From assembly GCF_038404985.1 (NCBI RefSeq), contig NZ_JBBKBA010000003.1:310001-374000 (forward strand): 64,000 nt of DNA, read 5' to 3'. Shown piece by piece: positions 1 through 64,000 of this stretch. Each line of letters begins with the position of its first letter. The stretch's first letter is position 1. The notes under the pieces were generated by a model. It searched no databases, was not told where the DNA came from, and saw nothing but the letters and a program-made list of their open reading frames with translations. The DNA comes from Ferrovibrio sp. MS7 (lineage in GTDB: Bacteria; Pseudomonadota; Alphaproteobacteria; Ferrovibrionales; Ferrovibrionaceae). The position numbers were made by a program, and so were the translations under genes.

Positions 1-1
1 C

Positions 2-205
2 GATCTTCCTGAGTATAAAGAAAGAAATGTTGATTGCGCTTTTATTAGGAAGCCCTATTGCGATGACCCTATGTATTTCTACCACCCAGCTACAAGGCCG
101 GGCTATCTTCAATATGTAATCGTTGGTGCTCTAGTGCCTGTCACAGCGCTTATCGCACTCATGGTCATAAGCTGGGTACTCTCCGGCTTTAGTCGGCGCT
201 TCTGA
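2..205 (+). CDS. C-terminal fragment of an unknown membrane-anchored protein
   Basis: An open frame enters from the left edge and stops at 203-205, so only the last 67 residues are visible and the start lies outside the window. The fragment has a polar, Cys- and Tyr-containing stretch, then one hydrophobic segment (about residues 39-57, VIVGALVPVTALIALMVIS), then a short basic tail ending SRRF. This suggests a C-terminally anchored membrane protein with a small cytoplasmic tail. No family is recognised. Codon use is AT-richer than in the core genes after 8 kb, as in the rest of this left-hand accessory region. Confidence 0.45.
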   Translation, partial: DLPEYKERNVDCAFIRKPYCDDPMYFYHPATRPGYLQYVIVGALVPVTALIALMVISWVLSGFSRRF

Positions 206-238
206 AAGACAATAACTAGCTCTAGATGGGCGCTCTAC

Positions 239-631
239 CTAATCCTCATAGCTATACTTAAAATCAGTAAGGTTAAGGTCTCTCGAAGTCAGCACTACGG
301 CGAATCGCTTGAACAACACAACGAACTCGCCGAGCGATAGCTCAAGCTCAACACGCTTAACCGGCAGCGGGCCACAATTAGCGCGGACCAAGCTCTCCAC
401 TGCATCTGCGTTCGATAGCTGGGTTATCGTCGCGCAAACGAACACGGAGCCAAGCTCTCCGCCATGGACCTCGCCCACCCACAAGTGTGCAGACAGGAGG
501 AATTCACCCTCATTCATTAGTCCGCGTTCTGTGAGCAGGTCGGAAAGGCTATTCTTATCAGCATCGTCAGCAGCTGCAGTGCCCTTCCAGTCGTTATATT
601 GAACGCTCGCGCGATAGATGTTCTCAACCAT
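239..631 (-). CDS. Hypothetical protein, 130 aa
   Basis: The frame could start at 655, but the ATG at 631 is preferred because a strong GGAGGGGG ribosome-binding site lies just upstream. The product is mixed alpha/beta in appearance, acidic, with a single Cys near the middle and no signal peptide or membrane segment. A hydrophobic strand-like part (HLWVGEVHGG, GSVFVCATI) precedes a C-terminal region that ends in acidic and aromatic residues. I do not recognise the family. It lies alone on the minus strand, facing the partial membrane-protein gene to its left, so the two are convergent. Confidence 0.5.
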   Translation of the reverse strand: MVENIYRASVQYNDWKGTAAADDADKNSLSDLLTERGLMNEGEFLLSAHLWVGEVHGGELGSVFVCATITQLSNADAVESLVRANCGPLPVKRVELELSLGEFVVLFKRFAVVLTSRDLNLTDFKYSYED

Positions 632-655
632 TGCCCCCTCCACAATCACATACAA

Positions 656-1022
656 AAACTCGTAATGACGCGAGAATTACACTTTGCACCATACCACGGC
701 GCCTGCCGTATTCCATCCACTAACCCAATTCCTATTGGTCCAGTAGAAGCCATCGATAGTCGTTGCTGTGCCATCTGTCCTGATATTCACGAAGCCCGCA
801 CCATCGTGTTGTGGCAATCACTCTGTTACGGGTTCTTAGTGAGGGTGTTGTGCAGATATGCAAGCACGATACCGCCGCTTTCCTTTCTGCGGATAACAAC
901 AACAAAGGTTTCGGACTCTGAGTATATATCTGTGGTTATGAGGCATACACGATGGACAAGCGATAACCGCTTGATCGGACTCGCCTTATCCAGTGTGCGT
1001 GGGTTCGGGCATCACCGGGGCA
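656..1022. other. Gap without a supported gene
   Basis: About 370 bases between two minus-strand hypothetical genes. A plus-strand frame of 150 codons crosses it (599-1051), but its protein is rich in His, Arg and Cys, has no domain-like pattern, and overlaps the 5' end of the gene on its left. I see no RNA gene, terminator or repeat. It may hold the promoter of the gene ending at 239. Confidence 0.4.
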
Positions 1023-1424
1023 TCACCACAGCGCATAGCCCCCAAGCGTGATGGTGGAAAACCGCCCCAAGCGGTCGATATCATATAACGCGCGTGCGCG
1101 AGGGAAGCACACCGGCAAGTGAGTGAAACCCGCAGCAACTGAGACGTAGGAGCGATGGAAGTTGTGTAGAACGGTGAAGGCATACTCGCCTTGCTCAGGC
1201 TGAACATGGATGGGCTCAAGCATCACACCGCTGACTAGGCCGCTTAGGAGCCGGATCGTCCTCGCCCTGTCCAGCCCGGCAAACCACGGCGGGCGTTGCG
1301 GTGGCCTGACTTGCCCAATCTCCATCAGATCGATTGGCAAATCATTCAATGGACTGTCGGCGGGGACTGCAGCCGGGAAGGCATTACGGTTGGGCTTTAA
1401 CCCGACAAGTCCAGCCGTTCCCAA
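1023..1424 (-). CDS. Small ParB/Srx-like domain protein
   Basis: A 133-residue protein whose second half resembles the N-terminal ParB/sulfiredoxin-like fold: a strand followed by EPIHVQPEQGEYAF, then VLHNFHRSYVSVAAGFTHLP. The last part corresponds to the family pattern of a His-Arg pair (here FHRSY) followed by Ala-x-Gly and Leu/Ile-Pro. Stand-alone proteins of this size and pattern are common orphan genes in alphaproteobacteria, and their biochemical role is not settled. The Met at residue 34 is an alternative start, but the preceding PIDLMEIG stretch looks like part of the domain, so the longer form is kept. No ParA-like partner is nearby, so I do not infer a partition role. Confidence 0.55.
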   Translation of the reverse strand: MGTAGLVGLKPNRNAFPAAVPADSPLNDLPIDLMEIGQVRPPQRPPWFAGLDRARTIRLLSGLVSGVMLEPIHVQPEQGEYAFTVLHNFHRSYVSVAAGFTHLPVCFPRARALYDIDRLGRFSTITLGGYALW

Positions 1425-1516
1425 TCAGTCGTTGCTAATTTCGAATTCTCGATCGTCGCTGAGCCTGCACTGCACATTCGCCCCATGTCTCAGACGCTGT
1501 TATGCACGCAACTGGC

Positions 1517-2602
1517 TCACTTCGAGACCTGCTTGGCCGCTTCCCGTTGCAGCCTCTTCTCATGTAGTCGGGTCAATCGGCGTTCAGTAGAAAGAAACGC
1601 TTCGCCGACTTTCTCACACAAATCTTGTAGCGCCCTTGCCATAACAATGTGCTCGGTAATAGGACGTTGCAAGATCAGGGCGGAGGTTATTTGAATTAGA
1701 CTTATCGCCATCGAATGGGCCGGATCGGTAAGCCCCCTGTTGCTGAGCCCAACAAGCATCACTTGCGCGTTCTCGCCCGCCATTCCTAGCAAAGTGTGAT
1801 GTGGCTTGAAGTTTCCATGGATGTATTGCGACGCCCACTTATAGCGCGGCCTCCAATGATCCATACCGTTGCATTCTTCGATGTCAGCGAAGTTCGGTTT
1901 ATCTTTCTTGATGACTGGCTTGCACCACCAGTAGTCACCCTTTACTTCGCCGGGGTAGGCATCCTGAACATGCTTAAATAACACCTCTATATGCTCAATC
2001 TCTTCCTTTGAGAATTCCCCAAGATTCGCCTTCTTGTGGTGCTTTTGGTGCTGGCGCATCGCGTAATAGTTCTGCACATGCACATTCAACAGGTAGCGCT
2101 TCGCCACCTCTTGATCGCTACCGAAGATGCAGGCCCCCACTACCGACAACTCATGAAGACTCCTCCATCTTGAAAACGCTCCATCGGCAAGCCCACTCTC
2201 TAGCAAGCACAAGATTTCATTAGCGATCAAAATGGATCGCGCGTGCAAACCCACCATAGCTTCAAATTTATAGTCAGTTGAATCGAATGCTTGCTGCCGA
2301 TACTTGTTGTTAAAACTCGACCCCACGTCTTCGGCGTAGATGACCAGTGCCTTTAATAGCTTGAACGGCTTTCCCCAATGACGTTTATGTCTTGTCAGAA
2401 AGCCTCGGTCTTCACGCTCCCGCTTCGAAACATACTTTGGAATATTTTTGTATATCTCTTCATAAACTGTGACCGTCATTTCGTGCAAAATATCTTCGAC
2501 AGCCATTCGCGCTTGAAGCGTCGTGATCTTGCCTTCCGCGACAAGCTGGTCTAGCTGTTCCGTGACAGATTCCAGAATGTCTTCTGGTTGCGGTTCCGTC
2601 AT
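1517..2602 (-). CDS. DUF5677-like protein, last gene of the five-gene accessory operon
   Basis: 361 residues, predicted soluble and largely helical. The central part (about residues 115-175) has the pattern LHARSILIANEILCLLESG then RWRSLHELSVV, which I associate with DUF5677-type proteins of unknown function. The C-terminus is strongly charged and helical (about 330-361). There is no signal peptide or TM segment. The gene overlaps the upstream gene by four bases (shared ATGA at 2599-2602), indicating translational coupling with the deoxyribosyltransferase-like protein. Codon use is less GC-rich than in core genes. The DUF assignment is from memory of the motif, not a search; the real activity is unknown. 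Confidence 0.6.
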   Translation of the reverse strand: MTEPQPEDILESVTEQLDQLVAEGKITTLQARMAVEDILHEMTVTVYEEIYKNIPKYVSKREREDRGFLTRHKRHWGKPFKLLKALVIYAEDVGSSFNNKYRQQAFDSTDYKFEAMVGLHARSILIANEILCLLESGLADGAFSRWRSLHELSVVGACIFGSDQEVAKRYLLNVHVQNYYAMRQHQKHHKKANLGEFSKEEIEHIEVLFKHVQDAYPGEVKGDYWWCKPVIKKDKPNFADIEECNGMDHWRPRYKWASQYIHGNFKPHHTLLGMAGENAQVMLVGLSNRGLTDPAHSMAISLIQITSALILQRPITEHIVMARALQDLCEKVGEAFLSTERRLTRLHEKRLQREAAKQVSK

Positions 2603-3510
2603 CTCACGGGGCCCCGCCCCACAACTGCCTCGACCCGACGAGAAAGCTTTGCGCGTAGGTCAGCAGGCGCTTGCCACGATATGGTGTTGTACTGGCGTAT
2701 ATCGAAATGGAGGTCGCCCATTGCATCTTCGCGGCAGGTCCAGATCACCGGCAGGCCGAGGCCCATGGCGAAGCCGGATTCGAAGTAGACCCCTCCCCTA
2801 TGCCCCGTAAAATCCGCAACGACAAACTTTGACCGACGAATCTGCATAATAATCTCATCGTCGATCTTATTGACGTGCTCCTTCTGATCGACGCGAAATG
2901 CTCGATAGCCAGCATCCAGAAGCGCGGGCGCGATCCCAGCCGTGAACGCCTCTGCTACGGCATCACCGAACCACATTGCGACAAAACCTTGATCGGAGGC
3001 TGGTACCTTCGCCCTCAATTCTTCAACGCGGGAAAACCCTTTCGGCGTTACCCCAATCGTCGTGTCTAATAAGGTCCCACCGGCTTGGATTGTGACAAAA
3101 CCTTCTTCGCTAAGGAAATTCAGTAAGTATCGAACCTCCCGCTCCCTTCCAGTGAATGCCTTCCGTTGAAAGTACAGCGTGTTTGGTGATATTTTCTGGT
3201 CTATCGTCTTTATCGCCGCTGCGAATGCCATCAATAAATTGTTGGCTCGCTCCTGTACGCTCGGCACCGGAAACGCTTCAATTTGATTCAAAAGCTCGCC
3301 GCTTATGGTGACCGGCATACCTCTGTCCGACTGCCACCTGAGCCAACAACTTAGCTTTATCTTCTCATCATCGTTTAGGCGCAGTATTGTATTCGCCAGC
3401 GGCAGAAAGAACTGGTAATTCCCACAGCCTTCGCATTCGAAATGCATGTTCGTGTGACGGTGATCTACCGATGCAGGTTTCGCGCAGAGCGGACAATTCC
3501 CTACAGTCAT
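2599..3510 (-). CDS. Zinc ribbon plus nucleoside 2-deoxyribosyltransferase-like protein
   Basis: 303 residues. The N-terminus carries two knuckles, CPLC at about residues 6-9 and CEGC at about 26-29, consistent with a zinc ribbon. A helical linker and a winged-helix-like part follow (about 130-170, ending TPKGFSRVEEL). The C-terminal domain (about 175-285) starts with FVAMWF and contains HVNKIDDEIIMQIRRSKFVV, ADFTGHRGGVYFESGFAMG and PVIWTCRED. These match the nucleoside 2-deoxyribosyltransferase-like fold, in which the Glu of YFESGFA is the expected catalytic residue. Such domains cleave N-glycosidic bonds in nucleosides or nucleotides; the substrate here is unknown. It is translationally coupled to the DUF5677-like gene and ten bases downstream of the membrane-protein gene. 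Confidence 0.75.
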   Translation of the reverse strand: MTVGNCPLCAKPASVDHRHTNMHFECEGCGNYQFFLPLANTILRLNDDEKIKLSCWLRWQSDRGMPVTISGELLNQIEAFPVPSVQERANNLLMAFAAAIKTIDQKISPNTLYFQRKAFTGREREVRYLLNFLSEEGFVTIQAGGTLLDTTIGVTPKGFSRVEELRAKVPASDQGFVAMWFGDAVAEAFTAGIAPALLDAGYRAFRVDQKEHVNKIDDEIIMQIRRSKFVVADFTGHRGGVYFESGFAMGLGLPVIWTCREDAMGDLHFDIRQYNTISWQAPADLRAKLSRRVEAVVGRGPVR

Positions 3511-3520
3511 AATGCCCCCG

Positions 3521-4288
3521 TCACATCGAAAATGGGTCTCGGGTTTCGAGCTTTACGTTGAGTTCGTCCAGCTCATTATTCATTTCATCGTCGGATGCCT
3601 TGCGAAGCGCCCAGTGTTTAGGATTGAACGATCTAGCCCGCTCTTCTTCAAAGTCTCCGTCTTGGTCGAGCAGTTGGCTGCATTTGCGACCTCCCCCAGC
3701 AAGCCGCATCAAGAAGTCGCACATCTTTTTCTTATTGCGAGTCAGAATTTCTATAGCCACCACCTCGGTCATGCAGTCCGCTTTCACCCCGGCAAGGATT
3801 TTGTCCTCCACCTCGTAGTAGAACTCAATCTTCTCAGGAAGGATCAGTGTGAATGCACGCAGAGCAATTAAACTATCAGCAACTCGTGGCTTAATGTCGG
3901 TGATCCGGGCGAGATTTGCATTGAGCACACCGGCCTGAAAATGATTAAGCAACCGTTTTTCAGTCGCGCCATACCGGCTTTCGGCAGCTTCGTTCTTCCA
4001 CCATTGAGCTTCGTCGTATGCGGTTCCATATAGGCTGCTGATTTCAGTCCACAGTGCTTGCCGAAAGTTTCGCTTAGCCTTCTCGGCTTCGCTCACCTTC
4101 TGCCAATATGTCAGTAGCCAAATGAACGCCGATGACCCGACCGCCAACGATGAGCCCACCATAGCGCCTATCAGCGTTGAGTTTGCATTTTTTAGGAGTT
4201 CGCCGCCGAAATTGAGCAATGCCCATACGCCAATGTAGGGCAGCAGTAGCGCGCTGATAGCAACTGACAGAATCAGATTTGTCCGCAT
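3521..4288 (-). CDS. Two-TM membrane protein of unknown family, third gene of the accessory operon
   Basis: 255 residues from the ATG at 4288, chosen over the upstream ATG at 4303 because a GTAGGGA ribosome-binding site lies five bases before it. Two hydrophobic helices occupy about residues 3-28 (LILSVAISALLLPYIGVWAL) and 40-62 (GAMVGSSLAVGSSAFIWLL). A long, mostly helical cytoplasmic domain of about 190 residues follows and ends acidic. The layout of an N-terminal hairpin in the membrane and a soluble C-terminal domain resembles membrane effectors of conflict systems, but I cannot assign it to a named family. It is 27 bases downstream of the HEPN/zinc gene and ten bases upstream of the deoxyribosyltransferase-like gene, so it is clearly in the same operon. 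Confidence 0.6.
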   Translation of the reverse strand: MRTNLILSVAISALLLPYIGVWALLNFGGELLKNANSTLIGAMVGSSLAVGSSAFIWLLTYWQKVSEAEKAKRNFRQALWTEISSLYGTAYDEAQWWKNEAAESRYGATEKRLLNHFQAGVLNANLARITDIKPRVADSLIALRAFTLILPEKIEFYYEVEDKILAGVKADCMTEVVAIEILTRNKKKMCDFLMRLAGGGRKCSQLLDQDGDFEEERARSFNPKHWALRKASDDEMNNELDELNVKLETRDPFSM

Positions 4289-4315
4289 TGTCCCTACCCC
4301 CATGGACTTTGTCGA

Positions 4316-5422
4316 TTAATCTCTATCCCACCCAGCTTTACCATCGCAGAATTCACAGCCGGTATAGCTACTACCCTCTAGATCACCGCCACCCATTTGC
4401 ATTTCATTGCACCAGCCACAGGTGGCGATTGTCGGTTCTACACTCAGACATTCGGTGCAGACATAAACCTCTTTATGCTTCACCACGGTATCTACACCGA
4501 TACAGTAAACGCAGTTCTTAGCACCGGTCGTCATTTCATGATCAACGTCTTCCGTATTGAGGGCATCGGCGATCTCAGAGCTGGTCAGCGTATGCCCACA
4601 TGATTTGCATATGCCCTGTGTTCCGTGGTCGGCCTCCATTCGTATTGTGCTGCCACATCCTACGGTCGAGCATTTGAATTCGACATAGCGCTGGTGCAGC
4701 CCGCACACTTGGCAATCAAGGTCGAGGATCATATCAGTTACGCTCGACTCCTTCGAAGCCACGAACTGACAACCACCGCACTCCTCGTACTTGATGCCTT
4801 TCTTCTGATCGTTTTGTATTTCCGGCAATTCGCTGTCATACACCGCCTTTAGATACTGCCAATTCTGGCGCATCAATTTGTCAACGGCAGTGATCTCTAC
4901 CCCGTACTTGGAGAACGGCTTCCCCCAACTCTTCAGCAGTCGTTCGAGGTGGTACCAGCCCAAGCACTGTTCCTTGATAACTGCTTCGATCTCTGATGGC
5001 TTTGCCCTCTTGGTTGCCGCCTCGTGGTAGAAATGAATGACACGGTTCCTGTTCTCGGCAATCGACTTAAATGCTGCCTTAGCATCGTCCGGAATATTCT
5101 CGCCACATACATTTCGGAGGCGAAGGATCGCATCATCTGTTCCAACCGTCTTCGACTTACCTTCGTAGAAATCTCGTTGTATCGCTTTTGATGGGTGCTC
5201 AACCACCAGCGTCCAATGCTCTTTCATCAATCTTGCTTTGAACATCAGCTCGATTGCAGTGGCGAAATTGATGATCGAGTATTTCGGGTGTGTTTCTATT
5301 TCTTTCGCGGCCCGATCAAGGAAGTCCAACGCGCTTTCCACGAGTCGTCGAATTGGCTTCTCGCTTCCGCCTTTAGCTTCGGCGGTCATGTTTCCCGCGA
5401 ACAAATCTTTCTGTCGGCTCAT
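4316..5422 (-). CDS. HEPN-type domain fused to a multi-zinc-ribbon C-terminus
   Basis: 368 residues. The N-terminal half (about 25-170) is helical with PKYSIINFATAIELMFKARL and later AENRNRVIHFYHE. The RNRVIH stretch fits the Rx4-6H signature of HEPN domains, many of which are RNases. The C-terminal half holds about eight Cys-x2-3-Cys pairs: CGGC, CQVC, CSTVGC, CKSC, CVYC, CTEC, CGWC and CEFC. That is enough for about four zinc ribbons in tandem. The start at 5422 has an AGGA ribosome-binding site. Known family facts support RNA cleavage or RNA binding as a possible role; that it acts in defence is inference. It is the second gene of the operon. Confidence 0.7.
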   Translation of the reverse strand: MSRQKDLFAGNMTAEAKGGSEKPIRRLVESALDFLDRAAKEIETHPKYSIINFATAIELMFKARLMKEHWTLVVEHPSKAIQRDFYEGKSKTVGTDDAILRLRNVCGENIPDDAKAAFKSIAENRNRVIHFYHEAATKRAKPSEIEAVIKEQCLGWYHLERLLKSWGKPFSKYGVEITAVDKLMRQNWQYLKAVYDSELPEIQNDQKKGIKYEECGGCQFVASKESSVTDMILDLDCQVCGLHQRYVEFKCSTVGCGSTIRMEADHGTQGICKSCGHTLTSSEIADALNTEDVDHEMTTGAKNCVYCIGVDTVVKHKEVYVCTECLSVEPTIATCGWCNEMQMGGGDLEGSSYTGCEFCDGKAGWDRD

Positions 5423-5469
5423 GATTATTCCTTTGGGCCCTGCATCGTAATGCGGAGCGTCGTATCGTG

Positions 5470-5967
5470 TTATTTCATCGGCTTCTGCTTCTTAATGCGA
5501 CTTGGCCTCGTCCCGAGTGTGACGTTGATCACTTGCGTTGAATGCCAAAATTTTTGTGCTGGCGTGTACTTCAGGTCTTTGCTGGAAAACTCAGTCGACA
5601 ATTTCGAACACAACTTCACCACTGCCGGTTCATCGAACGAGCAATCGGGCTTATGTGCGAACTCGTTTCTGATCTTCGCTAATGTCTTTATCTCTTCGTA
5701 TTCGCACTTGCTGATGAATCCTAGCGCGTAACACATACGCGCACGCGCAACCAACGGGCCTAGTGCGCCGTCAATCCCAACAATCTTCTGAGATTCTTCT
5801 GCATCGATTAAGTGCGCCAGCACCATCTGGCGTAATGTTTCATCAATGCTTGCAATTATGACCAGGACTTTTCCCCGGTCCGATTCATTGTCCATGTAAT
5901 TATACACGCCGAACGTTCGCTTTACGTCCGGATGAGATATATCGAACACCACTGGCTTCTTTGTCAT
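5470..5967 (-). CDS. MltR-like / HEPN-like helical protein, first gene of the accessory operon
   Basis: 165 residues, helical, soluble. The middle part, RGKVLVIIASIDETLRQMV, then PLVARARMCYALGFISKCEY and KIRNEFAH, is the pattern of the MltR family, named after the E. coli mannitol operon repressor. The RNEFAH stretch also matches the Rx4H signature of HEPN folds. No mannitol genes are nearby, so a role in mannitol control is not supported. It sits 47 bases upstream of the HEPN/zinc gene and is probably the first gene of the five-gene transcript. The Lys/Arg-rich tail (RPSRIKKQKPMK) could contact nucleic acid. Confidence 0.65.
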   Translation of the reverse strand: MTKKPVVFDISHPDVKRTFGVYNYMDNESDRGKVLVIIASIDETLRQMVLAHLIDAEESQKIVGIDGALGPLVARARMCYALGFISKCEYEEIKTLAKIRNEFAHKPDCSFDEPAVVKLCSKLSTEFSSKDLKYTPAQKFWHSTQVINVTLGTRPSRIKKQKPMK

Positions 5968-6074
5968 GCTGCGATCCGTTCTATTAAATCAGTGTGGTCT
6001 TTCTTGACGTTTCCCACATTGCGGCTCACTGGTAATGCTTCCATAAGATCGGGATCGTAAGGCTGAAATAGCGG

Positions 6075-6644
6075 TTACGGATCACCCTCGACTTCATCGA
6101 GCCACGCCTCCCAATCCTGTTCGTCTGAAATCACCGGCATCCGATCATGGATCGTTGCCATCAGCGAATTCGCCGTCGTGGTGAGGATTGAGAATGTCTT
6201 GTACCACCCGCTGTAGCCACTCTCTGGTGAATCCTTCCAGCCTTCCCAGATCACGGCTATCATCATCGGGGCTTGATCCTGGCTGCGGATTAGTAGGGGC
6301 CGTTTCACCTTCCCCTCTGCTCGCCACTCGTAGAACAAATCGACAGGCAGCAGTCCGCGACGCTTCTTGAATGCTACCCTGTAACTGGGCAGCGTCGCCA
6401 CAGTCTCCGACTTGGCGTCGATCATGTTCGCCTGCTTCTGCTTGTCAGGCATGAAGCTAGGCACAAGGCCGAAGTGGAGCAGGTCAAGGCTGCCCTCCCC
6501 CGTTTCGGGATTTACCCGACACACCACCGCCTGCTGGATCGGGCAGAGATTATAACGCGGACCTGTGTTGGGCAGCCGCCACCGCACGCCTAGGGGTTCG
6601 GCGTAGCGGGCCACCTCACTGGTCTGTCCTATCCGTCCACACAT
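6075..6644 (-). CDS. SRAP (HMCES/YedK)-type protein, short C-terminus
   Basis: 189 residues starting Met-Cys-Gly-Arg, as in SRAP proteins whose Cys2, freed by Met removal, crosslinks to abasic sites in single-stranded DNA. Other family marks are present: RYNLCP near residue 30, FYEWR near 104 with the conserved Glu, and the His of HDRMPVI near 166. The usual MRWGLIPSW segment is changed to LHFGLVPSF. The protein ends about 20 residues after HDRMP, whereas typical members continue for 40-50 more, so the C-terminus is truncated or of a short subfamily. These genes are common in phages and islands as well as in cores. Confidence 0.85.
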   Translation of the reverse strand: MCGRIGQTSEVARYAEPLGVRWRLPNTGPRYNLCPIQQAVVCRVNPETGEGSLDLLHFGLVPSFMPDKQKQANMIDAKSETVATLPSYRVAFKKRRGLLPVDLFYEWRAEGKVKRPLLIRSQDQAPMMIAVIWEGWKDSPESGYSGWYKTFSILTTTANSLMATIHDRMPVISDEQDWEAWLDEVEGDP

Positions 6645-6730
6645 TGACCGATGCCATCTCTTTCAAGCACCCGGACTATATTTGGAGAGCAGCCGCCCGG
6701 CTGCAAGTTCAACGCATACGGAATCCCATC

Positions 6731-7012
6731 ATGGCCGACAACCTTTCCCCCAGAACCGTTCGCCGCTTCGGTCGCTATCGCGGCTACATCCTCGTCGAAT
6801 ACGAAGACGGCTCTATCTCGATCTGCTCCCCATCTGGCGTCCGACTTGCCGTCCGGTTCGGCATGGGGAAAGCTCTCGCCTTGATCGACCATTGGTGGGA
6901 TAACGACGCCCATCCCCGGCCCGAAGACCAGCCCGACCCCGAGCCGATGCCGCCCGGAGAGTGGGAGCTAGAATGGGATGATCCCGTCCCGGTGTCTCGG
7001 CCCCGGCTATGA
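6731..7012 (+). CDS. Small hypothetical protein, 93 aa
   Basis: The ATG at 6731 is chosen because the conserved-looking part begins there. A longer frame from 6644 would overlap the start of the divergent SRAP gene. The protein opens with a basic helix (RTVRRFGRYR), then a strand pattern (GYILVEYEDGSISI) and an amphipathic segment around ALIDHWWD, and ends in a Pro/Glu-rich acidic tail. It has no signal peptide or membrane segment. I do not recognise the family. The size, the divergence from an SRAP gene and the lower GC fit mobile-element cargo. Confidence 0.5.
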   Translation: MADNLSPRTVRRFGRYRGYILVEYEDGSISICSPSGVRLAVRFGMGKALALIDHWWDNDAHPRPEDQPDPEPMPPGEWELEWDDPVPVSRPRL

Positions 7013-7086
7013 AAAGATGTGCGTAACCCCGTATCCGGCTCAGAACCCGTATCGACTCATGCTCCCTTTATATTCTTGTTGGGAAT

Positions 7087-7341
7087 ATGATCAATATTAT
7101 GAGAGCTCTAGTGGAGTGCATCCGGTTTTGGATCGGTTTGCAAGCCATCCGCGACCAGTGCGGTGGTCGCTGGGAGGTGGACCTGAGACGGGCCGTCCGG
7201 GCTCCGGGTGCAGCGGCCAGGCAGGAGGACATTCACGACAGGGCACGGTGCCCGATGTGCCCCTCCGGCCGTGCGCTCGCCAGCGATCCAGTCATCAACA
7301 AGCCGAAGCCGAACAAGCTGATCTGCTTCAGCCACGCATGA
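7087..7341 (+). CDS. Possible small protein with a CPMC knuckle, 84 aa
   Basis: The frame encodes a hydrophobic-basic N-terminus (MRALVECIRFWIGLQAIR) and a Cys-Pro-x-Cys-Pro stretch near residues 55-59 that could bind metal, with GC-rich third positions through the middle. Its stop overlaps the ATG of the next small gene by four bases (7338-7341), a coupling that argues for it being real. I see no domain I can name. The evidence is weak: short length, no strong ribosome-binding site and an overlapping long frame on the same strand. Confidence 0.3.
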   Translation: MINIMRALVECIRFWIGLQAIRDQCGGRWEVDLRRAVRAPGAAARQEDIHDRARCPMCPSGRALASDPVINKPKPNKLICFSHA

Positions 7342-7571
7342 AAGGAAGTTCAAGACAGCGAGCCCCCCAACGCATGACCCGATACCAAGGCCGTCCCACT
7401 CAGCACCAGCTTGAGCACCGCTTCCCCAAAATCGTGGAGATCGTGATTCCCCCGTTAGGCCCCGGGCTCCGGGTAATGCTGACCCACAATTGGCTACGAC
7501 TGCACGCTGGCGAATATGCCAACTTGTCACGCAGCGACCGTGCCACGTTCGGCGGTGGTCGGGATAGGTAG
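7338..7571 (+). CDS. Small hypothetical protein, 77 aa
   Basis: The core RFPKIVEIVIPPLGPGLR followed by a helical segment resembles small orphan proteins I associate with alphaproteobacterial phage-like regions, which carry a strand pattern ending in Val-Pro-Pro-Gly. The first possible ATG is at 7338, coupled to the upstream frame. A second at 7374 would give a 65-residue protein that begins with the recognisable part. Function unknown; no catalytic motif, signal peptide or TM segment. Confidence 0.4.
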   Translation: MKGSSRQRAPQRMTRYQGRPTQHQLEHRFPKIVEIVIPPLGPGLRVMLTHNWLRLHAGEYANLSRSDRATFGGGRDR

Positions 7572-8111
7572 CGCGGCAATGCTGGTCTTGCTCATTTTTA
7601 GGTGTGTTGGGTTGCACACTGTAGAGTCTTTGCTGGCTAAGTCGGAGCCCAGAAAATAGTAATCAACTGGGCATCAGCAGGAGGGATGAAGCGGGATATT
7701 CGGAGATTAAAGGGGGGATACACGAAACCGATCACAAAGCCGCATGTATCAAAGCGAAAATTCGAATTCCCCCTCACTTCACGCCCACTTACCAATTTGC
7801 CAGTATGTGCCTATGTCCTACTGTATGGTAAGTCAGTAGCTGACTCACTGTTTCGGCAGTCATACAAAGAAGTGCATAGATAGACTTAAGACTGTGGTTT
7901 CAATAGTACTGTCTCTCTAACCCAAACATGCATCGCAATAGTGTATAGAGCCGAGAGCTCGCTTCCCAATTTCGTTCAAACCAACTATCTACTTTACTAT
8001 CTACATCGATCAGCCGCCCGCAAAGCAAGTTACTGATTTACAACAACATAAAATAAGGGTCGCCGCCTCCCGTAGGGGTCGCCACCTATTTTTCTTGAAA
8101 ATCCGGGTTAT
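7572..8111. other. AT-rich stretch without a supported gene, edge of the accessory region
   Basis: About 540 bases, clearly more AT-rich than the sequence after 8112. It holds a 65-codon frame (7686-7883) without homology-like features and with its ribosome-binding site pressed against the start codon. Near its right end an 11-12 base unit occurs twice with a 19-base period (gggtcgccgcct at 8058, gggtcgccacct at 8077). The stretch marks the change from accessory sequence to the conserved recJ operon. No integrase, tRNA or clear attachment site is visible. Confidence 0.4.
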
Positions 8112-9923
8112 TCACGCCACGTGAGCGGCGTCTTCCAGCACAAGCTGGATGCGGCGCTCGCCGCGCCAGTAATCGGCGCGCAGATGGCCGGCGAGATGCA
8201 TCGGGCGGCCGGTACTGCGGGCCGCGATCAGCGCCTCGGCAAGTTCCGAACCCTTGGCGCTGCCGCCGCCATCCATGACGCGGAAGGCGATGCCGCGCAG
8301 CCGTGGCCCGTCGCCGCTTTCCGAACAGACCAGCAGGCGCAGATGGCGCTCGCCCACCACATCGGCCTGCAGGATGCGGGCGCGGGTGATGACAAAGCGC
8401 GGCTCGGCATTGCCCGAGCCATAGGGGCCGAGCATTTCAAGCTTCTCGTAAAGTTCCGTCGAACAGCCGCCGACATGCAGCGCGCCATCGAGGCCGAGGC
8501 TGGCATCGGCGCCGGCCTTGGCCACCTGTGGCGCCAACCGGGCGCTGAGGAAATCGTTCAGCGCCTGGATGCCATCGGCTGCCACCGTGAGTCCCGCCGC
8601 CATGGCATGGCCGCCACCATTCACCAGTAGGCCGGCCTGCTTCGCCGCCACCACGGCGCCGCCGAGATCGACGCCCGGCACCGAACGGCCCGAGCCTTTG
8701 GCAAGGCCGTTGTCTTCAATCGCCAGCACGAAGCTCGGCCGCCCCGCCGCCTCGCGGATCCGCGCGGCGACAATGCCGATCACGCCGGGATGCCAGCCCG
8801 CGCCAGCCACCAGCGCCAACGGCGCCTCATCAGGGATGGCTTGCAGCGCCAGCATGGCATCCGCCAGCACAAGCTGCTCGATCTCCTGGCGCTCCTTGTT
8901 CAGGCGGTCGAGTTCGCGCGCCAGATTGGCCGCCTCGCGCGGATCGTCGCTGGCGAGCAGCCGCGCGCCGAGATCGGACAGGCCGACGCGGCCACCGGCA
9001 TTGACGCGCGGCCCGAGCAGGAAGCCGAGATGATAGGCGCCGGGCGGTTCGTTCAGACCGGCGACATCGGCAAGCGCCGCCAGGCCGACATTGCCGCGCC
9101 CGCGCAGCACCTTGATGCCTTGCGTCACCAGGGCGCGGTTTAGGCCGGTGAGCGGCACGACATCGCAGACCGTGCCGAGCGCCACCAGATCGAGCCAGCT
9201 GAGCAGGTCCGGCTCCGCGCCTTGCGCATAATAGCCGCGCTGGCGCAAAGCGCGGTTCAACGCCACCAGCAGCAGGAAGGCAACGCCGACGGCGGCAAGC
9301 TGGCCGTGGCCGGGCTGCTCATCCAGGCGATTGGGATTCACCACGGCCACCGCTTCCGGCAGATGCGGTTCGGCGAGATGGTGGTCGATCACCACCACAT
9401 CGAGGCCGAGCTTCTTGGCTTCCGCCAGCGGCTCGAAGGACAGCGTGCCGCAATCGACCGTGACGACGACGCGCACGCCCTCCTCTGCCAGCTTGCGCAT
9501 CGCCGGTGCGTTCGGGCCATAGCCTTCCTTCTGGCGGTCCGGGATATAGACCCGCAGCGGCCGGCCGATGGCCGAGAAGAACCGCTTCAGCAGCGCCGAG
9601 GAGGTGGCGCCATCCACGTCATAGTCGCCGAACACCGCCACCCGCTCGTTGCGCTCGATGGCCACGGCCAGCCGCGTGGCCGCCGTATCCATGTCGTGAA
9701 AGCGCGAGGGATCGGGCAGCAGGCGGCGCAGCGAGGGCTTGAGGAAATCCTCCACCGTCTCCGGGTCAACGCCGCGCCCGGCCAGCACGCGGCCCAATAT
9801 TTCCGGCAGGCCGGCGCGCTGCGCCAAAGCCAAGCCGATGCGGTCATCGCCGCTGCGCAGCCGCCAGCGCCGCCCCTGCAGGGATTTATTGACGCCGAGG
9901 AAGGCTTCCGGCTGCGGCTGCAT
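8112..9923 (-). CDS. recJ: Single-stranded-DNA-specific exonuclease RecJ
   Basis: 603 residues, a usual length for RecJ, a 5'-to-3' single-strand exonuclease acting in recombination and mismatch repair. The DHH catalytic motifs are clear: GDYDVDG at residues 99-105, the DHH triad at 180-182 in VVIDHHLAEP, GRVGLSDLGARLL near 313, GWHPGVIGIVAARI near 375 and the DHHA1 motif GGGHAMAAGL near 440. The C-terminal OB-like part follows. It starts three bases after the glpX stop, so it is the last gene of the alaC-hom-glpX-recJ operon, an order I recall from other Rhodospirillales. Confidence 0.97.
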   Translation of the reverse strand: MQPQPEAFLGVNKSLQGRRWRLRSGDDRIGLALAQRAGLPEILGRVLAGRGVDPETVEDFLKPSLRRLLPDPSRFHDMDTAATRLAVAIERNERVAVFGDYDVDGATSSALLKRFFSAIGRPLRVYIPDRQKEGYGPNAPAMRKLAEEGVRVVVTVDCGTLSFEPLAEAKKLGLDVVVIDHHLAEPHLPEAVAVVNPNRLDEQPGHGQLAAVGVAFLLLVALNRALRQRGYYAQGAEPDLLSWLDLVALGTVCDVVPLTGLNRALVTQGIKVLRGRGNVGLAALADVAGLNEPPGAYHLGFLLGPRVNAGGRVGLSDLGARLLASDDPREAANLARELDRLNKERQEIEQLVLADAMLALQAIPDEAPLALVAGAGWHPGVIGIVAARIREAAGRPSFVLAIEDNGLAKGSGRSVPGVDLGGAVVAAKQAGLLVNGGGHAMAAGLTVAADGIQALNDFLSARLAPQVAKAGADASLGLDGALHVGGCSTELYEKLEMLGPYGSGNAEPRFVITRARILQADVVGERHLRLLVCSESGDGPRLRGIAFRVMDGGGSAKGSELAEALIAARSTGRPMHLAGHLRADYWRGERRIQLVLEDAAHVA

Positions 9924-9926
9924 CGC

Positions 9927-10907
9927 TCAATCGAGCGCGTGCAGGATCACCGCCTCGATGCGGCGGATGGTGCGGGTCTCGGAGCGCATCGAGACCGAAT
10001 GCACCTTGTGGCCGACTGCGGCGCGTTTGACGCCGGACAGCAGCGAGCCATCAGTGACGCCGGTGGCGGCGAAGATCACGTCGCCCGAGGCCAGGTCGGT
10101 GATCTCGTATTTGCGGTCCAGTTTCTCGATACCGAGCCGGCGGGCGCGCGAACGCTCATCCTCGTTGCGGAAGATCAGCCGGCCCTGCATCTGGCCGCCG
10201 ATGCAGCGCAGGGCCGCCGCTGCCAGCACGCCTTCCGGCGCGCCGCCAGAGCCCATGTAGATGTCGATGCCGGTATCGCTGTCGGTGGTGGCGATGACGC
10301 CGGCAATGTCGCCATCCGAGATCAGCGCCACGCGGGCGCCGGTGGCGCGCACCGCGTTGATCAGTTCCATATGGCGCGGGCGATCAAGGATGCAGACAGT
10401 GAGATCGGATACCGCGACATTCTTGGCCGCCGCCAGGGATTTGAGATTCTCGGCCGGGCTGCGATCAAGATCGACCACGCCGGGCGGCAGGCCGGCACCC
10501 ACCGCGATCTTGTCCATGTAGACATCCGGCGCATGCAGGAAGCAGCCGGCATTGGCAAACGCGATCACCGCCATCGCATTGGGTGCGCCCTTGGCGGCAT
10601 TGGAGGTGCCTTCCAGCGGATCCAGCGCGATATCGATGGCCGGCCCCTTGCCGCTGCCGACTTCCTGGCCGACGAACAGGCGCGGCACGTCATCACGTTC
10701 ACCCAGCCCAATCACCACCTTGCCGGCGATGTTCACGGCTTCCAGCGCCTTCAGCATCGCCGCCGAGGCGGCTTCGTCGGCGGCCTGCTCGTCACCCAGG
10801 CCGATCAGGCCGGCGGCGGCAATGGCGGCGGCTTCAGTCACGCGCACGGCTTCGAGCGTCAAGTTGCGCTCCATCGAAATGCTCTTCGCCGCCTTCGCCT
10901 TGGCCAT
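9927..10907 (-). CDS. glpX: Class II fructose-1,6-bisphosphatase GlpX
   Basis: 326 residues from the second of two adjacent ATGs (10907; the other is at 10910). The second is better spaced from the GAGG ribosome-binding site. It hydrolyses fructose-1,6-bisphosphate in gluconeogenesis, needing a divalent metal. The lithium-sensitive phosphatase signature is present as IALDPLEGTSNAAKG near residue 80, and other GlpX marks include GDGDIAG-like and YMGSGGAPEGVLAAAAL segments. It lies between hom and recJ in a tight operon, with only four to seven bases from the hom stop. Confidence 0.95.
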   Translation of the reverse strand: MAKAKAAKSISMERNLTLEAVRVTEAAAIAAAGLIGLGDEQAADEAASAAMLKALEAVNIAGKVVIGLGERDDVPRLFVGQEVGSGKGPAIDIALDPLEGTSNAAKGAPNAMAVIAFANAGCFLHAPDVYMDKIAVGAGLPPGVVDLDRSPAENLKSLAAAKNVAVSDLTVCILDRPRHMELINAVRATGARVALISDGDIAGVIATTDSDTGIDIYMGSGGAPEGVLAAAALRCIGGQMQGRLIFRNEDERSRARRLGIEKLDRKYEITDLASGDVIFAATGVTDGSLLSGVKRAAVGHKVHSVSMRSETRTIRRIEAVILHALD

Positions 10908-10914
10908 CATTGCC

Positions 10915-12234
10915 TCACAGCGTTTCGATACGGATCAGGCGCGGCGCTTCCTGCATGGAGCGCAGCTTGGCGATCCGCTTCAGTGCCCGCACCATATCGG
11001 CCTCGCGGGCTTCATGGCTGATCAGCAGCACCGCCACCGGGGTATTCTCGCCCTCGGCACGGCCACGCTGCACCAGGCTTTCAATCGAGATCTTGTGGTC
11101 GCGCAGCACCGCCGAAACATCGGCCAGCACGCCCGGCCGGTCCTTCACCAGCAGGCGGATATAATAGCGGCCGACATGATCGGCCATCGCTGCTGACTTG
11201 AGCTTGCCGAGCTTCGCCGCCGGCACGCCGAAGGCGAAGCCGCTGCGACCCGCGGCGATATCGGCGAGATCGGCTACCACGGCCGAAGCGGTCGGGTTCT
11301 GGCCGGCGCCCCGGCCCTCGAACATCACCGGGCCGACGAAATCGCCTTCGGCGGCAACGGCGTTGAACACGCCATCGACATGGGCAATCGGCGTGTTGGC
11401 CGGCACCATGCAGGGATGCACACGTTGTTCGATGCCGCGCGGCGTACGGCGCGCGATGGCCAGCAGCTTGATGCGGTAGCCGAATTCGCGCGCGAACGCG
11501 ATATCCACCGCCGAGACATGGCGGATGCCTTCCACATGCACGGCCTTGAAATCGACCTTGGTGTTGAAGGCCAGTGCGGTCAGCACGGTCAGCTTATGCG
11601 CGGCGTCGATGCCATCGACATCGAAGCTCGGATCGGCCTCGGCATAGCCGAGCTTCTGCGCATCGGCGAGCACGGCGCTGAAATCGCCGCCCTTCTCGCG
11701 CATCTCGGTGAGGATGTAGTTGCAGGTGCCGTTGAGAATGCCGTGCACGCGCTTCACGTTGTTGCCGGCCAATCCCTCGCGCAGCGCCTTGAGGATCGGG
11801 ATACCGCCCGCCACCGCCGCCTCGAAAGCCAGCGGCACGCCGGCCTGCTCGGCAGCCAGCGCCAGCTTGTCGCCCTGCATGGCAAGCAGGGCTTTATTCG
11901 CCGTCACCACGCCCTTGCCGTTGCGCAGCGCGGTTTCGCAGAGTTCCTTGGCAACGCCGCCGGAGCCGCCGATCAGCTCGACCACCACATCCACATCGGG
12001 ATCCTTGGCGATATCGACGGCATTGCTGTACCAGCGCCACTGACCTGCCGGCAGACCGCGCTTCTTGCGCTTGTCGCGCGCTGAAACCGCCACCACCTGG
12101 ATCGGGCGGCCGCCGCGCGCGGCCAGCAGGCCGGCCTGTTCATGCAGCAGGCGCACCACACCAGCGCCGACAACGCCGAGGCCGGCGATACCAACGCGCA
12201 ACGGCGACTGCTTGGACGATGCAGAACGAGCCAT
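10915..12234 (-). CDS. hom: Homoserine dehydrogenase with C-terminal ACT domain
   Basis: 439 residues. It reduces aspartate semialdehyde to homoserine, the branch point to threonine and methionine. The Rossmann motif GIAGLGVVGAGVV is at about 16-28, the NGK-TANKALLA segment around 107-118 and the catalytic region LGYAEADPSFDVDG near 198. A C-terminal ACT domain (about 355-435, starting YYIRLLVKDRPGVLADVSAV) suggests feedback control by an amino acid, usually threonine. Its ATG overlaps the stop of the upstream aminotransferase gene by one base. Confidence 0.96.
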   Translation of the reverse strand: MARSASSKQSPLRVGIAGLGVVGAGVVRLLHEQAGLLAARGGRPIQVVAVSARDKRKKRGLPAGQWRWYSNAVDIAKDPDVDVVVELIGGSGGVAKELCETALRNGKGVVTANKALLAMQGDKLALAAEQAGVPLAFEAAVAGGIPILKALREGLAGNNVKRVHGILNGTCNYILTEMREKGGDFSAVLADAQKLGYAEADPSFDVDGIDAAHKLTVLTALAFNTKVDFKAVHVEGIRHVSAVDIAFAREFGYRIKLLAIARRTPRGIEQRVHPCMVPANTPIAHVDGVFNAVAAEGDFVGPVMFEGRGAGQNPTASAVVADLADIAAGRSGFAFGVPAAKLGKLKSAAMADHVGRYYIRLLVKDRPGVLADVSAVLRDHKISIESLVQRGRAEGENTPVAVLLISHEAREADMVRALKRIAKLRSMQEAPRLIRIETL

Positions 12235-13451
12235 CAGCCAGCCACCTTCTTCAACGGCGCCTCTTCCTGATTGGAGGGCGAACCCAGCAGGCGCTTGATA
12301 TTCTTCACCGCCTGGCGCGTACGGTGCTCATTCTCGACAAAGGCGAGACGGACGAAGTTGTCGCCGTATTCGCCGAAGCCGATGCCCGGCGCCACCGCCA
12401 CCTTGGCCTCGCGCAGCAGCAGCTTGGAGAACTCCACCGAGCCGAGATGGGCGTAGCGTTCCGGGATCGGCGCCCAGGCGAACATCGAGGCATTCGGGTT
12501 CGGGATTTCCCAACCGGCCTGGGTCAGGCCCTGCACCAGCACATCGCGGCGCGATTTGTAGACGCCACGGATTTCCTCGACGCAATCCTGCGGCCCGTTC
12601 AGCGCCGCCGTGGCCGCCACCTGGATCGGCGTGAAGGCGCCGTAATCGAGATAGGACTTCACGCGGGCCAGCGCGCCGACCAGCTTGGCATTGCCGGCAC
12701 CGAAGCCGATGCGCCAGCCCGGCATGTTGTAGGTCTTGGACAGCGAGGTGAATTCGATGGCGACATCGCGCGCACCCGGCACCTGCAGGATCGAGGGCGG
12801 CGGGTTGCCATCGAAATAGATCTCCGAATAGGCCAGGTCAGAGATGATCCACATGTTGCGCTTCTTGGCGAAATCCACCACCGCCGCGTAGAAGTCGAGA
12901 TCGACGGTCATCGCGGTCGGGTTGGCCGGGAAGCTGACGATCAGCGCGATCGGCGCCGGCACGCTGTGGCGGTAGGCGCGATCCAGGCCGGCAAAGAAAT
13001 CGAAGCCCGGGCCGATCGGCACGGAGCGCACATTGGCGCCGGCGATGATGAAGCCGAAGGCATGCATCGGATAGCTCGGGTTCGGCACCAGCACGGTATC
13101 GCCCGGCGCCGAGATCGCCATGGCGAGATTGGCCAGGCCCTCCTTGGAACCGAGCGTGACGATGCATTCCTTATCGGCATCCAGCGTCACGCCGAAGCGG
13201 CGGCCATAGTAATTCGCCAGCGCCTTGCGCAGGCCGGGCACGCCACGGCTGGAGGAATAACGGTGGGCACGCGGGTTCTGCGCCGCTTCCACCAGCTTGG
13301 CGACGATATGCGGCGGGGTCGAATTATCCGGGTTGCCCATGCCGAAGTCGATGATGTCCTCGCCCTGGGCACGCGCCTGGGCCTTCATCCGGTTGACTTC
13401 CTCGAACACGTAGGGCGGCAGGCGCTTGATGCGGTAAAACTCGGTATCCAT
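12234..13451 (-). CDS. alaC: Class I/II aminotransferase, AlaC-like
   Basis: 405 residues from the ATG at 13451, preferred to an upstream ATG at 13496 because the conserved N-terminus (FYRIKRLPPYVFEEVN) begins right there and a GGAA lies just upstream. The protein follows the E. coli alanine transaminase AlaC closely by eye: MGNPDNSTPPHIV, SRGVPGLRKAL, VPNPSYPMHAFG, SLSKTYNMPGWRIGFGAG with the PLP lysine, and VAPGIGFGEYGDNFVRLA. LL-diaminopimelate aminotransferase is a related alternative name often given. It is the first gene of the operon with hom, glpX and recJ; a terminator separates it from the upstream OmpA-like gene. Confidence 0.85.
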   Translation of the reverse strand: MDTEFYRIKRLPPYVFEEVNRMKAQARAQGEDIIDFGMGNPDNSTPPHIVAKLVEAAQNPRAHRYSSSRGVPGLRKALANYYGRRFGVTLDADKECIVTLGSKEGLANLAMAISAPGDTVLVPNPSYPMHAFGFIIAGANVRSVPIGPGFDFFAGLDRAYRHSVPAPIALIVSFPANPTAMTVDLDFYAAVVDFAKKRNMWIISDLAYSEIYFDGNPPPSILQVPGARDVAIEFTSLSKTYNMPGWRIGFGAGNAKLVGALARVKSYLDYGAFTPIQVAATAALNGPQDCVEEIRGVYKSRRDVLVQGLTQAGWEIPNPNASMFAWAPIPERYAHLGSVEFSKLLLREAKVAVAPGIGFGEYGDNFVRLAFVENEHRTRQAVKNIKRLLGSPSNQEEAPLKKVAG

Positions 13452-13494
13452 GGCGTAGGTTCCAGTCTGGGAGAAATGAGCCGCCAGAAACGAC

Positions 13495-13519
13495 AAAAGC
13501 GGGACTCGGTGGAGCCCCG
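13495..13519 (-). terminator. Intrinsic terminator after the OmpA-like lipoprotein gene
   Basis: On the minus strand, arms CGGGGCTC and GAGTCCCG (one G-T pair) enclose a short CACC loop-like spacer and are followed by GCTTTTG. It lies between the OmpA-like gene (stop at 13550) and alaC (start 13451), so it separates the two transcription units. Confidence 0.55.
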
Positions 13520-13549
13520 TGCCGCCGCTGCTATCTAGCTCAATGTGGT

Positions 13550-14665
13550 CTAATTTTCGAGATAGATTTCGACGCGGCGGCTTTGTTCGGCGGTAGCGCC
13601 TGCGGCGGCCTGGGTATAGGCCGGGGCTCCCTCTGCCCTGGCCTCCAGAATCATCATGTTGGCCGGCACGTAATGTTTCTGCAGTTCGGCACCCGCGCTC
13701 TGGGCCCGCTTGGCGCTGATATCGGCAGCTTCGATGGTTGCCGAGGCATAGCCGACGACCCGAAGGCGGCCCTTGCCACCGACGCCCTTCTGATAGAAGG
13801 CCACATTCTTGAGCAATTCACGATCGCGCGCGTCCAGGACGGCCGAATTGGCCGCGAACCGCACCACGGCAAGAAGCTGGCGACCGCCAGGCTGCATGGT
13901 AGCCGAAGCCGGCACGGCGCCGGCCCCACCCAGCCCTGCAACCTGGGTTCCGGCCGGCTGGGCAAGCTGCGGCTGGCTCTGGGCCAGGTTCGGCGGCAGC
14001 ACGGTGGCGGCGGAAGCCTGCAGGTTGGCGGCGTAGACCGAACCCATATTGGCGGCGTTGGCTGGCGCCTGATATGCGGGGGCCTGGTAAGCTGGCTGCT
14101 GCGGCGCGGCCTGGGCGGCCGGGGCATTCACCGCCCGCTGGCCGACCGGATCGTTGCGGCCCGCGGCCAGGCGCTGCATCTGCTGCGCCGGCACGGCGCC
14201 GCCTTGGAGCTGCTGGTTGGCCTGGATTTGACCCTGGGCCTGGCCCGGCAAGCCGGGAAGCTGGGTCTGCGGCGCGGCCGGGGCCGGCGGCACCTGGTTG
14301 CCGGTGGCCGGGCGGGCACGGAGCTCTTCGTCCGTATACCGCGCATTACTGCGGTCGGCGGCCAGCGTACCCATGGCCTGGCGGCGGTCGGCACTGCTCG
14401 ACTGCTCCACCGGGCGCGGCGGCACGCGGCCGAGATTGGGGAACCGCTCATCGGTTGCGGCGGTGGCCGGCTTGGTAGCCTGCTGGGTAGCGACCGGATC
14501 ATCATCGCCGAACCAGTTCAGCGGGTTGGCCCAGCTCGCCGCGTCGGACACGGTGGAACAGCCGGGCAGGACCAGCAGGGCGGCAAAGGCAGCAGCCAGC
14601 ATGGCGGCACGGGCGCCAGTCGGGCGCTTGGTCGTCTCTGCCGTGAACTGGCTCTTGCTGCTCAT
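13550..14665 (-). CDS. OmpA-family C-terminal domain lipoprotein
   Basis: 371 residues from the ATG at 14665, which has an AGGAG site seven to eight bases upstream; a GTG directly before it is less likely. A lipoprotein signal with the lipobox LPGC ends at about residue 35, so the protein is exported and lipidated. The middle (about 60-240) is Pro, Ala and Gln rich and probably disordered. The last 110 residues carry an OmpA-like fold: VVRFAANSAVLDARDREL, RLRVVGYASA and ISAKRAQSAGAELQ. In this family that fold binds peptidoglycan. It likely tethers the outer membrane to the wall. Confidence 0.85.
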   Translation of the reverse strand: MSSKSQFTAETTKRPTGARAAMLAAAFAALLVLPGCSTVSDAASWANPLNWFGDDDPVATQQATKPATAATDERFPNLGRVPPRPVEQSSSADRRQAMGTLAADRSNARYTDEELRARPATGNQVPPAPAAPQTQLPGLPGQAQGQIQANQQLQGGAVPAQQMQRLAAGRNDPVGQRAVNAPAAQAAPQQPAYQAPAYQAPANAANMGSVYAANLQASAATVLPPNLAQSQPQLAQPAGTQVAGLGGAGAVPASATMQPGGRQLLAVVRFAANSAVLDARDRELLKNVAFYQKGVGGKGRLRVVGYASATIEAADISAKRAQSAGAELQKHYVPANMMILEARAEGAPAYTQAAAGATAEQSRRVEIYLEN

Positions 14666-14839
14666 CACCGAACTCCTCGAAACCTACCCCGCGCCAATCT
14701 GCCTTGTAGCATCATGGCTTGCGGGCATTACCCACAATCCCGTAACCTCATGTTCCGGCGCCAAGCGGCGGCGGGCGAGCGCGCCATGAATAAGGCCGAC
14801 CGCCCGGAGGAAACGGGGTGAGAGAATAGGGATAGTCGG

Positions 14840-16657
14840 ATGAACAAGCAACCAGACAGTGGCGTGAAGCTTCCCGACCCGACCGAATGGGCCAAGAACT
14901 GGAACGAGATCGCGGAGCAGAGCCAGAAGCTGGTTTCCGAATTCCTTGCCCGCCAGGGTAGCGAACCGCTGCCCTCCCCGGCCGCCATCGCCCCGGACCC
15001 GCTCAACATCGGCTCCGCCTTCATGGAAATGACGGCGAAGATGATGACCAACCCGGAAAAGCTGGTGGAAGCCCAGGTCGAGCTGTGGCGGGCCTATACC
15101 GAGCTGTGGACCTCCTCGGCGCAGCGCTTCATGGGCCAGGAGGCGCAGCCGATCGCCCAGCCGGAAAAGGGCGACAAGCGGTTCAAAGATGCCGCCTGGA
15201 ACGAAAGCTACCTGTTCGACTACATCAAGCAATCCTACCTGCTCACCGCGCGCTGGCTGCAGAAGACCGTGAACGATGTCGACGGCCTGGATGCCAAGAC
15301 ACGTAAGAAGGTGGATTTCTATACCCGCCAGTTCGTCGATGCGATGGCGCCGTCCAACTTCGTGATGACCAATCCGGAAGTGCTGAAGGCGACCATCGAC
15401 AGCAACGGCGAGAATTTGGTCAAGGGCCTGCACAACCTGCTGGAGGATCTGGAGCGCGGCAAGGGCAAGCTGAACATCAAGATGGTGGATGCCAAGGCGT
15501 TCGAGGTCGGCGGCAATGTAGCCACCACGCCGGGCAAGGTTGTCTACCAGAACGACCTGATGCAGCTGATCCAGTACAGCCCGACCACCAAGGAGGTCTA
15601 CACGCGGCCGCTCTACATCGTGCCGCCCTGGATCAACAAGTTTTACATCCTGGACCTCAAGCCGGAGAATTCCTTCATCAAGTGGATGGTGGCGAAGGGC
15701 TACACCGTTTTCGTGGTGTCGTGGAACCAGCCCGATGAGCGCCATGTGGACAAGACCTTCGAAAGCTACATGCGCGAAGGCATCCTGGATGGCCTCGATG
15801 CGGTGAAGCAGGCCACCGGCGAAGAGGAAGTCACTGCCATCGGCTATTGCATCGGCGGCACCCTGATGGCCTCCACCCTGGCTTGGATGGCGGCGCAGGG
15901 CGACAACCGCATCAAGGCTGTCACCTTCTTCGCCGCCCAGGTGGAATTCTCGGAGGCCGGCGAACTCTCGGTGTTCATCGACGAGGAGCAGATCAAGTAT
16001 TTCGAGGAGCTTATGTCGCAGAAGGGCTATCTCGAAGGCACCGAGATGGCGAACACCTTCAACATGCTGCGCGCCAACGACCTGATCTGGTCCTTCGTGG
16101 TCAACAACTACCTGCTGGGCAAGGAGCCCTTCCCGTTCGACCTGCTGTACTGGAATGCCGACGCCACCCGCATGCCGGCGAAGATGCACAGCTTCTATCT
16201 GCGCAACATGTATCAGCGCAATCTGCTGGCCCAGCCCGGCGGCCTGGAATTGGGCGGCCAGAAGATCGACCTGCGCAAGATCAAGATTCCGGTCTACCTG
16301 CAGGCCAGCCGCGAGGATCACATCGCGCCGTTCCGCTCGGTCTACAAGGCATCGCAGCTTTATTCCGGCCCGGTGCGCTTCCTGCTTGCCGGCTCCGGCC
16401 ATATCGCCGGCGTGATCAATCCGCCGGCGGCGAAGAAGTACCAGCACTGGACCAACGACACCAAGACCAACCCGGCCAAGGTCGAGGACTGGATCAAGGG
16501 CGCCACCGAGCATCCCGGCTCATGGTGGGAGGACTGGGATGCCTGGCTCTCGGCGAAGTCCGGTCCGAAGGTGAAGGCGCGCGTGCCGGGTGACGGCAAG
16601 CTCAAGGCCATCGAGGACGCCCCCGGATCCTACGTGAAGAAGCGCATCATCGACTGA
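14840..16657 (+). CDS. phaC: Class I poly(3-hydroxyalkanoate) synthase PhaC
   Basis: 605 residues, typical for class I enzymes, which polymerise (R)-3-hydroxyacyl-CoA into PHA at the granule surface. The lipase-like box is YCIGGT with the nucleophile Cys337. The family segments PPWINKFYILDLKPENSFI, VFVVSWNQPD and YMREGILDG precede it. The catalytic Asp is in SREDHIAPF and the His in GSGHIAGVINPP. The N-terminal PhaC_N domain covers about 75-245. It is transcribed alone; a phasin gene lies 34 kb away at 50774. The convergent LuxR gene begins 23 bases after its stop. Confidence 0.98.
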   Translation: MNKQPDSGVKLPDPTEWAKNWNEIAEQSQKLVSEFLARQGSEPLPSPAAIAPDPLNIGSAFMEMTAKMMTNPEKLVEAQVELWRAYTELWTSSAQRFMGQEAQPIAQPEKGDKRFKDAAWNESYLFDYIKQSYLLTARWLQKTVNDVDGLDAKTRKKVDFYTRQFVDAMAPSNFVMTNPEVLKATIDSNGENLVKGLHNLLEDLERGKGKLNIKMVDAKAFEVGGNVATTPGKVVYQNDLMQLIQYSPTTKEVYTRPLYIVPPWINKFYILDLKPENSFIKWMVAKGYTVFVVSWNQPDERHVDKTFESYMREGILDGLDAVKQATGEEEVTAIGYCIGGTLMASTLAWMAAQGDNRIKAVTFFAAQVEFSEAGELSVFIDEEQIKYFEELMSQKGYLEGTEMANTFNMLRANDLIWSFVVNNYLLGKEPFPFDLLYWNADATRMPAKMHSFYLRNMYQRNLLAQPGGLELGGQKIDLRKIKIPVYLQASREDHIAPFRSVYKASQLYSGPVRFLLAGSGHIAGVINPPAAKKYQHWTNDTKTNPAKVEDWIKGATEHPGSWWEDWDAWLSAKSGPKVKARVPGDGKLKAIEDAPGSYVKKRIID

Positions 16658-16680
16658 TGCGCCAGAGCTGTCCTGCTGCT

Positions 16681-17859
16681 TCAATGCAGCGGGACAACCA
16701 GCCGGCATGAGAGATCGTGCAGAACACGCCCGATCAATTCCGATTGGCGGCTGGTGCCGGTCTTGGCGAAGACCTGCCGAATCTGCACCTTGATCGTGTG
16801 AGTGCTGATCCCAAACTGGGCACTGATCTGATCCAGCGTCAAATCCTCCAGCAAGGCGATGACCAGGCGACTTTCCGCTGGCGTCAGGCCATACAGGCTG
16901 CGGAGCATCTCGGGCGCCGGTGAGAGCCGCAGCTCAGGATCGTTGATGAACAGCATGACGGCCGAGCGCCACGCCAGGGGCAGGCCCTTGGCCGCTCCCG
17001 GCATCGGCGCCACCATCACCGCATAGGGCTTAAGGCCCGATGGCCGCTCCACCCGGACCATGCTGGCCGCCTGGGTATGTGCGGTCAGGCTCGCATAGCG
17101 CCCCACACGCCCCGCCAGGGCAACGCTCTGCGCCAATTGGCTGTTGGCCGTTCGGTTGCCGACCCGCAACTGACCGCGCCGGAAAGTAATGCCATCATCC
17201 TGCCGGCATATCTCGTCGGCAGCCTGGTTGGCATAGAGCAGACGGCCTTGATCATCGACGATCACGATGCCGGTGGAAAAGCGGTCCATGGCCGCTTCCC
17301 GCAAGTGTCGTTCATCGGCCAGCAAGTCGAATTGCCGGTTCAACCGCATGGCCCGCTGCAGATGCGGTCCCATAAACCCAATCAGCCGCTCCATCTCATC
17401 ATAGTGGCGATTGCCCGCTTCCCGTTGCAGCGATGCGAAGAGCAGATGCCGGGCAGGATCCTGCTCGGTCAGGTAGCCGAAGCTGGAATCCACCCCCAGC
17501 GGCTTGGCCCAGTCGTTATAGAATTCCGACCTGTAGAAATCCGCAGGCTTCACCATCTCGCTGCCGAACAGCACGCGCCCGGCAGTCATCTGTGGGATCG
17601 ACAAAGCCCAGGGATTGGTCGTGACGTAGTAATCGTTATAGGAGGCGGCATGGCTGGGTGGCAGGCCGGAGACGGTCAGGCTCAGCGCCCGCCCCGCCGA
17701 GGCCCGCTCATCCCATGAACGCACGGCAATGACAAAGCCGGGGAAATGATGGCACAGCCGGTCAACAAAACGCTGCCATTGGCCATCCTCGAAAGCCGAG
17801 GCATAGATCACCTCAATGGCTTCCAATGCTATGGTCTCGACAGAGAGCCGCTTTGGCAC
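16681..17859 (-). CDS. LuxR-type transcriptional regulator with PAS-like sensor region
   Basis: 392 residues from a GTG start. The C-terminal 60 residues form a LuxR/GerE helix-turn-helix: LTPAESRLVIALLEDLTL, ISAQFGISTHTIKVQIRQVF and AKTGTSRQSELI. The N-terminal part has a helical segment of the pattern EAIEVIYASAFEDGQWQRF, and a PAS-like part around 205-255 (VIVDDQGRLLYANQAADEI). The same architecture is found in the two tandem regulators at 20317 and 21475, so the three belong to one paralogous group. There is no receiver domain or autoinducer-domain signature that I recognise; the ligand and targets are unknown. Confidence 0.85.
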   Translation of the reverse strand: MPKRLSVETIALEAIEVIYASAFEDGQWQRFVDRLCHHFPGFVIAVRSWDERASAGRALSLTVSGLPPSHAASYNDYYVTTNPWALSIPQMTAGRVLFGSEMVKPADFYRSEFYNDWAKPLGVDSSFGYLTEQDPARHLLFASLQREAGNRHYDEMERLIGFMGPHLQRAMRLNRQFDLLADERHLREAAMDRFSTGIVIVDDQGRLLYANQAADEICRQDDGITFRRGQLRVGNRTANSQLAQSVALAGRVGRYASLTAHTQAASMVRVERPSGLKPYAVMVAPMPGAAKGLPLAWRSAVMLFINDPELRLSPAPEMLRSLYGLTPAESRLVIALLEDLTLDQISAQFGISTHTIKVQIRQVFAKTGTSRQSELIGRVLHDLSCRLVVPLH

Positions 17860-17957
17860 TTAACACCTATCCAGCCAGGGCCGATCATCGTGCAGCATCG
17901 GGATTAAACCAGCTTGGCGCTTGAAAGCGAAGCGCGAAGTTACAACCCCTTGCCGCC

Positions 17958-19088
17958 CTAATTCTTTGCCATGGCACGGTCGAGAAAGCCGAACAGCCGG
18001 TTGGCGGTGTCGGCGGTAATCGTACCGCTGTAGGTATAGACCACCTTCGCGCCACGAATGTCGGTCTTGGAAAAACCGCTCATCCTTGGGCAATCCCAGC
18101 AATGAGTGGCATTGGGAAACACATGCCACTCCACAGGCGCGCCAGCCTGCTTCAGCTTTTCCAGCCCCGGCAGGCACTCCTCTGGCGGCGCCTCGGTATC
18201 GGCGCCCCCCATCAGCACCAGCATCGGCTTGTCGATATCCTGGCGCAACACGCCCATGCCGGCGACGCAGGCCGGATAAACCGACACGACCGCATTGATC
18301 CGGTCGCCGGCAGCAAGTGTCTCGCCGAGCAGTTTGCTTGCCGCCATCATCCCGGTCATGCCGCCAACGGAAAACCCGGTCAGACCGATCCGCTGTTTGT
18401 CCACGAAGTCGAAACCGCGCAGATGCTGCGCTGCCAGCGCTGCGTCACGCACGATACGTTCGTAGGTGACGCCACCTTTCGGGCCATAGCAGATGGTATC
18501 GATACCGCGGCTGCCGATGGCGTCCAGGACGAAGGCGACATAGCCGCGCTTCACCGTCTCATGCGCCCAATTGATCAGGTCCGGATCAGTAGCGCCAGCC
18601 GAACAGCGGCTGACGATAATCAGCGCCGGAAACGGCCCCTGCCCCGCCGGCTTATAGATCGCGGTGACACCCTGACGCGCCGCCGTCAGCTCGACCGGCC
18701 CCGTTGGATAAATGATATCCGCCGCCTTGGCGGCATTGGCGCGAACCTGGTCCGGCGACAGCATTTCGATATCGGCGGCGGTGAAGGTCTTGGCCTCTCG
18801 ACCACAGGCGGTACGCATCTGCGCGCCAGCTTCAAGGCCCGATGCCACCGGTTCGGCATAGCGGCCCTTGGCAGCGATGGCGAGGTCGAGCACGGTATCC
18901 ACCGTCAGCTTTTTCCGCGCATCCTCGTCCATCTGGCAATAAACGCTGATGTCTGGAAACTTGCCCTTCAGTGTCGCAACAATCTTCTCGACGAAGGCCG
19001 GATCGGGCTTACCTTGTGCCTGCGGCGCAGCGGGCATGAGTCCCGCCAGCAGCAGGCTGATGCCCGCGATGGCAATGCAGCGTTTCAT
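17958..19088 (-). CDS. Exported dienelactone-hydrolase-type alpha/beta hydrolase
   Basis: 376 residues with a Sec signal peptide (MKRCIAIAGISLLLAGLMPAA, cleavage near AQG at 25). The catalytic domain begins near residue 140 (AIYKPAGQGPFPALIIV). The nucleophile elbow is GFSVGG near 247, and the acid and base are probably in LMGGADTEAPPE and FPNATHCWD. An N-terminal region of about 110 residues with several Cys precedes the fold. Family members hydrolyse esters and lactones; the substrate is unknown. The next gene upstream on the same strand (lipoprotein at 19098) is nine bases away, so the two are likely co-transcribed. Confidence 0.8.
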   Translation of the reverse strand: MKRCIAIAGISLLLAGLMPAAPQAQGKPDPAFVEKIVATLKGKFPDISVYCQMDEDARKKLTVDTVLDLAIAAKGRYAEPVASGLEAGAQMRTACGREAKTFTAADIEMLSPDQVRANAAKAADIIYPTGPVELTAARQGVTAIYKPAGQGPFPALIIVSRCSAGATDPDLINWAHETVKRGYVAFVLDAIGSRGIDTICYGPKGGVTYERIVRDAALAAQHLRGFDFVDKQRIGLTGFSVGGMTGMMAASKLLGETLAAGDRINAVVSVYPACVAGMGVLRQDIDKPMLVLMGGADTEAPPEECLPGLEKLKQAGAPVEWHVFPNATHCWDCPRMSGFSKTDIRGAKVVYTYSGTITADTANRLFGFLDRAMAKN

Positions 19089-19097
19089 AGCCCCTCG

Positions 19098-19724
19098 TTA
19101 CGGTGCCCGCTTGTAGGAGATCATTTCGTGGTAGCGGCCATTGCGGCTTACCGCCACCCAATGGCCCACCGAGGGCGCATACCAGTAGCTGAAATGGTAT
19201 TGCCCCTGGGCGTGCTTGAACACGCAATCCACCGGGATGGTATCGAAACGCCCGGCCGTGACCGCGATATTCTGGGATTCCTCCACCGTGCAGGTAACCT
19301 CGAAGGGCAGATTGGCGCCACCCGTCTCATTGACGCCACGCGATTTTACCGATTTGCCCTGCGCCAGCGGGAAAATCGCATCCATCGGGCTTTCGGTCTT
19401 CATCTTCAACGCGCCGGTGAAACCACTGCCGGTCCATTCTGGCATATTGGTGAAGGCCCGGCTGTGCTTCATCACGCCGAACACCCGGCTTTCGTAGGTG
19501 ATGATGTCGCCATCGATGGCAACAACGCGCTGCACATCGTCCAGCGGCCCGACCCGGAAGGTGAATTCATCACCGATCTTGTATTGCGGCAGCGGTGCCG
19601 GCGGCAGCGCCGTGGTCACCGGCTTGGCATCGCGACTGGTGGGGCCGCAGGCGGTCAGCAGCGGGCCAGCCAGCAGCAGGATACAGGTTGAAACCAGGCT
19701 GGTCCGGGACAGTGTCAGCGGCAT
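19098..19724 (-). CDS. Lipoprotein of unknown function
   Basis: 208 residues from the ATG at 19724, preferred over 19760 because the signal peptide begins there (MPLTLSRTSLVSTCILLLAG) and ends in the lipobox LTAC. The mature part is beta-rich with short repeats of aromatic and polar residues (YKIGDEFTFRVG, GDIITYESRVFG, YHFSYWYAPSVGHWVAVS). It has two Cys in the mature chain (CTVEES, DCVFKH). No family is recognised. It is exported and probably forms a unit with the hydrolase downstream. Confidence 0.7.
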   Translation of the reverse strand: MPLTLSRTSLVSTCILLLAGPLLTACGPTSRDAKPVTTALPPAPLPQYKIGDEFTFRVGPLDDVQRVVAIDGDIITYESRVFGVMKHSRAFTNMPEWTGSGFTGALKMKTESPMDAIFPLAQGKSVKSRGVNETGGANLPFEVTCTVEESQNIAVTAGRFDTIPVDCVFKHAQGQYHFSYWYAPSVGHWVAVSRNGRYHEMISYKRAP

Positions 19725-19831
19725 GGCGGTCTCTCGAACGGTGGCAGGACAAGGCAACACAAGCCGCTATCCGGAGGGAGGGGTATAGGTATGACCCGGA
19801 CAGCGGCTTGCGGATGGGCCGGCTGGTGGGA

Positions 19832-20110
19832 TCAGCCGCCCATGCAGGAACGGCCGATCTTGGCGCCAGCCTCGGCGCCCACGGCCTGGGGATTGCCCTT
19901 GATCTTGCCGGCACCAGCCAGCGTGCGGACCTGGGTGGTCACGGCAGTCTGAATGCCCGCCGGGCCACCGCCACACAGCTTGGCTTTGTCGGGGTTCGCG
20001 GCGGTGACGGCGCTGACAACCGCATCGACCTCGGCCGGATTCTCCGCCGCCTGAACCATGGGGGCGGCGAGAACAAAAATAGCGGCGGCGCAAAACATGC
20101 TGAATTTCAT
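19832..20110 (-). CDS. Small exported protein, 92 aa
   Basis: A signal peptide (MKFSMFCAAAIFVLAAPMVQA) is followed by about 70 mature residues with two Cys (KLCGGG and GRSCMGG), which could form a disulfide in the periplasm. The chain is Ala and Gly rich. The family is not recognised. It lies 107 bases upstream of the lipoprotein gene on the same strand, and its own start is followed upstream by a 206-base regulatory gap shared with the divergent LuxR genes. Confidence 0.6.
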   Translation of the reverse strand: MKFSMFCAAAIFVLAAPMVQAAENPAEVDAVVSAVTAANPDKAKLCGGGPAGIQTAVTTQVRTLAGAGKIKGNPQAVGAEAGAKIGRSCMGG

Positions 20111-20208
20111 TGTTGTCTCCCGGTTAGGTTGGAGGATGGGGTGTAAATGACCCTCACTTAAAGTTGTTACTCACCCCACCCGTTTAGGCTATCGGGGTGT
20201 TTATTAAT

Positions 20209-20236
20209 TGCGCATCACTCGAACGAGCTATGCGCA
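20209..20236. promoter_or_regulatory. 28-bp dyad, candidate regulator binding site
   Basis: The outer arms TGCGCAT and ATGCGCA and inner CTCG and CGAG match in 11 of 14 positions around a central AA. It lies 80 bases upstream of the first tandem LuxR gene and in the gap shared with the divergent exported-protein gene. LuxR-type proteins bind dyads of about this size, so autoregulation is a reasonable guess. Confidence 0.35.
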
Positions 20237-20316
20237 TAAACATTCTCTTTATTGGATGCATTCCGGTGCTAATCTTCTCGCATAAACAGAGGGTATATTT
20301 CCGGCGGGGGCAGAGT

Positions 20317-21474
20317 ATGGACGTTGTGCTATTTTCCACCCTGGTCGAGGCGCTTTACGAAGCCGCCCTCAATCCTGCGCAGTGGAATGGCATGGCGCAG
20401 CGCATCGCCGCCGCCTTCGACGCCCCAAGCTGCGCGCTGCAATTCCGCGACTCATCCGCCAATCAGACAGCGGTGCTTTACGTCACGGATAACTACGACC
20501 AGAAGTCGCTGCAGGATTATGAGAGCTATTTCGCCAGCCGCGACCCCTATGTCGACGGCGCGCTGCGCGCCGGTGTCGGCAGGCCGATGCTAGGCCAGGA
20601 GATAATCTCCCCCCAGGATTACATGAACAGCGAGATTTTTGTTGATTTCGCTAAACGCATCGGGATCTGCCATATCGTCGGCGCGATGCTGCCGGTCAGT
20701 TCAACCGCCATTGGCGGGCTCGGCATCCATAGTGAAGTTGGCGCCGCACCCTTCACTGCCGAGCACAAGACCCAATTTACATTGCTGCTGCCACATGTGA
20801 TCCGGGCCTTGCAACTGCATAGCCGCCTGAACACGCTGGAACGCGATCGTGCCATCGGCTTCGGAGGACTGGAGGCCTTGAGTGTCGGCGTGATGGTGGT
20901 AGCCCTTACCGGACGGCTGCTCTTCGCCAATAGCAGTGCCGAGCGGCTGCTCCAGCTCGGCCAGGGCATCACCGCAAGCCATGGCTACCTGCGCACCCAG
21001 ATGCCTGCCAACCAGCCAGCATTGCAGAAGGCAATCCACGATGCCGCGCTGATGCCCCAGGGCGGTTCCCGCACGGCTGGCGGCCTGGTGCTGGCGCCGC
21101 GCGGTCCCGGTCCCGAAAGCGAGAACAAGCAGCCGCTCTCGCTGCTGGTCTGCCCGGCGCCCGGCAATGCCATGGGCAGCGACCTGCGCAAAGCCGCTGC
21201 CGTGATCTTCGTCAACAACCCCGACGATGAACGCAGCCCCAGCGAGGCAGCACTGATGTTGCAGTTCCGCTTCACGTCGGCGGAAACCAAACTCGCAGCC
21301 GCCCTGCTGGAGGGCGAACAGCTTGAAGAATATGCCCAGCGCGCTGGCCTCAGCCTGCATACGGTGAAATCGCAGCTCCGCCAGGTATTCGCCAAAGCCG
21401 GCGTCTCGCGCCAGGCGGAATTCATCCGCAAGGCACTGTCCAATCCCATCCTCAGCCTTTGCCGGGAGAACTGA
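20317..21474 (+). CDS. LuxR-type regulator, first of a tandem pair
   Basis: 385 residues from the ATG at 20317, chosen because it aligns with the start of the next gene (MDVVLFSTLVEALYEAAL against MDVMQLSSLIEALYEAAL). A longer frame from 20197 lacks support. The N-terminal half is a variable sensor region; a PAS-like stretch (GVMVVALTGRLLFANSSAE) follows near residue 190. The LuxR helix-turn-helix occupies the last 65 residues (FTSAETKLAAALLEGEQLEE, AGLSLHTVKSQLRQVFAKAG). The stop is directly followed by the start of its paralog. No receiver domain is present. Target genes unknown. Confidence 0.85.
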   Translation: MDVVLFSTLVEALYEAALNPAQWNGMAQRIAAAFDAPSCALQFRDSSANQTAVLYVTDNYDQKSLQDYESYFASRDPYVDGALRAGVGRPMLGQEIISPQDYMNSEIFVDFAKRIGICHIVGAMLPVSSTAIGGLGIHSEVGAAPFTAEHKTQFTLLLPHVIRALQLHSRLNTLERDRAIGFGGLEALSVGVMVVALTGRLLFANSSAERLLQLGQGITASHGYLRTQMPANQPALQKAIHDAALMPQGGSRTAGGLVLAPRGPGPESENKQPLSLLVCPAPGNAMGSDLRKAAAVIFVNNPDDERSPSEAALMLQFRFTSAETKLAAALLEGEQLEEYAQRAGLSLHTVKSQLRQVFAKAGVSRQAEFIRKALSNPILSLCREN

Positions 21475-22632
21475 ATGGATGTGATGCAGCTCTCATCGCT
21501 GATCGAGGCGCTTTACGAAGCCGCCCTCAATCCTGCGCAGTGGAATGGCATGGCACACCGCATCGCCGCCACCTTCGATGCGCCGAGCTGCGCGCTGCAG
21601 ATACGGGATGAAGCCGCACCACAGACATCCCTGCTCTGCTTCACAGATAATTACGATGAAAAAATGCTGAGCGACTATGCCGAGCATTTTTATGCTGATG
21701 ATCCCTATGTTGAACGAGCGATGAAAATTGGTATCGGCGTGCAGGTTGCCAGCAGCGGCATGATGACCAAGAGCAGCCTGTATAATTCTAAGTTTTATGC
21801 AGACTTCGGCAAGCGGGGCGATATCTTTCATCTTACTGGTGCCATGTTGCGCATCAGCGAAACCGCGCTCGGTGGCATTGGCATCCATCGCCCGTATGGC
21901 AGCCCGGATTTCCAGGCAGCGGATAATCATGCTGTCAGCCTGCTGTTGCCGCATCTGACCCGCGCGCTGCAAGTAAACAGCCGCCTAAGCACACTTGAAC
22001 GCGATCGTGCCATCGGCTTCGGAGGACTGGAGGCCTTGAGTGTCGGCGTGATAGTGGTGGCCCTCACCGGACGGCTGCTCTTCGCCAATCGCTGCGCCGA
22101 GCAATTGCTGCGTCTTGGGCAAGGCATCACCGCAAGCCATGGCTACCTGCGCACCCAGATGCCTGCCAACCAGCCAGCATTGCAGAAGGCAATCCACGAT
22201 GCCGCGCTGATGCCCCAGGGCGGCTCCCGCACGGCTGGCGGCCTGGTGCTAGCGCCGCGCGGTCCCGGTCCCGAAAGCGAGAACAAGCAGCCGCTCTCGC
22301 TGCTGGTCTGCCCGGCGCCCGGCAATGCCATGGGCAGCGACCTGCGCAAAGCCGCTGCCGTGATCTTCGTCAACAACCCCGACGATGAACGCAGCCCCAG
22401 CGAGGCAGCACTGATGTTGCAGTTCCGCTTCACGTCGGCGGAAACCAAACTCGCAGCCGCCCTGCTGGAGGGCGAACAGCTTGAAGAATATGCCCAGCGC
22501 GCCGGCCTCAGCCTGCACACGGTGAAATCACAGCTCCGCCAGGTATTCGCCAAAGCCGGCGTCTCGCGCCAGGCGGAATTCATCCGCAAGGCACTGTCCA
22601 ATCCCATCCTCAGGCTCTGCCGGGAGCCGCAA
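20317..22632 (+). repeat. Tandem gene duplication with a unit of exactly one gene (1158 bp)
   Basis: The two LuxR genes are offset by 1158 bases from start to end, which is the exact length of the first gene including its stop. The first about 50 coding bases after codon 10 are identical, residues about 35-170 have diverged strongly, and from 20843 (22001 in the copy) to about 21470 the sequences are nearly identical, with only scattered changes. Confidence 0.85.
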
Positions 22633-22641
22633 ATGGATTGA
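21475..22641 (+). CDS. LuxR-type regulator, second of a tandem pair
   Basis: 388 residues. The ATG follows the stop of the previous gene without any spacer. The domain layout is the same as in its neighbour: an N-terminal helix pattern, a divergent sensor part, a PAS-like stretch (GVIVVALTGRLLFANRCAE) and a C-terminal LuxR helix-turn-helix almost identical to that of the first copy. The sensor part (about 45-170) differs greatly, so the pair may read different signals but bind the same DNA. The end differs by a few residues (RLCREPQMD). Confidence 0.85.
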   Translation: MDVMQLSSLIEALYEAALNPAQWNGMAHRIAATFDAPSCALQIRDEAAPQTSLLCFTDNYDEKMLSDYAEHFYADDPYVERAMKIGIGVQVASSGMMTKSSLYNSKFYADFGKRGDIFHLTGAMLRISETALGGIGIHRPYGSPDFQAADNHAVSLLLPHLTRALQVNSRLSTLERDRAIGFGGLEALSVGVIVVALTGRLLFANRCAEQLLRLGQGITASHGYLRTQMPANQPALQKAIHDAALMPQGGSRTAGGLVLAPRGPGPESENKQPLSLLVCPAPGNAMGSDLRKAAAVIFVNNPDDERSPSEAALMLQFRFTSAETKLAAALLEGEQLEEYAQRAGLSLHTVKSQLRQVFAKAGVSRQAEFIRKALSNPILRLCREPQMD

Positions 22642-22799
22642 ACTGGCAGCTGCCGCTCCTGGCGTTGCACCGGCAGCTCATGGCGGCCTGCCCCAAGGTA
22701 TCTTCCGGACGGCCAATCGGGTTATAGTTAATAAAGTATGAATCGCCCGATTCGCCGCCTTCTGGCTGGCATCGGAAGTGAAAGGATTCGGAACAGCCG

Positions 22800-23288
22800 A
22801 TGGCCGACCCGGCACCCGTCCTGACCCTGCCGCTCTTGCGCTCGCTTTACGCCTATTGGGACGGCAAGCGGCAGGGCCGGCCTCTGCCCGACCGCGCCGA
22901 TATCGACCCGATCGAGATGCGGCCCTGGCTGGGGAACCTGATGCTGGTCGAGCGCAGCGGCGAGGATGACTATATATACAGGCTGTACGGCTCGGCTTTT
23001 GTTGACCAGTTCAAGGTCGACATGACCGGCCAGTCGATCTCCGCCCTGCCGCAGCAGCAGGCGCTGCTGCTGCGCACCGAATACGCCGCTGCCGTGCGTG
23101 CCGGCATCCCGCTCTCGCGCCAATATACCGCCACCTTCGACTATACCTCGCGCGACAAACGCTCGGCTTGGCAGGTGGAACGCACCTGGGAACGCCTGGT
23201 GCTGCCGCTCACGGGCGGGGCTGAGTCGGTGCGGATGCTCCTGGTTGGCGCCTATCCCCTTGAAACGGTTGAAGAACCAGCCAAGTAA
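22800..23288 (+). CDS. PAS_5-type single-domain protein
   Basis: 162 residues made of one PAS-like domain. The start LPLLRSLYAYWDGKRQGR followed by RADIDPIEMRPWLGNLMLVE is typical of the alphaproteobacterial PAS_5 group (Pfam PF07310, from memory). The rest (YIYRLYGSAFVDQF, DMTGQSIS, then WERLVLPL) completes the fold. There is no output domain, signal peptide or TM. The cofactor, if any, is unknown. It stands between the LuxR pair and topA, with 115 bases to topA. A second protein of the same type is at 61964. Confidence 0.75.
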   Translation: MADPAPVLTLPLLRSLYAYWDGKRQGRPLPDRADIDPIEMRPWLGNLMLVERSGEDDYIYRLYGSAFVDQFKVDMTGQSISALPQQQALLLRTEYAAAVRAGIPLSRQYTATFDYTSRDKRSAWQVERTWERLVLPLTGGAESVRMLLVGAYPLETVEEPAK

Positions 23289-23403
23289 CGGCATCGCCAA
23301 AGCGGTTCGATTTGACAGCGGCCCGGCTTTTGCCCATGTTCTGGCCGCCGTTAACACCCGCTGGCACTCCCCGCCGGCGCCTATTTGAGATGCCCCGGAC
23401 CCG

Positions 23404-26142
<2,739 letters not shown>

Positions 26143-26144
26143 AC

Positions 26145-28463
26145 GTGGCGAAGAAACCGCGCGGACCGCTGCCCTCGAAACAGGAAATCCTGAAGTTCAT
26201 CGCCGCGAATCCCGGCATGGTCGGGAAGCGTGAAATCGCCAAGGCGTTCAATGTCGCGCCGGCCGAGCGTGTGGCGCTGAAGGGCCTGCTGCGCGAGATG
26301 AAGCGCGAGGGCGAATTGCAGCCCGCCTCCGCCGGCACCCAGCGCCTGCTGCCCACTGGCACGCTGCCGGAAGTCTGCCTCGCCGATATCGTGCGCCAGA
26401 CCCGCGATGGCGACCTGGTGGCCCGCCCGGTGGAATGGACCGGCGAAGGCGACCCGCCGCAGATCGACCTTTCCAACAGCGGCGGCCGCTCGCGCGAGCT
26501 GGGCGCCGTCGGCATCGGCGACCGCGTGCTGGTGCGTATCCGCCAGGCCGGCTCGCACCGCTACCAGGGCCGCATCATCCGCGTGCTGGAACAGCGCGAG
26601 CAGCCGGTGCTGGGCCTCTACAGCATCACCGAGGAAGGCGAAGGCCGGCTGCAGCCGACCGACCGCAAGCTGCGCCATGAATTCCTCATTGCGCCGGAAG
26701 ATGCCGGCAAGGCCAAGCCCGGCGAACTGGTGGTGGCGCAGCCGCTGGCCGGCCGCCGCTTCGGCCTGCGCTCGGCCCGCGTCACCGAAGTGATCGGCCA
26801 TGCCGAGGACCCGCGCGCACTCAGCCTGATCGCCATTCACACCCACGGCATCCCCACGGCCTTCTCTGGCGATGCGATGCGCGAGGCGGAAGCCGCCAAG
26901 CCGGTGACGCCGAAGGACCGCGAGGATCTGCGGCCCGTGCCGCTGATCACCATCGACCCGGAAGATGCCCGCGACCATGACGATGCGGTCTTCGCCGAAC
27001 CCGACACCGACCCGAACAACCCCGGCGGCTGGCATGCCATCGTCGCCATCGCCGATGTGGCGCATTATGTGCGGCCCCATAGCGGGCTGGACCGCGAGGC
27101 ACGGGCGCGCGGCAATTCCACCTATTTCCCCGACCGCGTGGTGCCGATGCTGCCCGAGGCGCTGTCGGCCGATCTCTGCTCGCTGATCGAGAACAAGGAC
27201 CGCGCTTCGCTGGCGGTGCACCTGTGGTTCGATGCTGATGGCAACAAGCGCCGGCACAAATTTGTCCGCGCCATCATCCGTGTCGCCGCCGGGCTGCATT
27301 ACGCCCAGGTGCAGCAGGCCATCGACGGCGCGCCCGATGAGGGCTCAGCGCCCTGGCTCGAAAGCGTGCTGAAGCCGCTCTATGCCTGCCATGCGGCGTT
27401 GAACCGCGCGCGGCAGGCGCGCCAGCCCTTGAGCATCACCTCCGACGAGCGCCGCGTGGTGCTGGCACCGAACGGCGCCATTGCCGCGATCCGGCCACGC
27501 CAGAGTTTGCTGGCGCATCAGGTGATCGAAGATTTCATGATCGCGGCCAATGTTGCCGCCGCCGAGGAACTGGAGAAGCATCGCACGCCCTGCATGTACC
27601 GCGTGCATGAACCGCCCTCGCCCGACAAGGTCGATTCACTCCGCCGCTTCCTGGAAACCCTGGACCTGCGGCTGGCCAAGGGCCAGGTGCTACGGCCGCA
27701 TCACTTCAACCGCATCCTGGAAGCCGTGCAGCAGAGCGAGCATATGCGGCTGGTCAACACCGTGGTGTTGCGCACCCAGATGCAGGCTTACTATTCGGCC
27801 AACAACCAGGGCCATTTCGGCCTCAACCTGGCGCGCTATGCGCATTTCACCTCGCCGATCCGGCGCTATTCCGACGTGCTGGTGCATCGTGGCCTGGTCA
27901 GTGCCCTGCGGCTCGGCCCGGATGGCCTGACCGACGAGGACCGCGCCAGCTTCGACAATATCGCCGAGCATATCTCCTTCACCGAGCGCCGCTCGATGCT
28001 GGCGGAACGCGACAGCCTCGACCGCTTCGTTGCCGCCTTCATGGCCGAGCATGAGGGTGCGGATTTCGCCGCCCATATCACCAGCGTCAACCGCTTTGGC
28101 CTGTTCGTCGAACTGGATGAGACCGGCGCCGATGGCTTCGTGCCGATGTCGGCTTTGGGCGACGACTATTACATGCATGACGAGGCACGGCATGCATTGG
28201 TCGGGCGCCGCACCAAGAAGCGGTTCCGCTTGGGCGACGCCGTGATGGTGCGGCTGGTCGAGGCAACGCCGGTGACCGGCGGCCTGCGCTTCGAACTGCT
28301 CAATGCCTATGGCCAGACCACAGGTAGCAACCGCCCGCGCAAGCAGCCATCAGGCAAGCAGCCATCAGGCAAGCAGCCAGGCGTGAAATTACCCAAGCCG
28401 AAAAAGCCGAAGCCCGGCCGCCCCGCCGGCATCCGCACCGGCAAGAAGCAGAAGAACCGCTGA
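26145..28463 (+). CDS. rnr: Ribonuclease R
   Basis: 772 residues from a GTG two bases after topA, so translation is likely coupled. RNase R is a processive 3'-to-5' exoribonuclease that degrades structured RNA. An N-terminal winged-helix-like part (residues 10-60) and cold-shock parts precede the RNB domain, whose metal-binding motif is DPEDARDHDDAVFAE near 270-284. An S1 domain lies near 640-720 (GLFVELDETGADGFVPMSAL). The tail is Lys/Pro-rich and contains a 15-base in-frame tandem repeat (KQPSG units). Confidence 0.97.
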   Translation: MAKKPRGPLPSKQEILKFIAANPGMVGKREIAKAFNVAPAERVALKGLLREMKREGELQPASAGTQRLLPTGTLPEVCLADIVRQTRDGDLVARPVEWTGEGDPPQIDLSNSGGRSRELGAVGIGDRVLVRIRQAGSHRYQGRIIRVLEQREQPVLGLYSITEEGEGRLQPTDRKLRHEFLIAPEDAGKAKPGELVVAQPLAGRRFGLRSARVTEVIGHAEDPRALSLIAIHTHGIPTAFSGDAMREAEAAKPVTPKDREDLRPVPLITIDPEDARDHDDAVFAEPDTDPNNPGGWHAIVAIADVAHYVRPHSGLDREARARGNSTYFPDRVVPMLPEALSADLCSLIENKDRASLAVHLWFDADGNKRRHKFVRAIIRVAAGLHYAQVQQAIDGAPDEGSAPWLESVLKPLYACHAALNRARQARQPLSITSDERRVVLAPNGAIAAIRPRQSLLAHQVIEDFMIAANVAAAEELEKHRTPCMYRVHEPPSPDKVDSLRRFLETLDLRLAKGQVLRPHHFNRILEAVQQSEHMRLVNTVVLRTQMQAYYSANNQGHFGLNLARYAHFTSPIRRYSDVLVHRGLVSALRLGPDGLTDEDRASFDNIAEHISFTERRSMLAERDSLDRFVAAFMAEHEGADFAAHITSVNRFGLFVELDETGADGFVPMSALGDDYYMHDEARHALVGRRTKKRFRLGDAVMVRLVEATPVTGGLRFELLNAYGQTTGSNRPRKQPSGKQPSGKQPGVKLPKPKKPKPGRPAGIRTGKKQKNR
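28341..28379 (+). repeat. 15-bp tandem repeat in the 3' end of rnr
   Basis: The unit aagcagccatcaggc occurs at 28341 and 28356, with a partial third copy at 28371. It encodes KQPSG repeats in the basic tail and keeps the frame. Confidence 0.8.
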
Positions 28464-28604
28464 GTTTTCTTAAAATTTCGAAACGCCTCAGCACTGACCG
28501 GCGTCAACATCCTATAATTACAATTAATCTATTTTGGGTTGCAAAGAATGCACCCGATGATACATTTTCTGGCGTGTAAAATTTCATTTTATTGGAGCAA
28601 AATA

Positions 28605-29948
28605 ATGCATCCTGTTCTTAGCAACATATGCGCTGAGCTTGATAAAGTTGCTGCAGCCATTCAGTCAAATGTAAGTAGCGATGAACCTTTAAACGTTGCT
28701 CATAACAACTGGAGCTTCCCTGGACTTACACGGTCTGAACTGATTGAAAGAGTAAAAAGTATCACCGACGAGATTCGGGAGCATTCCCCTGCAGAAATTG
28801 GTCATGCTGAACCTCGCCTTGCAGATTATCCAAGACGTCTAGTTGCTTTGAGGAACAATACTATTCCTCAATTGTGGGGGAATGCGCAACATGCCGTGCC
28901 TGCATTACTCGAAACATTGACCGCCTTGTCAATTGCGCTAAAGCCAATCCTTGCCTCAAAAGACCTCACTGAAAAAGCGCGCGAGGCATTGTTAGCTTTA
29001 AAAAGATTAAATACCAAAATTCGCACTATTGAAGCCACTCTTACTGCACTCGAACCTCGCTCTACAATTCTATCTACAATGATCGAAAGGATTGAGAGTG
29101 CCCACGAAGCAGCGGATCAGCTGCCGGTAGATCTTGAGGCTCTTTCAGAAGCGCATAACAAAATTGTTGAGCTCTCTAAACAAGCCGAAGATGCCTTAGA
29201 GTTGGCGAACAAGGAAAAGACTAAGATTGAGAGCCTTTATAGTGAAGCGCAAACAATTGATGCCAAACTTCGCAAAAACTCAATTGAGTCTGATGCTGTA
29301 GTAAAGAAAGCAGAAATGGCATACTCCGCTGCCACTAGCCAAGGGCTTGCTGCGGCATTTGCAGAGCGCTCTCGCGCACTTGATTTTTCGATGCGACTTT
29401 GGGTTATAGGGCTGGTTGGAGCCTTAGTTGCTGGTAGTTTTTTTGGATATCTACGATTTCAAGAACTAGCAAACTCTCTCAATATGCCAACCGTTTCAGA
29501 CATTTCCTTAGTTATCAACTTGGTTCTTTCTTTCTTTTCTATAGGCGCTCCGATTTGGTTTGCATGGATTGCAACCAAACAGATTGGGCAGTGCTTTAGA
29601 TTATCAGAAGACTATGCCTTTAAGGCGTCTGTTTCGAGGGCATATGAGGGGTATCGGAAGGAGGCTGCAAGAGTTGACGACATGTTTGAGGAGAGTGCTT
29701 TGGAGCCACGTCTCCTGGCTTCTGCATTGACCCGGCTTGATGAACAACCACTTCGCCTAGTGGAAACCGCGACTCACGGAAGCCCATGGCAAGAATTATT
29801 AGCTTCAGAAGCCGTACGTGACGCTATAAAGAACATTCCTGATTTTGGGCAGCGTGTAATTGATATGGCTCGCATCTCCCTGAGCAAGCCAAACGCCTCA
29901 GCGCCAAATATAGGGAAAGCTTTGGCCCCGGAGGTAAAACCAGAGTAG
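28605..29948 (+). CDS. Low-GC coiled-coil membrane protein of unknown function
   Basis: 447 residues from the ATG at 28605, which has a GGAG site eight bases upstream; a TTG at 28539 is less likely. Residues 1-250 are helical with coiled-coil character (LVALRNNTIPQLWGNAQ, then long Ala/Glu/Lys-rich helices). Two TM helices lie near 265-287 (MRLWVIGLVGALVAGSFFGY) and 305-328 (LVINLVLSFFSIGAPIWFAW). A C-terminal soluble part follows with RLSEDYAFKASVSRAYEGYR and LASALTRLDEQPLRLVE, which I have seen as a conserved end in unnamed membrane proteins of islands. The gene is far more AT-rich than rnr and the NUDIX genes beside it, so it was probably acquired. No mobile-element gene is adjacent. Confidence 0.7.
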   Translation: MHPVLSNICAELDKVAAAIQSNVSSDEPLNVAHNNWSFPGLTRSELIERVKSITDEIREHSPAEIGHAEPRLADYPRRLVALRNNTIPQLWGNAQHAVPALLETLTALSIALKPILASKDLTEKAREALLALKRLNTKIRTIEATLTALEPRSTILSTMIERIESAHEAADQLPVDLEALSEAHNKIVELSKQAEDALELANKEKTKIESLYSEAQTIDAKLRKNSIESDAVVKKAEMAYSAATSQGLAAAFAERSRALDFSMRLWVIGLVGALVAGSFFGYLRFQELANSLNMPTVSDISLVINLVLSFFSIGAPIWFAWIATKQIGQCFRLSEDYAFKASVSRAYEGYRKEAARVDDMFEESALEPRLLASALTRLDEQPLRLVETATHGSPWQELLASEAVRDAIKNIPDFGQRVIDMARISLSKPNASAPNIGKALAPEVKPE

Positions 29949-30068
29949 ATGCCATCAGCCTGATCGGCTCAAATTGTTGAGCAGTAGAACCTATAACCAG
30001 ACAACAATGTGTTCGCATTGACTAAGCCGTTGCCCCGACTCCACGAACGGGCGTTAGATAGTCGAATC

Positions 30069-30767
30069 ATGACGGAAACGATCAAAAAGCCCTCGCCGCC
30101 GATCCGCGACGCCGCCACCCTTATCCTCTACCGCTTTGAAGCCGGCCGGCTGCAGGTGCTGCTCGGCGAACGCGCCGCGTCCAATGCCTTCATGCCAAAA
30201 ACCTATGTGTTCCCCGGCGGCCGGCTGGATCTGGCGGATTACCGCGTGCGTCCCGCCGCGCCGCTGAATGCCGCCACCGCTGCCCGCTTTGCCCGCGCCC
30301 GCATCACCGGGCCGCGCAAGGCGCTGGCCCTGGCGCTGGCCGCCATCCGGGAGACCTTCGAGGAAACCGGCCTGCGCCTCGCCAGCCCGGCCAGCCGCAG
30401 CATCAGGGGCGAACTGCCCCAGGGCTGGGCGGAATTCTGCGCCGCCGGCCTGGCTCCCGACCCCTCCACCCTGGCCTATGTCTGCCGCGCGGTGACGCCG
30501 CCGAAGCGCCCGCGCCGCTTCGATGCCCGCTTCTTCGCCGCCCCGGCCAGCGTCGCCAGCGGCGAGCTGCGCCCTTCCGAAGAACTCGGCAACCTGCTCT
30601 GGATCACGCCCGACGATGCCGTCCGGCTCGACCTGCCGCCGATCACCCAGGAAGTGCTGCGCCGCCTGCCCGACTGGCTGGCCGAACCGGCTTTGCATAA
30701 TCCCGATCTGGGCATCCCGTATTTCCGGCGCGGCTATTCCGGTCGCGACACGATGATTCTGGAATGA
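30069..30767 (+). CDS. NUDIX hydrolase, first of a tandem pair
   Basis: 232 residues from the ATG at 30069; a frame start at 30009 has no support. The NUDIX fold begins with AATLILYRFEAGRLQVLLGER and FPGGRLDLAD. The catalytic box is ALAAIRETFEETGL near 92-105 (REx2EExG). The family hydrolyses nucleoside diphosphates linked to another moiety; length and layout resemble the CoA-pyrophosphatase/NUDT19-like group, though that is inference. Its stop lies inside a 17-bp repeat that also provides the start of the next NUDIX gene. Confidence 0.85.
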   Translation: MTETIKKPSPPIRDAATLILYRFEAGRLQVLLGERAASNAFMPKTYVFPGGRLDLADYRVRPAAPLNAATAARFARARITGPRKALALALAAIRETFEETGLRLASPASRSIRGELPQGWAEFCAAGLAPDPSTLAYVCRAVTPPKRPRRFDARFFAAPASVASGELRPSEELGNLLWITPDDAVRLDLPPITQEVLRRLPDWLAEPALHNPDLGIPYFRRGYSGRDTMILE

Positions 30768-30805
30768 CCGGGATTCTGGAATGACCGGAATTCTGGAATG
30801 AGTGA
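30755..30805 (+). repeat. Three 17-bp tandem repeats joining two NUDIX genes
   Basis: Units gattctggaatgaccgg at 30755 and 30772 are identical; the third (30789) is diverged. Each unit contains GGAATGA, giving an overlapping ATG and TGA. The first copy carries the stop of the upstream gene and the third carries the ATG of the downstream gene. Confidence 0.9.
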
Positions 30806-31490
30806 TCAGGAAAGCCAGCTGCCGCCTTTCGCCCGGCCGGAACAGGGCTTTCCGTCGCTCGAGCCCGGGACCCGCCCGGTACGCCCACGCGATGCCGCCA
30901 GCCTGGTGCTGCTGCGCCGCCGGCTTTCGGGCTCCTGGGAAGTGCTGCTCGGCCGCCGCGCCGGCAAGCACCGTTTCCTGCCCAATGTCTATGCCTTTCC
31001 AGGCGGCCGGGTTGACTTGAGCGACAAGTCAGATACTCACCACAAGCCATTGGATAAGAACACGGAAAGTCGTTTGCTTAAACACGGATGTTCAATCCGT
31101 GAGGCGCAGGCTCTGGGCATCGCCGCTGCACGTGAAACCTGGGAAGAGACCGGGCTGGCGCTGGGGCCTTTGGTGTCAGGCAACCTGCAGCCGGATCTCT
31201 CCGGCCTGGCCTATCTCTGCCGCGCCATCACCCCGGCGCAGAGCCCGATCCGCTTCCATGCCCGCTTCTTCGTCGCCGATGCCGAGGCCGCCTCGGGCCA
31301 GCTTGGTGGCTCGGGCGAACTGCTCGACCTGAGCTTCCGGCCGCTCGACGACGCCCTGGCGCTACCGCTGGCGGATATCACCGAGTTCGTGCTGACCCAG
31401 CTTAAAGGCCTGGAAAGCCTGTCTCAGCCCGCCCGCACCGCCTTCTGGCGCTACCGCGCCGGGCGCCCGGTGGTGTCTTGGGAGGGCTGA
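30798..31490 (+). CDS. NUDIX hydrolase, second of a tandem pair
   Basis: 230 residues. It has the same layout as the gene before it: AASLVLLRRRLSG and VLLGRRAGKHRFLPNVY, FPGGRVDLSD, and the NUDIX box GIAAARETWEETGLALG. A Trp/Arg-rich end follows. The stretch coding residues 72-105 (31013-31110) is noticeably AT-richer than the rest, with the hairpin CACGGAT-ATCCGTG, though its length matches the paralog, so it is not an insertion by length. The start is supplied by the third repeat unit. The substrate is unknown. Confidence 0.85.
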   Translation: MSDQESQLPPFARPEQGFPSLEPGTRPVRPRDAASLVLLRRRLSGSWEVLLGRRAGKHRFLPNVYAFPGGRVDLSDKSDTHHKPLDKNTESRLLKHGCSIREAQALGIAAARETWEETGLALGPLVSGNLQPDLSGLAYLCRAITPAQSPIRFHARFFVADAEAASGQLGGSGELLDLSFRPLDDALALPLADITEFVLTQLKGLESLSQPARTAFWRYRAGRPVVSWEG

Positions 31491-31514
31491 CAGGGAATAC
31501 CTATGTTCCGGGTC

Positions 31515-31530
31515 TGTTTCACGTGAAACG
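31515..31530. other. parS-like centromere site
   Basis: TGTTTCACGTGAAACG contains the perfect 14-bp palindrome GTTTCACGTGAAAC, identical to the core of the bacterial parS consensus bound by ParB. A half-site TGTTTCACG follows at 31551-31559. It lies between the second NUDIX gene and rpmG, outside coding sequence. In most bacteria such sites cluster near the chromosome origin. Confidence 0.85.
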
Positions 31531-31646
31531 CTAAAAAACCGGGCGCCCCCTGTTTCACGCCCCGCAGGGCACCCTTTCCTTGACAAAGCGCCGCGAATCC
31601 CTATGCTGCGCCAACTTTTTAACGCCCGTCTGTTGGAATCAATCCC

Positions 31647-31814
31647 ATGGCCAAGCCGACCACCCTGAAGATCAAGCTCGTGAGCACCGCCGATACGGGC
31701 TTCTTCTACGTGACCAAGAAGAACCCGCGCACCAAGACCGAGAAGCTCAGCTTCAAGAAGTATGATCCGGTGGCGCGCAAGCACGTGGAATTCAAGGAAG
31801 CCAAGATCAAGTAA
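31647..31814 (+). CDS. rpmG: 50S ribosomal protein L33
   Basis: 55 residues, [20 protein letters not shown], then [20 protein letters not shown] and a basic end. This is a complete L33 of the Cys-free type, typical of proteobacteria. It is part of the large subunit near the E site. It is a single-gene unit, followed by a strong terminator at 31859. Confidence 0.97.
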
Positions 31815-31815
31815 T

Positions 31816-31851
31816 CAGGCGCTTGAGTAACCATCCAGTTACTTAAGCCTG
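31816..31851 (+). other. Imperfect hairpin downstream of rpmG
   Basis: AGTAAC and GTTACT form a perfect inner stem around CATCCA, extended by an imperfect outer stem (CAGGCGCTTG against TTAAGCCTG). It lies between the rpmG stop and the strong terminator and may protect the mRNA 3' end. Confidence 0.35.
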
Positions 31852-31858
31852 GACATGC

Positions 31859-31884
31859 AAACGGCGCCATCCGGCGCCGTTTTT
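31859..31884 (+). terminator. Strong intrinsic terminator after rpmG
   Basis: Arms AAACGGCGCC and GGCGCCGTTT enclose ATCC and run into TTTTTC. It also lies downstream of the convergent pleD gene (its stop is at 31975), so it may work for both. Confidence 0.85.
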
Positions 31885-31974
31885 CATTTTATCTGCTTTT
31901 TGTTTTGACGGCCGCCCCATACCCGGTCCGCCGCGCAGCCGGCCCGGTTGCCCGACGGGCTACTCGCCGAAGGA

Positions 31975-33342
31975 CTACTCGGCCGCGATATGCACCTGGT
32001 TGCGCCCGGCGGTCTTGGCCCGATAGAGCGCGTCGTCGATTCGCTTGAGCAAGGCATCGGCCGGTTCGCCGAGACGGCTGGAGCCGAGGCCAATGGAACA
32101 GGTGACGGTAAGCTGGCCCACCGGCGCACTCACCTTGATCGGCACCTCGCCAATCGCCCGATGCAGGCGGCTGGACACCACCTGCGCCGCTTCCAGCGCC
32201 GTATCCGGCATCAGCACCACGAATTCCTCGCCGCCGAAACGGCATGCCATGTCCATGCCGCGGATATTGCGCACGATGCGTGCGCCGATCTCGCGCAGCA
32301 CTTCGTCGCCGACGCCGTGGCCATAGGTGTCGTTCACCTGCTTGAAATGATCGAGATCGAGGATCAGCGCCGCGGTGCCATGCTGCGACGGGCTCTGACT
32401 CAACAGCGTGCCAAGATGCGAGGCCATGTAGCGGCGGTTATACAGTCCGGTCAGCGGATCGGTCACCGCCATCTCGATGCTCTGCTGGTAATGCTGGCGC
32501 AGCCGCTCCTGATAGCGCTTGCGGCGCACCTGGGCGCGTAGACGGGCGATGAATTCGTTGCGGTCGATCGGGCGCACCACATAGTCGGTGACGCCGATTT
32601 CCAGGCCCTTCACCAGTGCGCGCTGATCGTCCGGCCCGACCAGCAGCAGGATCGGCACATTGCGGGTTTCTTCCGTGGTGCGGAGCTGCGAGCAGAGTCG
32701 CAGGCCATCGGGATTCTTCAGGCCCAGACTGACCACGATGGAATCGTATTCCTGGCGCCGTGCCTCGGCCACTGCGCCCGCACCATCGGCCTGCATATCG
32801 AGCATGAACTGGCCTTCGATCATGCGCTGCAGCCGCACCTGATCGCGCGGATTGTCCTCCACCAGCAGCAGCCGCGCGCTGGCGTAATCTTCGTCCAGGC
32901 TCGGCACCGGCGGCGACAGCACGCCGAGCGAGGCAGAGGTACGCTCGCGCATGCGCAGCTCGTCCAGCATCAGCTTGACACGCAGCAGCGACCGCACCCG
33001 GGCGAACATCGCCACGTCATCCACCGGCTTGGTCAGGAAATCGTCGGCACCAGCGGACAAGCCCTGCACCCGGTCCTCCGGGTCGCCGAGCGCCGTCACC
33101 ATGATCACCGGGATATGCGCCGTCACCGGATCGGCCTTCAGCCGCCGGCAGACCTCGAAGCCATCCATGCCCGGCATCATCACGTCGAGCAGGATCAGGT
33201 CCGGGTTGCCCTGGGCCGCGGCATCCAGTGCCTCAGGCCCATTGGATGCGGTGATGACTTCGTAATATTCGCTGGTCAGCTTGGCTTCCAGCACCTTGAT
33301 ATTGGTGCGGATATCGTCGACGACCAGGATGCGCGCAGTCAT
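31975..33342 (-). CDS. pleD: PleD-type response regulator diguanylate cyclase
   Basis: 455 residues. Two receiver domains come first: RILVVDD at residues 4-10 with the phosphorylated Asp in LILLDVMMPGMDG near 53 and Lys in FLTKP near 105, then a second, degenerate one (LLLVEDNPRDQ near 158, VSLGLKNPDG). A GGDEF domain with the active motif GGEEF near 378 follows, starting DPLTGLYNRRYM. PleD makes cyclic-di-GMP on phosphorylation and acts in polar development in Caulobacter. It is ten bases downstream of divK on the same strand, the standard alphaproteobacterial pair. Confidence 0.96.
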   Translation of the reverse strand: MTARILVVDDIRTNIKVLEAKLTSEYYEVITASNGPEALDAAAQGNPDLILLDVMMPGMDGFEVCRRLKADPVTAHIPVIMVTALGDPEDRVQGLSAGADDFLTKPVDDVAMFARVRSLLRVKLMLDELRMRERTSASLGVLSPPVPSLDEDYASARLLLVEDNPRDQVRLQRMIEGQFMLDMQADGAGAVAEARRQEYDSIVVSLGLKNPDGLRLCSQLRTTEETRNVPILLLVGPDDQRALVKGLEIGVTDYVVRPIDRNEFIARLRAQVRRKRYQERLRQHYQQSIEMAVTDPLTGLYNRRYMASHLGTLLSQSPSQHGTAALILDLDHFKQVNDTYGHGVGDEVLREIGARIVRNIRGMDMACRFGGEEFVVLMPDTALEAAQVVSSRLHRAIGEVPIKVSAPVGQLTVTCSIGLGSSRLGEPADALLKRIDDALYRAKTAGRNQVHIAAE

Positions 33343-33352
33343 GACGACCGCG

Positions 33353-33727
33353 TCAGTTCTTGGCGTCCAGGAAGTGCTTCACCGTCTCGATGAACTTGCC
33401 GACCGAAATCGGCTTGGCGATATAGGCGTCGCAGCCGCCCTCGCGCATCTTCTCTTCGTCGCCCTTCATGGCAAAGGCCGTCACCGCCACCACCGGAATG
33501 GAGCGGAGGTTGTCGTCCTCCTTGATCCACTTGATCACTTCCAGGCCCGAGACCTCGGGCAACTGGATATCCATCAGGATCAGGTCCGGCCGGTGCTGAC
33601 GCACCATGGCCAGGGCCTCCATGCCATCCTTGGTTTGTAGGGTCTGGTAGCCATGAGCATCCAGCAGGTCGTGGAACAACTTCATATTGAGTTCGTTGTC
33701 CTCGACGATCAGAACGGTCTTGCTCAT
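33353..33727 (-). CDS. divK: Single-domain response regulator DivK
   Basis: 124 residues, one receiver domain: [20 protein letters not shown], phospho-acceptor Asp in [13 protein letters not shown] near 53 and the Lys of [11 protein letters not shown] near 105. DivK is a diffusible phosphorelay protein that, with DivJ and PleC kinases, sets CtrA activity and the cell-cycle program in alphaproteobacteria. It forms an operon with pleD. A 14-bp palindrome is in the gap upstream. Confidence 0.96.
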
Positions 33728-33798
33728 CCGGCTTGTCCCCGACTAGCGCCGCCACACGGGGCGGTTTCTATCCGTATTATCTCAACGATATGTAGCAT

Positions 33799-33812
33799 CC
33801 GGTTGCAACCGG
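33799..33812. promoter_or_regulatory. 14-bp palindrome in the divK/HAD divergent gap
   Basis: CCGGTTGCAACCGG is a perfect palindrome between divergent genes divK (start 33727) and the HAD-like gene (start 33839). It could be an operator, but its distance and spacing to promoters cannot be fixed from sequence alone. Confidence 0.3.
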
Positions 33813-33838
33813 GCCAAGCCGTTTCAGGACCGCGAATC

Positions 33839-34543
33839 ATGTATAATGTGTCAGTCATGCCCGAGAACAACCCGCTCCCGCCTTCGGCGAATCCCTCCCC
33901 GGCCACTGCCGCCCAACTGGCCGAATTGCGCCTCACCCCCGGCCGCCCCCTGCTGGTGGTCGATGCCGATGAGGTGCTGTTCTATTTCATGCGCGGATTC
34001 GAACGCCATTTGCAAGCCAATGGCTTCTATTTCAACTGGGCCTCCTTCGCGCTGAACGGGAATGTGCGCCGCCAGGCCGACGATACCGCCGTGTCACAAA
34101 CCGAACTTTCGCCGCTGCTGGATCATTTCTTCGCCAGCGCCACCGACCTGCTCGACCCGGTGGATGGTGCCGCCGAGGCCCTGGCGGGACTGGCCGGACT
34201 CGCCGATATCGTGGTCTTAAGCAACCTGCCACTGCATGCCCGCGATGCCCGCGCCACCGCTTTGCACCGCCACGGCATGCCCTACCCGATTATCGCCAAT
34301 ACCGGCCCCAAGGGACCGGCGATGGCCGCCTTGCTGCGCCACGCCCCGCGCCGCGCTGCCTTCATCGACGATATTCCCCGCAACCATGCTTCGGTGGCCG
34401 AGGTAGCGCCCGATGTGCACCGGGTGCATTTCATCGCCGATCCGCGCCTCGCCGTGCTGCTGCCGCCTTCCGAGCATTGCCAGCATCGCGGCGAATCCTG
34501 GGCGGCGATGGCACCGCATCTCGCCGCGCAACTGAGCGGCTAG
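33839..34543 (+). CDS. HAD-superfamily hydrolase-like protein
   Basis: 234 residues from the ATG at 33839, which has an AGGA site upstream (an in-frame ATG at 33857 is the alternative). HAD motifs: LLVVDADEVLFYF (the first Asp as nucleophile), IVVLSNLP (motif II), KGPAMAALLRHAPRRAAFIDDI (Lys and the Asp-Asp pair of motifs III and IV). The protein is likely a phosphatase for small molecules, but the cap is small and the substrate cannot be told. The gene ends three bases before a ROK-family kinase gene, so the two may share a transcript. Confidence 0.75.
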   Translation: MYNVSVMPENNPLPPSANPSPATAAQLAELRLTPGRPLLVVDADEVLFYFMRGFERHLQANGFYFNWASFALNGNVRRQADDTAVSQTELSPLLDHFFASATDLLDPVDGAAEALAGLAGLADIVVLSNLPLHARDARATALHRHGMPYPIIANTGPKGPAMAALLRHAPRRAAFIDDIPRNHASVAEVAPDVHRVHFIADPRLAVLLPPSEHCQHRGESWAAMAPHLAAQLSG

Positions 34544-34546
34544 ACC

Positions 34547-35470
34547 ATGCGCATCGGCGTGGATCTCGGCGGCACCAAGATCGAGGCCATTGCGCTCAGC
34601 GACGATGGCGTGATCCGTGCCCGCCGCCGCATCGCCGCACCGCGTGATGATTACACCGCCACGATCCGGGCCATTCGCGATCTGGTGCAGGCGGTGGACA
34701 GCGAAGCCAATGTCGTCCGCTTCGGCCCGCCGGCACCGGTCGGCGTCGGCATTCCGGGCACCATTTCGCCAGCCACCGGCCTGGTGAAGAACGCCAATTC
34801 GGTCTGGCTGATCGGCCATGCCATGGACCACGATCTGCAAGCCGCCCTGCAGCGGCCGGTGCGGCTCGGCAATGATGCCAACTGCTTCGCGCTGTCGGAA
34901 GCCGCCGATGGTGCCGGCCAGGGCTACCGCACCGTGTTCGGAGTCATCCTCGGCACCGGCTGCGGCGCCGGCATCGTGGTGAACAGCCAATGCCTGCTCG
35001 GCCCCAATGCGATTGCCGGCGAATGGGGCCATAACCCGCTGCCTTGGCCGGAGCTAGGCGAATTGCCTGGCCCGGATTGCTATTGCGGCTTGCAGGGCTG
35101 CAACGAGACCTGGATCTCGGGCCCAGGCTTCGAGGCCGATTATGCCCGCGCCAGCGGTACGCCGCGCCGGGCCAGCGACATCGTGGCCCTGGCGGCACTG
35201 GGCGATGCCCAGGCGGAAGCCGCGTTGCAGCGGCTGGAAAACCGCCTCGCCCGTGCCCTGGCCGGGGTGATGAATCTGCTCGATCCCGATGTCATCGTGC
35301 TGGGTGGTGGCCTGTCGAATATCGAACGTCTCTACGCCAATGTGCCGAAGCTGTGGCAGCGCTGGGCGTTCAGCGACCATGTCTCGACGCCGCTGCTGCG
35401 CAACCTTCACGGGGACAGTTCCGGCGTGCGCGGCGCCGCCTGGCTGTGGCGCATCGGCGAGCGGAACTAA
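34547..35470 (+). CDS. ROK-family sugar kinase
   Basis: 307 residues, ATP-dependent sugar kinase of the ROK family. The phosphate loop MRIGVDLGGTKIEAIAL opens the protein; GIPGTISPATGLVKNANS is near 65-82 and the catalytic Asp region LGNDANCFALSE near 108-119. The ROK zinc motif is GEWGHNPLPW followed by CYCGLQGCNE near 183-192. Fructokinase/Mak-like enzymes share these features, but glucokinase or N-acetylglucosamine kinase cannot be excluded. It is coupled to the preceding HAD gene by three bases. Confidence 0.9.
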   Translation: MRIGVDLGGTKIEAIALSDDGVIRARRRIAAPRDDYTATIRAIRDLVQAVDSEANVVRFGPPAPVGVGIPGTISPATGLVKNANSVWLIGHAMDHDLQAALQRPVRLGNDANCFALSEAADGAGQGYRTVFGVILGTGCGAGIVVNSQCLLGPNAIAGEWGHNPLPWPELGELPGPDCYCGLQGCNETWISGPGFEADYARASGTPRRASDIVALAALGDAQAEAALQRLENRLARALAGVMNLLDPDVIVLGGGLSNIERLYANVPKLWQRWAFSDHVSTPLLRNLHGDSSGVRGAAWLWRIGERN

Positions 35471-35520
35471 AGCGCCACCGCCGCGTTGATACCCCGGATG
35501 ACACACATCATGGGGCTACC

Positions 35521-35595
35521 ATGCGCTATATTCTGCTGTGGCTTGTCGGCGTGCCGATACCGGTGATTCTGCTGATCTGGTTCATGTTCAGCTAG
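35521..35595 (+). CDS. 24-residue single-TM membrane peptide
   Basis: MRYILLWLVGVPIPVILLIW followed by FMFS. It is one hydrophobic helix with a Val-Pro-Ile-Pro bend. I recall very similar tiny proteins (LLWLxGVPIPxxxLxW) across proteobacteria, so it is probably real although very short. A GGGG stretch lies before the ATG. The function is unknown. It stands alone between the kinase gene and the convergent eipB-like gene; its stop touches the tandem repeat beside that gene's 3' end. Confidence 0.55.
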   Translation: MRYILLWLVGVPIPVILLIWFMFS

Positions 35596-35640
35596 CAGCG
35601 ATCCCAATCGGCAAGGATCCCGATCAGCAACGATCCTTGG
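35594..35640 (-). repeat. 16-bp tandem repeats across the stop codon of the eipB-like gene
   Basis: On the plus strand gatcccaatcggcaag (35600) and gatcccgatcagcaac (35616) are followed by a partial gatcc (35632); before them are the last bases of another unit. The stop codon (35624-35626, minus strand) lies in the second unit. Confidence 0.75.
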
Positions 35641-36469
35641 GCAGTATCTCAAGCGATTGCAGCGTGGCGCGGATGGCGTAGTCGCCATAATCGAACACGA
35701 TGTCGTCGCTGATGCCGTTCTCATAGAGCCGGAAGGCGATCTCGTAATCCGGCGTGTCGCTTTTCTTCGCCGTGGAGAAATAGGCCAGCCGCACGCGCCA
35801 GGAACGCTGCTGCTTGAGGCCATCGAACCGCGCCTCGGCATTGGGCGGCAGGGTGCGGCCGATAAAGCCGCCGATGCTGGCAAAGCCATCCGCCGCAGAG
35901 CCGTCGAACACATCCGCCCGCAACAGATTGCGCGCGGCGCGGCCGGCCTCGATCAGGCGGATGGTGTGATCGGTGGGAAACATCGCGCCGGCCGGCAGGT
36001 CCAGCGTGGTGTCGGCGGGCTGGGAAAACGTGATGCGGCCACCGCCCGGTCCCAACTGGCCCTCGCCGACTAGTTCTTCCTCATCCTCGCCGTTCAACTG
36101 CTCGCGCAGGCGGAAGCGGAAGCGCTGGCCATCCAGGCTCTCGAAGGAACCGAGCGTCATGTCGCTCAGCACCTGGCCATCATCGGTCTGGGTTTCGATC
36201 ACGAAACGCTGGTTCAGCACATAGCCATCGCAGCTATTGAGGAATTCCAGCGTCAGGCCGCCACCGATGCCGGAGCGGTAGTTCCGTGGATCATGCCGCG
36301 CAATGGACAGGCCATAGATGGCGCGGTGCGAAACCAGGCCCTTGCCGATGGCCTGCAACGCCTTGGGATCAGCCTGTTCCTGGGCATGGACCGGCCCGGC
36401 CGCCGGCGAGAATGCCAGGCTGGCAGCCAGCAACAGCAAAACAGCAAACCAAGCAAAAAGGCGCTTCAT
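35624..36469 (-). CDS. EipB-like (DUF1849) periplasmic envelope protein
   Basis: 281 residues from the ATG at 36469, where a clear signal peptide begins (MKRLFAWFAVLLLLAASLAF, cleavage near VHA). A frame start at 36592 is unlikely. Family marks are GLVSHRAIYGLSIARHD, GGLTLEFLNSCDGYVLNQRF and a C-terminal KDRC. The Cys of NSCDGY and the C-terminal Cys probably form the conserved disulfide of EipB, which in Brucella has a beta-spiral fold and supports envelope integrity. Here the family is clear from motifs, the role is by analogy. Confidence 0.85.
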   Translation of the reverse strand: MKRLFAWFAVLLLLAASLAFSPAAGPVHAQEQADPKALQAIGKGLVSHRAIYGLSIARHDPRNYRSGIGGGLTLEFLNSCDGYVLNQRFVIETQTDDGQVLSDMTLGSFESLDGQRFRFRLREQLNGEDEEELVGEGQLGPGGGRITFSQPADTTLDLPAGAMFPTDHTIRLIEAGRAARNLLRADVFDGSAADGFASIGGFIGRTLPPNAEARFDGLKQQRSWRVRLAYFSTAKKSDTPDYEIAFRLYENGISDDIVFDYGDYAIRATLQSLEILPKDRC

Positions 36470-36590
36470 CGAATCCTTGCCCGCGGCACGTCCGCTCTTC
36501 ACAATATAGGGGCGCTGCGGCGGTGCAACATGCCGTCGCGCATCTAATGGAAAAATAACGCGAATCCCCAATAGTGTGAATGCAGGGACC

Positions 36591-37556
36591 ATGAGCCGCT
36601 TCCGCCTGTTGCTGACCCGCCGCCTGCCGCCCCATGTCGAAGCCCGCGCCCAGCGCGATTATGACACCCTGCCGAACCCGGAAGACACGCTGTTGAGCCC
36701 GCAGGAGATCGCCGCCCGCGCCAGCAGCCACCGCGCCGATGGTATCCTGGTCTGCGCCGGCGACCGCGTCACCGCCGAGGTGGTGGCGCAACTGCCGGCC
36801 AGCGTGAAGGTGATTGCCACCTTCTCCGTCGGCTACGAACATCTCGACGTGGCGGCAATCAAGGCCCGCGGCATCATTGCCACGAACACGCCCGATGTGC
36901 TGACCGAGGCCACCGCCGACACCGCCTTGCTGCTGCTGCTGGCCGCTGCGCGGCGGGCGCATGAGGGCAACAAACTGGTCCGCGATGGCGCATGGCGCGG
37001 CTGGCACACCACGATGCTGCTGGGCCGCGACCCCAAGGACAAGCGGCTTGGCATCTACGGCATGGGCCGCATCGGCCAGGCGGTGGCGCAGCGCGCCCGC
37101 GCCTTCGGCATGCGGATCCATTATCACAACCGCCGCCGCCTGCCGCCAGAGCAGGAACTCGGCGCGGTGTATCACGACACGCTGGAAAGCCTGCTCCAGG
37201 CATCCGACTTCTTTTCCATCAATGCGCCCTCGACGCCGGAGACGCGCGGCCTGTTCAATGCCGAAAAGCTCGCCCTGCTGCCGCGCGGCGCCATCTTCGT
37301 CAACACCGCGCGCGGCGACATGGTGGTGGACGAGGCTTTGCTGGCAGCGCTCAAATCCGGCCAGATCCGCGCCGCCGGCCTCGATGTTTTCGCCGGAGAG
37401 CCGAACCTGCATCCAGGCTATGCCGCGCTCGACAATGTGTTCCTGCTGCCGCATGTCGGCAGCGCCACCGAGGAAACCCGCGATGCCATGGGCTTCGCCG
37501 CGCTCGATAACATCGACGCGGTGCTGGCGGGCCGGGCGCCGCTAAGCCCGCTCTGA
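36591..37556 (+). CDS. D-2-hydroxyacid dehydrogenase (glyoxylate/hydroxypyruvate reductase type)
   Basis: 321 residues from the ATG at 36591, supported by a GGGA site; the frame start at 36576 is less likely. The NAD(P) motif GIYGMGRIGQAVAQRARAFG is near residues 153-172. Catalytic residues are the Arg in FVNTARGDMVVDEAL, the Glu in AGLDVFAGEPNL and the His of LPHVGSATEETRDAM. Such enzymes reduce glyoxylate or hydroxypyruvate, or oxidise D-glycerate. The gene diverges from the eipB-like gene, with a shared gap of 121 bases. Confidence 0.92.
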   Translation: MSRFRLLLTRRLPPHVEARAQRDYDTLPNPEDTLLSPQEIAARASSHRADGILVCAGDRVTAEVVAQLPASVKVIATFSVGYEHLDVAAIKARGIIATNTPDVLTEATADTALLLLLAAARRAHEGNKLVRDGAWRGWHTTMLLGRDPKDKRLGIYGMGRIGQAVAQRARAFGMRIHYHNRRRLPPEQELGAVYHDTLESLLQASDFFSINAPSTPETRGLFNAEKLALLPRGAIFVNTARGDMVVDEALLAALKSGQIRAAGLDVFAGEPNLHPGYAALDNVFLLPHVGSATEETRDAMGFAALDNIDAVLAGRAPLSPL

Positions 37557-37668
37557 GCGGAAATTTTTGCCCAGCGGCGCAGGATGGTTTTTTCCTGATT
37601 TCCAACAATAATTCTCTGGCACGGTGATTGCTTTGTAAGACCCGGAACAAAGTCACACGGGTTTCGTC

Positions 37669-38427
37669 ATGAGCTTCGCCCTGCCAGCCAATGATCTGCC
37701 GGTCAACCTCGCCGACTGGCGTGCCGACCAGGCTCCCGCCTTCGGCGCCGCCCTGCCCGAGTCGGCCCGCTCCGACTCAGCCCGGCCCGGCTTCGCCAGC
37801 CTTGTACTGCGCCTGCGGCTGCAACTGCGCCGCGACAACGACCCCGCTCGCCTGGCGCTGCTCGACCAGATCCTCGATGTCGCCGCCGAAAGCGAGCAGA
37901 AGCTTGCCGATCAGCAGCAGCGCATCGAGGACCTCGAACGCGTCAGCCTCACCGATGAACTCACCGGCCTGGCCAACCGCCGGGGCTTCGAGCATCACAT
38001 GGACCAAGAACTGGCCCGCGCCCGCTGCCAGAGTGGCGGCGGCGTGCTCGGCTTCCTTGATCTCGACGGCCTGAAGGGCATCAACGACGGCCATGGCCAT
38101 GCCGCCGGCGACGCCGCTTTGCGCCATGCCGCGCGGCATCTGCACCAAGCTGCAGCGCCTGAGGATTTCGCCGCCCGCCTGCATGGCGATGAATTCGCCC
38201 TGGTGCTGCCAGGGACCAGCGTGGCGGCAGCCGAAGCCCGGCTGCGCGGCCTCTGCGCTGCGATCCGCAACGAACCCCTGCTCTGGGGCCAGGGCCGGCT
38301 GCCGGTCGGTCTTTCCTATGGCCTGGTGCGCTATGATGGCCGCGCCAGCCTGGCCAGCCTGCTGAAAGCCTCCGACCGCGCGATGTATCTGCACAAGGAA
38401 ACGCGGCGCGCGCGCCCCGTGAGTTAG
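37669..38427 (+). CDS. GGDEF-domain protein with HGDEF signature
   Basis: 252 residues. A helical N-terminal part (about 45-95) precedes a GGDEF domain starting LTDELTGLANRRGFEHHMDQ, then LGFLDLDGLKGINDGHGHAAG. The signature motif reads RLHGDEFALVL, with His in place of the first Gly. Related variants such as AGDEF and SGDEF can be active, so cyclic-di-GMP synthesis remains possible. An RxxD inhibitory site is not obvious. There is no signal peptide or TM. Its stop lies in a 13-bp tandem repeat. Confidence 0.85.
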   Translation: MSFALPANDLPVNLADWRADQAPAFGAALPESARSDSARPGFASLVLRLRLQLRRDNDPARLALLDQILDVAAESEQKLADQQQRIEDLERVSLTDELTGLANRRGFEHHMDQELARARCQSGGGVLGFLDLDGLKGINDGHGHAAGDAALRHAARHLHQAAAPEDFAARLHGDEFALVLPGTSVAAAEARLRGLCAAIRNEPLLWGQGRLPVGLSYGLVRYDGRASLASLLKASDRAMYLHKETRRARPVS

Positions 38428-38454
38428 GCCCGTGACTTAGGCCTGTGAGTTAAA
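38416..38454 (+). repeat. Three 13-bp tandem repeats across the stop codon of the GGDEF gene
   Basis: Units cccgtgagttagg (38416), cccgtgacttagg (38429) and cctgtgagttaaa (38442). The gene's TAG at 38425 is in the first unit; the second and third carry TAG and TAA at the same place. Confidence 0.85.
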
Positions 38455-38524
38455 TGCGCCATCGGTTGCGGTCAGGGACTGCTTGGGGCTAGATTCCGGC
38501 TCCAGTAAGCAAAGGGTATCTCCC

Positions 38525-38992
38525 ATGACTGCCAGCCATGAAGCGCGTCTCAAGACGCTGGGCATCGAATTGCCCAACCCGGCCACCCCGGCGGCCAACT
38601 ATGTCCCCTACACCATCAGCGGCAAGACGCTCTATGTCGCCGGCCAGATCACCATCTGGAACGGCGAATTGCGCTATCTCGGCCGGCTCGGCGCCGATAT
38701 GAGCCTGGAACAGGGTGTGGAAGCGGCGCGGCTCTGCGGCCTCAACCTGATCGCCCAGGCGCGCGCCGCAGCCGGCGGTTCGCTGGATGGCATCAAGCGC
38801 GTGCTGAAGGTGGGCGGCTTCGTCAATTCGACGCCGGATTTCATCCAGCAGCCGCAGGTGATCAACGGTGCTTCCGACCTGTTCGCGCAGGTATTCGGCG
38901 ATGCCGGCAAGCATGCCCGCTTCGCGGTCGGCGCGGTGTCGCTGCCGCGCGGCGTATCGGTCGAGATCGACGCCATCTTCGAACTGGTCTGA
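38525..38992 (+). CDS. RidA family protein, first of a tandem pair
   Basis: 155 residues from the ATG at 38525. The YjgF/YER057c/UK114 fold is recognised by YTISGKTLYVAGQITIWNGEL, VEAARLCGLNLIAQARAAAGG, and the C-terminal HARFAVGAVSLPRGVSVEIDAI with the Arg that binds the imine carboxylate in canonical RidA. RidA proteins hydrolyse reactive enamine/imine intermediates from PLP enzymes; the longer form with an early KTLGIELP segment belongs to the sub-group of about 150 residues. The next gene starts four bases after the stop. Confidence 0.88.
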   Translation: MTASHEARLKTLGIELPNPATPAANYVPYTISGKTLYVAGQITIWNGELRYLGRLGADMSLEQGVEAARLCGLNLIAQARAAAGGSLDGIKRVLKVGGFVNSTPDFIQQPQVINGASDLFAQVFGDAGKHARFAVGAVSLPRGVSVEIDAIFELV

Positions 38993-38996
38993 CATC

Positions 38997-39467
38997 TTGG
39001 CCGGCCGCATCGCCGCCCGCCTGAAAGAGCTAGGCCTGGTGCTGCCGCCGGCGCATCTGCCGGTGGCGACCTATGTCGGCTGGCAGCGGCTCGGCCGCGA
39101 AGTATGGGTCGCCGGCGTCGGCCCTACCTGGGGCCAGAGTGTACGCCATCAGGGCAAGCTCGGCGGCTCGGCCTCGATGGCCGATGGCGTGGCGGCGGCA
39201 CGGCTGACGGCGCTGAACCTGCTGGCGCAGGTGAGCCAGGCGGTGGAGGGTGATCTCGACCGCGTCGAACGCTGCCTCAAGGTGTTCGCCCTGGTGAATT
39301 CGACGCCGGATTTCCAGCAGGCGCAAGTCGTCGCCAACGGCATCACCGATCTGTTGCAGGAGGTGTTCGGCGAACCGGGCCGGCCCGCGCGCACCGCGAT
39401 CTCGGCACCGTCCCTGCCCTTCGACATCACGGTGGAAGCTGACGCCGTGTTCCTTATCCGCGAGTAG
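38997..39467 (+). CDS. RidA family protein, second of a tandem pair, TTG start
   Basis: 156 residues if started at TTG 38997, four bases after the previous stop; this start matches the early RIAARLKELGLVLPPAH segment to the paralog's. The protein has EVWVAGVGPTWGQSV, GVAAARLTALNLLAQVSQAVEG, and the end GRPARTAISAPSLPFDITVEADAV with the Arg kept in the same place. The pair shows clear divergence, so it is an old duplication. Role is presumably related imine hydrolysis. It is followed by the GDPD gene nine bases on. Confidence 0.82.
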   Translation: MAGRIAARLKELGLVLPPAHLPVATYVGWQRLGREVWVAGVGPTWGQSVRHQGKLGGSASMADGVAAARLTALNLLAQVSQAVEGDLDRVERCLKVFALVNSTPDFQQAQVVANGITDLLQEVFGEPGRPARTAISAPSLPFDITVEADAVFLIRE

Positions 39468-39476
39468 GCAAACGCA

Positions 39477-40226
39477 ATGACCGAAGCCCCCCCGAAATGG
39501 CTCTTGAAGACGCCGGTGGCGCATCGCGGCCTGCATGACATCGCCAAGGGCGTGCCGGAAAATTCGCGCCTTGCCTTCCAGCACGCAATCGACAACGGCT
39601 ATGCCATCGAACTGGACGTGCGCATCACCGGCGACGGCCAGGTGGTGGTGTTCCATGATGCCGTGCTCGACCGCCTCTGCGGCAAGTCCGGCCGCGTGTC
39701 GGAAATGAGCCTGGCGGCGCTCAAGCGCGAAACCATCCTCGGCACCACCGAGACAGTGCCGAGCCTGAATGATGTGCTCGACCTGGTGCAGGGCCGCGTG
39801 CCTTTGCTGGTCGAGATCAAGAAAGACAATGCCGACCCCGCCGGCGCACTCGAGCAGGCGGTCGCCAACATGCTGCGGCATTATCCCGGCCCCGTGGCGG
39901 TGCAATCCTTCAGCCCGCGCACCGTTGCCTGGTTCCGCGACCACGCCCCGCAATTCGTGCGCGGCCAGATCGCCTGCGCGCTCGCCGAGATGGGCAAGAA
40001 CCTGAACTGGTATCAGAAGCTCGGCCTGCGCTGGATGCTGAACCGCTTCCATGGCGAGCCGATGTTCCTGGCCTATGACGTGAACGACCTGCCGGCGCCG
40101 CTCACCGCGCGCTACCGCGCCCATAACCTGCCTGTGATCAGCTGGACGGTGCGCAGCAAGGAGCAGCGCGCCCGCGCCGCCGCCCATGCCGACAACATCA
40201 TCTTCGAGGAGCTATCCACGAAGTGA
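39477..40226 (+). CDS. Glycerophosphodiester phosphodiesterase
   Basis: 249 residues, cytosolic, without a signal peptide. The GDPD fold has VAHRGLHD near residue 15, ENSRLAFQHAIDNGYAIELD near 28-47 and VVFHDAVLDRLC near 58; these His, Glu and Asp residues bind the metal and act in catalysis. It cleaves glycerophosphodiesters to glycerol-3-phosphate and an alcohol (UgpQ type). It overlaps the next gene by four bases (stop TGA within GTGAGC), so the two are coupled. Confidence 0.93.
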   Translation: MTEAPPKWLLKTPVAHRGLHDIAKGVPENSRLAFQHAIDNGYAIELDVRITGDGQVVVFHDAVLDRLCGKSGRVSEMSLAALKRETILGTTETVPSLNDVLDLVQGRVPLLVEIKKDNADPAGALEQAVANMLRHYPGPVAVQSFSPRTVAWFRDHAPQFVRGQIACALAEMGKNLNWYQKLGLRWMLNRFHGEPMFLAYDVNDLPAPLTARYRAHNLPVISWTVRSKEQRARAAAHADNIIFEELSTK

Positions 40227-41386
40227 GCAACCTCACCGTCCGGTCGATTGGCGGCATCGCCAATATGCCGGCGGTGGCTTGGGATGCCTGCGCCGGCACG
40301 GATAACCCTTTCCTGCTGCATGGCTTCCTGCTGGCGCTGGAGCAATCGGGCTGCGTCGCACCGCGCCACGGCTGGCAGCCGACGCATCTGGTGGTGGAGG
40401 ATGGCGACAAAGCCGTCGGCGCCATGCCGCTGTATTTCAAGGGCCACAGCCAGGGCGAATACATCTTCGACCAGGGCTGGGCGAATGCCTATGAACGCGC
40501 CGGCGGGCAGTATTATCCGAAGCTGCTGTCTGCGGTGCCGTTCACGCCGGTGACCGGCCCGCGCTTCCTGGTTGCGCCGGGCCATGACCCGGAAGCCGTA
40601 CGCGGCGCGCTGCTGCAGGGCGCGCTGGAAATCGTCAAGCGCCACAAACTCTCCTCGCTGCATGTCAACTTCGTCACCGAAGCCGAGAAGGACTGGGGCG
40701 AGAGCACCGGCCTGCTGCATCGCTTAGGGGAACAGTTCCATTGGCAGAATGACGGCTATGCCGATTTCGATGCTTTCCTGGCAGCACTTGCCTCGCGCAA
40801 GCGCAAGGCGATCAAGCGCGAACGGCGCGAAGCGGTGAGCGATGGCATCGAGATCGAGGCGTTCTCGGGCGCCGCACTGCTTGATGAACATTGGGACGCC
40901 TTCTTCGAATTCTACATGGATACCGGCAGCCGCAAATGGGGCCAGCCATACTTGAACCGCGATTTCTTCCGCCGCCTGCACCGGGCGATGCCGGAGCGCG
41001 TGGTGCTGGTGCTGGCGAAGCGCGAAGGCCGCTGGATCGCCGGCGCCTGGAACATGCTGGGCAGTGACACGCTCTATGGCCGCAACTGGGGCTGTATCGA
41101 GCAGCATAATTTCCTGCATTTCGAATGCTGCTACTACCAGGCCATCGACTATGCCATCCGGCATGGCCTCAAGCGTGTCGAGGCCGGCGCCCAGGGCGAG
41201 CACAAGCTGGCGCGCGGCTATCTACCGAGCCCGATCCATTCGCTGCACTACATTCCCGATCCCGGCTTCCGCCGCGCCGTAGCGAACTTCCTGGACCAGG
41301 AGCGCGCCCATATGCAGGGCCTGATCGCGGCACTGGATGAGCATTCCCCCTTCCGACATGCGGACAGCTCAGCGGAAAGTGAGTGA
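40223..41386 (+). CDS. FemAB-like / GNAT-fold protein (PF04339 type)
   Basis: 387 residues from a GTG. The layout is that of a family annotated as peptidoglycan-biosynthesis FemAB-type or DUF482: an early NPFLLHGFLLALEQSGCV, then HLVVEDGDKAVGAMPLYFKG, FTPVTGPRFLVAPG and a C-terminal HYIPDPGFRRAVANFLDQER. Such proteins have a double GNAT fold that can transfer acyl or aminoacyl groups; the substrate for this family is not firmly known. It follows the GDPD gene with overlap. The assignment is by pattern recall. Confidence 0.8.
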   Translation: MSNLTVRSIGGIANMPAVAWDACAGTDNPFLLHGFLLALEQSGCVAPRHGWQPTHLVVEDGDKAVGAMPLYFKGHSQGEYIFDQGWANAYERAGGQYYPKLLSAVPFTPVTGPRFLVAPGHDPEAVRGALLQGALEIVKRHKLSSLHVNFVTEAEKDWGESTGLLHRLGEQFHWQNDGYADFDAFLAALASRKRKAIKRERREAVSDGIEIEAFSGAALLDEHWDAFFEFYMDTGSRKWGQPYLNRDFFRRLHRAMPERVVLVLAKREGRWIAGAWNMLGSDTLYGRNWGCIEQHNFLHFECCYYQAIDYAIRHGLKRVEAGAQGEHKLARGYLPSPIHSLHYIPDPGFRRAVANFLDQERAHMQGLIAALDEHSPFRHADSSAESE

Positions 41387-41409
41387 AAGCTTGCCGGCTT
41401 GGCGGTATC

Positions 41410-41479
41410 GTCGTCATGCGCGGGCTTGACCCGCGCATCTCAATCTCAATGAGCCCACCGGATCAAGTCCGGGGGTGAC
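41410..41479. repeat. Palindromic intergenic repeat, copy 1
   Basis: TCGTCATGCGCGGGCTTGAC with its complement-like half CCCGCGCATCTC, then GATCAAGTCCGGGGGTGACG. It is the alphaproteobacterial intergenic repeat type built around CGTCATGCCCGG and CTTGATCCGGGCATC. It lies between the FemAB-like gene and the HIT gene and covers the region upstream of the latter's start. A related copy lies at 42599-42798. Confidence 0.7.
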
Positions 41480-41495
41480 GCCCTGGGGATGGAAA

Positions 41496-41912
41496 ATGAG
41501 CGGCGACAATTGCGTGTTCTGCAAGATCGTGGCGGGAGAGATCCCGAGCATCAAACTCGCCGAGGAAAAGCATTGCCTCGCCATCATGGACATCAATCCC
41601 TTTGCGCCGGGCCATGCCCTGGTGATCGCCAAGGAGCATCACCCTGACCTGTTCAGCACGCCGGCCGAAACCGTCGGTGCCGTGGCCAAGCTGGCCAAGC
41701 GCATCGCCGGCGCGGTGCAGCAGGCCACCACGCCGGACGGCCTCAACATCGTGCAGTCGAACGGGCCGGGCGCGGCGCAGTCGGTGCTGCATTACCACGT
41801 GCATGTGCTGCCACGGCACAAGGGCGATAATGCCAAGCTCAACTGGAGCCTGACGCCGGGCGACCGCGATGCGATCATCGACATGGCGGCGAAGATCAAG
41901 GGGTTTCTGTGA
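41496..41912 (+). CDS. HIT-family hydrolase (HinT-like)
   Basis: 138 residues from the ATG at 41496, which has a GGGAT site upstream; a frame start at 41475 is less likely. NCVFCKIVAGEIPS opens the protein and the histidine triad is HYHVHVLPRHK near 96-106. HinT-type proteins hydrolyse nucleoside phosphoramidates such as AMP-lysine. The full length matches the family. The next gene begins four bases after the stop. Confidence 0.93.
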   Translation: MSGDNCVFCKIVAGEIPSIKLAEEKHCLAIMDINPFAPGHALVIAKEHHPDLFSTPAETVGAVAKLAKRIAGAVQQATTPDGLNIVQSNGPGAAQSVLHYHVHVLPRHKGDNAKLNWSLTPGDRDAIIDMAAKIKGFL

Positions 41913-41916
41913 CGCC

Positions 41917-42585
41917 ATGAAACGCCTGGCTGCCTTCGCCTGCCTGCTGCTGCTCAGCCAGCCCGCCCTGGCCGCCGACTGGCTGGAGCGTTGCGAGGCC
42001 GGGATCAAAGCCGGCGATGCCGCCGCCTGCGAGCGTGCGCTGGAACAGAAGCCGGATGATCCGGAAATCCTGCGTCGTCTCGGCAATGCCTATTTCCATG
42101 CCGACCGTTTCCTGGAAAGCCACCGCGCCTATCAGGCCGCTTTGCGCGCCGCGCCGAATGATGCCGGCCTGCATTACGAATATGCCAGCCTGCTGGTGCT
42201 GATAAATGAATACCACGAAGGCGTGCGCGAGGCCGAAGCCGCCGTGAAACTGGCGCCGGACCACCGCCTGTCCTGGGCCCTGCTCGCCACCTGCTATCGC
42301 ATGATGAAACGCCCGGATCAGGCCATCAAAGCGACGCTGCGCGCGGCCAGCCTGGGCGACCGCCGCGAGGCCTACACGCTGGCCCATGCCTATGGTGATG
42401 GCAGCGACGGGCTGCGGCGCGATCCGAAGCAGGAGGCACGCTGGCTGGAGCGCGCTGCCCTTGCCGGCCATGTCGCCGCCATGGATGACCTGGCTGAATT
42501 ATTCGCCAAGGGCCGGCCCGGCATTCCCGCCGACACGGCCAAGAGCCGCTACTGGCATGAGCGGGCGATGGCGGCATTGCGGTGA
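41917..42585 (+). CDS. Exported TPR/Sel1 repeat protein
   Basis: 222 residues from the ATG at 41917, where a signal peptide starts (MKRLAAFACLLLLSQPALAA). The first half has two to three TPR-like helices pairs (PEILRRLGNAYFHADRFLES, AGLHYEYASLLVLINEYHEG, LSWALLATCYRMMKRPDQAI). The second half has Sel1-like repeats (REAYTLAHAYGDGSDG, ARWLERAALAGHVAAMDDLA, KSRYWHERAMAAL). These form a solenoid for protein contacts in the periplasm; the partner is unknown. A long intergenic repeat element follows. Confidence 0.82.
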   Translation: MKRLAAFACLLLLSQPALAADWLERCEAGIKAGDAAACERALEQKPDDPEILRRLGNAYFHADRFLESHRAYQAALRAAPNDAGLHYEYASLLVLINEYHEGVREAEAAVKLAPDHRLSWALLATCYRMMKRPDQAIKATLRAASLGDRREAYTLAHAYGDGSDGLRRDPKQEARWLERAALAGHVAAMDDLAELFAKGRPGIPADTAKSRYWHERAMAALR

Positions 42586-42598
42586 CGCCCTCCTCCTT

Positions 42599-42798
42599 CG
42601 TCATCACCGGGCTGGCCCTTCGGTCCCGTGCGCCGACGAGTGCGGAGGCGGCTTTGCCTCCCCTCCCTCGTCATGCCCGGACTTGATCCGGGCATCTCTC
42701 CCAGTGTGGCCTGAGATCGCCGGGTCACTGTAAGCGCGCGAGCACCTAATGTGCTCGTGGGCGCACAGGCCCGAAGGGCCCGGCGGCGATGACGTGTT
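42599..42798. repeat. Composite inverted repeat element, about 200 bp
   Basis: The outer parts (about 42599-42642 and 42755-42797) are inverted copies that share cgtcatc, ggcccttcgg, gtgcgcc and acgag. Inside is the palindrome TCATGCCCGGACTTGATCCG with its right half, and a hairpin CGAGCAC-CTAAT-GTGCTCG near 42739-42757. It lies between convergent genes (TPR/Sel1 and oligopeptide permease). No transposase is encoded. Confidence 0.7.
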
Positions 42799-42818
42799 GT
42801 GGATGGGGAAATTGGAAG

Positions 42819-43733
42819 CTACTGCAGCTTCGGATTCAGCGCGTCGCGCAGCCAGTCGCCGAGCACATTCACCGCCAGCACCAGCAGCACCAGGGTGAGC
42901 GCCGGGAAAAACACGGTCCACCATTCGCCGGAGAACAGGAAACTCTGGCCGACGCGGATCAGTGTGCCGAGCGAGGGCTGTGTCGGCGGCACGCCAACGC
43001 CGAGGAAACTGAGCGTGGCTTCCGAAAGGATCGCCAGCGCCAGGCCGACGGTGGCCAGCACCAGCACCGGGCCGAGCGTATTCGGCAGCACATGGCGCCA
43101 GACGATGGACCACGGCGCGCGCCCGATCACCTTGGCCGCCGCGACATAATCCTTGTTGCGCTCGACCAGCGCAGCCGAGCGCGCGACCCGGGCGAAATGC
43201 GGCCATTCCGCCACACCAATGGCAAAAACCAGCACGAACAGCGCGATCTCGCCATGCAGTTCACGCGGCAGTGCGGCGCGGCCGATACCGTCGATGGTCA
43301 GCGCGATCAGGATGCTGGGAATGGTAAGCTGCACATCGGCGGCGCGCATCACCAGGGTATCGAGCCAGCCGCCGCGATAGCCGCAGAGCACGCCGATCAA
43401 CGTGCCGAACACTGCCGCGAAACCAATCGCCGCGAAGCCGACGAACAGCGATACCCGGCTGCCGTAAAGAATGGTGGAGAGCAAGTCGCGGCCCTGGTCA
43501 TCGGTGCCGAGCAGATACTTGCCCATGCCGCCTTCCACCCAGGCCGGCGGCGTCTGCGCATCCATCAGTTTCAATGACGATGGATCGAAGGGATTGAATG
43601 GCGCCACCAGCGGCGCGAACACGGCAGACAGGATCATCACGGCGGCGACGATGGCGGCCACCACCACCACCGGCGAGCGGCGGAAGCTGTAGGCCAGGTC
43701 GCTATCGTACCAGCGGGCGAGCGTCTTGATCAT
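42819..43733 (-). CDS. Peptide/nickel-type ABC transporter permease (DppC-like)
   Basis: 304 residues with about six TM helices. The N-terminus has the OppC/DppC-type leader (AYSFRRSPVVVVAAIVAAVM). The binding-protein-dependent transport signature is the EAA-like loop ARVARSAALVERNKDYVAAA then GRAPWSIVWRHVLPNTLGPV. It transports together with the DppB-like partner, whose stop overlaps its start by four bases. No ATPase gene follows in the operon, so the ATP-binding subunit must be encoded elsewhere. Confidence 0.9.
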   Translation of the reverse strand: MIKTLARWYDSDLAYSFRRSPVVVVAAIVAAVMILSAVFAPLVAPFNPFDPSSLKLMDAQTPPAWVEGGMGKYLLGTDDQGRDLLSTILYGSRVSLFVGFAAIGFAAVFGTLIGVLCGYRGGWLDTLVMRAADVQLTIPSILIALTIDGIGRAALPRELHGEIALFVLVFAIGVAEWPHFARVARSAALVERNKDYVAAAKVIGRAPWSIVWRHVLPNTLGPVLVLATVGLALAILSEATLSFLGVGVPPTQPSLGTLIRVGQSFLFSGEWWTVFFPALTLVLLVLAVNVLGDWLRDALNPKLQ

Positions 43734-44719
43734 GTGTTCTTGCCCGCCTGCCCCTGCTGCGCGCTGAGGCGCGGGTCAATCAGGAAATAGACCAGATCGA
43801 CCGTGAGATTGAGCACCACGAACAGCAGCCCGACCATCACCAGATAGGCCGACATCACCGGAATATCGGCGAAAGTGACGGCTTGGATGAACAGCAGGCC
43901 CATGCCGGGCCACTGGAACACGGTTTCGGTGACGATGGAAAAGGCGATCAGGCCGCCGACCTGCAGGCCGACAATCGTGACCACCGGCATCAGCGTGTTC
44001 TTCAGCGCATGGCGGAAATGCACCACGCTGTCGGTGAGGCCTCGGGCGCGGGCGAATTTGATGTAATCGGTGCGCAGCACTTCCAGCATTTCGGAGCGCA
44101 CCAGGCGCAGTACCAGGGTAAGCTGGTAGAGGCAGAGCGTGATCGACGGCATGATGATGGCGGCCCAGCCGGATTTGGTGAGGAAGCCGGTGCTCCACCA
44201 GCCAAGCTGCACCACCTGCCCGCGCCCGAAGCTGGGCAGCAGGTCGAACTGCACCGAGAACAGATAGATCAGGCCGATGCCGATCACGAAAGTGGGCAGC
44301 GACACCCCGACCAGCGATGCCGTGAGCACGGTGCGGGTGAGCCAGCTATCGCGCCTGAGCGCGGTGTAGACGCCGAGCGGCAGGCCAAGGATCAGCGCCA
44401 TGATGGCGGACAGCGCGACCAGTTCCAGCGTCGCCGGCAGGCGCTCGCGGATCAGGATGCTGACCGGGCGCTTGAGGCGGTAGCTGAGGCCGAACTCGCC
44501 CTGTGCCGCATTGACCAGGAAACGGCCAAACTGCACCAGGGCAGGATCGTCCAGCCCAAGCTGTTCGCGCAGGGCAGCACGGTCCGTGGTGGTGGCATCC
44601 TGCCCCACCATGTTGTTGATCGGATCGCCGATGTAATTGAACAGCACGAAAGCGACCAGAGCCACCGCCAGCATGACGGCGAGCGCCTGGCCCAGACGAC
44701 CGATGAGATAACCGAGCAT
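43730..44719 (-). CDS. Peptide/nickel-type ABC transporter permease (DppB-like)
   Basis: 329 residues with about six TM helices. The first is MLGYLIGRLGQALAVMLAVA. The family's conserved loop is DYIKFARARGLTDSVVHFRH followed by ALKNTLMPVVTIVGLQVGGL, and IVTETVFQWPGMGLL completes it. It pairs with the DppC-like gene (overlap of four bases). It lies downstream of the substrate-binding protein gene, with a hairpin between them that probably lets the binding protein be made in excess. Confidence 0.92.
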   Translation of the reverse strand: MLGYLIGRLGQALAVMLAVALVAFVLFNYIGDPINNMVGQDATTTDRAALREQLGLDDPALVQFGRFLVNAAQGEFGLSYRLKRPVSILIRERLPATLELVALSAIMALILGLPLGVYTALRRDSWLTRTVLTASLVGVSLPTFVIGIGLIYLFSVQFDLLPSFGRGQVVQLGWWSTGFLTKSGWAAIIMPSITLCLYQLTLVLRLVRSEMLEVLRTDYIKFARARGLTDSVVHFRHALKNTLMPVVTIVGLQVGGLIAFSIVTETVFQWPGMGLLFIQAVTFADIPVMSAYLVMVGLLFVVLNLTVDLVYFLIDPRLSAQQGQAGKNT

Positions 44720-44740
44720 AGGGGCGGACTCTAAAGGAAA

Positions 44741-44766
44741 CGGGCCGCCCTGCGAAGGGCGGCCCG
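44741..44766 (-). terminator. Attenuating hairpin between binding protein and permease genes
   Basis: Arms CGGGCCGCCC and GGGCGGCCCG around TGCGAA, followed on the minus strand by TTTCCTTT. It lies between the substrate-binding protein gene and the DppB-like gene, where partial terminators are common. Confidence 0.65.
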
Positions 44767-44774
44767 CTGACCGA

Positions 44775-46382
44775 TCACTTCAGCTTGGCGAAGTGGAAGC
44801 GCGGCACGTTGTCGGCGATGATGGGCATGTCGAGCTTTTCGGCCATGGCCCAGTTCAGCACCTGATGATGCAGCGGCAGGTAGATCACTTCGTCGTTGAC
44901 GATGTCCCAGGCGTCGCGGATCAGCTTGTCGCGCTTGGTGGCGTCAAGCTCCGAGAGCATGCCGTTGATCATGCCGTCCAGCTTCGGGTTCGAGTAGTTG
45001 GTGAAGTTCCAGGAGCCGTTCTTGCCGTCCGGGGTCTGCACCAGATACGAGAACACGTAATGCGAGTCGAAGGTCGGCACGCCCCAGCCGAGCAGGAAGA
45101 AGCTGGTATCCTTCTTCTGCAGCTTGGGGAAATGCAGCGTCTTGGAACGCGCCGCGAGATCGACCTTGATGCCGGCCTGGGCCAGCATGCCGACGACCGC
45201 CTGGCAGATTGCCTCGTCATTGACGTAGCGATCGTTCGAGCAATCCAGCGTCACGCCGAAGCCATTCGGGTAGCCGGCATCGGCCAGCAGCTTCTTGGCC
45301 TTCGCCACGTCATACGGCAGGCGCTTGTCGATAGCGGCATCATAGCCATGCACGCCCGGCGACGTGATCATGCCGGCGACCACGGCATCGCCGCGCATCA
45401 CCTTGGTGCGGATCGCTTCCATGTCGATGGCATGATACATGGCCTGGCGCACGCGCTTGTCGGCCAGCGGGTTCTTGCCCTTGACATCGGAATACTTCAG
45501 TTCCGGGCTGCCGACATCGAGGCCGAGGAAGATCGACCGGATTTCGTTGGTCTTCTTCACCTGGATGCCAGCCGTGCGGCGGACGCGCTCCACGTCCTGC
45601 ACCGGCACGTCGAGCACGAAATCGAGCTGGCCCGAGAGCAAGGCGGCAACGCGGGTGGCGGCGGTGGTCACCGGGGTATAGACGATCTCGTCGATGTTAT
45701 GCGGCGCGTCCTTGAGGCCCCACCAGTTCGGGTTCTTGGCGGTGACGGTGCGGACATCCTGCTCGCGCAGCTTCAGCGAGAACGGGCCGGTGCCGTTGGC
45801 GTTACGCACGGCATAGGTCTCTTCCTTGTCCTTGTAGCTCTGCGGGTTCAGCACATTGTGCTTTTCCGCCCAGCTCTTCGACAGGATGAAGATATTGGCG
45901 ATCTGGTTCGGCAGGATCGGGTTGGCGCCATCGGTGATCACATGCACGGTAAAATCATCGACCTTCTTCACATCCTTGACGGAGGCGATGTAGGTCTTGA
46001 AATCCGAGTTGGCATGCTGGGCGCGCTTGACCGAGAACACCACGTCATCGGCGGTGAAGCTCTCGCCGCCATGGAACTTCACGCCCTGGCGCAGCTTGAA
46101 TTCCCAGGTGGTGGCGTCGAGCGCCTTCCACGAAGTGGCCAGCGCCGGCACGAACTTCAGATCGGCCGAGTAGCCGAGCAGGCCTTCATAGACCTGGAAC
46201 GAGCCGGTGCGGGTGAGGCCTTCGTTCTGGCTATGCGGATCGAAGGTGAGGTAGTCGCCCTGGCTGGCCCAGCGCAGGGTCTTGCCCTGTGCATGAACCT
46301 GGGGGGCGTAAGCCGCAGTAGAAATCGCCGCCAGCGCGAGCGCGCCGGCAAGCAGAGCCGCCTTGAGACGGAAGGTTGCCAT
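44775..46382 (-). CDS. Periplasmic substrate-binding protein of the peptide ABC importer (SBP family 5)
   Basis: 535 residues from the ATG at 46382, where a signal peptide begins (MATFRLKAALLAGALALAAI, cleavage near VHA). Frame starts further upstream are unlikely. SBP-5 marks: LRWASQGDYLTFDPHSQNEG, YEGLLGYSADLKFVPALA, WEFKLRQGVKFHGGESFTAD and LLADAGYPNGFGVTLDCSND. Such proteins bind oligopeptides, dipeptides, glutathione or nickel complexes; the ligand cannot be told from this. It is the first gene of the importer operon and has a GGAGG site upstream. Confidence 0.93.
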   Translation of the reverse strand: MATFRLKAALLAGALALAAISTAAYAPQVHAQGKTLRWASQGDYLTFDPHSQNEGLTRTGSFQVYEGLLGYSADLKFVPALATSWKALDATTWEFKLRQGVKFHGGESFTADDVVFSVKRAQHANSDFKTYIASVKDVKKVDDFTVHVITDGANPILPNQIANIFILSKSWAEKHNVLNPQSYKDKEETYAVRNANGTGPFSLKLREQDVRTVTAKNPNWWGLKDAPHNIDEIVYTPVTTAATRVAALLSGQLDFVLDVPVQDVERVRRTAGIQVKKTNEIRSIFLGLDVGSPELKYSDVKGKNPLADKRVRQAMYHAIDMEAIRTKVMRGDAVVAGMITSPGVHGYDAAIDKRLPYDVAKAKKLLADAGYPNGFGVTLDCSNDRYVNDEAICQAVVGMLAQAGIKVDLAARSKTLHFPKLQKKDTSFFLLGWGVPTFDSHYVFSYLVQTPDGKNGSWNFTNYSNPKLDGMINGMLSELDATKRDKLIRDAWDIVNDEVIYLPLHHQVLNWAMAEKLDMPIIADNVPRFHFAKLK

Positions 46383-46561
46383 TGGTGTCTTGCCTCCATG
46401 CAATGCCGGCCCTGGCTGGTTTTCGATTGGCCGGCGATTGATGCAGAATTTATGTAAAATAAACATATAAGTCCACGCGGCGGCGGGCTGGCGCGCAGGA
46501 AATTCATTTGGGGATTCAGGCAATATTCTTGCCTGTAGCGTTTACCCTAGGTCAGCCCGGG

Positions 46562-47614
46562 TCAATGACGCGGCTGCTGCACGATCACGCCGTACCAGCC
46601 CAGACCGTCATAGGTCTCATACCCAAGCGTATGGGCGAAGGCGACCAGGCTGCCATCGGCGGCATAATAATAGCCGCGTTCCCGCCCCTCGGCCTGCAGG
46701 TCGAAGGGCTGATACAGGCCCTGGCCATCGGAAGCGGCAATCACCCGGCGCTTGGCGTCGAGCAGCAGCACACGGCTGCGTTGCCATTCCTCGGCGCTCA
46801 GGCTCGGTTCATCGCAGACGACGCTGCTGCCCTGCTTCTCCCAATCGAAGATCACGCCCAGCACGCCCAGCGGCGCACCATGGATCTGGCCGCCGGTACG
46901 CACCGCCGCGGCATAGATCGCCACCGCCTTGCGCTCATGGCTGACACTCTGGCTGATCTCGTCAACACAGTAATCATCGCCGCTGCGCGACTGCATCGCC
47001 TTCTGGAACCAGGACGTGCGCGACACATCGGCCCGCGCGACGCGGGGAAACCGCTTCGGGTTGGCGGTGGCCACCACCCGGCCCGAGGCATCGGCCAGCA
47101 CCAGGTTGAGATACACCGTATAGAAACGGTTGATCACGCCAAGCCGTTCGCTGGCCAGGGCATGCAGTTCCTCGGAAGGCTCGGCCAGAGCCTGCCACAT
47201 CGCGGCATCGGTGGCCCACCAGCGGCAATCACAGGTCCGCTCATACAGGTTGCGCACGATCAGTTGCACGATGGTCTGCGCCATGTCGGCAAGGCGCGGT
47301 CCCTCCAGATCCTTCACGATCTGGGTGACGATCTGCTCGGCGGCCTGCTTGGAAGCACTGATCCGCTTCAACACCACATCGCGGAAGCGTTTGGAATTGT
47401 CGGCGGTCTGGTTGGCCAACGCCTTCACTTCCTGCGCCACCACCGCGAAGCTGCGGCCGACTTCGCCGGCGCGCGCCGCCTCGATGGAGGCATTCAGCGC
47501 CAGCAACGTGGTCTGGAAGGCAATGTCTTCATTCTGCGCGCCGAATTCCTGAACGTCGCGCTCGATGCCATCGATAACCTGATGGACTTGCAAGTGATGA
47601 TTCTGATCAGCCAT
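46562..47614 (-). CDS. Soluble chemoreceptor-like protein with reversed domain order
   Basis: 350 residues without TM or signal peptide. The N-terminus carries the methyl-accepting chemotaxis hairpin tip: [20 protein letters not shown] then [20 protein letters not shown] (residues about 30-70). The C-terminal half is a Cache-like sensor ([44 protein letters not shown]). In usual chemoreceptors the sensor comes first and the signalling domain last. A conserved [19 protein letters not shown] motif joins the parts. It may be a cytoplasmic partner of a chemosensory array; no che gene lies nearby. Confidence 0.8.
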
Positions 47615-47642
47615 GGACCTGACTCAAAGCTACTGACGGGAA

Positions 47643-47665
47643 CGACGCCGGCCCTGCCGGCGTCG
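47643..47665 (-). other. Strong hairpin between clpA and the chemoreceptor-like gene
   Basis: Arms CGACGCCGGC and GCCGGCGTCG enclose CCT. There is no T-run after it, so it could be a Rho-independent-like stop of weak kind, or an mRNA-protecting structure. Confidence 0.4.
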
Positions 47666-47730
47666 CATACGGTCCAAAAAGCGTGCAGAATCTATGCCAA
47701 GAAAGCGTTCAACCGCCGGAATAAGCCCAC

Positions 47731-50103
47731 TTAATTGGCGTATTCCGGCTCTTTGCTTTCCGTAGCGTCACCCTTGCCCTTCGGCGCAGGAGACTTCTCG
47801 GCGGTGATCTCGAAGCCGAGCTTGCCGTCCTTCACCGTCACCAGGATATGACCACCCTTGACCAACTGGCCGAACAGCAATTCGTCCGCCAGCGGCTTCT
47901 TGATGTTCTCCTGGATCACGCGGCCAAGCGGCCGGGCACCATAGAGCGGATCGTAGCCATGCTCGGCCAGCCAGGCGCGGGCCTCGTCGGTCAGCGCGAT
48001 GGTGACATTGCGGTCGGCAAGCTGGCCTTCAAGCTGGGCGACGAACTTGTCGACCACGCGCGAGATGGTTTCCTGCGCCAGCGGCGCAAAGCCGATGGTG
48101 GCATCCAGGCGGTTGCGGAATTCCGGCGTGAACAGCTTCTTGATCGCTTCCTCGTCCTCGCCTTCCTTGAGGCCGCGGCCGAAGCCGATGGCCTGCTTCG
48201 ACATCTCGGAAGCGCCGGCATTGGTGGTCATGATCAGCACCACGTTGCGGAAATCGACGCTCTTGCCGTTGTTGTCGGTGAGCTTGCCGTGGTCCATCAC
48301 CTGCAACAGGATGTTGAACAGGTCGCCATGCGCCTTCTCGATCTCGTCGAGCAACAGCACGCAATGCGGATGCTGGTCCACTGCATCGGTGAGCAGGCCC
48401 CCCTGGTCGAAACCGACATAGCCCGGCGGCGCACCGATCAGGCGGCTGACGCTGTGGCGCTCCATGTATTCCGACATGTCGAAGCGGATCAGCTCGACAC
48501 CCATGATATGGGCAAGCTGGCGTGCCACTTCGGTCTTGCCGACGCCAGTGGGGCCGGAAAAGAGATAGGAGCCGATCGGCTTTTCCGGTTCGCGCAAGCC
48601 GGCACGGGCCAGCTTGATGGCGCTGGACAGCGCATCGATGGCGGCATCCTGGCCGTAGACCACGCGCTTCAGCTCGGCATTGAGGTTGCGCAGGCTTTCC
48701 TTGTCCTCGCGGCTGACCGACTTCGGGGGAATGCGCGCGATCTTGGCAACGATGGCTTCCACTTCCTTGACGCCGATCACCTTGCGACGGCGCGATTCCG
48801 GCTTGAGCAACTCGGCGGCGCCGACCTCGTCGATCACGTCGATGGCCTTGTCCGGCAGCTTGCGGTCATTGATGTACTTGGCCGAAAGCTCGACGGCCGC
48901 CTTGATGGCGTCGTCGGTATAGCGGACATGGTGATGCTCTTCGTAATAGGTCTTGATGCCGCGCAGGATCTTCACCGCATCGGCCAGTGTCGGCTCGTTC
49001 ACATCGATCTTCTGGAAACGGCGCAGCAGCGCGCGGTCCTTCTCGATATAGGACCGGAACTCCTTATAGGTCGTCGAGCCGATGCAGCGCAGCGCGCCGG
49101 AAGCCAGCGCCGGCTTCAGCAGGTTGGACGCATCCATGGCGCCGCCAGACGTGGCGCCGGCGCCGATCACGGTGTGCATCTCGTCGATGAACAGGATGGC
49201 GTTCGGCTGCGCTTCCAGCTCCTGCATCACCTGCTTCAGGCGTTCCTCGAAGTCGCCGCGATAGCGCGTGCCGGCGAGCAGGCTTCCCATGTCCAGCGCG
49301 TAGATCACGGCTTCCTTCAGGATGCCCGGCACTTCGCCATGGATAATGCGGCGCGCGAGCCCTTCGGCAATCGCAGTCTTGCCGACGCCGGGATCGCCGA
49401 CATAAAGCGGGTTATTCTTGGTACGGCGGCACAGGATCTGGATGGTGCGCTCGATCTCCGGCTCGCGGCCGATCAGCGGGTCGATCTTGCCGGCCTTGGC
49501 CTTGTCGTTGAGATTGACGCAATAGGCGCTGAGCGCCTCCTTGTCCTTATCCTTGGCGCCCGGCTTCTCGCGCTCGCGGTCGCCACGCTGCTCGCGCGCG
49601 CCCTCCTCGCCCGAAGGCGCATCGGCGCCACGCACCGGTCGGCGCTCGTTGCGCGTGCCCGGTGCCTTGGCAACGCCATGGCTGATATAGCTGACGGCAT
49701 CGAGGCGCGTCATGTCCTGTTCCTGCAGGAAATGCACGGCATGGCTCTCGCGCTCGGAGAAGATCGCCACCAGCACATTGGCGCCGGTGACTTCCTCGCG
49801 GCCGGAGGATTGCACATGGAACAGCGCGCGCTGCACGGCGCGCTGGAAGCTCAAGGTCGGCTTGGCATCCTGCGGCAGGCCGGTGACTACCAGGCCGCGC
49901 AGTTCTTCATCGATAAAGGTGCCAAGCCGCTCGCGCAGCTTTTCGATATCGACATTGCACGCCCGCATCACCGCGATGGCGTCGGAGTCTTCGGTCAGGG
50001 CGAAGAGCAGATGCTCAAGCGTAGCGAATTCATGCTTCTTGGCGCCGGCCAGCGACAGGGCCCGGTGCAGGGATTGTTCAAGCGTGCGCGAGAAGCTTGC
50101 CAT
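47731..50103 (-). CDS. clpA: ATP-dependent Clp protease ATP-binding subunit ClpA
   Basis: 790 residues, the normal length for ClpA. It unfolds substrates, often N-degron proteins passed by ClpS, and feeds them to ClpP. An N-terminal repeat domain (about 1-145) precedes AAA+ module 1 with Walker [16 protein letters not shown] near 235 and AAA+ module 2 with [15 protein letters not shown] near 518. The ClpP-contact loop is in module 2. The end is Pro/Lys/Glu rich. It lies downstream of clpS in the usual order; the gap between them contains tandem 19-bp repeats. Confidence 0.98.
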
Positions 50104-50119
50104 TCGGTCTACGCCTCCA

Positions 50120-50190
50120 TCAATCGCGTTCCACTAACTCAGTCACGTTCCACTAACTCAATCACGTTCCACTAACTCAATCACGTTCCA
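50120..50190 (-). repeat. 19-bp tandem repeats across the clpS stop codon
   Basis: On the plus strand gttccactaactcaatcac-type units start at 50128, 50147, 50166 and 50185 (partial), with a further partial copy before. The clpS stop (50177-50179) lies in the third. On the minus strand each unit carries TGATTGAGTTAG, thus several stop triplets. The array ends 16 bases before the clpA start. Confidence 0.9.
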
Positions 50191-50506
50191 TCGTGCATTG
50201 CAGTGGATGCTGGTGCTGGCGGGCGAAATCGACCACCTGGGTCACTTTCGTTTCCGCCACCTCGTAGGTGAACACGCCACAGATGCCGACGCCCTTCTGG
50301 TGGACATGCAGCATGATCTGTGTGGCTTCCTCGCGGGGTTTGTTGAAGAAACGCTCCAGCACATGCACGACGAACTCCATCGGGGTGTAGTCGTCGTTCA
50401 GCAACAGCACCTTGTACATTGGCGGCTTTTGCGTCTTCGGCTTGGTCTTGGTGACCACGCCGATTTCGGTACGCCCGCGTCCGTCGCGTCCATCCCGTTC
50501 GCTCAT
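50177..50506 (-). CDS. clpS: ClpS adaptor protein
   Basis: 109 residues. ClpS binds proteins with N-terminal bulky residues and hands them to ClpA. The core is [40 protein letters not shown] and [20 protein letters not shown]. The Asn-Asp-Asp-Tyr-Thr-Pro-Met motif and downstream His and Met residues form the N-degron pocket. The C-terminal residues come from the first repeat of a tandem array, so the end differs from typical ClpS (TMERD). Confidence 0.97.
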
Positions 50507-50698
50507 GCCCGCCCACTCATCGGCTCTACTCTGTCCAGCTCACTGCTGATGCCGTGGCTCATTCCTGTGCTCCGCCCGACTAGGGAAAGCGCCGTCTGCG
50601 CCGCCGCATCGGTTAAGGATATGGGAACATGGTAAAAAAATACCAGCACCCGGCGGGTAAAAAAAGATGGCGTTTCGCGTCTTGACCTCACCTGTGGA

Positions 50699-50727
50699 CA
50701 AAAAAGAGCCCGGCGTTGCCGCCGGGC
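50699..50727 (-). terminator. Intrinsic terminator after the phasin gene
   Basis: On the minus strand arms GCCCGGCG and CGCCGGGC enclose GCAA and are followed by TCTTTTTT. It ends the phasin transcript (stop at 50774) before clpS. Confidence 0.85.
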
Positions 50728-50773
50728 CCTGTACTCAAACGCTGTCACAAAACCGTGTGCGGCGTGGCGCCAA

Positions 50774-51301
50774 TCAGGCGGCCAGCGGCTTCACGAACTT
50801 CTCGACCGCCGCCTGAACCTGGGCGTTGATCGGGGCGAAGGTGTCCTGCGCAACCTTGGCCGACACTTCGCTCAGCTTGGTGGCATGGGCGGCATAGGCC
50901 TCGAAGGCGGTCTTGGCGAAATCGTTCTGCAGTTCGATGAGTTCCTGCAGGGTCTTGGCGCCAAACAGGGCCTTAGTAGCGGCCAGGTTGTCTTCGTACT
51001 GAGTCTTCGCGAAAGCCAGCACTTCGGCGTTGATGGTCTCTGCGCCCTTCGAGGCGACGTTGCCGGCGGCGACGAAGGCGTCGATGTTGGTCTTGGAGAA
51101 CTTGGCGGCGTCGTCGTAACCCTTCACCACGGTTTCCAGACGCTCCTTGGCCTGGGCAAAGGCGCGCTCGGTGGCTTCGGTGGTGGCCTTCAGCGCCTTC
51201 TCCATCTGCTCCTTGGAGGTGGCGATCAGGGTCTCGTAGGGGGCGGCGCCCTCGAACTTCGGCGCTTCGATCTTCGGCGCGACGGTCTTGGTCTTGGCCA
51301 T
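50774..51301 (-). CDS. phaP: Phasin family protein
   Basis: 175 residues, helical, with Ala/Lys/Glu-rich amphipathic helices, as in phasins that coat PHA granules. The pattern KIEAPKFEGAAPYETLIATS near the start, then FVAAGNVASKGAETINAEVL, AFAKTQYEDNLAATKALFGA and LIELQNDFAKTAFEAYAAHA, matches the phasin_2 family. It completes PHA biology with phaC at 14840. A 19-bp dyad 80 bases upstream may bind the PHA-responsive repressor PhaR. A terminator follows. Confidence 0.92.
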   Translation of the reverse strand: MAKTKTVAPKIEAPKFEGAAPYETLIATSKEQMEKALKATTEATERAFAQAKERLETVVKGYDDAAKFSKTNIDAFVAAGNVASKGAETINAEVLAFAKTQYEDNLAATKALFGAKTLQELIELQNDFAKTAFEAYAAHATKLSEVSAKVAQDTFAPINAQVQAAVEKFVKPLAA

Positions 51302-51380
51302 GGGAATAATCCTTCTAGCGACTGTTGATCCTGGGGTGGGTGCTCATAAAGCCGCCCCGGCGTACCGGCGCGGCAGAAAA

Positions 51381-51399
51381 AATGCTGCGGTGCAACATT
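51381..51399. promoter_or_regulatory. Candidate PhaR operator upstream of the phasin gene
   Basis: aatgctgcggtgcaacatt is an inverted repeat (aatgctgc against aatgttgc, 7 of 8 positions) with a three-base centre. PhaR sites in alphaproteobacteria are rich in CTGC/GCAG-type half-sites. It lies 80 bases before the phasin start codon. Confidence 0.4.
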
Positions 51400-51503
51400 G
51401 ATGTTTATATGGGCACGCCTTGGGTTGCGTCAAGGGATTTTTTGTGCGCCGCAATATAAAAATGCGGCAGCGCAGCGTTCCCTTGCGCGATCAATAGTTT
51501 ATT

Positions 51504-51533
51504 GCCTAATTAAGGACCTGGGCGCCTAATTAA
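51504..51533 (-). repeat. 20-bp-period direct repeat at the stop of a lipoprotein gene
   Basis: GCCTAATTAA occurs at 51504 and 51524. The second carries the stop codon of the lipoprotein gene (CTA at 51526-51528 on the plus strand). A second TAG-type stop lies in the downstream copy. Confidence 0.7.
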
Positions 51534-52242
51534 ACGCCCGTTGGGTATACACCAAGCCGTTGTCCCCGACGATATAGCGCGGCGGCACAACCTTGGGCTT
51601 CTCGCTGGTTTCGTTGAATAGCATCGAATACGGCGGCAACGGCACCTTGCGCGGCGGATTCACCGCCACCCCGGTACGGTCGAACGGCGCCAGCACCTCC
51701 AGGAAACGCAGATCCTTGAAGCCAGCGGTCTCCGCCGGGTAGCCCTCGGCGGCCCAGGCGTTGAAGTGGAACTTGCCATCGCGGCAGGCACTGGCGGTCC
51801 AGAAGAAGTCATCACCGCGCAATTCCATGTTGCGCTTCGCCGTAGCCTCGAAGCCGGCATCGGTCAAGGCCTTGGTAACAGTGGAGAATTCGGCTGCGGT
51901 CAGGCGATAGAGGGCTTGCTCACCGCGCCACGGCTTGAGCGGGTCCTCCACCGTGAGGCGCAGCAGCGAGCCGGAGCCGATCACCCTCGCCTCCAGCATG
52001 GCACCGCCATCGGGCTGGGCCGAGAAATCATAGGAGCGGCGCTGTTCGTCGTGGCGGCCATTATAGACCAGACGGTAGCGCGCCGGCTGGCCGGGCTGGC
52101 AGCTCACCGCCAGATCGTCGCCGCCGACATAGCGGTCCCAGGAATAATGACGGCGGATCGGGTCGTCCGTAGGGCCGACCGAGGCACAGGCGCTGAGCGC
52201 CAAAACCGCCGCCAGACCAAACCATTCCTTAACCCGACGCAT
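51526..52242 (-). CDS. Lipoprotein of unknown function
   Basis: 238 residues from the ATG at 52242, chosen because a GGAG site lies six bases upstream and the lipoprotein signal begins there (MRRVKEWFGLAAVLALSAC). The mature protein is exported and lipidated. It has strand-rich parts (ARYRLVYNGRHDEQRRSYDF, GSLLRLTVEDPL) and two extra Cys in DLAVSCQPG and TASACRDG that could pair in the periplasm. The family is not recognised. The gene lies divergent from the DD-carboxypeptidase gene. Confidence 0.65.
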   Translation of the reverse strand: MRRVKEWFGLAAVLALSACASVGPTDDPIRRHYSWDRYVGGDDLAVSCQPGQPARYRLVYNGRHDEQRRSYDFSAQPDGGAMLEARVIGSGSLLRLTVEDPLKPWRGEQALYRLTAAEFSTVTKALTDAGFEATAKRNMELRGDDFFWTASACRDGKFHFNAWAAEGYPAETAGFKDLRFLEVLAPFDRTGVAVNPPRKVPLPPYSMLFNETSEKPKVVPPRYIVGDNGLVYTQRAFN

Positions 52243-52348
52243 TTTAGACTCCATAAGTTGTGCTGCCGCCTGATGGTTAACGTTATGCTGAATCATAGCT
52301 GAATCAAGCGTTTGGCAGACTTTTCCACTGGACAAGCCGAATCGCGAT

Positions 52349-52410
52349 TCATACACTCATGCCAAGCGAATCGGGCGAATTGATGGCCGTCCATCTCGCC
52401 TAGTGTATGA
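52349..52410. promoter_or_regulatory. Spaced 9-bp inverted repeat upstream of the DD-carboxypeptidase gene
   Basis: TCATACACT (52349-52357) and AGTGTATGA (52402-52410) are inverted and 44 bases apart, between divergent genes. It could be a pair of operator half-sites or a long stem-loop; the sequence alone cannot decide. Confidence 0.3.
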
Positions 52411-52437
52411 GTCAAGCAGGATAGTGACGGGGGATCA

Positions 52438-53679
52438 ATGATGCAGGTTGGCGCTCTGGTGCGGGGTATTACGGCCCTAGTTGTAACGATTTGTTTCTCC
52501 ATCCTGCTCAGCCAAAGCCCCGCCCTCGCCCAGGGCAAATATGCCGCCATCGTGGTCGATGCCGATTCTGGCCGTGTACTGCACGCCCAGGATGCCGATG
52601 CCCTTCGCTACCCGGCATCGCTGACCAAGATGATGACCCTGTACATGACCTTCGATGCGCTCAACAGCGGCCAGTTGCAGATGAACCAGCCGCTGAAGGT
52701 TTCGGCCCACGCCGCTGCCCAGCCCTATGGCATCGAACTGCGCGCCGGCCAGACCATCACCGTGCGCGATGCCGTGCTCGCCGCCATCACCAAGTCCGCC
52801 AATAATGCCACCGCCGTGCTGGCCGAAGCCATCGGCGGCACCGAGGCGCAGTTCGCCCAGATGGCGACCCGCCGCGCGCATCAGCTCGGCATGAGCCGCA
52901 CCACCTTCAAGAATTCCTCCGGCCTGCCGAACAAGCAGCAGCAGACCACGGCGCGCGACATGGCAACGCTGGGCATGGCGCTGATCAAGAACCACGCGAA
53001 ATACTATCACTACTTCTCCACTGCCGAATTCCAGTGGAAGGAAGCCACCATCCGCAACCACAATCATGTGCTGGCGCGCTATGAAGGTGCCGACGGCATC
53101 AAGACCGGCTTCATCGCCGCCTCGGGCTTCAACCTCGTTGCTTCCGCGAAGCGCGATGGCCGCCGCGTGCTGGCCGTGGTGTTCGGCGGCCCGAGCATCG
53201 TCGCCCGCGACAACCGCATGATCCAGCTTCTCGATGCCGGCTTCGAGCGCATCGGCAAGCCGGGCAACGACCCGGTGATGGCCTCCGTCGAGCCGGCGCC
53301 GGCCTTCAGCCTGATCAGCTCAGCGCAGGCCGCCGAAACCGGCAGCATTGCCCGCGCCGCCAAGCCGAAAACCAATGCCAAGGCCGAAGCCGCCGTTGCC
53401 AAGGCGCCGGCCCAGAAGGGCAAGAAGCAGAATGGCAATGGTGCCTGGGCAGTGCAGCTTGGCGCCTTCAAGAAGCAGGATGCGGCCCAGGCCACTGTCG
53501 CCAAGGCGCAGGCCAAGGTGCCCACGGGTGAGCCGACCATCGAGACGCTGCGCGCCGATAGCGGCATGCTCTACCGCGCCCGCCTCACCGGCCTCACCGA
53601 AGCCGATGCCCGCAGCGCCTGCAGCAACCTGAAGCGCAAGAACCTGACCTGCACGGTCGTCTCGCCGTCTGCTGGCTAA
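52438..53679 (+). CDS. D-alanyl-D-alanine carboxypeptidase with C-terminal SPOR domain
   Basis: 413 residues. It has a signal peptide-like start (TALVVTICFSILLSQSPALA). Penicillin-binding motifs of class C low-mass PBPs: SLTKMM with Ser61, SANN near 120 and KTGF near 222. It trims pentapeptide side chains in peptidoglycan. The last about 80 residues form a SPOR domain (GAWAVQLGAFKKQDAAQATV) that binds denuded glycan strands, common at division sites. A low-complexity linker rich in Ala and Lys joins the two. No C-terminal membrane helix is visible. Confidence 0.92.
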   Translation: MMQVGALVRGITALVVTICFSILLSQSPALAQGKYAAIVVDADSGRVLHAQDADALRYPASLTKMMTLYMTFDALNSGQLQMNQPLKVSAHAAAQPYGIELRAGQTITVRDAVLAAITKSANNATAVLAEAIGGTEAQFAQMATRRAHQLGMSRTTFKNSSGLPNKQQQTTARDMATLGMALIKNHAKYYHYFSTAEFQWKEATIRNHNHVLARYEGADGIKTGFIAASGFNLVASAKRDGRRVLAVVFGGPSIVARDNRMIQLLDAGFERIGKPGNDPVMASVEPAPAFSLISSAQAAETGSIARAAKPKTNAKAEAAVAKAPAQKGKKQNGNGAWAVQLGAFKKQDAAQATVAKAQAKVPTGEPTIETLRADSGMLYRARLTGLTEADARSACSNLKRKNLTCTVVSPSAG

Positions 53680-53723
53680 GAGCTGGCGCGGGCTAGTCCA
53701 CCGAAGTTGCTTGATTTTCAGGC

Positions 53724-55250
53724 ATGGCGCGGCCAAAGTCCGCGCCAATGACCGCGCGCCGGCCCACCACCACATCCAACGCGTCCGACGCTCGCGCCGA
53801 AGGCATCAGCCTGGCGCCAATCCTCTATTTCGTCAGCGTGGTGATGTGCTGCCTCGGCGCCTTCATGCTGGTGCCGATGGCGGTGGATATCGTCGACCGC
53901 CACCGCGATGCCTACACCTTCCTGGCCTGCGCGCTTGGCACCATCTTCGTCGGCGCCGGCATCGCCATTGCCACCCATAACAAGCAGCAGCGTATCAGCC
54001 AGAACGAAACCCTGCTGATGCTGCCGGTCACCTGGGTGGTGGCCTGCCTGATCTGTGCCGTCCCTTTCATGCTCTCGGTACTGCGGCTGCCGCTGGCGGA
54101 TGCGGTGTTTGAAGCTGTGTCCGGCCTGACCAATACCGGTTCCACCGTGATTGTCGGCCTGGACAATGCGCCACGCGGCATCCTGTTCTGGCGCTTCCTG
54201 CTGATGTGGATCGGCGGCTTCGGCGTGGTCACCATCGCCGTGCTGCTGCTGCCTTTCCTGCGCATCGGCGGCCTGCAGCTTTTCAGCCTCGATCTCTCGC
54301 CAAGCTCATCGAAATTCGTGCCGCGCATGGTTGAGGTGGTGACGCAGATCGGCCTGATCTACGTGGCCCTGACAATTCTCGGCGCCGTGAGCTACTGGCT
54401 CGCCGGCATGAATGCCTTCAATGCCATCGGCCACGCCATGACAGCGCTGGCCACCGGCGGCTATTCCTCGCACGACTCCAGTATCGGCTTCTACAACAGC
54501 GCGGCCATCGAATGGGTCAGCGTTGTGTTCATGACGCTCGGTGCCATGCCGTTCGGTCTTTATATCCTGGCATTGTATGGACGGCCTGGAGCCCTCTACC
54601 GCGACCAGCAGGTGCAGCTATTCCTTGGCATCATCTGTGCCGCCGCCTTGCTTATTGCTCTGTGGCGAATGGTGCATTTCGATGTAGAGCTGATGCAGGC
54701 GCTGCGCGAGGGTTTCTTCGTCACTGTCGCCACCATCACCACCACCGGCTTTACCAGCCACGACTACTCCACCTGGGGCGGCTTTGTTGAAGCGATTGCA
54801 TTGATGCTGATGCTGATCGGCGGCTGTACCGGCTCCACGGTAGGCGGCATCAAGGTGTTCCGCATCTTCGTGATGATCCAGATCCTGCGGACACAAATCC
54901 ACCGCCAGATTTTCCCGCATGGCACTTTCCGCGTCACTTTCAACGGCGAAACCGTGTCGGATGCCGTGCGCGCCGGCGTCGTTACCTATTTCTTCACCTA
55001 CCTGCTGACCCTGGCATTTCTGACCATCGCCATTGCCGCAACAGGCCTGCCGTTGAGCGAAAGCCTCGGCGCCGCCGCCACCGCGCTCGGCAATGTCGGC
55101 CCTGGCCTCGGCCCCAACAACGGCCCCTGCTGCACCTTCAAGGAAGTGCCAGAGGCCGCCAAGTGGCTGATGAGCTTCGGCATGCTCGCCGGGCGGCTCG
55201 AGATTCTCATTCTGATCATCCCGTTCAGCCGCTATTTCTGGCGCACCTGA
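53724..55250 (+). CDS. TrkH-family potassium uptake protein
   Basis: 508 residues with about ten TM or half-TM segments. The four pore loops of the Trk/Ktr/HKT superfamily can be seen: SGLTNTGSTVIVGL, TALATGGYSSHDSS, ATITTTGFTSHDYS and ALGNVGPGLG. The Gly of each loop forms the K+ filter. Work is usually with TrkA, which is not in the window. The first ATG is chosen; one at 53748 is an alternative. Confidence 0.93.
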   Translation: MARPKSAPMTARRPTTTSNASDARAEGISLAPILYFVSVVMCCLGAFMLVPMAVDIVDRHRDAYTFLACALGTIFVGAGIAIATHNKQQRISQNETLLMLPVTWVVACLICAVPFMLSVLRLPLADAVFEAVSGLTNTGSTVIVGLDNAPRGILFWRFLLMWIGGFGVVTIAVLLLPFLRIGGLQLFSLDLSPSSSKFVPRMVEVVTQIGLIYVALTILGAVSYWLAGMNAFNAIGHAMTALATGGYSSHDSSIGFYNSAAIEWVSVVFMTLGAMPFGLYILALYGRPGALYRDQQVQLFLGIICAAALLIALWRMVHFDVELMQALREGFFVTVATITTTGFTSHDYSTWGGFVEAIALMLMLIGGCTGSTVGGIKVFRIFVMIQILRTQIHRQIFPHGTFRVTFNGETVSDAVRAGVVTYFFTYLLTLAFLTIAIAATGLPLSESLGAAATALGNVGPGLGPNNGPCCTFKEVPEAAKWLMSFGMLAGRLEILILIIPFSRYFWRT

Positions 55251-55253
55251 CGA

Positions 55254-56528
55254 TTAGCGATACCACAGCGTCGGCAGGTAAAGCGTCAGGATCGGGAAGG
55301 CCGAGATCGCCACCAGCACGATAATCAGCGGGATCAGGAACGGCAGCACCGCCATCACGGTCTTATCGAAGCTCATCTTCGCCACGCGCGACAGCACGAA
55401 CAGCACCATGCCGACCGGCGGTGTCAGCAGGCCGATCATCAGGTTCAGCACCATGATGACGCCGAACTGAACCGGGTCGATGCCAAGCTTGGTGATGGCT
55501 GGCATGAAGATCGGCACCAGAATAGAGATCGCCGCGATGGTCTCCATGAAGCAGCCAACGATCAGCAGGATGATGTTGATGATCAGCAGCAGCATCAGCG
55601 GGTTGGTGGTGATGCTGAGCAGGCCGCTGGTAAGCTGCTCGGTGATCCGTGTGGTGGTGAGCACCCAGCCGAACAGCGAAGCGGCGCCAACGATGATCAG
55701 CACGCTGGCGGTGGTCTCGATGGTTTCCAGCGAGATGCGGTAGAACTGCTTCACATTCAGCGAGCGATACAGGAACACGCCGAGGATCAGCGCCCAGGCA
55801 CAGGCCGCGATGGCCGCCTCCGTCGGCGTGAAAGCACCTGAGCTCATGCCGCCGATCAGCAGCACCGGCGTGAACAGCGCCGGGATGGCGCGCAGAAAAG
55901 TGCGGCCCAGCGTCGGGATATGGAAAGCCTGGTCGCGGCCGATATTGTGGCGGTGCGCGTACCAGGTGACATAAATCATCATGGCGCCAGCCATCAGCAG
56001 GCCCGGCACAATGCCGGCAACGAATAGCTGCCCGATGGACACATTCGCCATCACGCCGAAGATCACCATGGGCAGCGAAGGCGGAATGATCGGACCGATG
56101 GTGGATGATGCCGCAGTGATGCCAACCGAGAAATGATCGGGATAGCCATGGTCGCGCATCGCCTTGATCTCGATGGTGCCTAGCCCGCCGGCATCGGCCA
56201 CCGCCGTGCCCGACATGCCGGCGAAGATCACCGAGCCAACCACGTTGACATGGCCCAGGCCGCCGCGCAGCCAGCCGACGGCGGCAGTGGCGAAATCATA
56301 GATGCGGTTGGTGATGCCTGCCGTGTTCATCAGATTGCCGGCCAGGATGAAGAACGGCACCGCGATCAATGGAAATGAGTCGACGCCGCCGGCCATGCGG
56401 TGTAGCACCACGAAATCCGGGATGTTGGAAAGAAACGCCGTGTAGAACAGCGACGAGCCGCCCAGCGCGACGAAGATCGGAACGCCGAGCAGCAGGGTGG
56501 CGAAAAAGAAGACAAGCAACGCAAACAT
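55254..56528 (-). CDS. dctM: TRAP transporter large permease (DctM-type)
   Basis: 424 residues from the ATG at 56528, which has an AGGAG site upstream. About 12 TM helices. It begins MFALLVFFFATLLLGVPIF and contains NLMNTAGITNRIYDFATAAV, GHVNVVGSVIFAGMSGTAVA and ADAGGLGTIEIKAM, typical of the DctM family that moves carboxylates across the inner membrane using a Na+ gradient. It follows dctQ and overlaps its end region by no more than a few bases, so the two form one unit. Confidence 0.93.
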   Translation of the reverse strand: MFALLVFFFATLLLGVPIFVALGGSSLFYTAFLSNIPDFVVLHRMAGGVDSFPLIAVPFFILAGNLMNTAGITNRIYDFATAAVGWLRGGLGHVNVVGSVIFAGMSGTAVADAGGLGTIEIKAMRDHGYPDHFSVGITAASSTIGPIIPPSLPMVIFGVMANVSIGQLFVAGIVPGLLMAGAMMIYVTWYAHRHNIGRDQAFHIPTLGRTFLRAIPALFTPVLLIGGMSSGAFTPTEAAIAACAWALILGVFLYRSLNVKQFYRISLETIETTASVLIIVGAASLFGWVLTTTRITEQLTSGLLSITTNPLMLLLIINIILLIVGCFMETIAAISILVPIFMPAITKLGIDPVQFGVIMVLNLMIGLLTPPVGMVLFVLSRVAKMSFDKTVMAVLPFLIPLIIVLVAISAFPILTLYLPTLWYR

Positions 56529-56554
56529 GCGGGTAACTCCTGCGAATCCGTAGT

Positions 56555-57115
56555 TCAGTCGATGATGAGGCTGGCCTTGTTCGGATCTTCGCGCCAACCG
56601 CGCTTGGCATTACCGAAAACCACGCGGACGCAGCGATAGAGCATCAGGAAGCAGCCCAGCGCGACACCGGCATAGACGATGCTCATCGGCCATTCGATCA
56701 CAGTCATGGTCTGAATCTGCATCCGCTCGGTAACGGTGATGCCGAACCAGCAGAGTGCGGTAATAAATCCGAGCGTAATGATGTCGATGATGAAGCGGCT
56801 TAACCGCGCCAGTCTATCGGGCAGGAAATGCTGGATTGCCTCGACGCCGATATGGGTGCCGCGCCGCATCGCCGTGGCACCGCCGATGAACGTGACCCAC
56901 ATCAGCAGGTAGCGCGAAATCTCCTCGGTCCAGGCGTAGGAATCATTGAGGATGTAGCGCGAGAAGAATTGCAGGAAGACCACGAAGGCCAAGCCCCAGA
57001 AAATCACAAAGCCCAGCATGTCCTCGATATAAGGCTCAATCTTCACTTCCGGATCGGAGACTTCGATCAAATGCGGGTCTTCGCCGTGTGACGGGTTCAT
57101 CTCTGGCTTGGTCAT
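56555..57115 (-). CDS. dctQ: TRAP transporter small permease (DctQ-type)
   Basis: 186 residues with four TM helices after a 35-residue acidic lead. The family segment is ILNDSYAWTEEISRYLLMWV then FIGGATAMRRGTHIGVEAI. It pairs with DctM. Its start (57115) and that of the enolase-superfamily gene on the other strand (57154) are only 38 bases apart, so the two promoters must overlap or lie inside the neighbouring reading frames. Confidence 0.9.
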   Translation of the reverse strand: MTKPEMNPSHGEDPHLIEVSDPEVKIEPYIEDMLGFVIFWGLAFVVFLQFFSRYILNDSYAWTEEISRYLLMWVTFIGGATAMRRGTHIGVEAIQHFLPDRLARLSRFIIDIITLGFITALCWFGITVTERMQIQTMTVIEWPMSIVYAGVALGCFLMLYRCVRVVFGNAKRGWREDPNKASLIID

Positions 57116-57153
57116 GACTTAGCCTCTAGACTGCAAGAAAATGGAGGAAGCGG

Positions 57154-58263
57154 ATGGCAACGATTACGCGCGTGGAAATCCTGCAGGTCGATCTGGCGCC
57201 GCTGGTGAAGCGCACCGATGCGATCCAGGCTTTCATCACTCAGGAAACGCCGATGGTGCGCATCACCACCAGCGACGGACTTACCGGCACCGGCTACAGC
57301 TACACGATCGGCACTGGCGGTTCCTCGGTTGTGGCCTTGCTGCGCGATCATCTGGCGCCGCGCCTCCTGGGCCGCGATCCGCTGGAGATCGAGGCGATCT
57401 GGAAAAGCCTGTTCTTCTCGACGCACGCGACAGCGGTGGGCGCCATCACCGCGCTGGCGCTGGCGGCCATCGACACGGCTCTCTGGGACCTGCGCTGCCT
57501 TGCCGCCAACCGGCCATTGTGGCTGGAAGCTGGTGGCGCGCAGCGGAGCGTGCCGGTCTACACTACCGAGGGTGGCTGGCTGCATATCGAGCCGCAGGCG
57601 CTGGTGGATGGCGCACTCGCCGCCAAGGCCGGCGGCTTCGGCGGCAGCAAAATAAAGGTCGGCAGGCCGCATGTGGCGGAAGACATGGCGCGGCTCGGCG
57701 CGGTGCGCGATGCCGTCGGCCCGGCCTTCGAGATCATGGTGGACGCCAATCAGGCTTTCACGGTGGCGGAAGCGATCCGCCGTGCGCGGCATTACGAGGC
57801 GCTGGACCTGGCCTGGTTCGAGGAACCGCTGCCGGCCGAGGACATGGACGGCCATGTGCGCTTGAGCCAGTCGACCAGCCTGCCGGTGGCGGTGGGCGAA
57901 TCGATCTATCACCCCAGCCATTTCCGGGAATATCTGCAAAACCGCGCCTGCTCTATCGTGCAGGCCGACGTGGCGCGCATCGGCGGCATCACGCCATGGC
58001 TGAAGGTGGCGCATCTGGCGGAGAGCTTCAATGTGGCGATCTGCCCGCATTTCCTGATGGAATTGCATGTCTCGCTGTGTGCCGCCGTGCCCAATGCCGC
58101 CTGGGTGGAATGGATTCCGCAACTCGACCCGGTGGCGAGCAGCAGGCTCAAGGTGACGAACGGCAAGGTCACGGCGCCGGATATGCCGGGCCTTGGCATT
58201 GCCTGGGACTGGCAGGCCATAGCGAAGCATCAGGCCTTTACCCCCATCGTCATCAAAGCGTGA
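57154..58263 (+). CDS. Mandelate racemase/muconate lactonizing family enzyme
   Basis: 369 residues, enolase superfamily. The N-terminal capping domain (about 1-125) precedes a TIM barrel. The base-type Lys pair is KIKVG (Lys166/168), the metal ligands are Asp in VDANQ near 197, Glu in WFEEPL near 223 and Glu in VGESIY near 249, and the His base is in CPHFLMELH near 298. Family members act on sugar acids and other carboxylates, in line with a TRAP transporter next to it. The gene is opposite in direction to dctQM and to dctP. Confidence 0.9.
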   Translation: MATITRVEILQVDLAPLVKRTDAIQAFITQETPMVRITTSDGLTGTGYSYTIGTGGSSVVALLRDHLAPRLLGRDPLEIEAIWKSLFFSTHATAVGAITALALAAIDTALWDLRCLAANRPLWLEAGGAQRSVPVYTTEGGWLHIEPQALVDGALAAKAGGFGGSKIKVGRPHVAEDMARLGAVRDAVGPAFEIMVDANQAFTVAEAIRRARHYEALDLAWFEEPLPAEDMDGHVRLSQSTSLPVAVGESIYHPSHFREYLQNRACSIVQADVARIGGITPWLKVAHLAESFNVAICPHFLMELHVSLCAAVPNAAWVEWIPQLDPVASSRLKVTNGKVTAPDMPGLGIAWDWQAIAKHQAFTPIVIKA

Positions 58264-58269
58264 TTGAAG

Positions 58270-58305
58270 AAAACCCGGCGGCGCCGCATGCACCGCGCCG
58301 CCGGG
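58270..58305 (-). terminator. Intrinsic terminator after dctP
   Basis: Arms CCCGGCGGCGC and GCGCCGCCGGG with a ten-base loop; on the minus strand the second arm is followed by TTTTCTTC. It ends dctP (stop 58316) before the converging enzyme gene. Confidence 0.8.
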
Positions 58306-58315
58306 AGGTTCGGAT

Positions 58316-59290
58316 TTACTTCAGCGCCTGCAGCGTGTCGTATTCCGCCTTGCTCCAGCCGGCGCCCGCCGAGGCATCGTTATGCAGCGGCGCGGCAGCG
58401 GCAATGAACGGCTTGCGGTCCACTTCCACCACGGTCTTGCCGAGTTTGCGGAATTCCGCCGCCAGGTTCTGTTCCGAGATACGGATCTGATCCGTGGCGC
58501 GCGAGGCGGCGGTCTTCAGCACATCGGTGAAGATCGTCTTCTCGTCGGCGCTCAGCTTGTTCCAGACATGGCCGCCGACAATGCTGAGCAGGCTTTCGGT
58601 GATGTGGCCCGACAGCATGATGTGGCTCTGCACTTCGTAGAACTTCTTCGCCATGATGGTCGGCAGCGGATTCTCCTGGCCGTCCACGGTGCCCTGTTGC
58701 AGAGCGAGGTAGACCTCGGCAAAGGCAATCGGCGTCGCATTGGCGCCCACCGACTTGGTGAACATCAGGTACAGCGGCGCCGGCGGCACGCGCAGCTTCA
58801 TGCCCTTCATGTCCTCGGGCTTGTTGATCGCCTTGTTGGCGGTGAGATGCCGCTGGCCGTAATAGGTCAGTGCCGTCACCTTATGCTTGGTCTTCTGCTC
58901 GTAGCCCGACGCGATGTCGGTGAACAGCTTGGAATCGCGATAGGCCTTCCAATGGTCGAAATCGCGCAGGATGAACGGCGCGTTCGAGATCGCGATCGGC
59001 TTGTGGATCGAACCGGCAAAAGCTACGCCGGTGTAGATGATATCCACGGTGCCCAGCGTGAGCGCCTCGTTGATCTGGTTCTCGTTGCCGAGCTGCGAGG
59101 CGGCAAACACGTCGACCTGGTACTTGTTGTTGGTGCGCTTGGCGATTTCCTGCGCCGCCCACAATGCCTCGGTATGATAAGGCTCGGGCGTTTCATAGAC
59201 ATGCGCCCATTTCAGCTTGGTCTGCGCCAGGGCGGGCGTGGCGGCGACGGCCATGGCCAGGCCGGCAGCGGCGAATGCGAACAGTTTCAT
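58316..59290 (-). CDS. dctP: TRAP transporter substrate-binding protein (DctP-type)
   Basis: 324 residues from the ATG at 59290, where a signal peptide begins (MKLFAFAAAGLAMAVAATPA). TRAP-binding protein features: LKWAHVYETPEPYHTEALWA, VDIIYTGVAFAGSIHKPIAI and LRVPPAPLYLMFTKSVGANA then PIAFAEVYLALQQGTVDGQE with the conserved Arg of the ligand pocket in LRVP. It binds an organic acid in the periplasm. It lies downstream of a GntR regulator on the same strand and not next to dctQM, which is unusual. Confidence 0.94.
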   Translation of the reverse strand: MKLFAFAAAGLAMAVAATPALAQTKLKWAHVYETPEPYHTEALWAAQEIAKRTNNKYQVDVFAASQLGNENQINEALTLGTVDIIYTGVAFAGSIHKPIAISNAPFILRDFDHWKAYRDSKLFTDIASGYEQKTKHKVTALTYYGQRHLTANKAINKPEDMKGMKLRVPPAPLYLMFTKSVGANATPIAFAEVYLALQQGTVDGQENPLPTIMAKKFYEVQSHIMLSGHITESLLSIVGGHVWNKLSADEKTIFTDVLKTAASRATDQIRISEQNLAAEFRKLGKTVVEVDRKPFIAAAAPLHNDASAGAGWSKAEYDTLQALK

Positions 59291-59354
59291 CGTGCGGTTC
59301 CTCCGGTTTTTATGAACAGCTACACAAGTGCCCCGGTGCCTCCGGGGCGCGGGG

Positions 59355-60122
59355 TCAGACTTCATCCTCCTCGGTGAAGTAATCGGGATTGAGGCTGCGG
59401 ATATCGGGCAGGCTGCCCTGCAGGCCGTCGAGATGGTGGTCCATGGCGCGCAAAGCCGCTTCGCCGTCGTGGCGCGCGATGGCAGCCACCACCGCTTCAT
59501 GCTCCTCGATCACGCGGGCGATGCGACCCACCTGCGGCAGGGTGAGCCGGCGGAAACGGTCGACATGGAATTTCACCTGCCTCACCAGCACCCAGATGCC
59601 GGGATAGCCGGCCGCCTCGGCGATGGCGGCATGCAGGGCCTCGTCGGCATTGTGGAAGGCTTCCGCGTCATTGGCCAGTTCGGCCTCGCGCTGGCGTTCG
59701 ATGATGGCGTGAAGGCCGGTGATCTGGCTTTTCGACGCCCGCTCGGCAGCCTTGCGCACCGCCACCTCTTCCAGCGCGCGGCGGATCACGATGGCCTCGC
59801 CGAGCTTGGCATAGGGAATGCGGCTGACCGTGGTGCCGGATTTCGGCACGATCTCCACCAGGTTCTCGTCGGAGAGCCGCAGCAGGGCCTCGCGCACCGG
59901 GGTGCGGCTGACACCGAAGCTGCGCGCCAGATCGTTTTCGGACAGCGACGAGCCAGGCGGCAGGGCCAGCGAGAGGATGTCTTCGCGCAGCCGCTCATGC
60001 ACGCGCGCCGCCGCCGTGGCGCTGCGCCCCAAGGTACGCCCCTGGCTTGTGCCGGACAGATTGTTGCGCTGTACCGGCGGCGCCAATACCGGCACCGCCT
60101 GCACCTGCGGGCCGCTCGACAT
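59355..60122 (-). CDS. GntR/FadR-type regulator of the TRAP locus
   Basis: 255 residues from the ATG at 60122, chosen because the longer frame (from 60257) has no good signal. The winged helix-turn-helix is RVHERLREDILSLALPPGSS, LARSFGVSRTPVREALLRL. The FCD effector domain occupies the rest (about 110-235) with metal-binding His residues expected in the pattern HNADEALHAAIAEAAG and HEAVVAAIARHDGE. Proteins of this kind respond to organic acids and repress. It most likely controls dctP, the enzyme gene and dctQM. A palindrome lies before its start. Confidence 0.92.
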   Translation of the reverse strand: MSSGPQVQAVPVLAPPVQRNNLSGTSQGRTLGRSATAAARVHERLREDILSLALPPGSSLSENDLARSFGVSRTPVREALLRLSDENLVEIVPKSGTTVSRIPYAKLGEAIVIRRALEEVAVRKAAERASKSQITGLHAIIERQREAELANDAEAFHNADEALHAAIAEAAGYPGIWVLVRQVKFHVDRFRRLTLPQVGRIARVIEEHEAVVAAIARHDGEAALRAMDHHLDGLQGSLPDIRSLNPDYFTEEDEV

Positions 60123-60182
60123 GGCTCCCCGCTCCCCTCCCTGTGGCTGCCTGCCGGCCTTGCTGACCTGACGGCGCCTTTG

Positions 60183-60204
60183 CATATCTTGTATGTAAGA
60201 TATG
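60183..60204. promoter_or_regulatory. Palindrome, candidate GntR operator
   Basis: Arms CATATCTT and AAGATATG enclose GTATGT. The core TTGTATGTAA resembles the TTGTATACAA-type sites of FadR-subfamily GntR regulators. It is about 60 bases before the start of the GntR gene and in the gap shared with the MBL-fold gene. Confidence 0.5.
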
Positions 60205-60312
60205 TGCTGCCCTGGGGCGGCGTCAACGGTTCTCTCACATGGGTTGCAAATCACCAAAAGTTCAAACCCTTCCGGGGTTTGCCGGTTCCCGCCGGCGCCC
60301 TATCCTCGGTCC

Positions 60313-61374
60313 ATGACGCCAAGAGCCCCCTCCTTCGCCGCCCTGCTGCTGTTGCTTCTGGTATTGGGCGCCTGCACCCCCGCGCCCGACGCCTTGCAGG
60401 CCGAGGGCAAGCCCTATCACCACCTGGCCGATGGCCGCTTCCGCAACCCGCCGGGCAGCCCGCCGCGCACGGCAGGCTTCAGCGATTTCGCGCCCTTCCT
60501 GTTCGGCCAGTTCCTGCGCTCCTTCGATCCGCCGGAGCCGCCGCCCGGCCATGTGCTCAGCGCCGCCGAAACGCAGGCTGGCCGCGCCGCGCTGGCCGGC
60601 CAGGACCATGTCACCTGGCTCGGCCATGCCGCTTTCCTGATGCGCCTGAACGGCGCCACGCTGATCACCGACCCCTATCTCTCCACTCGCGCCGGGCCAT
60701 ATTTCTTCGGGCCGCAACGCTATGTGCCGGCGGCGCTGGGCGTCGAGCAATTGCCGCCGCTGGACCTGCTGCTGGTGAGCCATAACCATTACGACCACCT
60801 GGATGAGCGCACCATCGAGGCCCTGCCCGGCAAGGATCGCGTCACCGTCGTGGTGCCGCTCAAGCTTGGCGATTTCTTCCGCGAACGCGGCTATGCCAAA
60901 GTGGTCGAGCTGGATTGGTATGACAGCATCGAGCGCAGCGGCCTCAAGATCACCGCCGTGCCGGCAGTGCATTTCTCGCGCCGCACACTGTTCGATACCA
61001 ACCGCACATTATGGGCCGGCTTCGTCATCGAGGGCGGCGGCAAACGGGTCTATTTCAGTGGCGACACCGCCTATGGCGCGGTGTTCAAGGACATCGGCAA
61101 CCGTTTCGCGCCAATCGACCTGGCGCTGGTCGGCATCGGCGCCTATGAACCGCAGGCAATCATGAAAGCCAGCCACACTACACCAGAGGAAGCTGTGCAA
61201 TTGGGCCACGATATCGGCGCGAAACGGTTGGTCGGCATGCACTGGGGCACCGTGGTGCTGACCCAGGAACCGGCCTTCGAGGCAGCGCCGCGCTTCCGCG
61301 ATGCCGGCGGCAAGGCCGGCTACACAGCGGATGCCGTGCTGCCGCTGAAGATCGGCGAGAGTTTGGGGTTCTAG
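60313..61374 (+). CDS. Metallo-beta-lactamase-fold lipoprotein (NAPE-PLD/UlaG-like)
   Basis: 353 residues from the ATG at 60313. A lipoprotein signal (PSFAALLLLLLVLGAC) ends at about residue 21. The MBL motif is SHNHYDHLD near 157-165 (HxHxDH), with VTWLGHAAFLMRL, ITDPYLS, YFSGDTAYG and GMHWGTVVL also present. The overall pattern is that of the N-acyl-phosphatidylethanolamine phospholipase D/L-ascorbate lactonase-like group. The substrate is unknown. The stop is part of a duplicated TTCTAG, and the convergent brnA stop is in the same bases. Confidence 0.87.
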   Translation: MTPRAPSFAALLLLLLVLGACTPAPDALQAEGKPYHHLADGRFRNPPGSPPRTAGFSDFAPFLFGQFLRSFDPPEPPPGHVLSAAETQAGRAALAGQDHVTWLGHAAFLMRLNGATLITDPYLSTRAGPYFFGPQRYVPAALGVEQLPPLDLLLVSHNHYDHLDERTIEALPGKDRVTVVVPLKLGDFFRERGYAKVVELDWYDSIERSGLKITAVPAVHFSRRTLFDTNRTLWAGFVIEGGGKRVYFSGDTAYGAVFKDIGNRFAPIDLALVGIGAYEPQAIMKASHTTPEEAVQLGHDIGAKRLVGMHWGTVVLTQEPAFEAAPRFRDAGGKAGYTADAVLPLKIGESLGF

Positions 61375-61376
61375 TT

Positions 61377-61640
61377 CTAGCCGACTTTCTCGGCCAACCA
61401 TGCCTTGATCAGAGACTGATAGGGCATGTCACGCTTGTTGGCTGCCACTTTGATCTGATCCAAAAGGCCGACCGGCAGGCGCAGGGAAATCGATGTGGTG
61501 GTCGGCTTCAGATTGGGCAGGCGCGCACGCTTCGCCTTGCTCCAATCGACGTAATCGCTGGAATCATGGCTTTCCCAGAAAGCCCGCTCTTCCGCTTCGG
61601 AAGCAAAAGCCGACATGGTCTTAAACTTCTTCTTCGCCAT
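61377..61640 (-). CDS. brnA: BrnA-type antitoxin
   Basis: 87 residues. The C-terminal ribbon-helix-helix-like part TSISLRLPVGLLDQIKVAAN followed by MPYQSLIKAWLAEKV is characteristic of BrnA antitoxins. The N-terminal part, AFWESHDSSDYVDWSKAKR, is the toxin-binding segment. It binds BrnT and represses the operon. Its start overlaps the end of brnT by 20 bases, the normal toxin-first order of this family. Confidence 0.92.
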   Translation of the reverse strand: MAKKKFKTMSAFASEAEERAFWESHDSSDYVDWSKAKRARLPNLKPTTTSISLRLPVGLLDQIKVAANKRDMPYQSLIKAWLAEKVG

Positions 61641-61926
61641 AACGCAGCCACTCCTTCCTATGCATGCCGCGCGCCGATATGACCCGGATCATTGTGCCCT
61701 GACTGCGCAACGTGAACGTGATGTGCAGCAGGCGGCCATCGTCACTGCGGCCAAGGGCATGATACCGAGGTTCCCCTCCGCTATGCCGCTCATCAGACAG
61801 CAGCAATAGCGGCTCATTGAAGAACACCTGCTCGGCCATGCTTTGACTGATGCCGTGCTTGTCCTCGCTCTTGCGGGCATTGCCGCCATCCCAGTCGAAC
61901 CCGAGAATGCGGTCGAGATCAATCAT
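61621..61926 (-). CDS. brnT: BrnT-type toxin (ribonuclease)
   Basis: 101 residues. BrnT has a RelE-like fold and cleaves RNA. The motif GFDWDGGNARKSEDKHGISQ near the N-terminus, then VFFNEPLLLLSDE, RYHALGRSDDGRLLHITFTL and IRVISARGMHRKEWLRYG, matches the family closely; the His/Arg/Lys residues of the last part are expected in catalysis. The start codon lies in a 31-bp palindrome that is presumably the operator. Confidence 0.93.
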   Translation of the reverse strand: MIDLDRILGFDWDGGNARKSEDKHGISQSMAEQVFFNEPLLLLSDERHSGGEPRYHALGRSDDGRLLHITFTLRSQGTMIRVISARGMHRKEWLRYGEEEV

Positions 61927-61955
61927 TTCTGTATATTATGATAATATACAGAAAT
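61925..61955. promoter_or_regulatory. Perfect 31-bp palindrome at the brnT start, candidate BrnTA operator
   Basis: Arms ATTTCTGTATATT and AATATACAGAAAT (13 bp each) around ATGAT. It includes the first bases of the brnT start codon (61924-61926). BrnA is known to autorepress, so it is a strong candidate for its binding site. Confidence 0.7.
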
Positions 61956-61963
61956 GGGCAACC

Positions 61964-62437
61964 CTACTCTTCCTCCGGCCCGCCGCGGGCGTAGCGCAGG
62001 AAGGCCTCGCCGACCAGCAGATGGGTGATGGTGCCGTTGCCGTCATCCAGCGGCAGGATCAGGCGGTCGTATTGCAGGATGTTCGGCCCGTCCCAGCGCG
62101 TGATGCTGATATGGAACGGATGGCCTTCGCGGCTGGCGAGATCGAGATGCTGGCGGATCACGGCGCGGCTTTCGCGTGTCACGCCATCGCCATCGGGCGG
62201 CAATACCGCCAGGGCCTTGTAGGCCTTGCCCATGGAGCGGTAGCGGTAGCCGCCATAGGGCTCGATCTCGACCAGCGCCAGATCGGCGCCACCCGGCAGC
62301 TTCGAGAGTGCCGGCAAAGCCGCCACCGGCAGGATCGGCTTGTCGCCGCGGGTGGTGTTGTACCAGGCCAGCAGGTCAACCAGGGCCGGCGCCTGCACCT
62401 CGTCGGCCAGCCAGCCGCGCGGCGGGGGCGTGATCAT
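61964..62437 (-). CDS. PAS_5-like single-domain protein
   Basis: 157 residues. The start LVDLLAWYNTTRGDKPILPV, followed by ALSKLPGGADLALVEIEPYG, corresponds to the same fold as the PAS protein at 22800, though with low identity. The later YRYRSMGKAYKALAVL and SITRWDGPNILQYDRLILPL complete it. No output domain is attached. It overlaps the preceding thioesterase gene by four bases, so they are probably translated together. Confidence 0.65.
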   Translation of the reverse strand: MITPPPRGWLADEVQAPALVDLLAWYNTTRGDKPILPVAALPALSKLPGGADLALVEIEPYGGYRYRSMGKAYKALAVLPPDGDGVTRESRAVIRQHLDLASREGHPFHISITRWDGPNILQYDRLILPLDDGNGTITHLLVGEAFLRYARGGPEEE

Positions 62438-62832
62438 GACGCAGCCGGGGCGATCGGGCGCGGCCGGCCCTGATCGTCGATGGCGACATAGATGAAGGTG
62501 CCTTCCGTCACCTTGATCTCCTCCGGATCAAGCCGGCGGGCGACGATGGTCTCCATATGCACCGAGATCGAGGTGCGGCCGACCCGCGTCACCGTGGCAT
62601 AGATCGACACCACGTCGCCGACCTTGATCGGCTGCTTGAAGGTCATGGAATCGACCGCCACGGTGGCGACCCGGCCCATGGCCCGCCGCGCCGCCATGAT
62701 GCCGCCGGCAATGTCCATCTGGCTCAGCACCCAGCCGCCGAAGATATCGCCGTTGCCGTTCATGTCGGAGGGCATCGGCGCGGTCCGGATCACCGGTTCG
62801 CCCCGCTTGGTCTTAGCCGCCGCTTCGGTCAT
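62434..62832 (-). CDS. yciA: Acyl-CoA thioesterase, YciA-type
   Basis: 132 residues, a single hotdog fold. The family motif is PSDMNGNGDIFGGWVLSQMD, with the Asn-Gly-Asp that is the catalytic acid, and VAVDSMTFKQPIKVGDVVSI. It hydrolyses short and medium acyl-CoAs, helping to manage CoA pools. It overlaps the PAS gene by four bases. The promoter lies in the gap shared with the divergent parE gene. Confidence 0.92.
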   Translation of the reverse strand: MTEAAAKTKRGEPVIRTAPMPSDMNGNGDIFGGWVLSQMDIAGGIMAARRAMGRVATVAVDSMTFKQPIKVGDVVSIYATVTRVGRTSISVHMETIVARRLDPEEIKVTEGTFIYVAIDDQGRPRPIAPAAS

Positions 62833-62950
62833 CCACCACTCCTGCTTGCCGGATTAAGTGCTTTTCGCGCCTGCAAAAAATACTATATTTGGTAGCCAAC
62901 GATTCGTCCGCCCCTATACAGGGGTCCCTGATTGCAGTATAGCGCGGCCC

Positions 62951-64000
62951 ATGAATTCGATGAATGACTTGTTCCAGGGTGGCCCCAAGGGCGGCTCGGA
63001 CTACACCGCCAAGGATATCGAGGTCCTCGAGGGCCTGGAACCGGTGCGCCGCCGCCCCGGCATGTATATCGGCGGCATCGACGAGCGCGCCCTGCACCAC
63101 CTGTTCGCCGAGGTGCTGGACAACTCGATGGACGAGGCCGTGGCCGGCCATGCCGACCGCATCGAGGTGGAACTGCTGGCCGATGGTTCCCTGCGGGTGG
63201 CCGATAACGGCCGTGGCATCCCGATCGACAAGCACCCCAAGTTCAAGGACAAGTCGGCGCTGGAAGTGATCCTCACCACGCTGCATTCCGGCGGCAAGTT
63301 CTCCGACAAGGTCTACTCCACCGCCGGCGGCCTGCATGGCGTCGGCATCTCGGTGGTGAATGCGCTGTCCGACCGCCTGGTGGTGGAAGTGGCGCGTGAC
63401 CGGGAATTGTGGCGCCAGGATTATTCGCGCGGCACGCCGCAGGGCAAGCTGGCCAAGGTCGGTGCCGCGCCGAACCGTCGCGGCACCACCGTCACCTTCC
63501 ATCCCGACGAGCAGATTTTCGGCAAGGGCGCGCATTTCCGCCCGGCTCGTCTGTTCAAGATGGCGCGGTCCAAGGCCTATCTCTATCCCGGCGTCGAGAT
63601 CCGCTGGAAATGTGCCGCCGACCTGCTCAAGGGCGACGACGAGACGCCGGCTGAAGCGACGCTGCATTTCCCCGGCGGCCTGCAGGATTATCTGAACGCT
63701 GCCCTGGAAGGCCAGGCCACCATCACGCCGGTGCCGTTCGCCGGCCGGGCACAGTTGGCGGGCGAGCGCGGCCAGGTCGAGTGGGCGATCCACTGGCCGC
63801 AGGAAATCGGCGATGGCTGGCTGAATTCCTACGTCAACACCGTGCCGACGCCGGAAGGCGGCACGCACGAGGCCGGCTTCCGCTCGGCCCTGCTGCGCGG
63901 CTTCAAGGATTACGCCGACCTCACCAACAACAAGCGCGGCGCCCAGATCACGGCGGAAGACATCGTCAGCGGCGCCACCGCCATGCTGTCGCTGTTCATC
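62951..64000 (+). CDS. parE: DNA topoisomerase IV subunit B (ParE), N-terminal part
   Basis: 350 codons are visible and the frame runs off the right edge. The GHKL ATPase is clear: IEVLEGLEPVRRRPGMYIGG near residue 20, EVLDNSMDEAVAG near 53 with the catalytic Glu, VADNGRGIPID, LHSGGKFSDK and YSTAGGLHGVG for nucleotide binding, and the transducer part NTVPTPEGGTHEAGFRSALL near 296-315. The NSMDEA and GGLHGVG types fit ParE as well as GyrB; I prefer ParE because the opening DLFQGG and ERALHHLFAEVLDNSMD is the alphaproteobacterial ParE pattern. It decatenates daughter chromosomes with ParC. Confidence 0.9.
   Translation, partial: MNSMNDLFQGGPKGGSDYTAKDIEVLEGLEPVRRRPGMYIGGIDERALHHLFAEVLDNSMDEAVAGHADRIEVELLADGSLRVADNGRGIPIDKHPKFKDKSALEVILTTLHSGGKFSDKVYSTAGGLHGVGISVVNALSDRLVVEVARDRELWRQDYSRGTPQGKLAKVGAAPNRRGTTVTFHPDEQIFGKGAHFRPARLFKMARSKAYLYPGVEIRWKCAADLLKGDDETPAEATLHFPGGLQDYLNAALEGQATITPVPFAGRAQLAGERGQVEWAIHWPQEIGDGWLNSYVNTVPTPEGGTHEAGFRSALLRGFKDYADLTNNKRGAQITAEDIVSGATAMLSLFI

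Follow-up and report, generated by a model that had tools for sequence, protein, structure and literature searches.

The parS-like site beside rpmG

The window is a 64,000-nucleotide stretch of Ferrovibrio sp. MS7 DNA, positions 310001-374000 of contig C3 in genome G000 (4.58 Mb, five contigs), in which a parS-like site lies between a NUDIX-domain gene and the co-directional gene for ribosomal protein L33. The features around this site, in window coordinates, are as follows.

30798..31490, + strand: NUDIX-domain gene, the upstream neighbour
31504..31529, − strand: composite site, GTTTCACGTGAAAC-AGACCCG-GAACA as read on the − strand, delimited from an alignment of exact sites
31504..31508, − strand: extension box GAACA (TGTTC on the + strand), 7 bp off the palindrome
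31516..31529, no strand assigned: parS core GTTTCACGTGAAAC, an exact 14-bp palindrome flanked by T on the left and by G, not A, on the right
31551..31559, + strand: half-site TGTTTCACG, 36 bases past parS
31580..31607, + strand: putative rpmG promoter TTGACA-N16-TATGCT, picked out by eye rather than by a promoter scan
31647..31814, + strand: rpmG (ribosomal protein L33), the downstream neighbour

The 16 bases at 31515-31530 (TGTTTCACGTGAAACG) agree with the palindrome TGTTTCACGTGAAACA at 15 of 16 positions, the last base being G, and the full 14-bp core at 31516-31529 is exact, as a first-pass annotation of this DNA had claimed. Read on the + strand, positions 31504-31529 form TGTTC-CGGGTCT-GTTTCACGTGAAAC, that is, TGTTC-N7-GTTTCACGTGAAAC. 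The box was missing from that annotation, although it is the feature that separates the window site from the parS cluster at the origin. The −35 element of the putative rpmG promoter, which is conserved at the rpmG loci of other Ferrovibrio species, stands about 50 bp from the palindrome.

Two subsidiary matches had been reported with the core. The half-site TGTTTCACG is indeed present, and only about 0.001 such half-sites would be expected from background density within 50 bp of a given parS; it is kept in the same-species genome G001, but it is the weaker feature, being absent at rpmG from the other readable Ferrovibrio species (G006 and L056-L060), and its significance is possible. The partial match in the NUDIX gene is likewise real as sequence (CACGTGAAAC at 31129-31138, inside a 2-mismatch match at 31125-31138), but we attribute it to protein coding because it overlies the codons for ARET in the Nudix signature (AARETWEETGL) and because a comparable 2-mismatch match occupies the same Nudix place in a second Ferrovibrio species (G006:C35:33971). 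Named relatives of the NUDIX gene point to Ferrovibrio as the genus, the top match, at 99% identity, being from a Ferrovibrio sp. MAG.

Further upstream, between rnr and the NUDIX pair, the window holds a 469-aa reading frame (28539-29948) that was assigned to no family and looks coiled-coil-like by eye.

Distribution of parS sites in the genome

Exact cores in G000 number 12, against 0.0038 expected by chance in 4,576,383 bp under a first-order Markov model fitted to 600,008 bases of the genome. A reversed-pattern control returned no exact matches and, at up to two mismatches, 2 matches versus 24 for parS. Five of the 12 cores form a 2.4-kb cluster (C1:701982-704427) around mnmG, directly upstream of parAB (C1:705211-707041, with ParB encoded at C1:706079-707041). 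The parS-type identity stands, and this exact cluster lies beside the gene for the one chromosomal-type ParB in the genome. The remaining seven are scattered: C1:1891950, C1:2389489, C2:143361, C2:143395 (34 bp from the preceding core), C2:979476, C3:112879 and C3:341516, the last being the window site.

On contig C1 the cluster has 0.70 Mb of sequence on its left and 2.07 Mb on its right. If all contigs belong to a single chromosome, at least 0.70 Mb (31% of the half-chromosome) separates the window site from parAB, and the two distal sites on C1 lie at 52% and 74% of the half-chromosome from the cluster. Throughout, ‘distal’ denotes any site that has no parB within 15 kb on its own contig, a definition under which draft assemblies can mislabel sites.

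These positions do not support the earlier placing of the window in the origin-proximal part of a chromosome or chromid. Both parAB and five of the 12 exact sites are on C1, the window is on C3, and a ParB family search of G000 gave nothing above the cut-off on either C2 or C3; moreover, the gene at C3:233052 has a counterpart on the single 4.26-Mb contig of another species, G009. The window site is thus away from the typical, if not strictly required, place of parS near the origin and parAB, and the whole-genome scan largely found what the first-pass annotation had itself named as counting against its placing, spread-out sites or a distant parAB.

GC skew, sampled in 20-kb pieces, was weak, turning from mostly negative to mostly positive near parAB in G009 and on C1 of G000; on C2 and C3 it was mixed and gives no position. 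The only full DnaA of G000 is encoded on C1, at C1:2122728-2124185 (L293), 1.4 Mb from parB, and since the sampled skew switches near parAB and not near dnaA, oriC and dnaA of G000 are probably uncoupled. Apparent dnaN, recF and gyrB genes adjoin this dnaA. Transfer of a map from G009 to G000 was tried and abandoned, gene order being rearranged between the two species.

A box at fixed distance marks most distal sites

In G000, all scattered exact cores but C1:1891950, that is six of seven, have GAACA at exactly 7 bp from the palindrome, and none of the five origin sites does; against the GAAC background, six of seven has a binomial probability of 7e-13. Across nine Ferrovibrio genomes, counted without G001 (a near-copy of G000) and with two sites beside a second parAB on G002:C152 tallied separately, GAAC at +7 was found at 23 of 35 distal versus 0 of 31 origin sites (Fisher 4e-9), or at 14 of 21 distal loci when orthologous loci were merged. 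Origin sites and other offsets served as internal controls: no other offset within 50 bp had more than 4 GAACs, against 24 at +7. Twelve of the 35 distal sites lack GAAC at +7, but it stands at +6 in three of these and at +9 in another (G006:C15).

A search of the order for core, A, N6 and GAAC gave 31 places in 7 of 18 genomes, all Ferrovibrio, corresponding to 29 sites, as two symmetric sites were counted twice. The consensus of 46 boxes is C-G-N-GAAC-A/G, with the C and first G weak. The box with a half-core lacking its left half occurs three times in 1.33 Mb of Ferrovibrio DNA, two of these cases being 1-mismatch full sites, and G008 holds no composite with an intact box, even at two mismatches. 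We rejected a stem-loop or REP reading of the palindrome, because the distal class does not stand out by longer pairing: its mean extension is 1.83 pairs, against 2.55 in the origin class.

Two further arrangements were seen in passing. In four Ferrovibrio species (L031:4632, L041:3130, L046:5480, L050:6273), one parS of the origin cluster centres a long terminator-like palindrome, with flanks of the form aaaaggggat-parS-atcccctttt or similar. In G005, the composites at C19:657, C40:1529 and C102:33326 have identical flanks and represent a duplicated region or an assembly repeat.

Beyond Ferrovibrio, core-N7-GAACA is rare and patchy. It occurs in 9 of 385 genomes of the class, from six genera: two Ferrovibrio genomes and seven others in four further families. 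In G228 (2,753,527 bp on one contig) there are 18 exact cores, of which 8 are clustered beside parB and 10 lie at 27-94% of the half-chromosome; 8 of these 10 scattered sites have the box, and G228 is the sole composite carrier among 121 genomes of its order. G276 has six origin and five distal sites, with GAAC at +7 in all five of the latter and in one of the former. Pooled over the seven non-Ferrovibrio genomes, which were chosen for holding a composite, the box is present at 22 of 28 distal versus 2 of 25 origin sites (or 22 of 27 distal, since G354:C45:24862, beside an mnmG-like gene, is probably an origin site). The near relatives G051, G181, G317 and G394 hold no composite with an intact box; because composite genomes stand beside such relatives, we conclude that there have been several gains or losses of the class. 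A replication polarity of the box was discarded, its orientation being mixed in G228 and G276 (positions read by eye).

Conservation of composite sites between species

At several loci the palindrome and box have been kept while the flanks have diverged. The composite upstream of aroQ-accBC is present in four species (G003, G005, G007 and, with one core mismatch, G009), where invariant columns make up 93% of the core, 80% of the box and 8% of the 60-bp flanks. Corresponding values at the arsR/SBF transporter locus (G000, G006, G007 and, with two core mismatches, G002) are 86%, 80% and 5-12%, and the rpsU locus, compared among three genomes from another family, gives 100%, 100% and 10-17%.

Composites are also shared at lon-clpX (G004 and, with one core mismatch, G002), at an esterase-like reading frame (G003, G005, G007 and, with one core mismatch, G009) and at an M24-peptidase locus (G000, G001, G002 and G004, with the box at +6 in G002 and G004). 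The closer pairs at lon-clpX, znuC and ndk and the esterase frame are less informative, because their flanks are conserved too. Conservation is poor at the window site itself: the box survives in G001, where the core has one mismatch, the core without the box survives in G006, and L056-L060 have neither at rpmG.

Gene context and alternative readings

Among 48 composites, 43 are intergenic (17 between co-directional, 15 between divergent and 11 between convergent genes) and five lie inside a called reading frame. These classes are rough, as they come from a simple ORF caller, with likely spurious opposite-strand frames in G276 and G352, and the window site was itself labelled divergent because the NUDIX gene had been missed, its real setting being co-directional. 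Given this mixture of contexts, promoter control is not the common theme. An EcfG-type promoter, the motif of which is GGAAC, was considered and set aside, as its −10 part was off the expected distance in the few sites read by eye.

It nonetheless seems conceivable, if rather unlikely, that a transcription factor which happens to share the parS palindrome uses the distal composites as operators, any ParB binding being incidental. The window site is suitably placed some 50 bp upstream of the putative −35 of rpmG, and the 15 composites between divergent genes would also suit operators, but not the 11 between convergent genes or the five inside reading frames. The named candidate is LexA, the alphaproteobacterial operator of which is GAAC-N7-GAAC (PMC3091678); the box matches a LexA half-site in sequence and spacing, the composite reading AAAC-N7-GAAC. 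This is agreement at 7 of 8 positions, the shortfall being systematic, in that all exact-core composites open the first half with A where LexA has G. Against LexA, too, the whole palindrome is kept although it is superfluous for that protein, the box moves to +6 at the M24-peptidase locus, and the identified neighbours (rpmG, aroQ, alaS, ndk, rpsU and lon) are mixed housekeeping genes and not typical SOS genes.

We judge it improbable that the composites are copies of a short repeat of some 34 bp, mobile or REP-like, that has spread by copying and in which the parS likeness is a by-product or a hitch-hiking device. Tandem composites of two to three units do occur (34 bp in G000:C2:143361/143395; 33-34 bp in G006:C5:46332-46413 and C12:48822-48901), and bulk copying may explain why G228 has eight composites and its 120 order mates none. 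However, orthologous positions are kept across species with diverged flanks, no longer common sequence surrounds the sites, and linkers vary among the copies within one genome.

The perfect consensus core and the usual place of parS near the origin (PMC7333895) give the first-pass proposal of an ordinary origin-proximal centromere site its appeal, but it is very hard to sustain for a site that, given a single chromosome, lies no less than 0.70 Mb away from parAB, shares its distal location with six further exact sites and has the box that the origin cluster lacks.

ParB and the candidate reader of the box

An HTH_ParB domain search of G000 returned one protein in the genome. Among solved structures the nearest to it is 6t1f (E 2.1e-64), which bears the title chromosome-partitioning protein ParB, and in comparison with Caulobacter ParB both GERR and the HTH stretch GKSRPHVANTLRLL are largely conserved, so that G000 has a cognate chromosomal ParB with the CTP-binding motif (GERR) and a parS-type HTH. 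In G276, the base pair beside the core is C/G on both sides at six of six origin and five of five distal sites, while most sites elsewhere have T/A; this fits one protein reading both classes. The box resembles the half-parS CGTGAAACA minus one A, which means that ParB or a partner could contact it, but it is not identical to a ParB half-site and a different protein may be its real reader.

Two other ParB-like genes were met with. At G000:C1:2131949-2132197 an 82-aa protein has a weak ParB-family match and no HTH_ParB match, and a second small gene adjoins it on the same strand. In G002, flagged as 6% contaminated, C152:21075-25091 holds a second full-length ParB with two exact parS of its own, and is a plasmid, a chromid or contamination.

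We favour, with moderate confidence and on the strength of sequence comparison, reading the window site as a nucleation site for the single chromosomal ParB, belonging to a second, origin-distal class of parS marked by the GAAC[A/G] box. ParB occupancy of the distal sites, the reader of the box and any effect on the clamp are the parts of this reading that we infer. A ParB dimer would bind the palindrome. The box is 11 bp, about one helical turn, away from its matching C in the parS half-site, which would place it on the same face of the DNA. There an additional ParB protomer might touch it, although a partner protein is the likelier candidate, and this contact may hold or direct the ParB-CTP clamp locally, without its spreading as a centromere complex. 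The distal sites would then act as local DNA-bridging, boundary or regulatory points that do not compete with the origin cluster. Such a reading suggests that a segregation protein has a further, uncharted role around the chromosome.

A bolder version is possible though doubtful: that some Alphaproteobacteria run a genome-wide second system on the same ParB, in which a partner docked on GAACA locks the ParB-CTP clamp and so creates insulated local bridges or boundaries. If true, a partner-locked clamp would let perfect parS persist at a distance from the origin where such sites do harm in Caulobacter, and would be a chromosomal counterpart of KorB-KorA that has been gained several times.

Comparison with known systems

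The likeness to chromosomal ParABS is close: an exact 14-bp core, one Caulobacter-like ParB and a five-site origin cluster beside mnmG-parAB. The difference is that in G000 seven of 12 sites are origin-distal, most with GAACA at +7. For most species in Table 1 of PMC7022226 every parS lies in the ori domain, as do 5/5 in Caulobacter and 2/2 in Hyphomonas; B. subtilis (10/8) and P. aeruginosa (9/4) are among those that depart from this. A review poses the question of what keeps parS sites clustered (PMC7333895), and Caulobacter accepts a further parS cluster only if it sits no more than about 500 kb from the native one (PMC5815017), a limit that makes the Ferrovibrio distal class surprising and testable. 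Ferrovibrio and a few unrelated lineages break the origin-clustering rule with perfect distal sites, and in G000 nearly all of the rule-breaking sites carry one extra 5-bp box at fixed spacing, raising the question of whether the box affects ParB loading, spreading or SMC recruitment and of which protein reads it. A GAACA-type box beside parS goes unmentioned in the accessible parts of PMC7022226 and PMC6650430, and in the literature on origin-distal parS and clamp locking, subscription papers aside, no title or abstract opening names one. The larger result of the analysis is this distal composite class, for which the mechanism is proposed on inference.

The half-parS of P. aeruginosa (GTTCCAC, GTTTCAC) resemble the distal sites as origin-distal ParB contacts with a possible topological role (PMC7022226), but they are isolated heptamers numbering hundreds, whereas the Ferrovibrio sites are full palindromes with a box at fixed distance, few per genome. 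Noc of B. subtilis is likewise a protein of the ParB fold that reads palindromes scattered round the chromosome (PMC4331003); it is, however, an additional ParB paralogue, whose HTH has a specificity and a site of its own, whereas G000 has one HTH_ParB protein and its distal sites keep the parS sequence, which sets them outside the Noc system. Nearest to the proposed mechanism is KorB-KorA of plasmid RK2, in which a ParB-type clamp is stalled by a second DNA-bound protein (PMC11790492); that is a plasmid system with separate operators.
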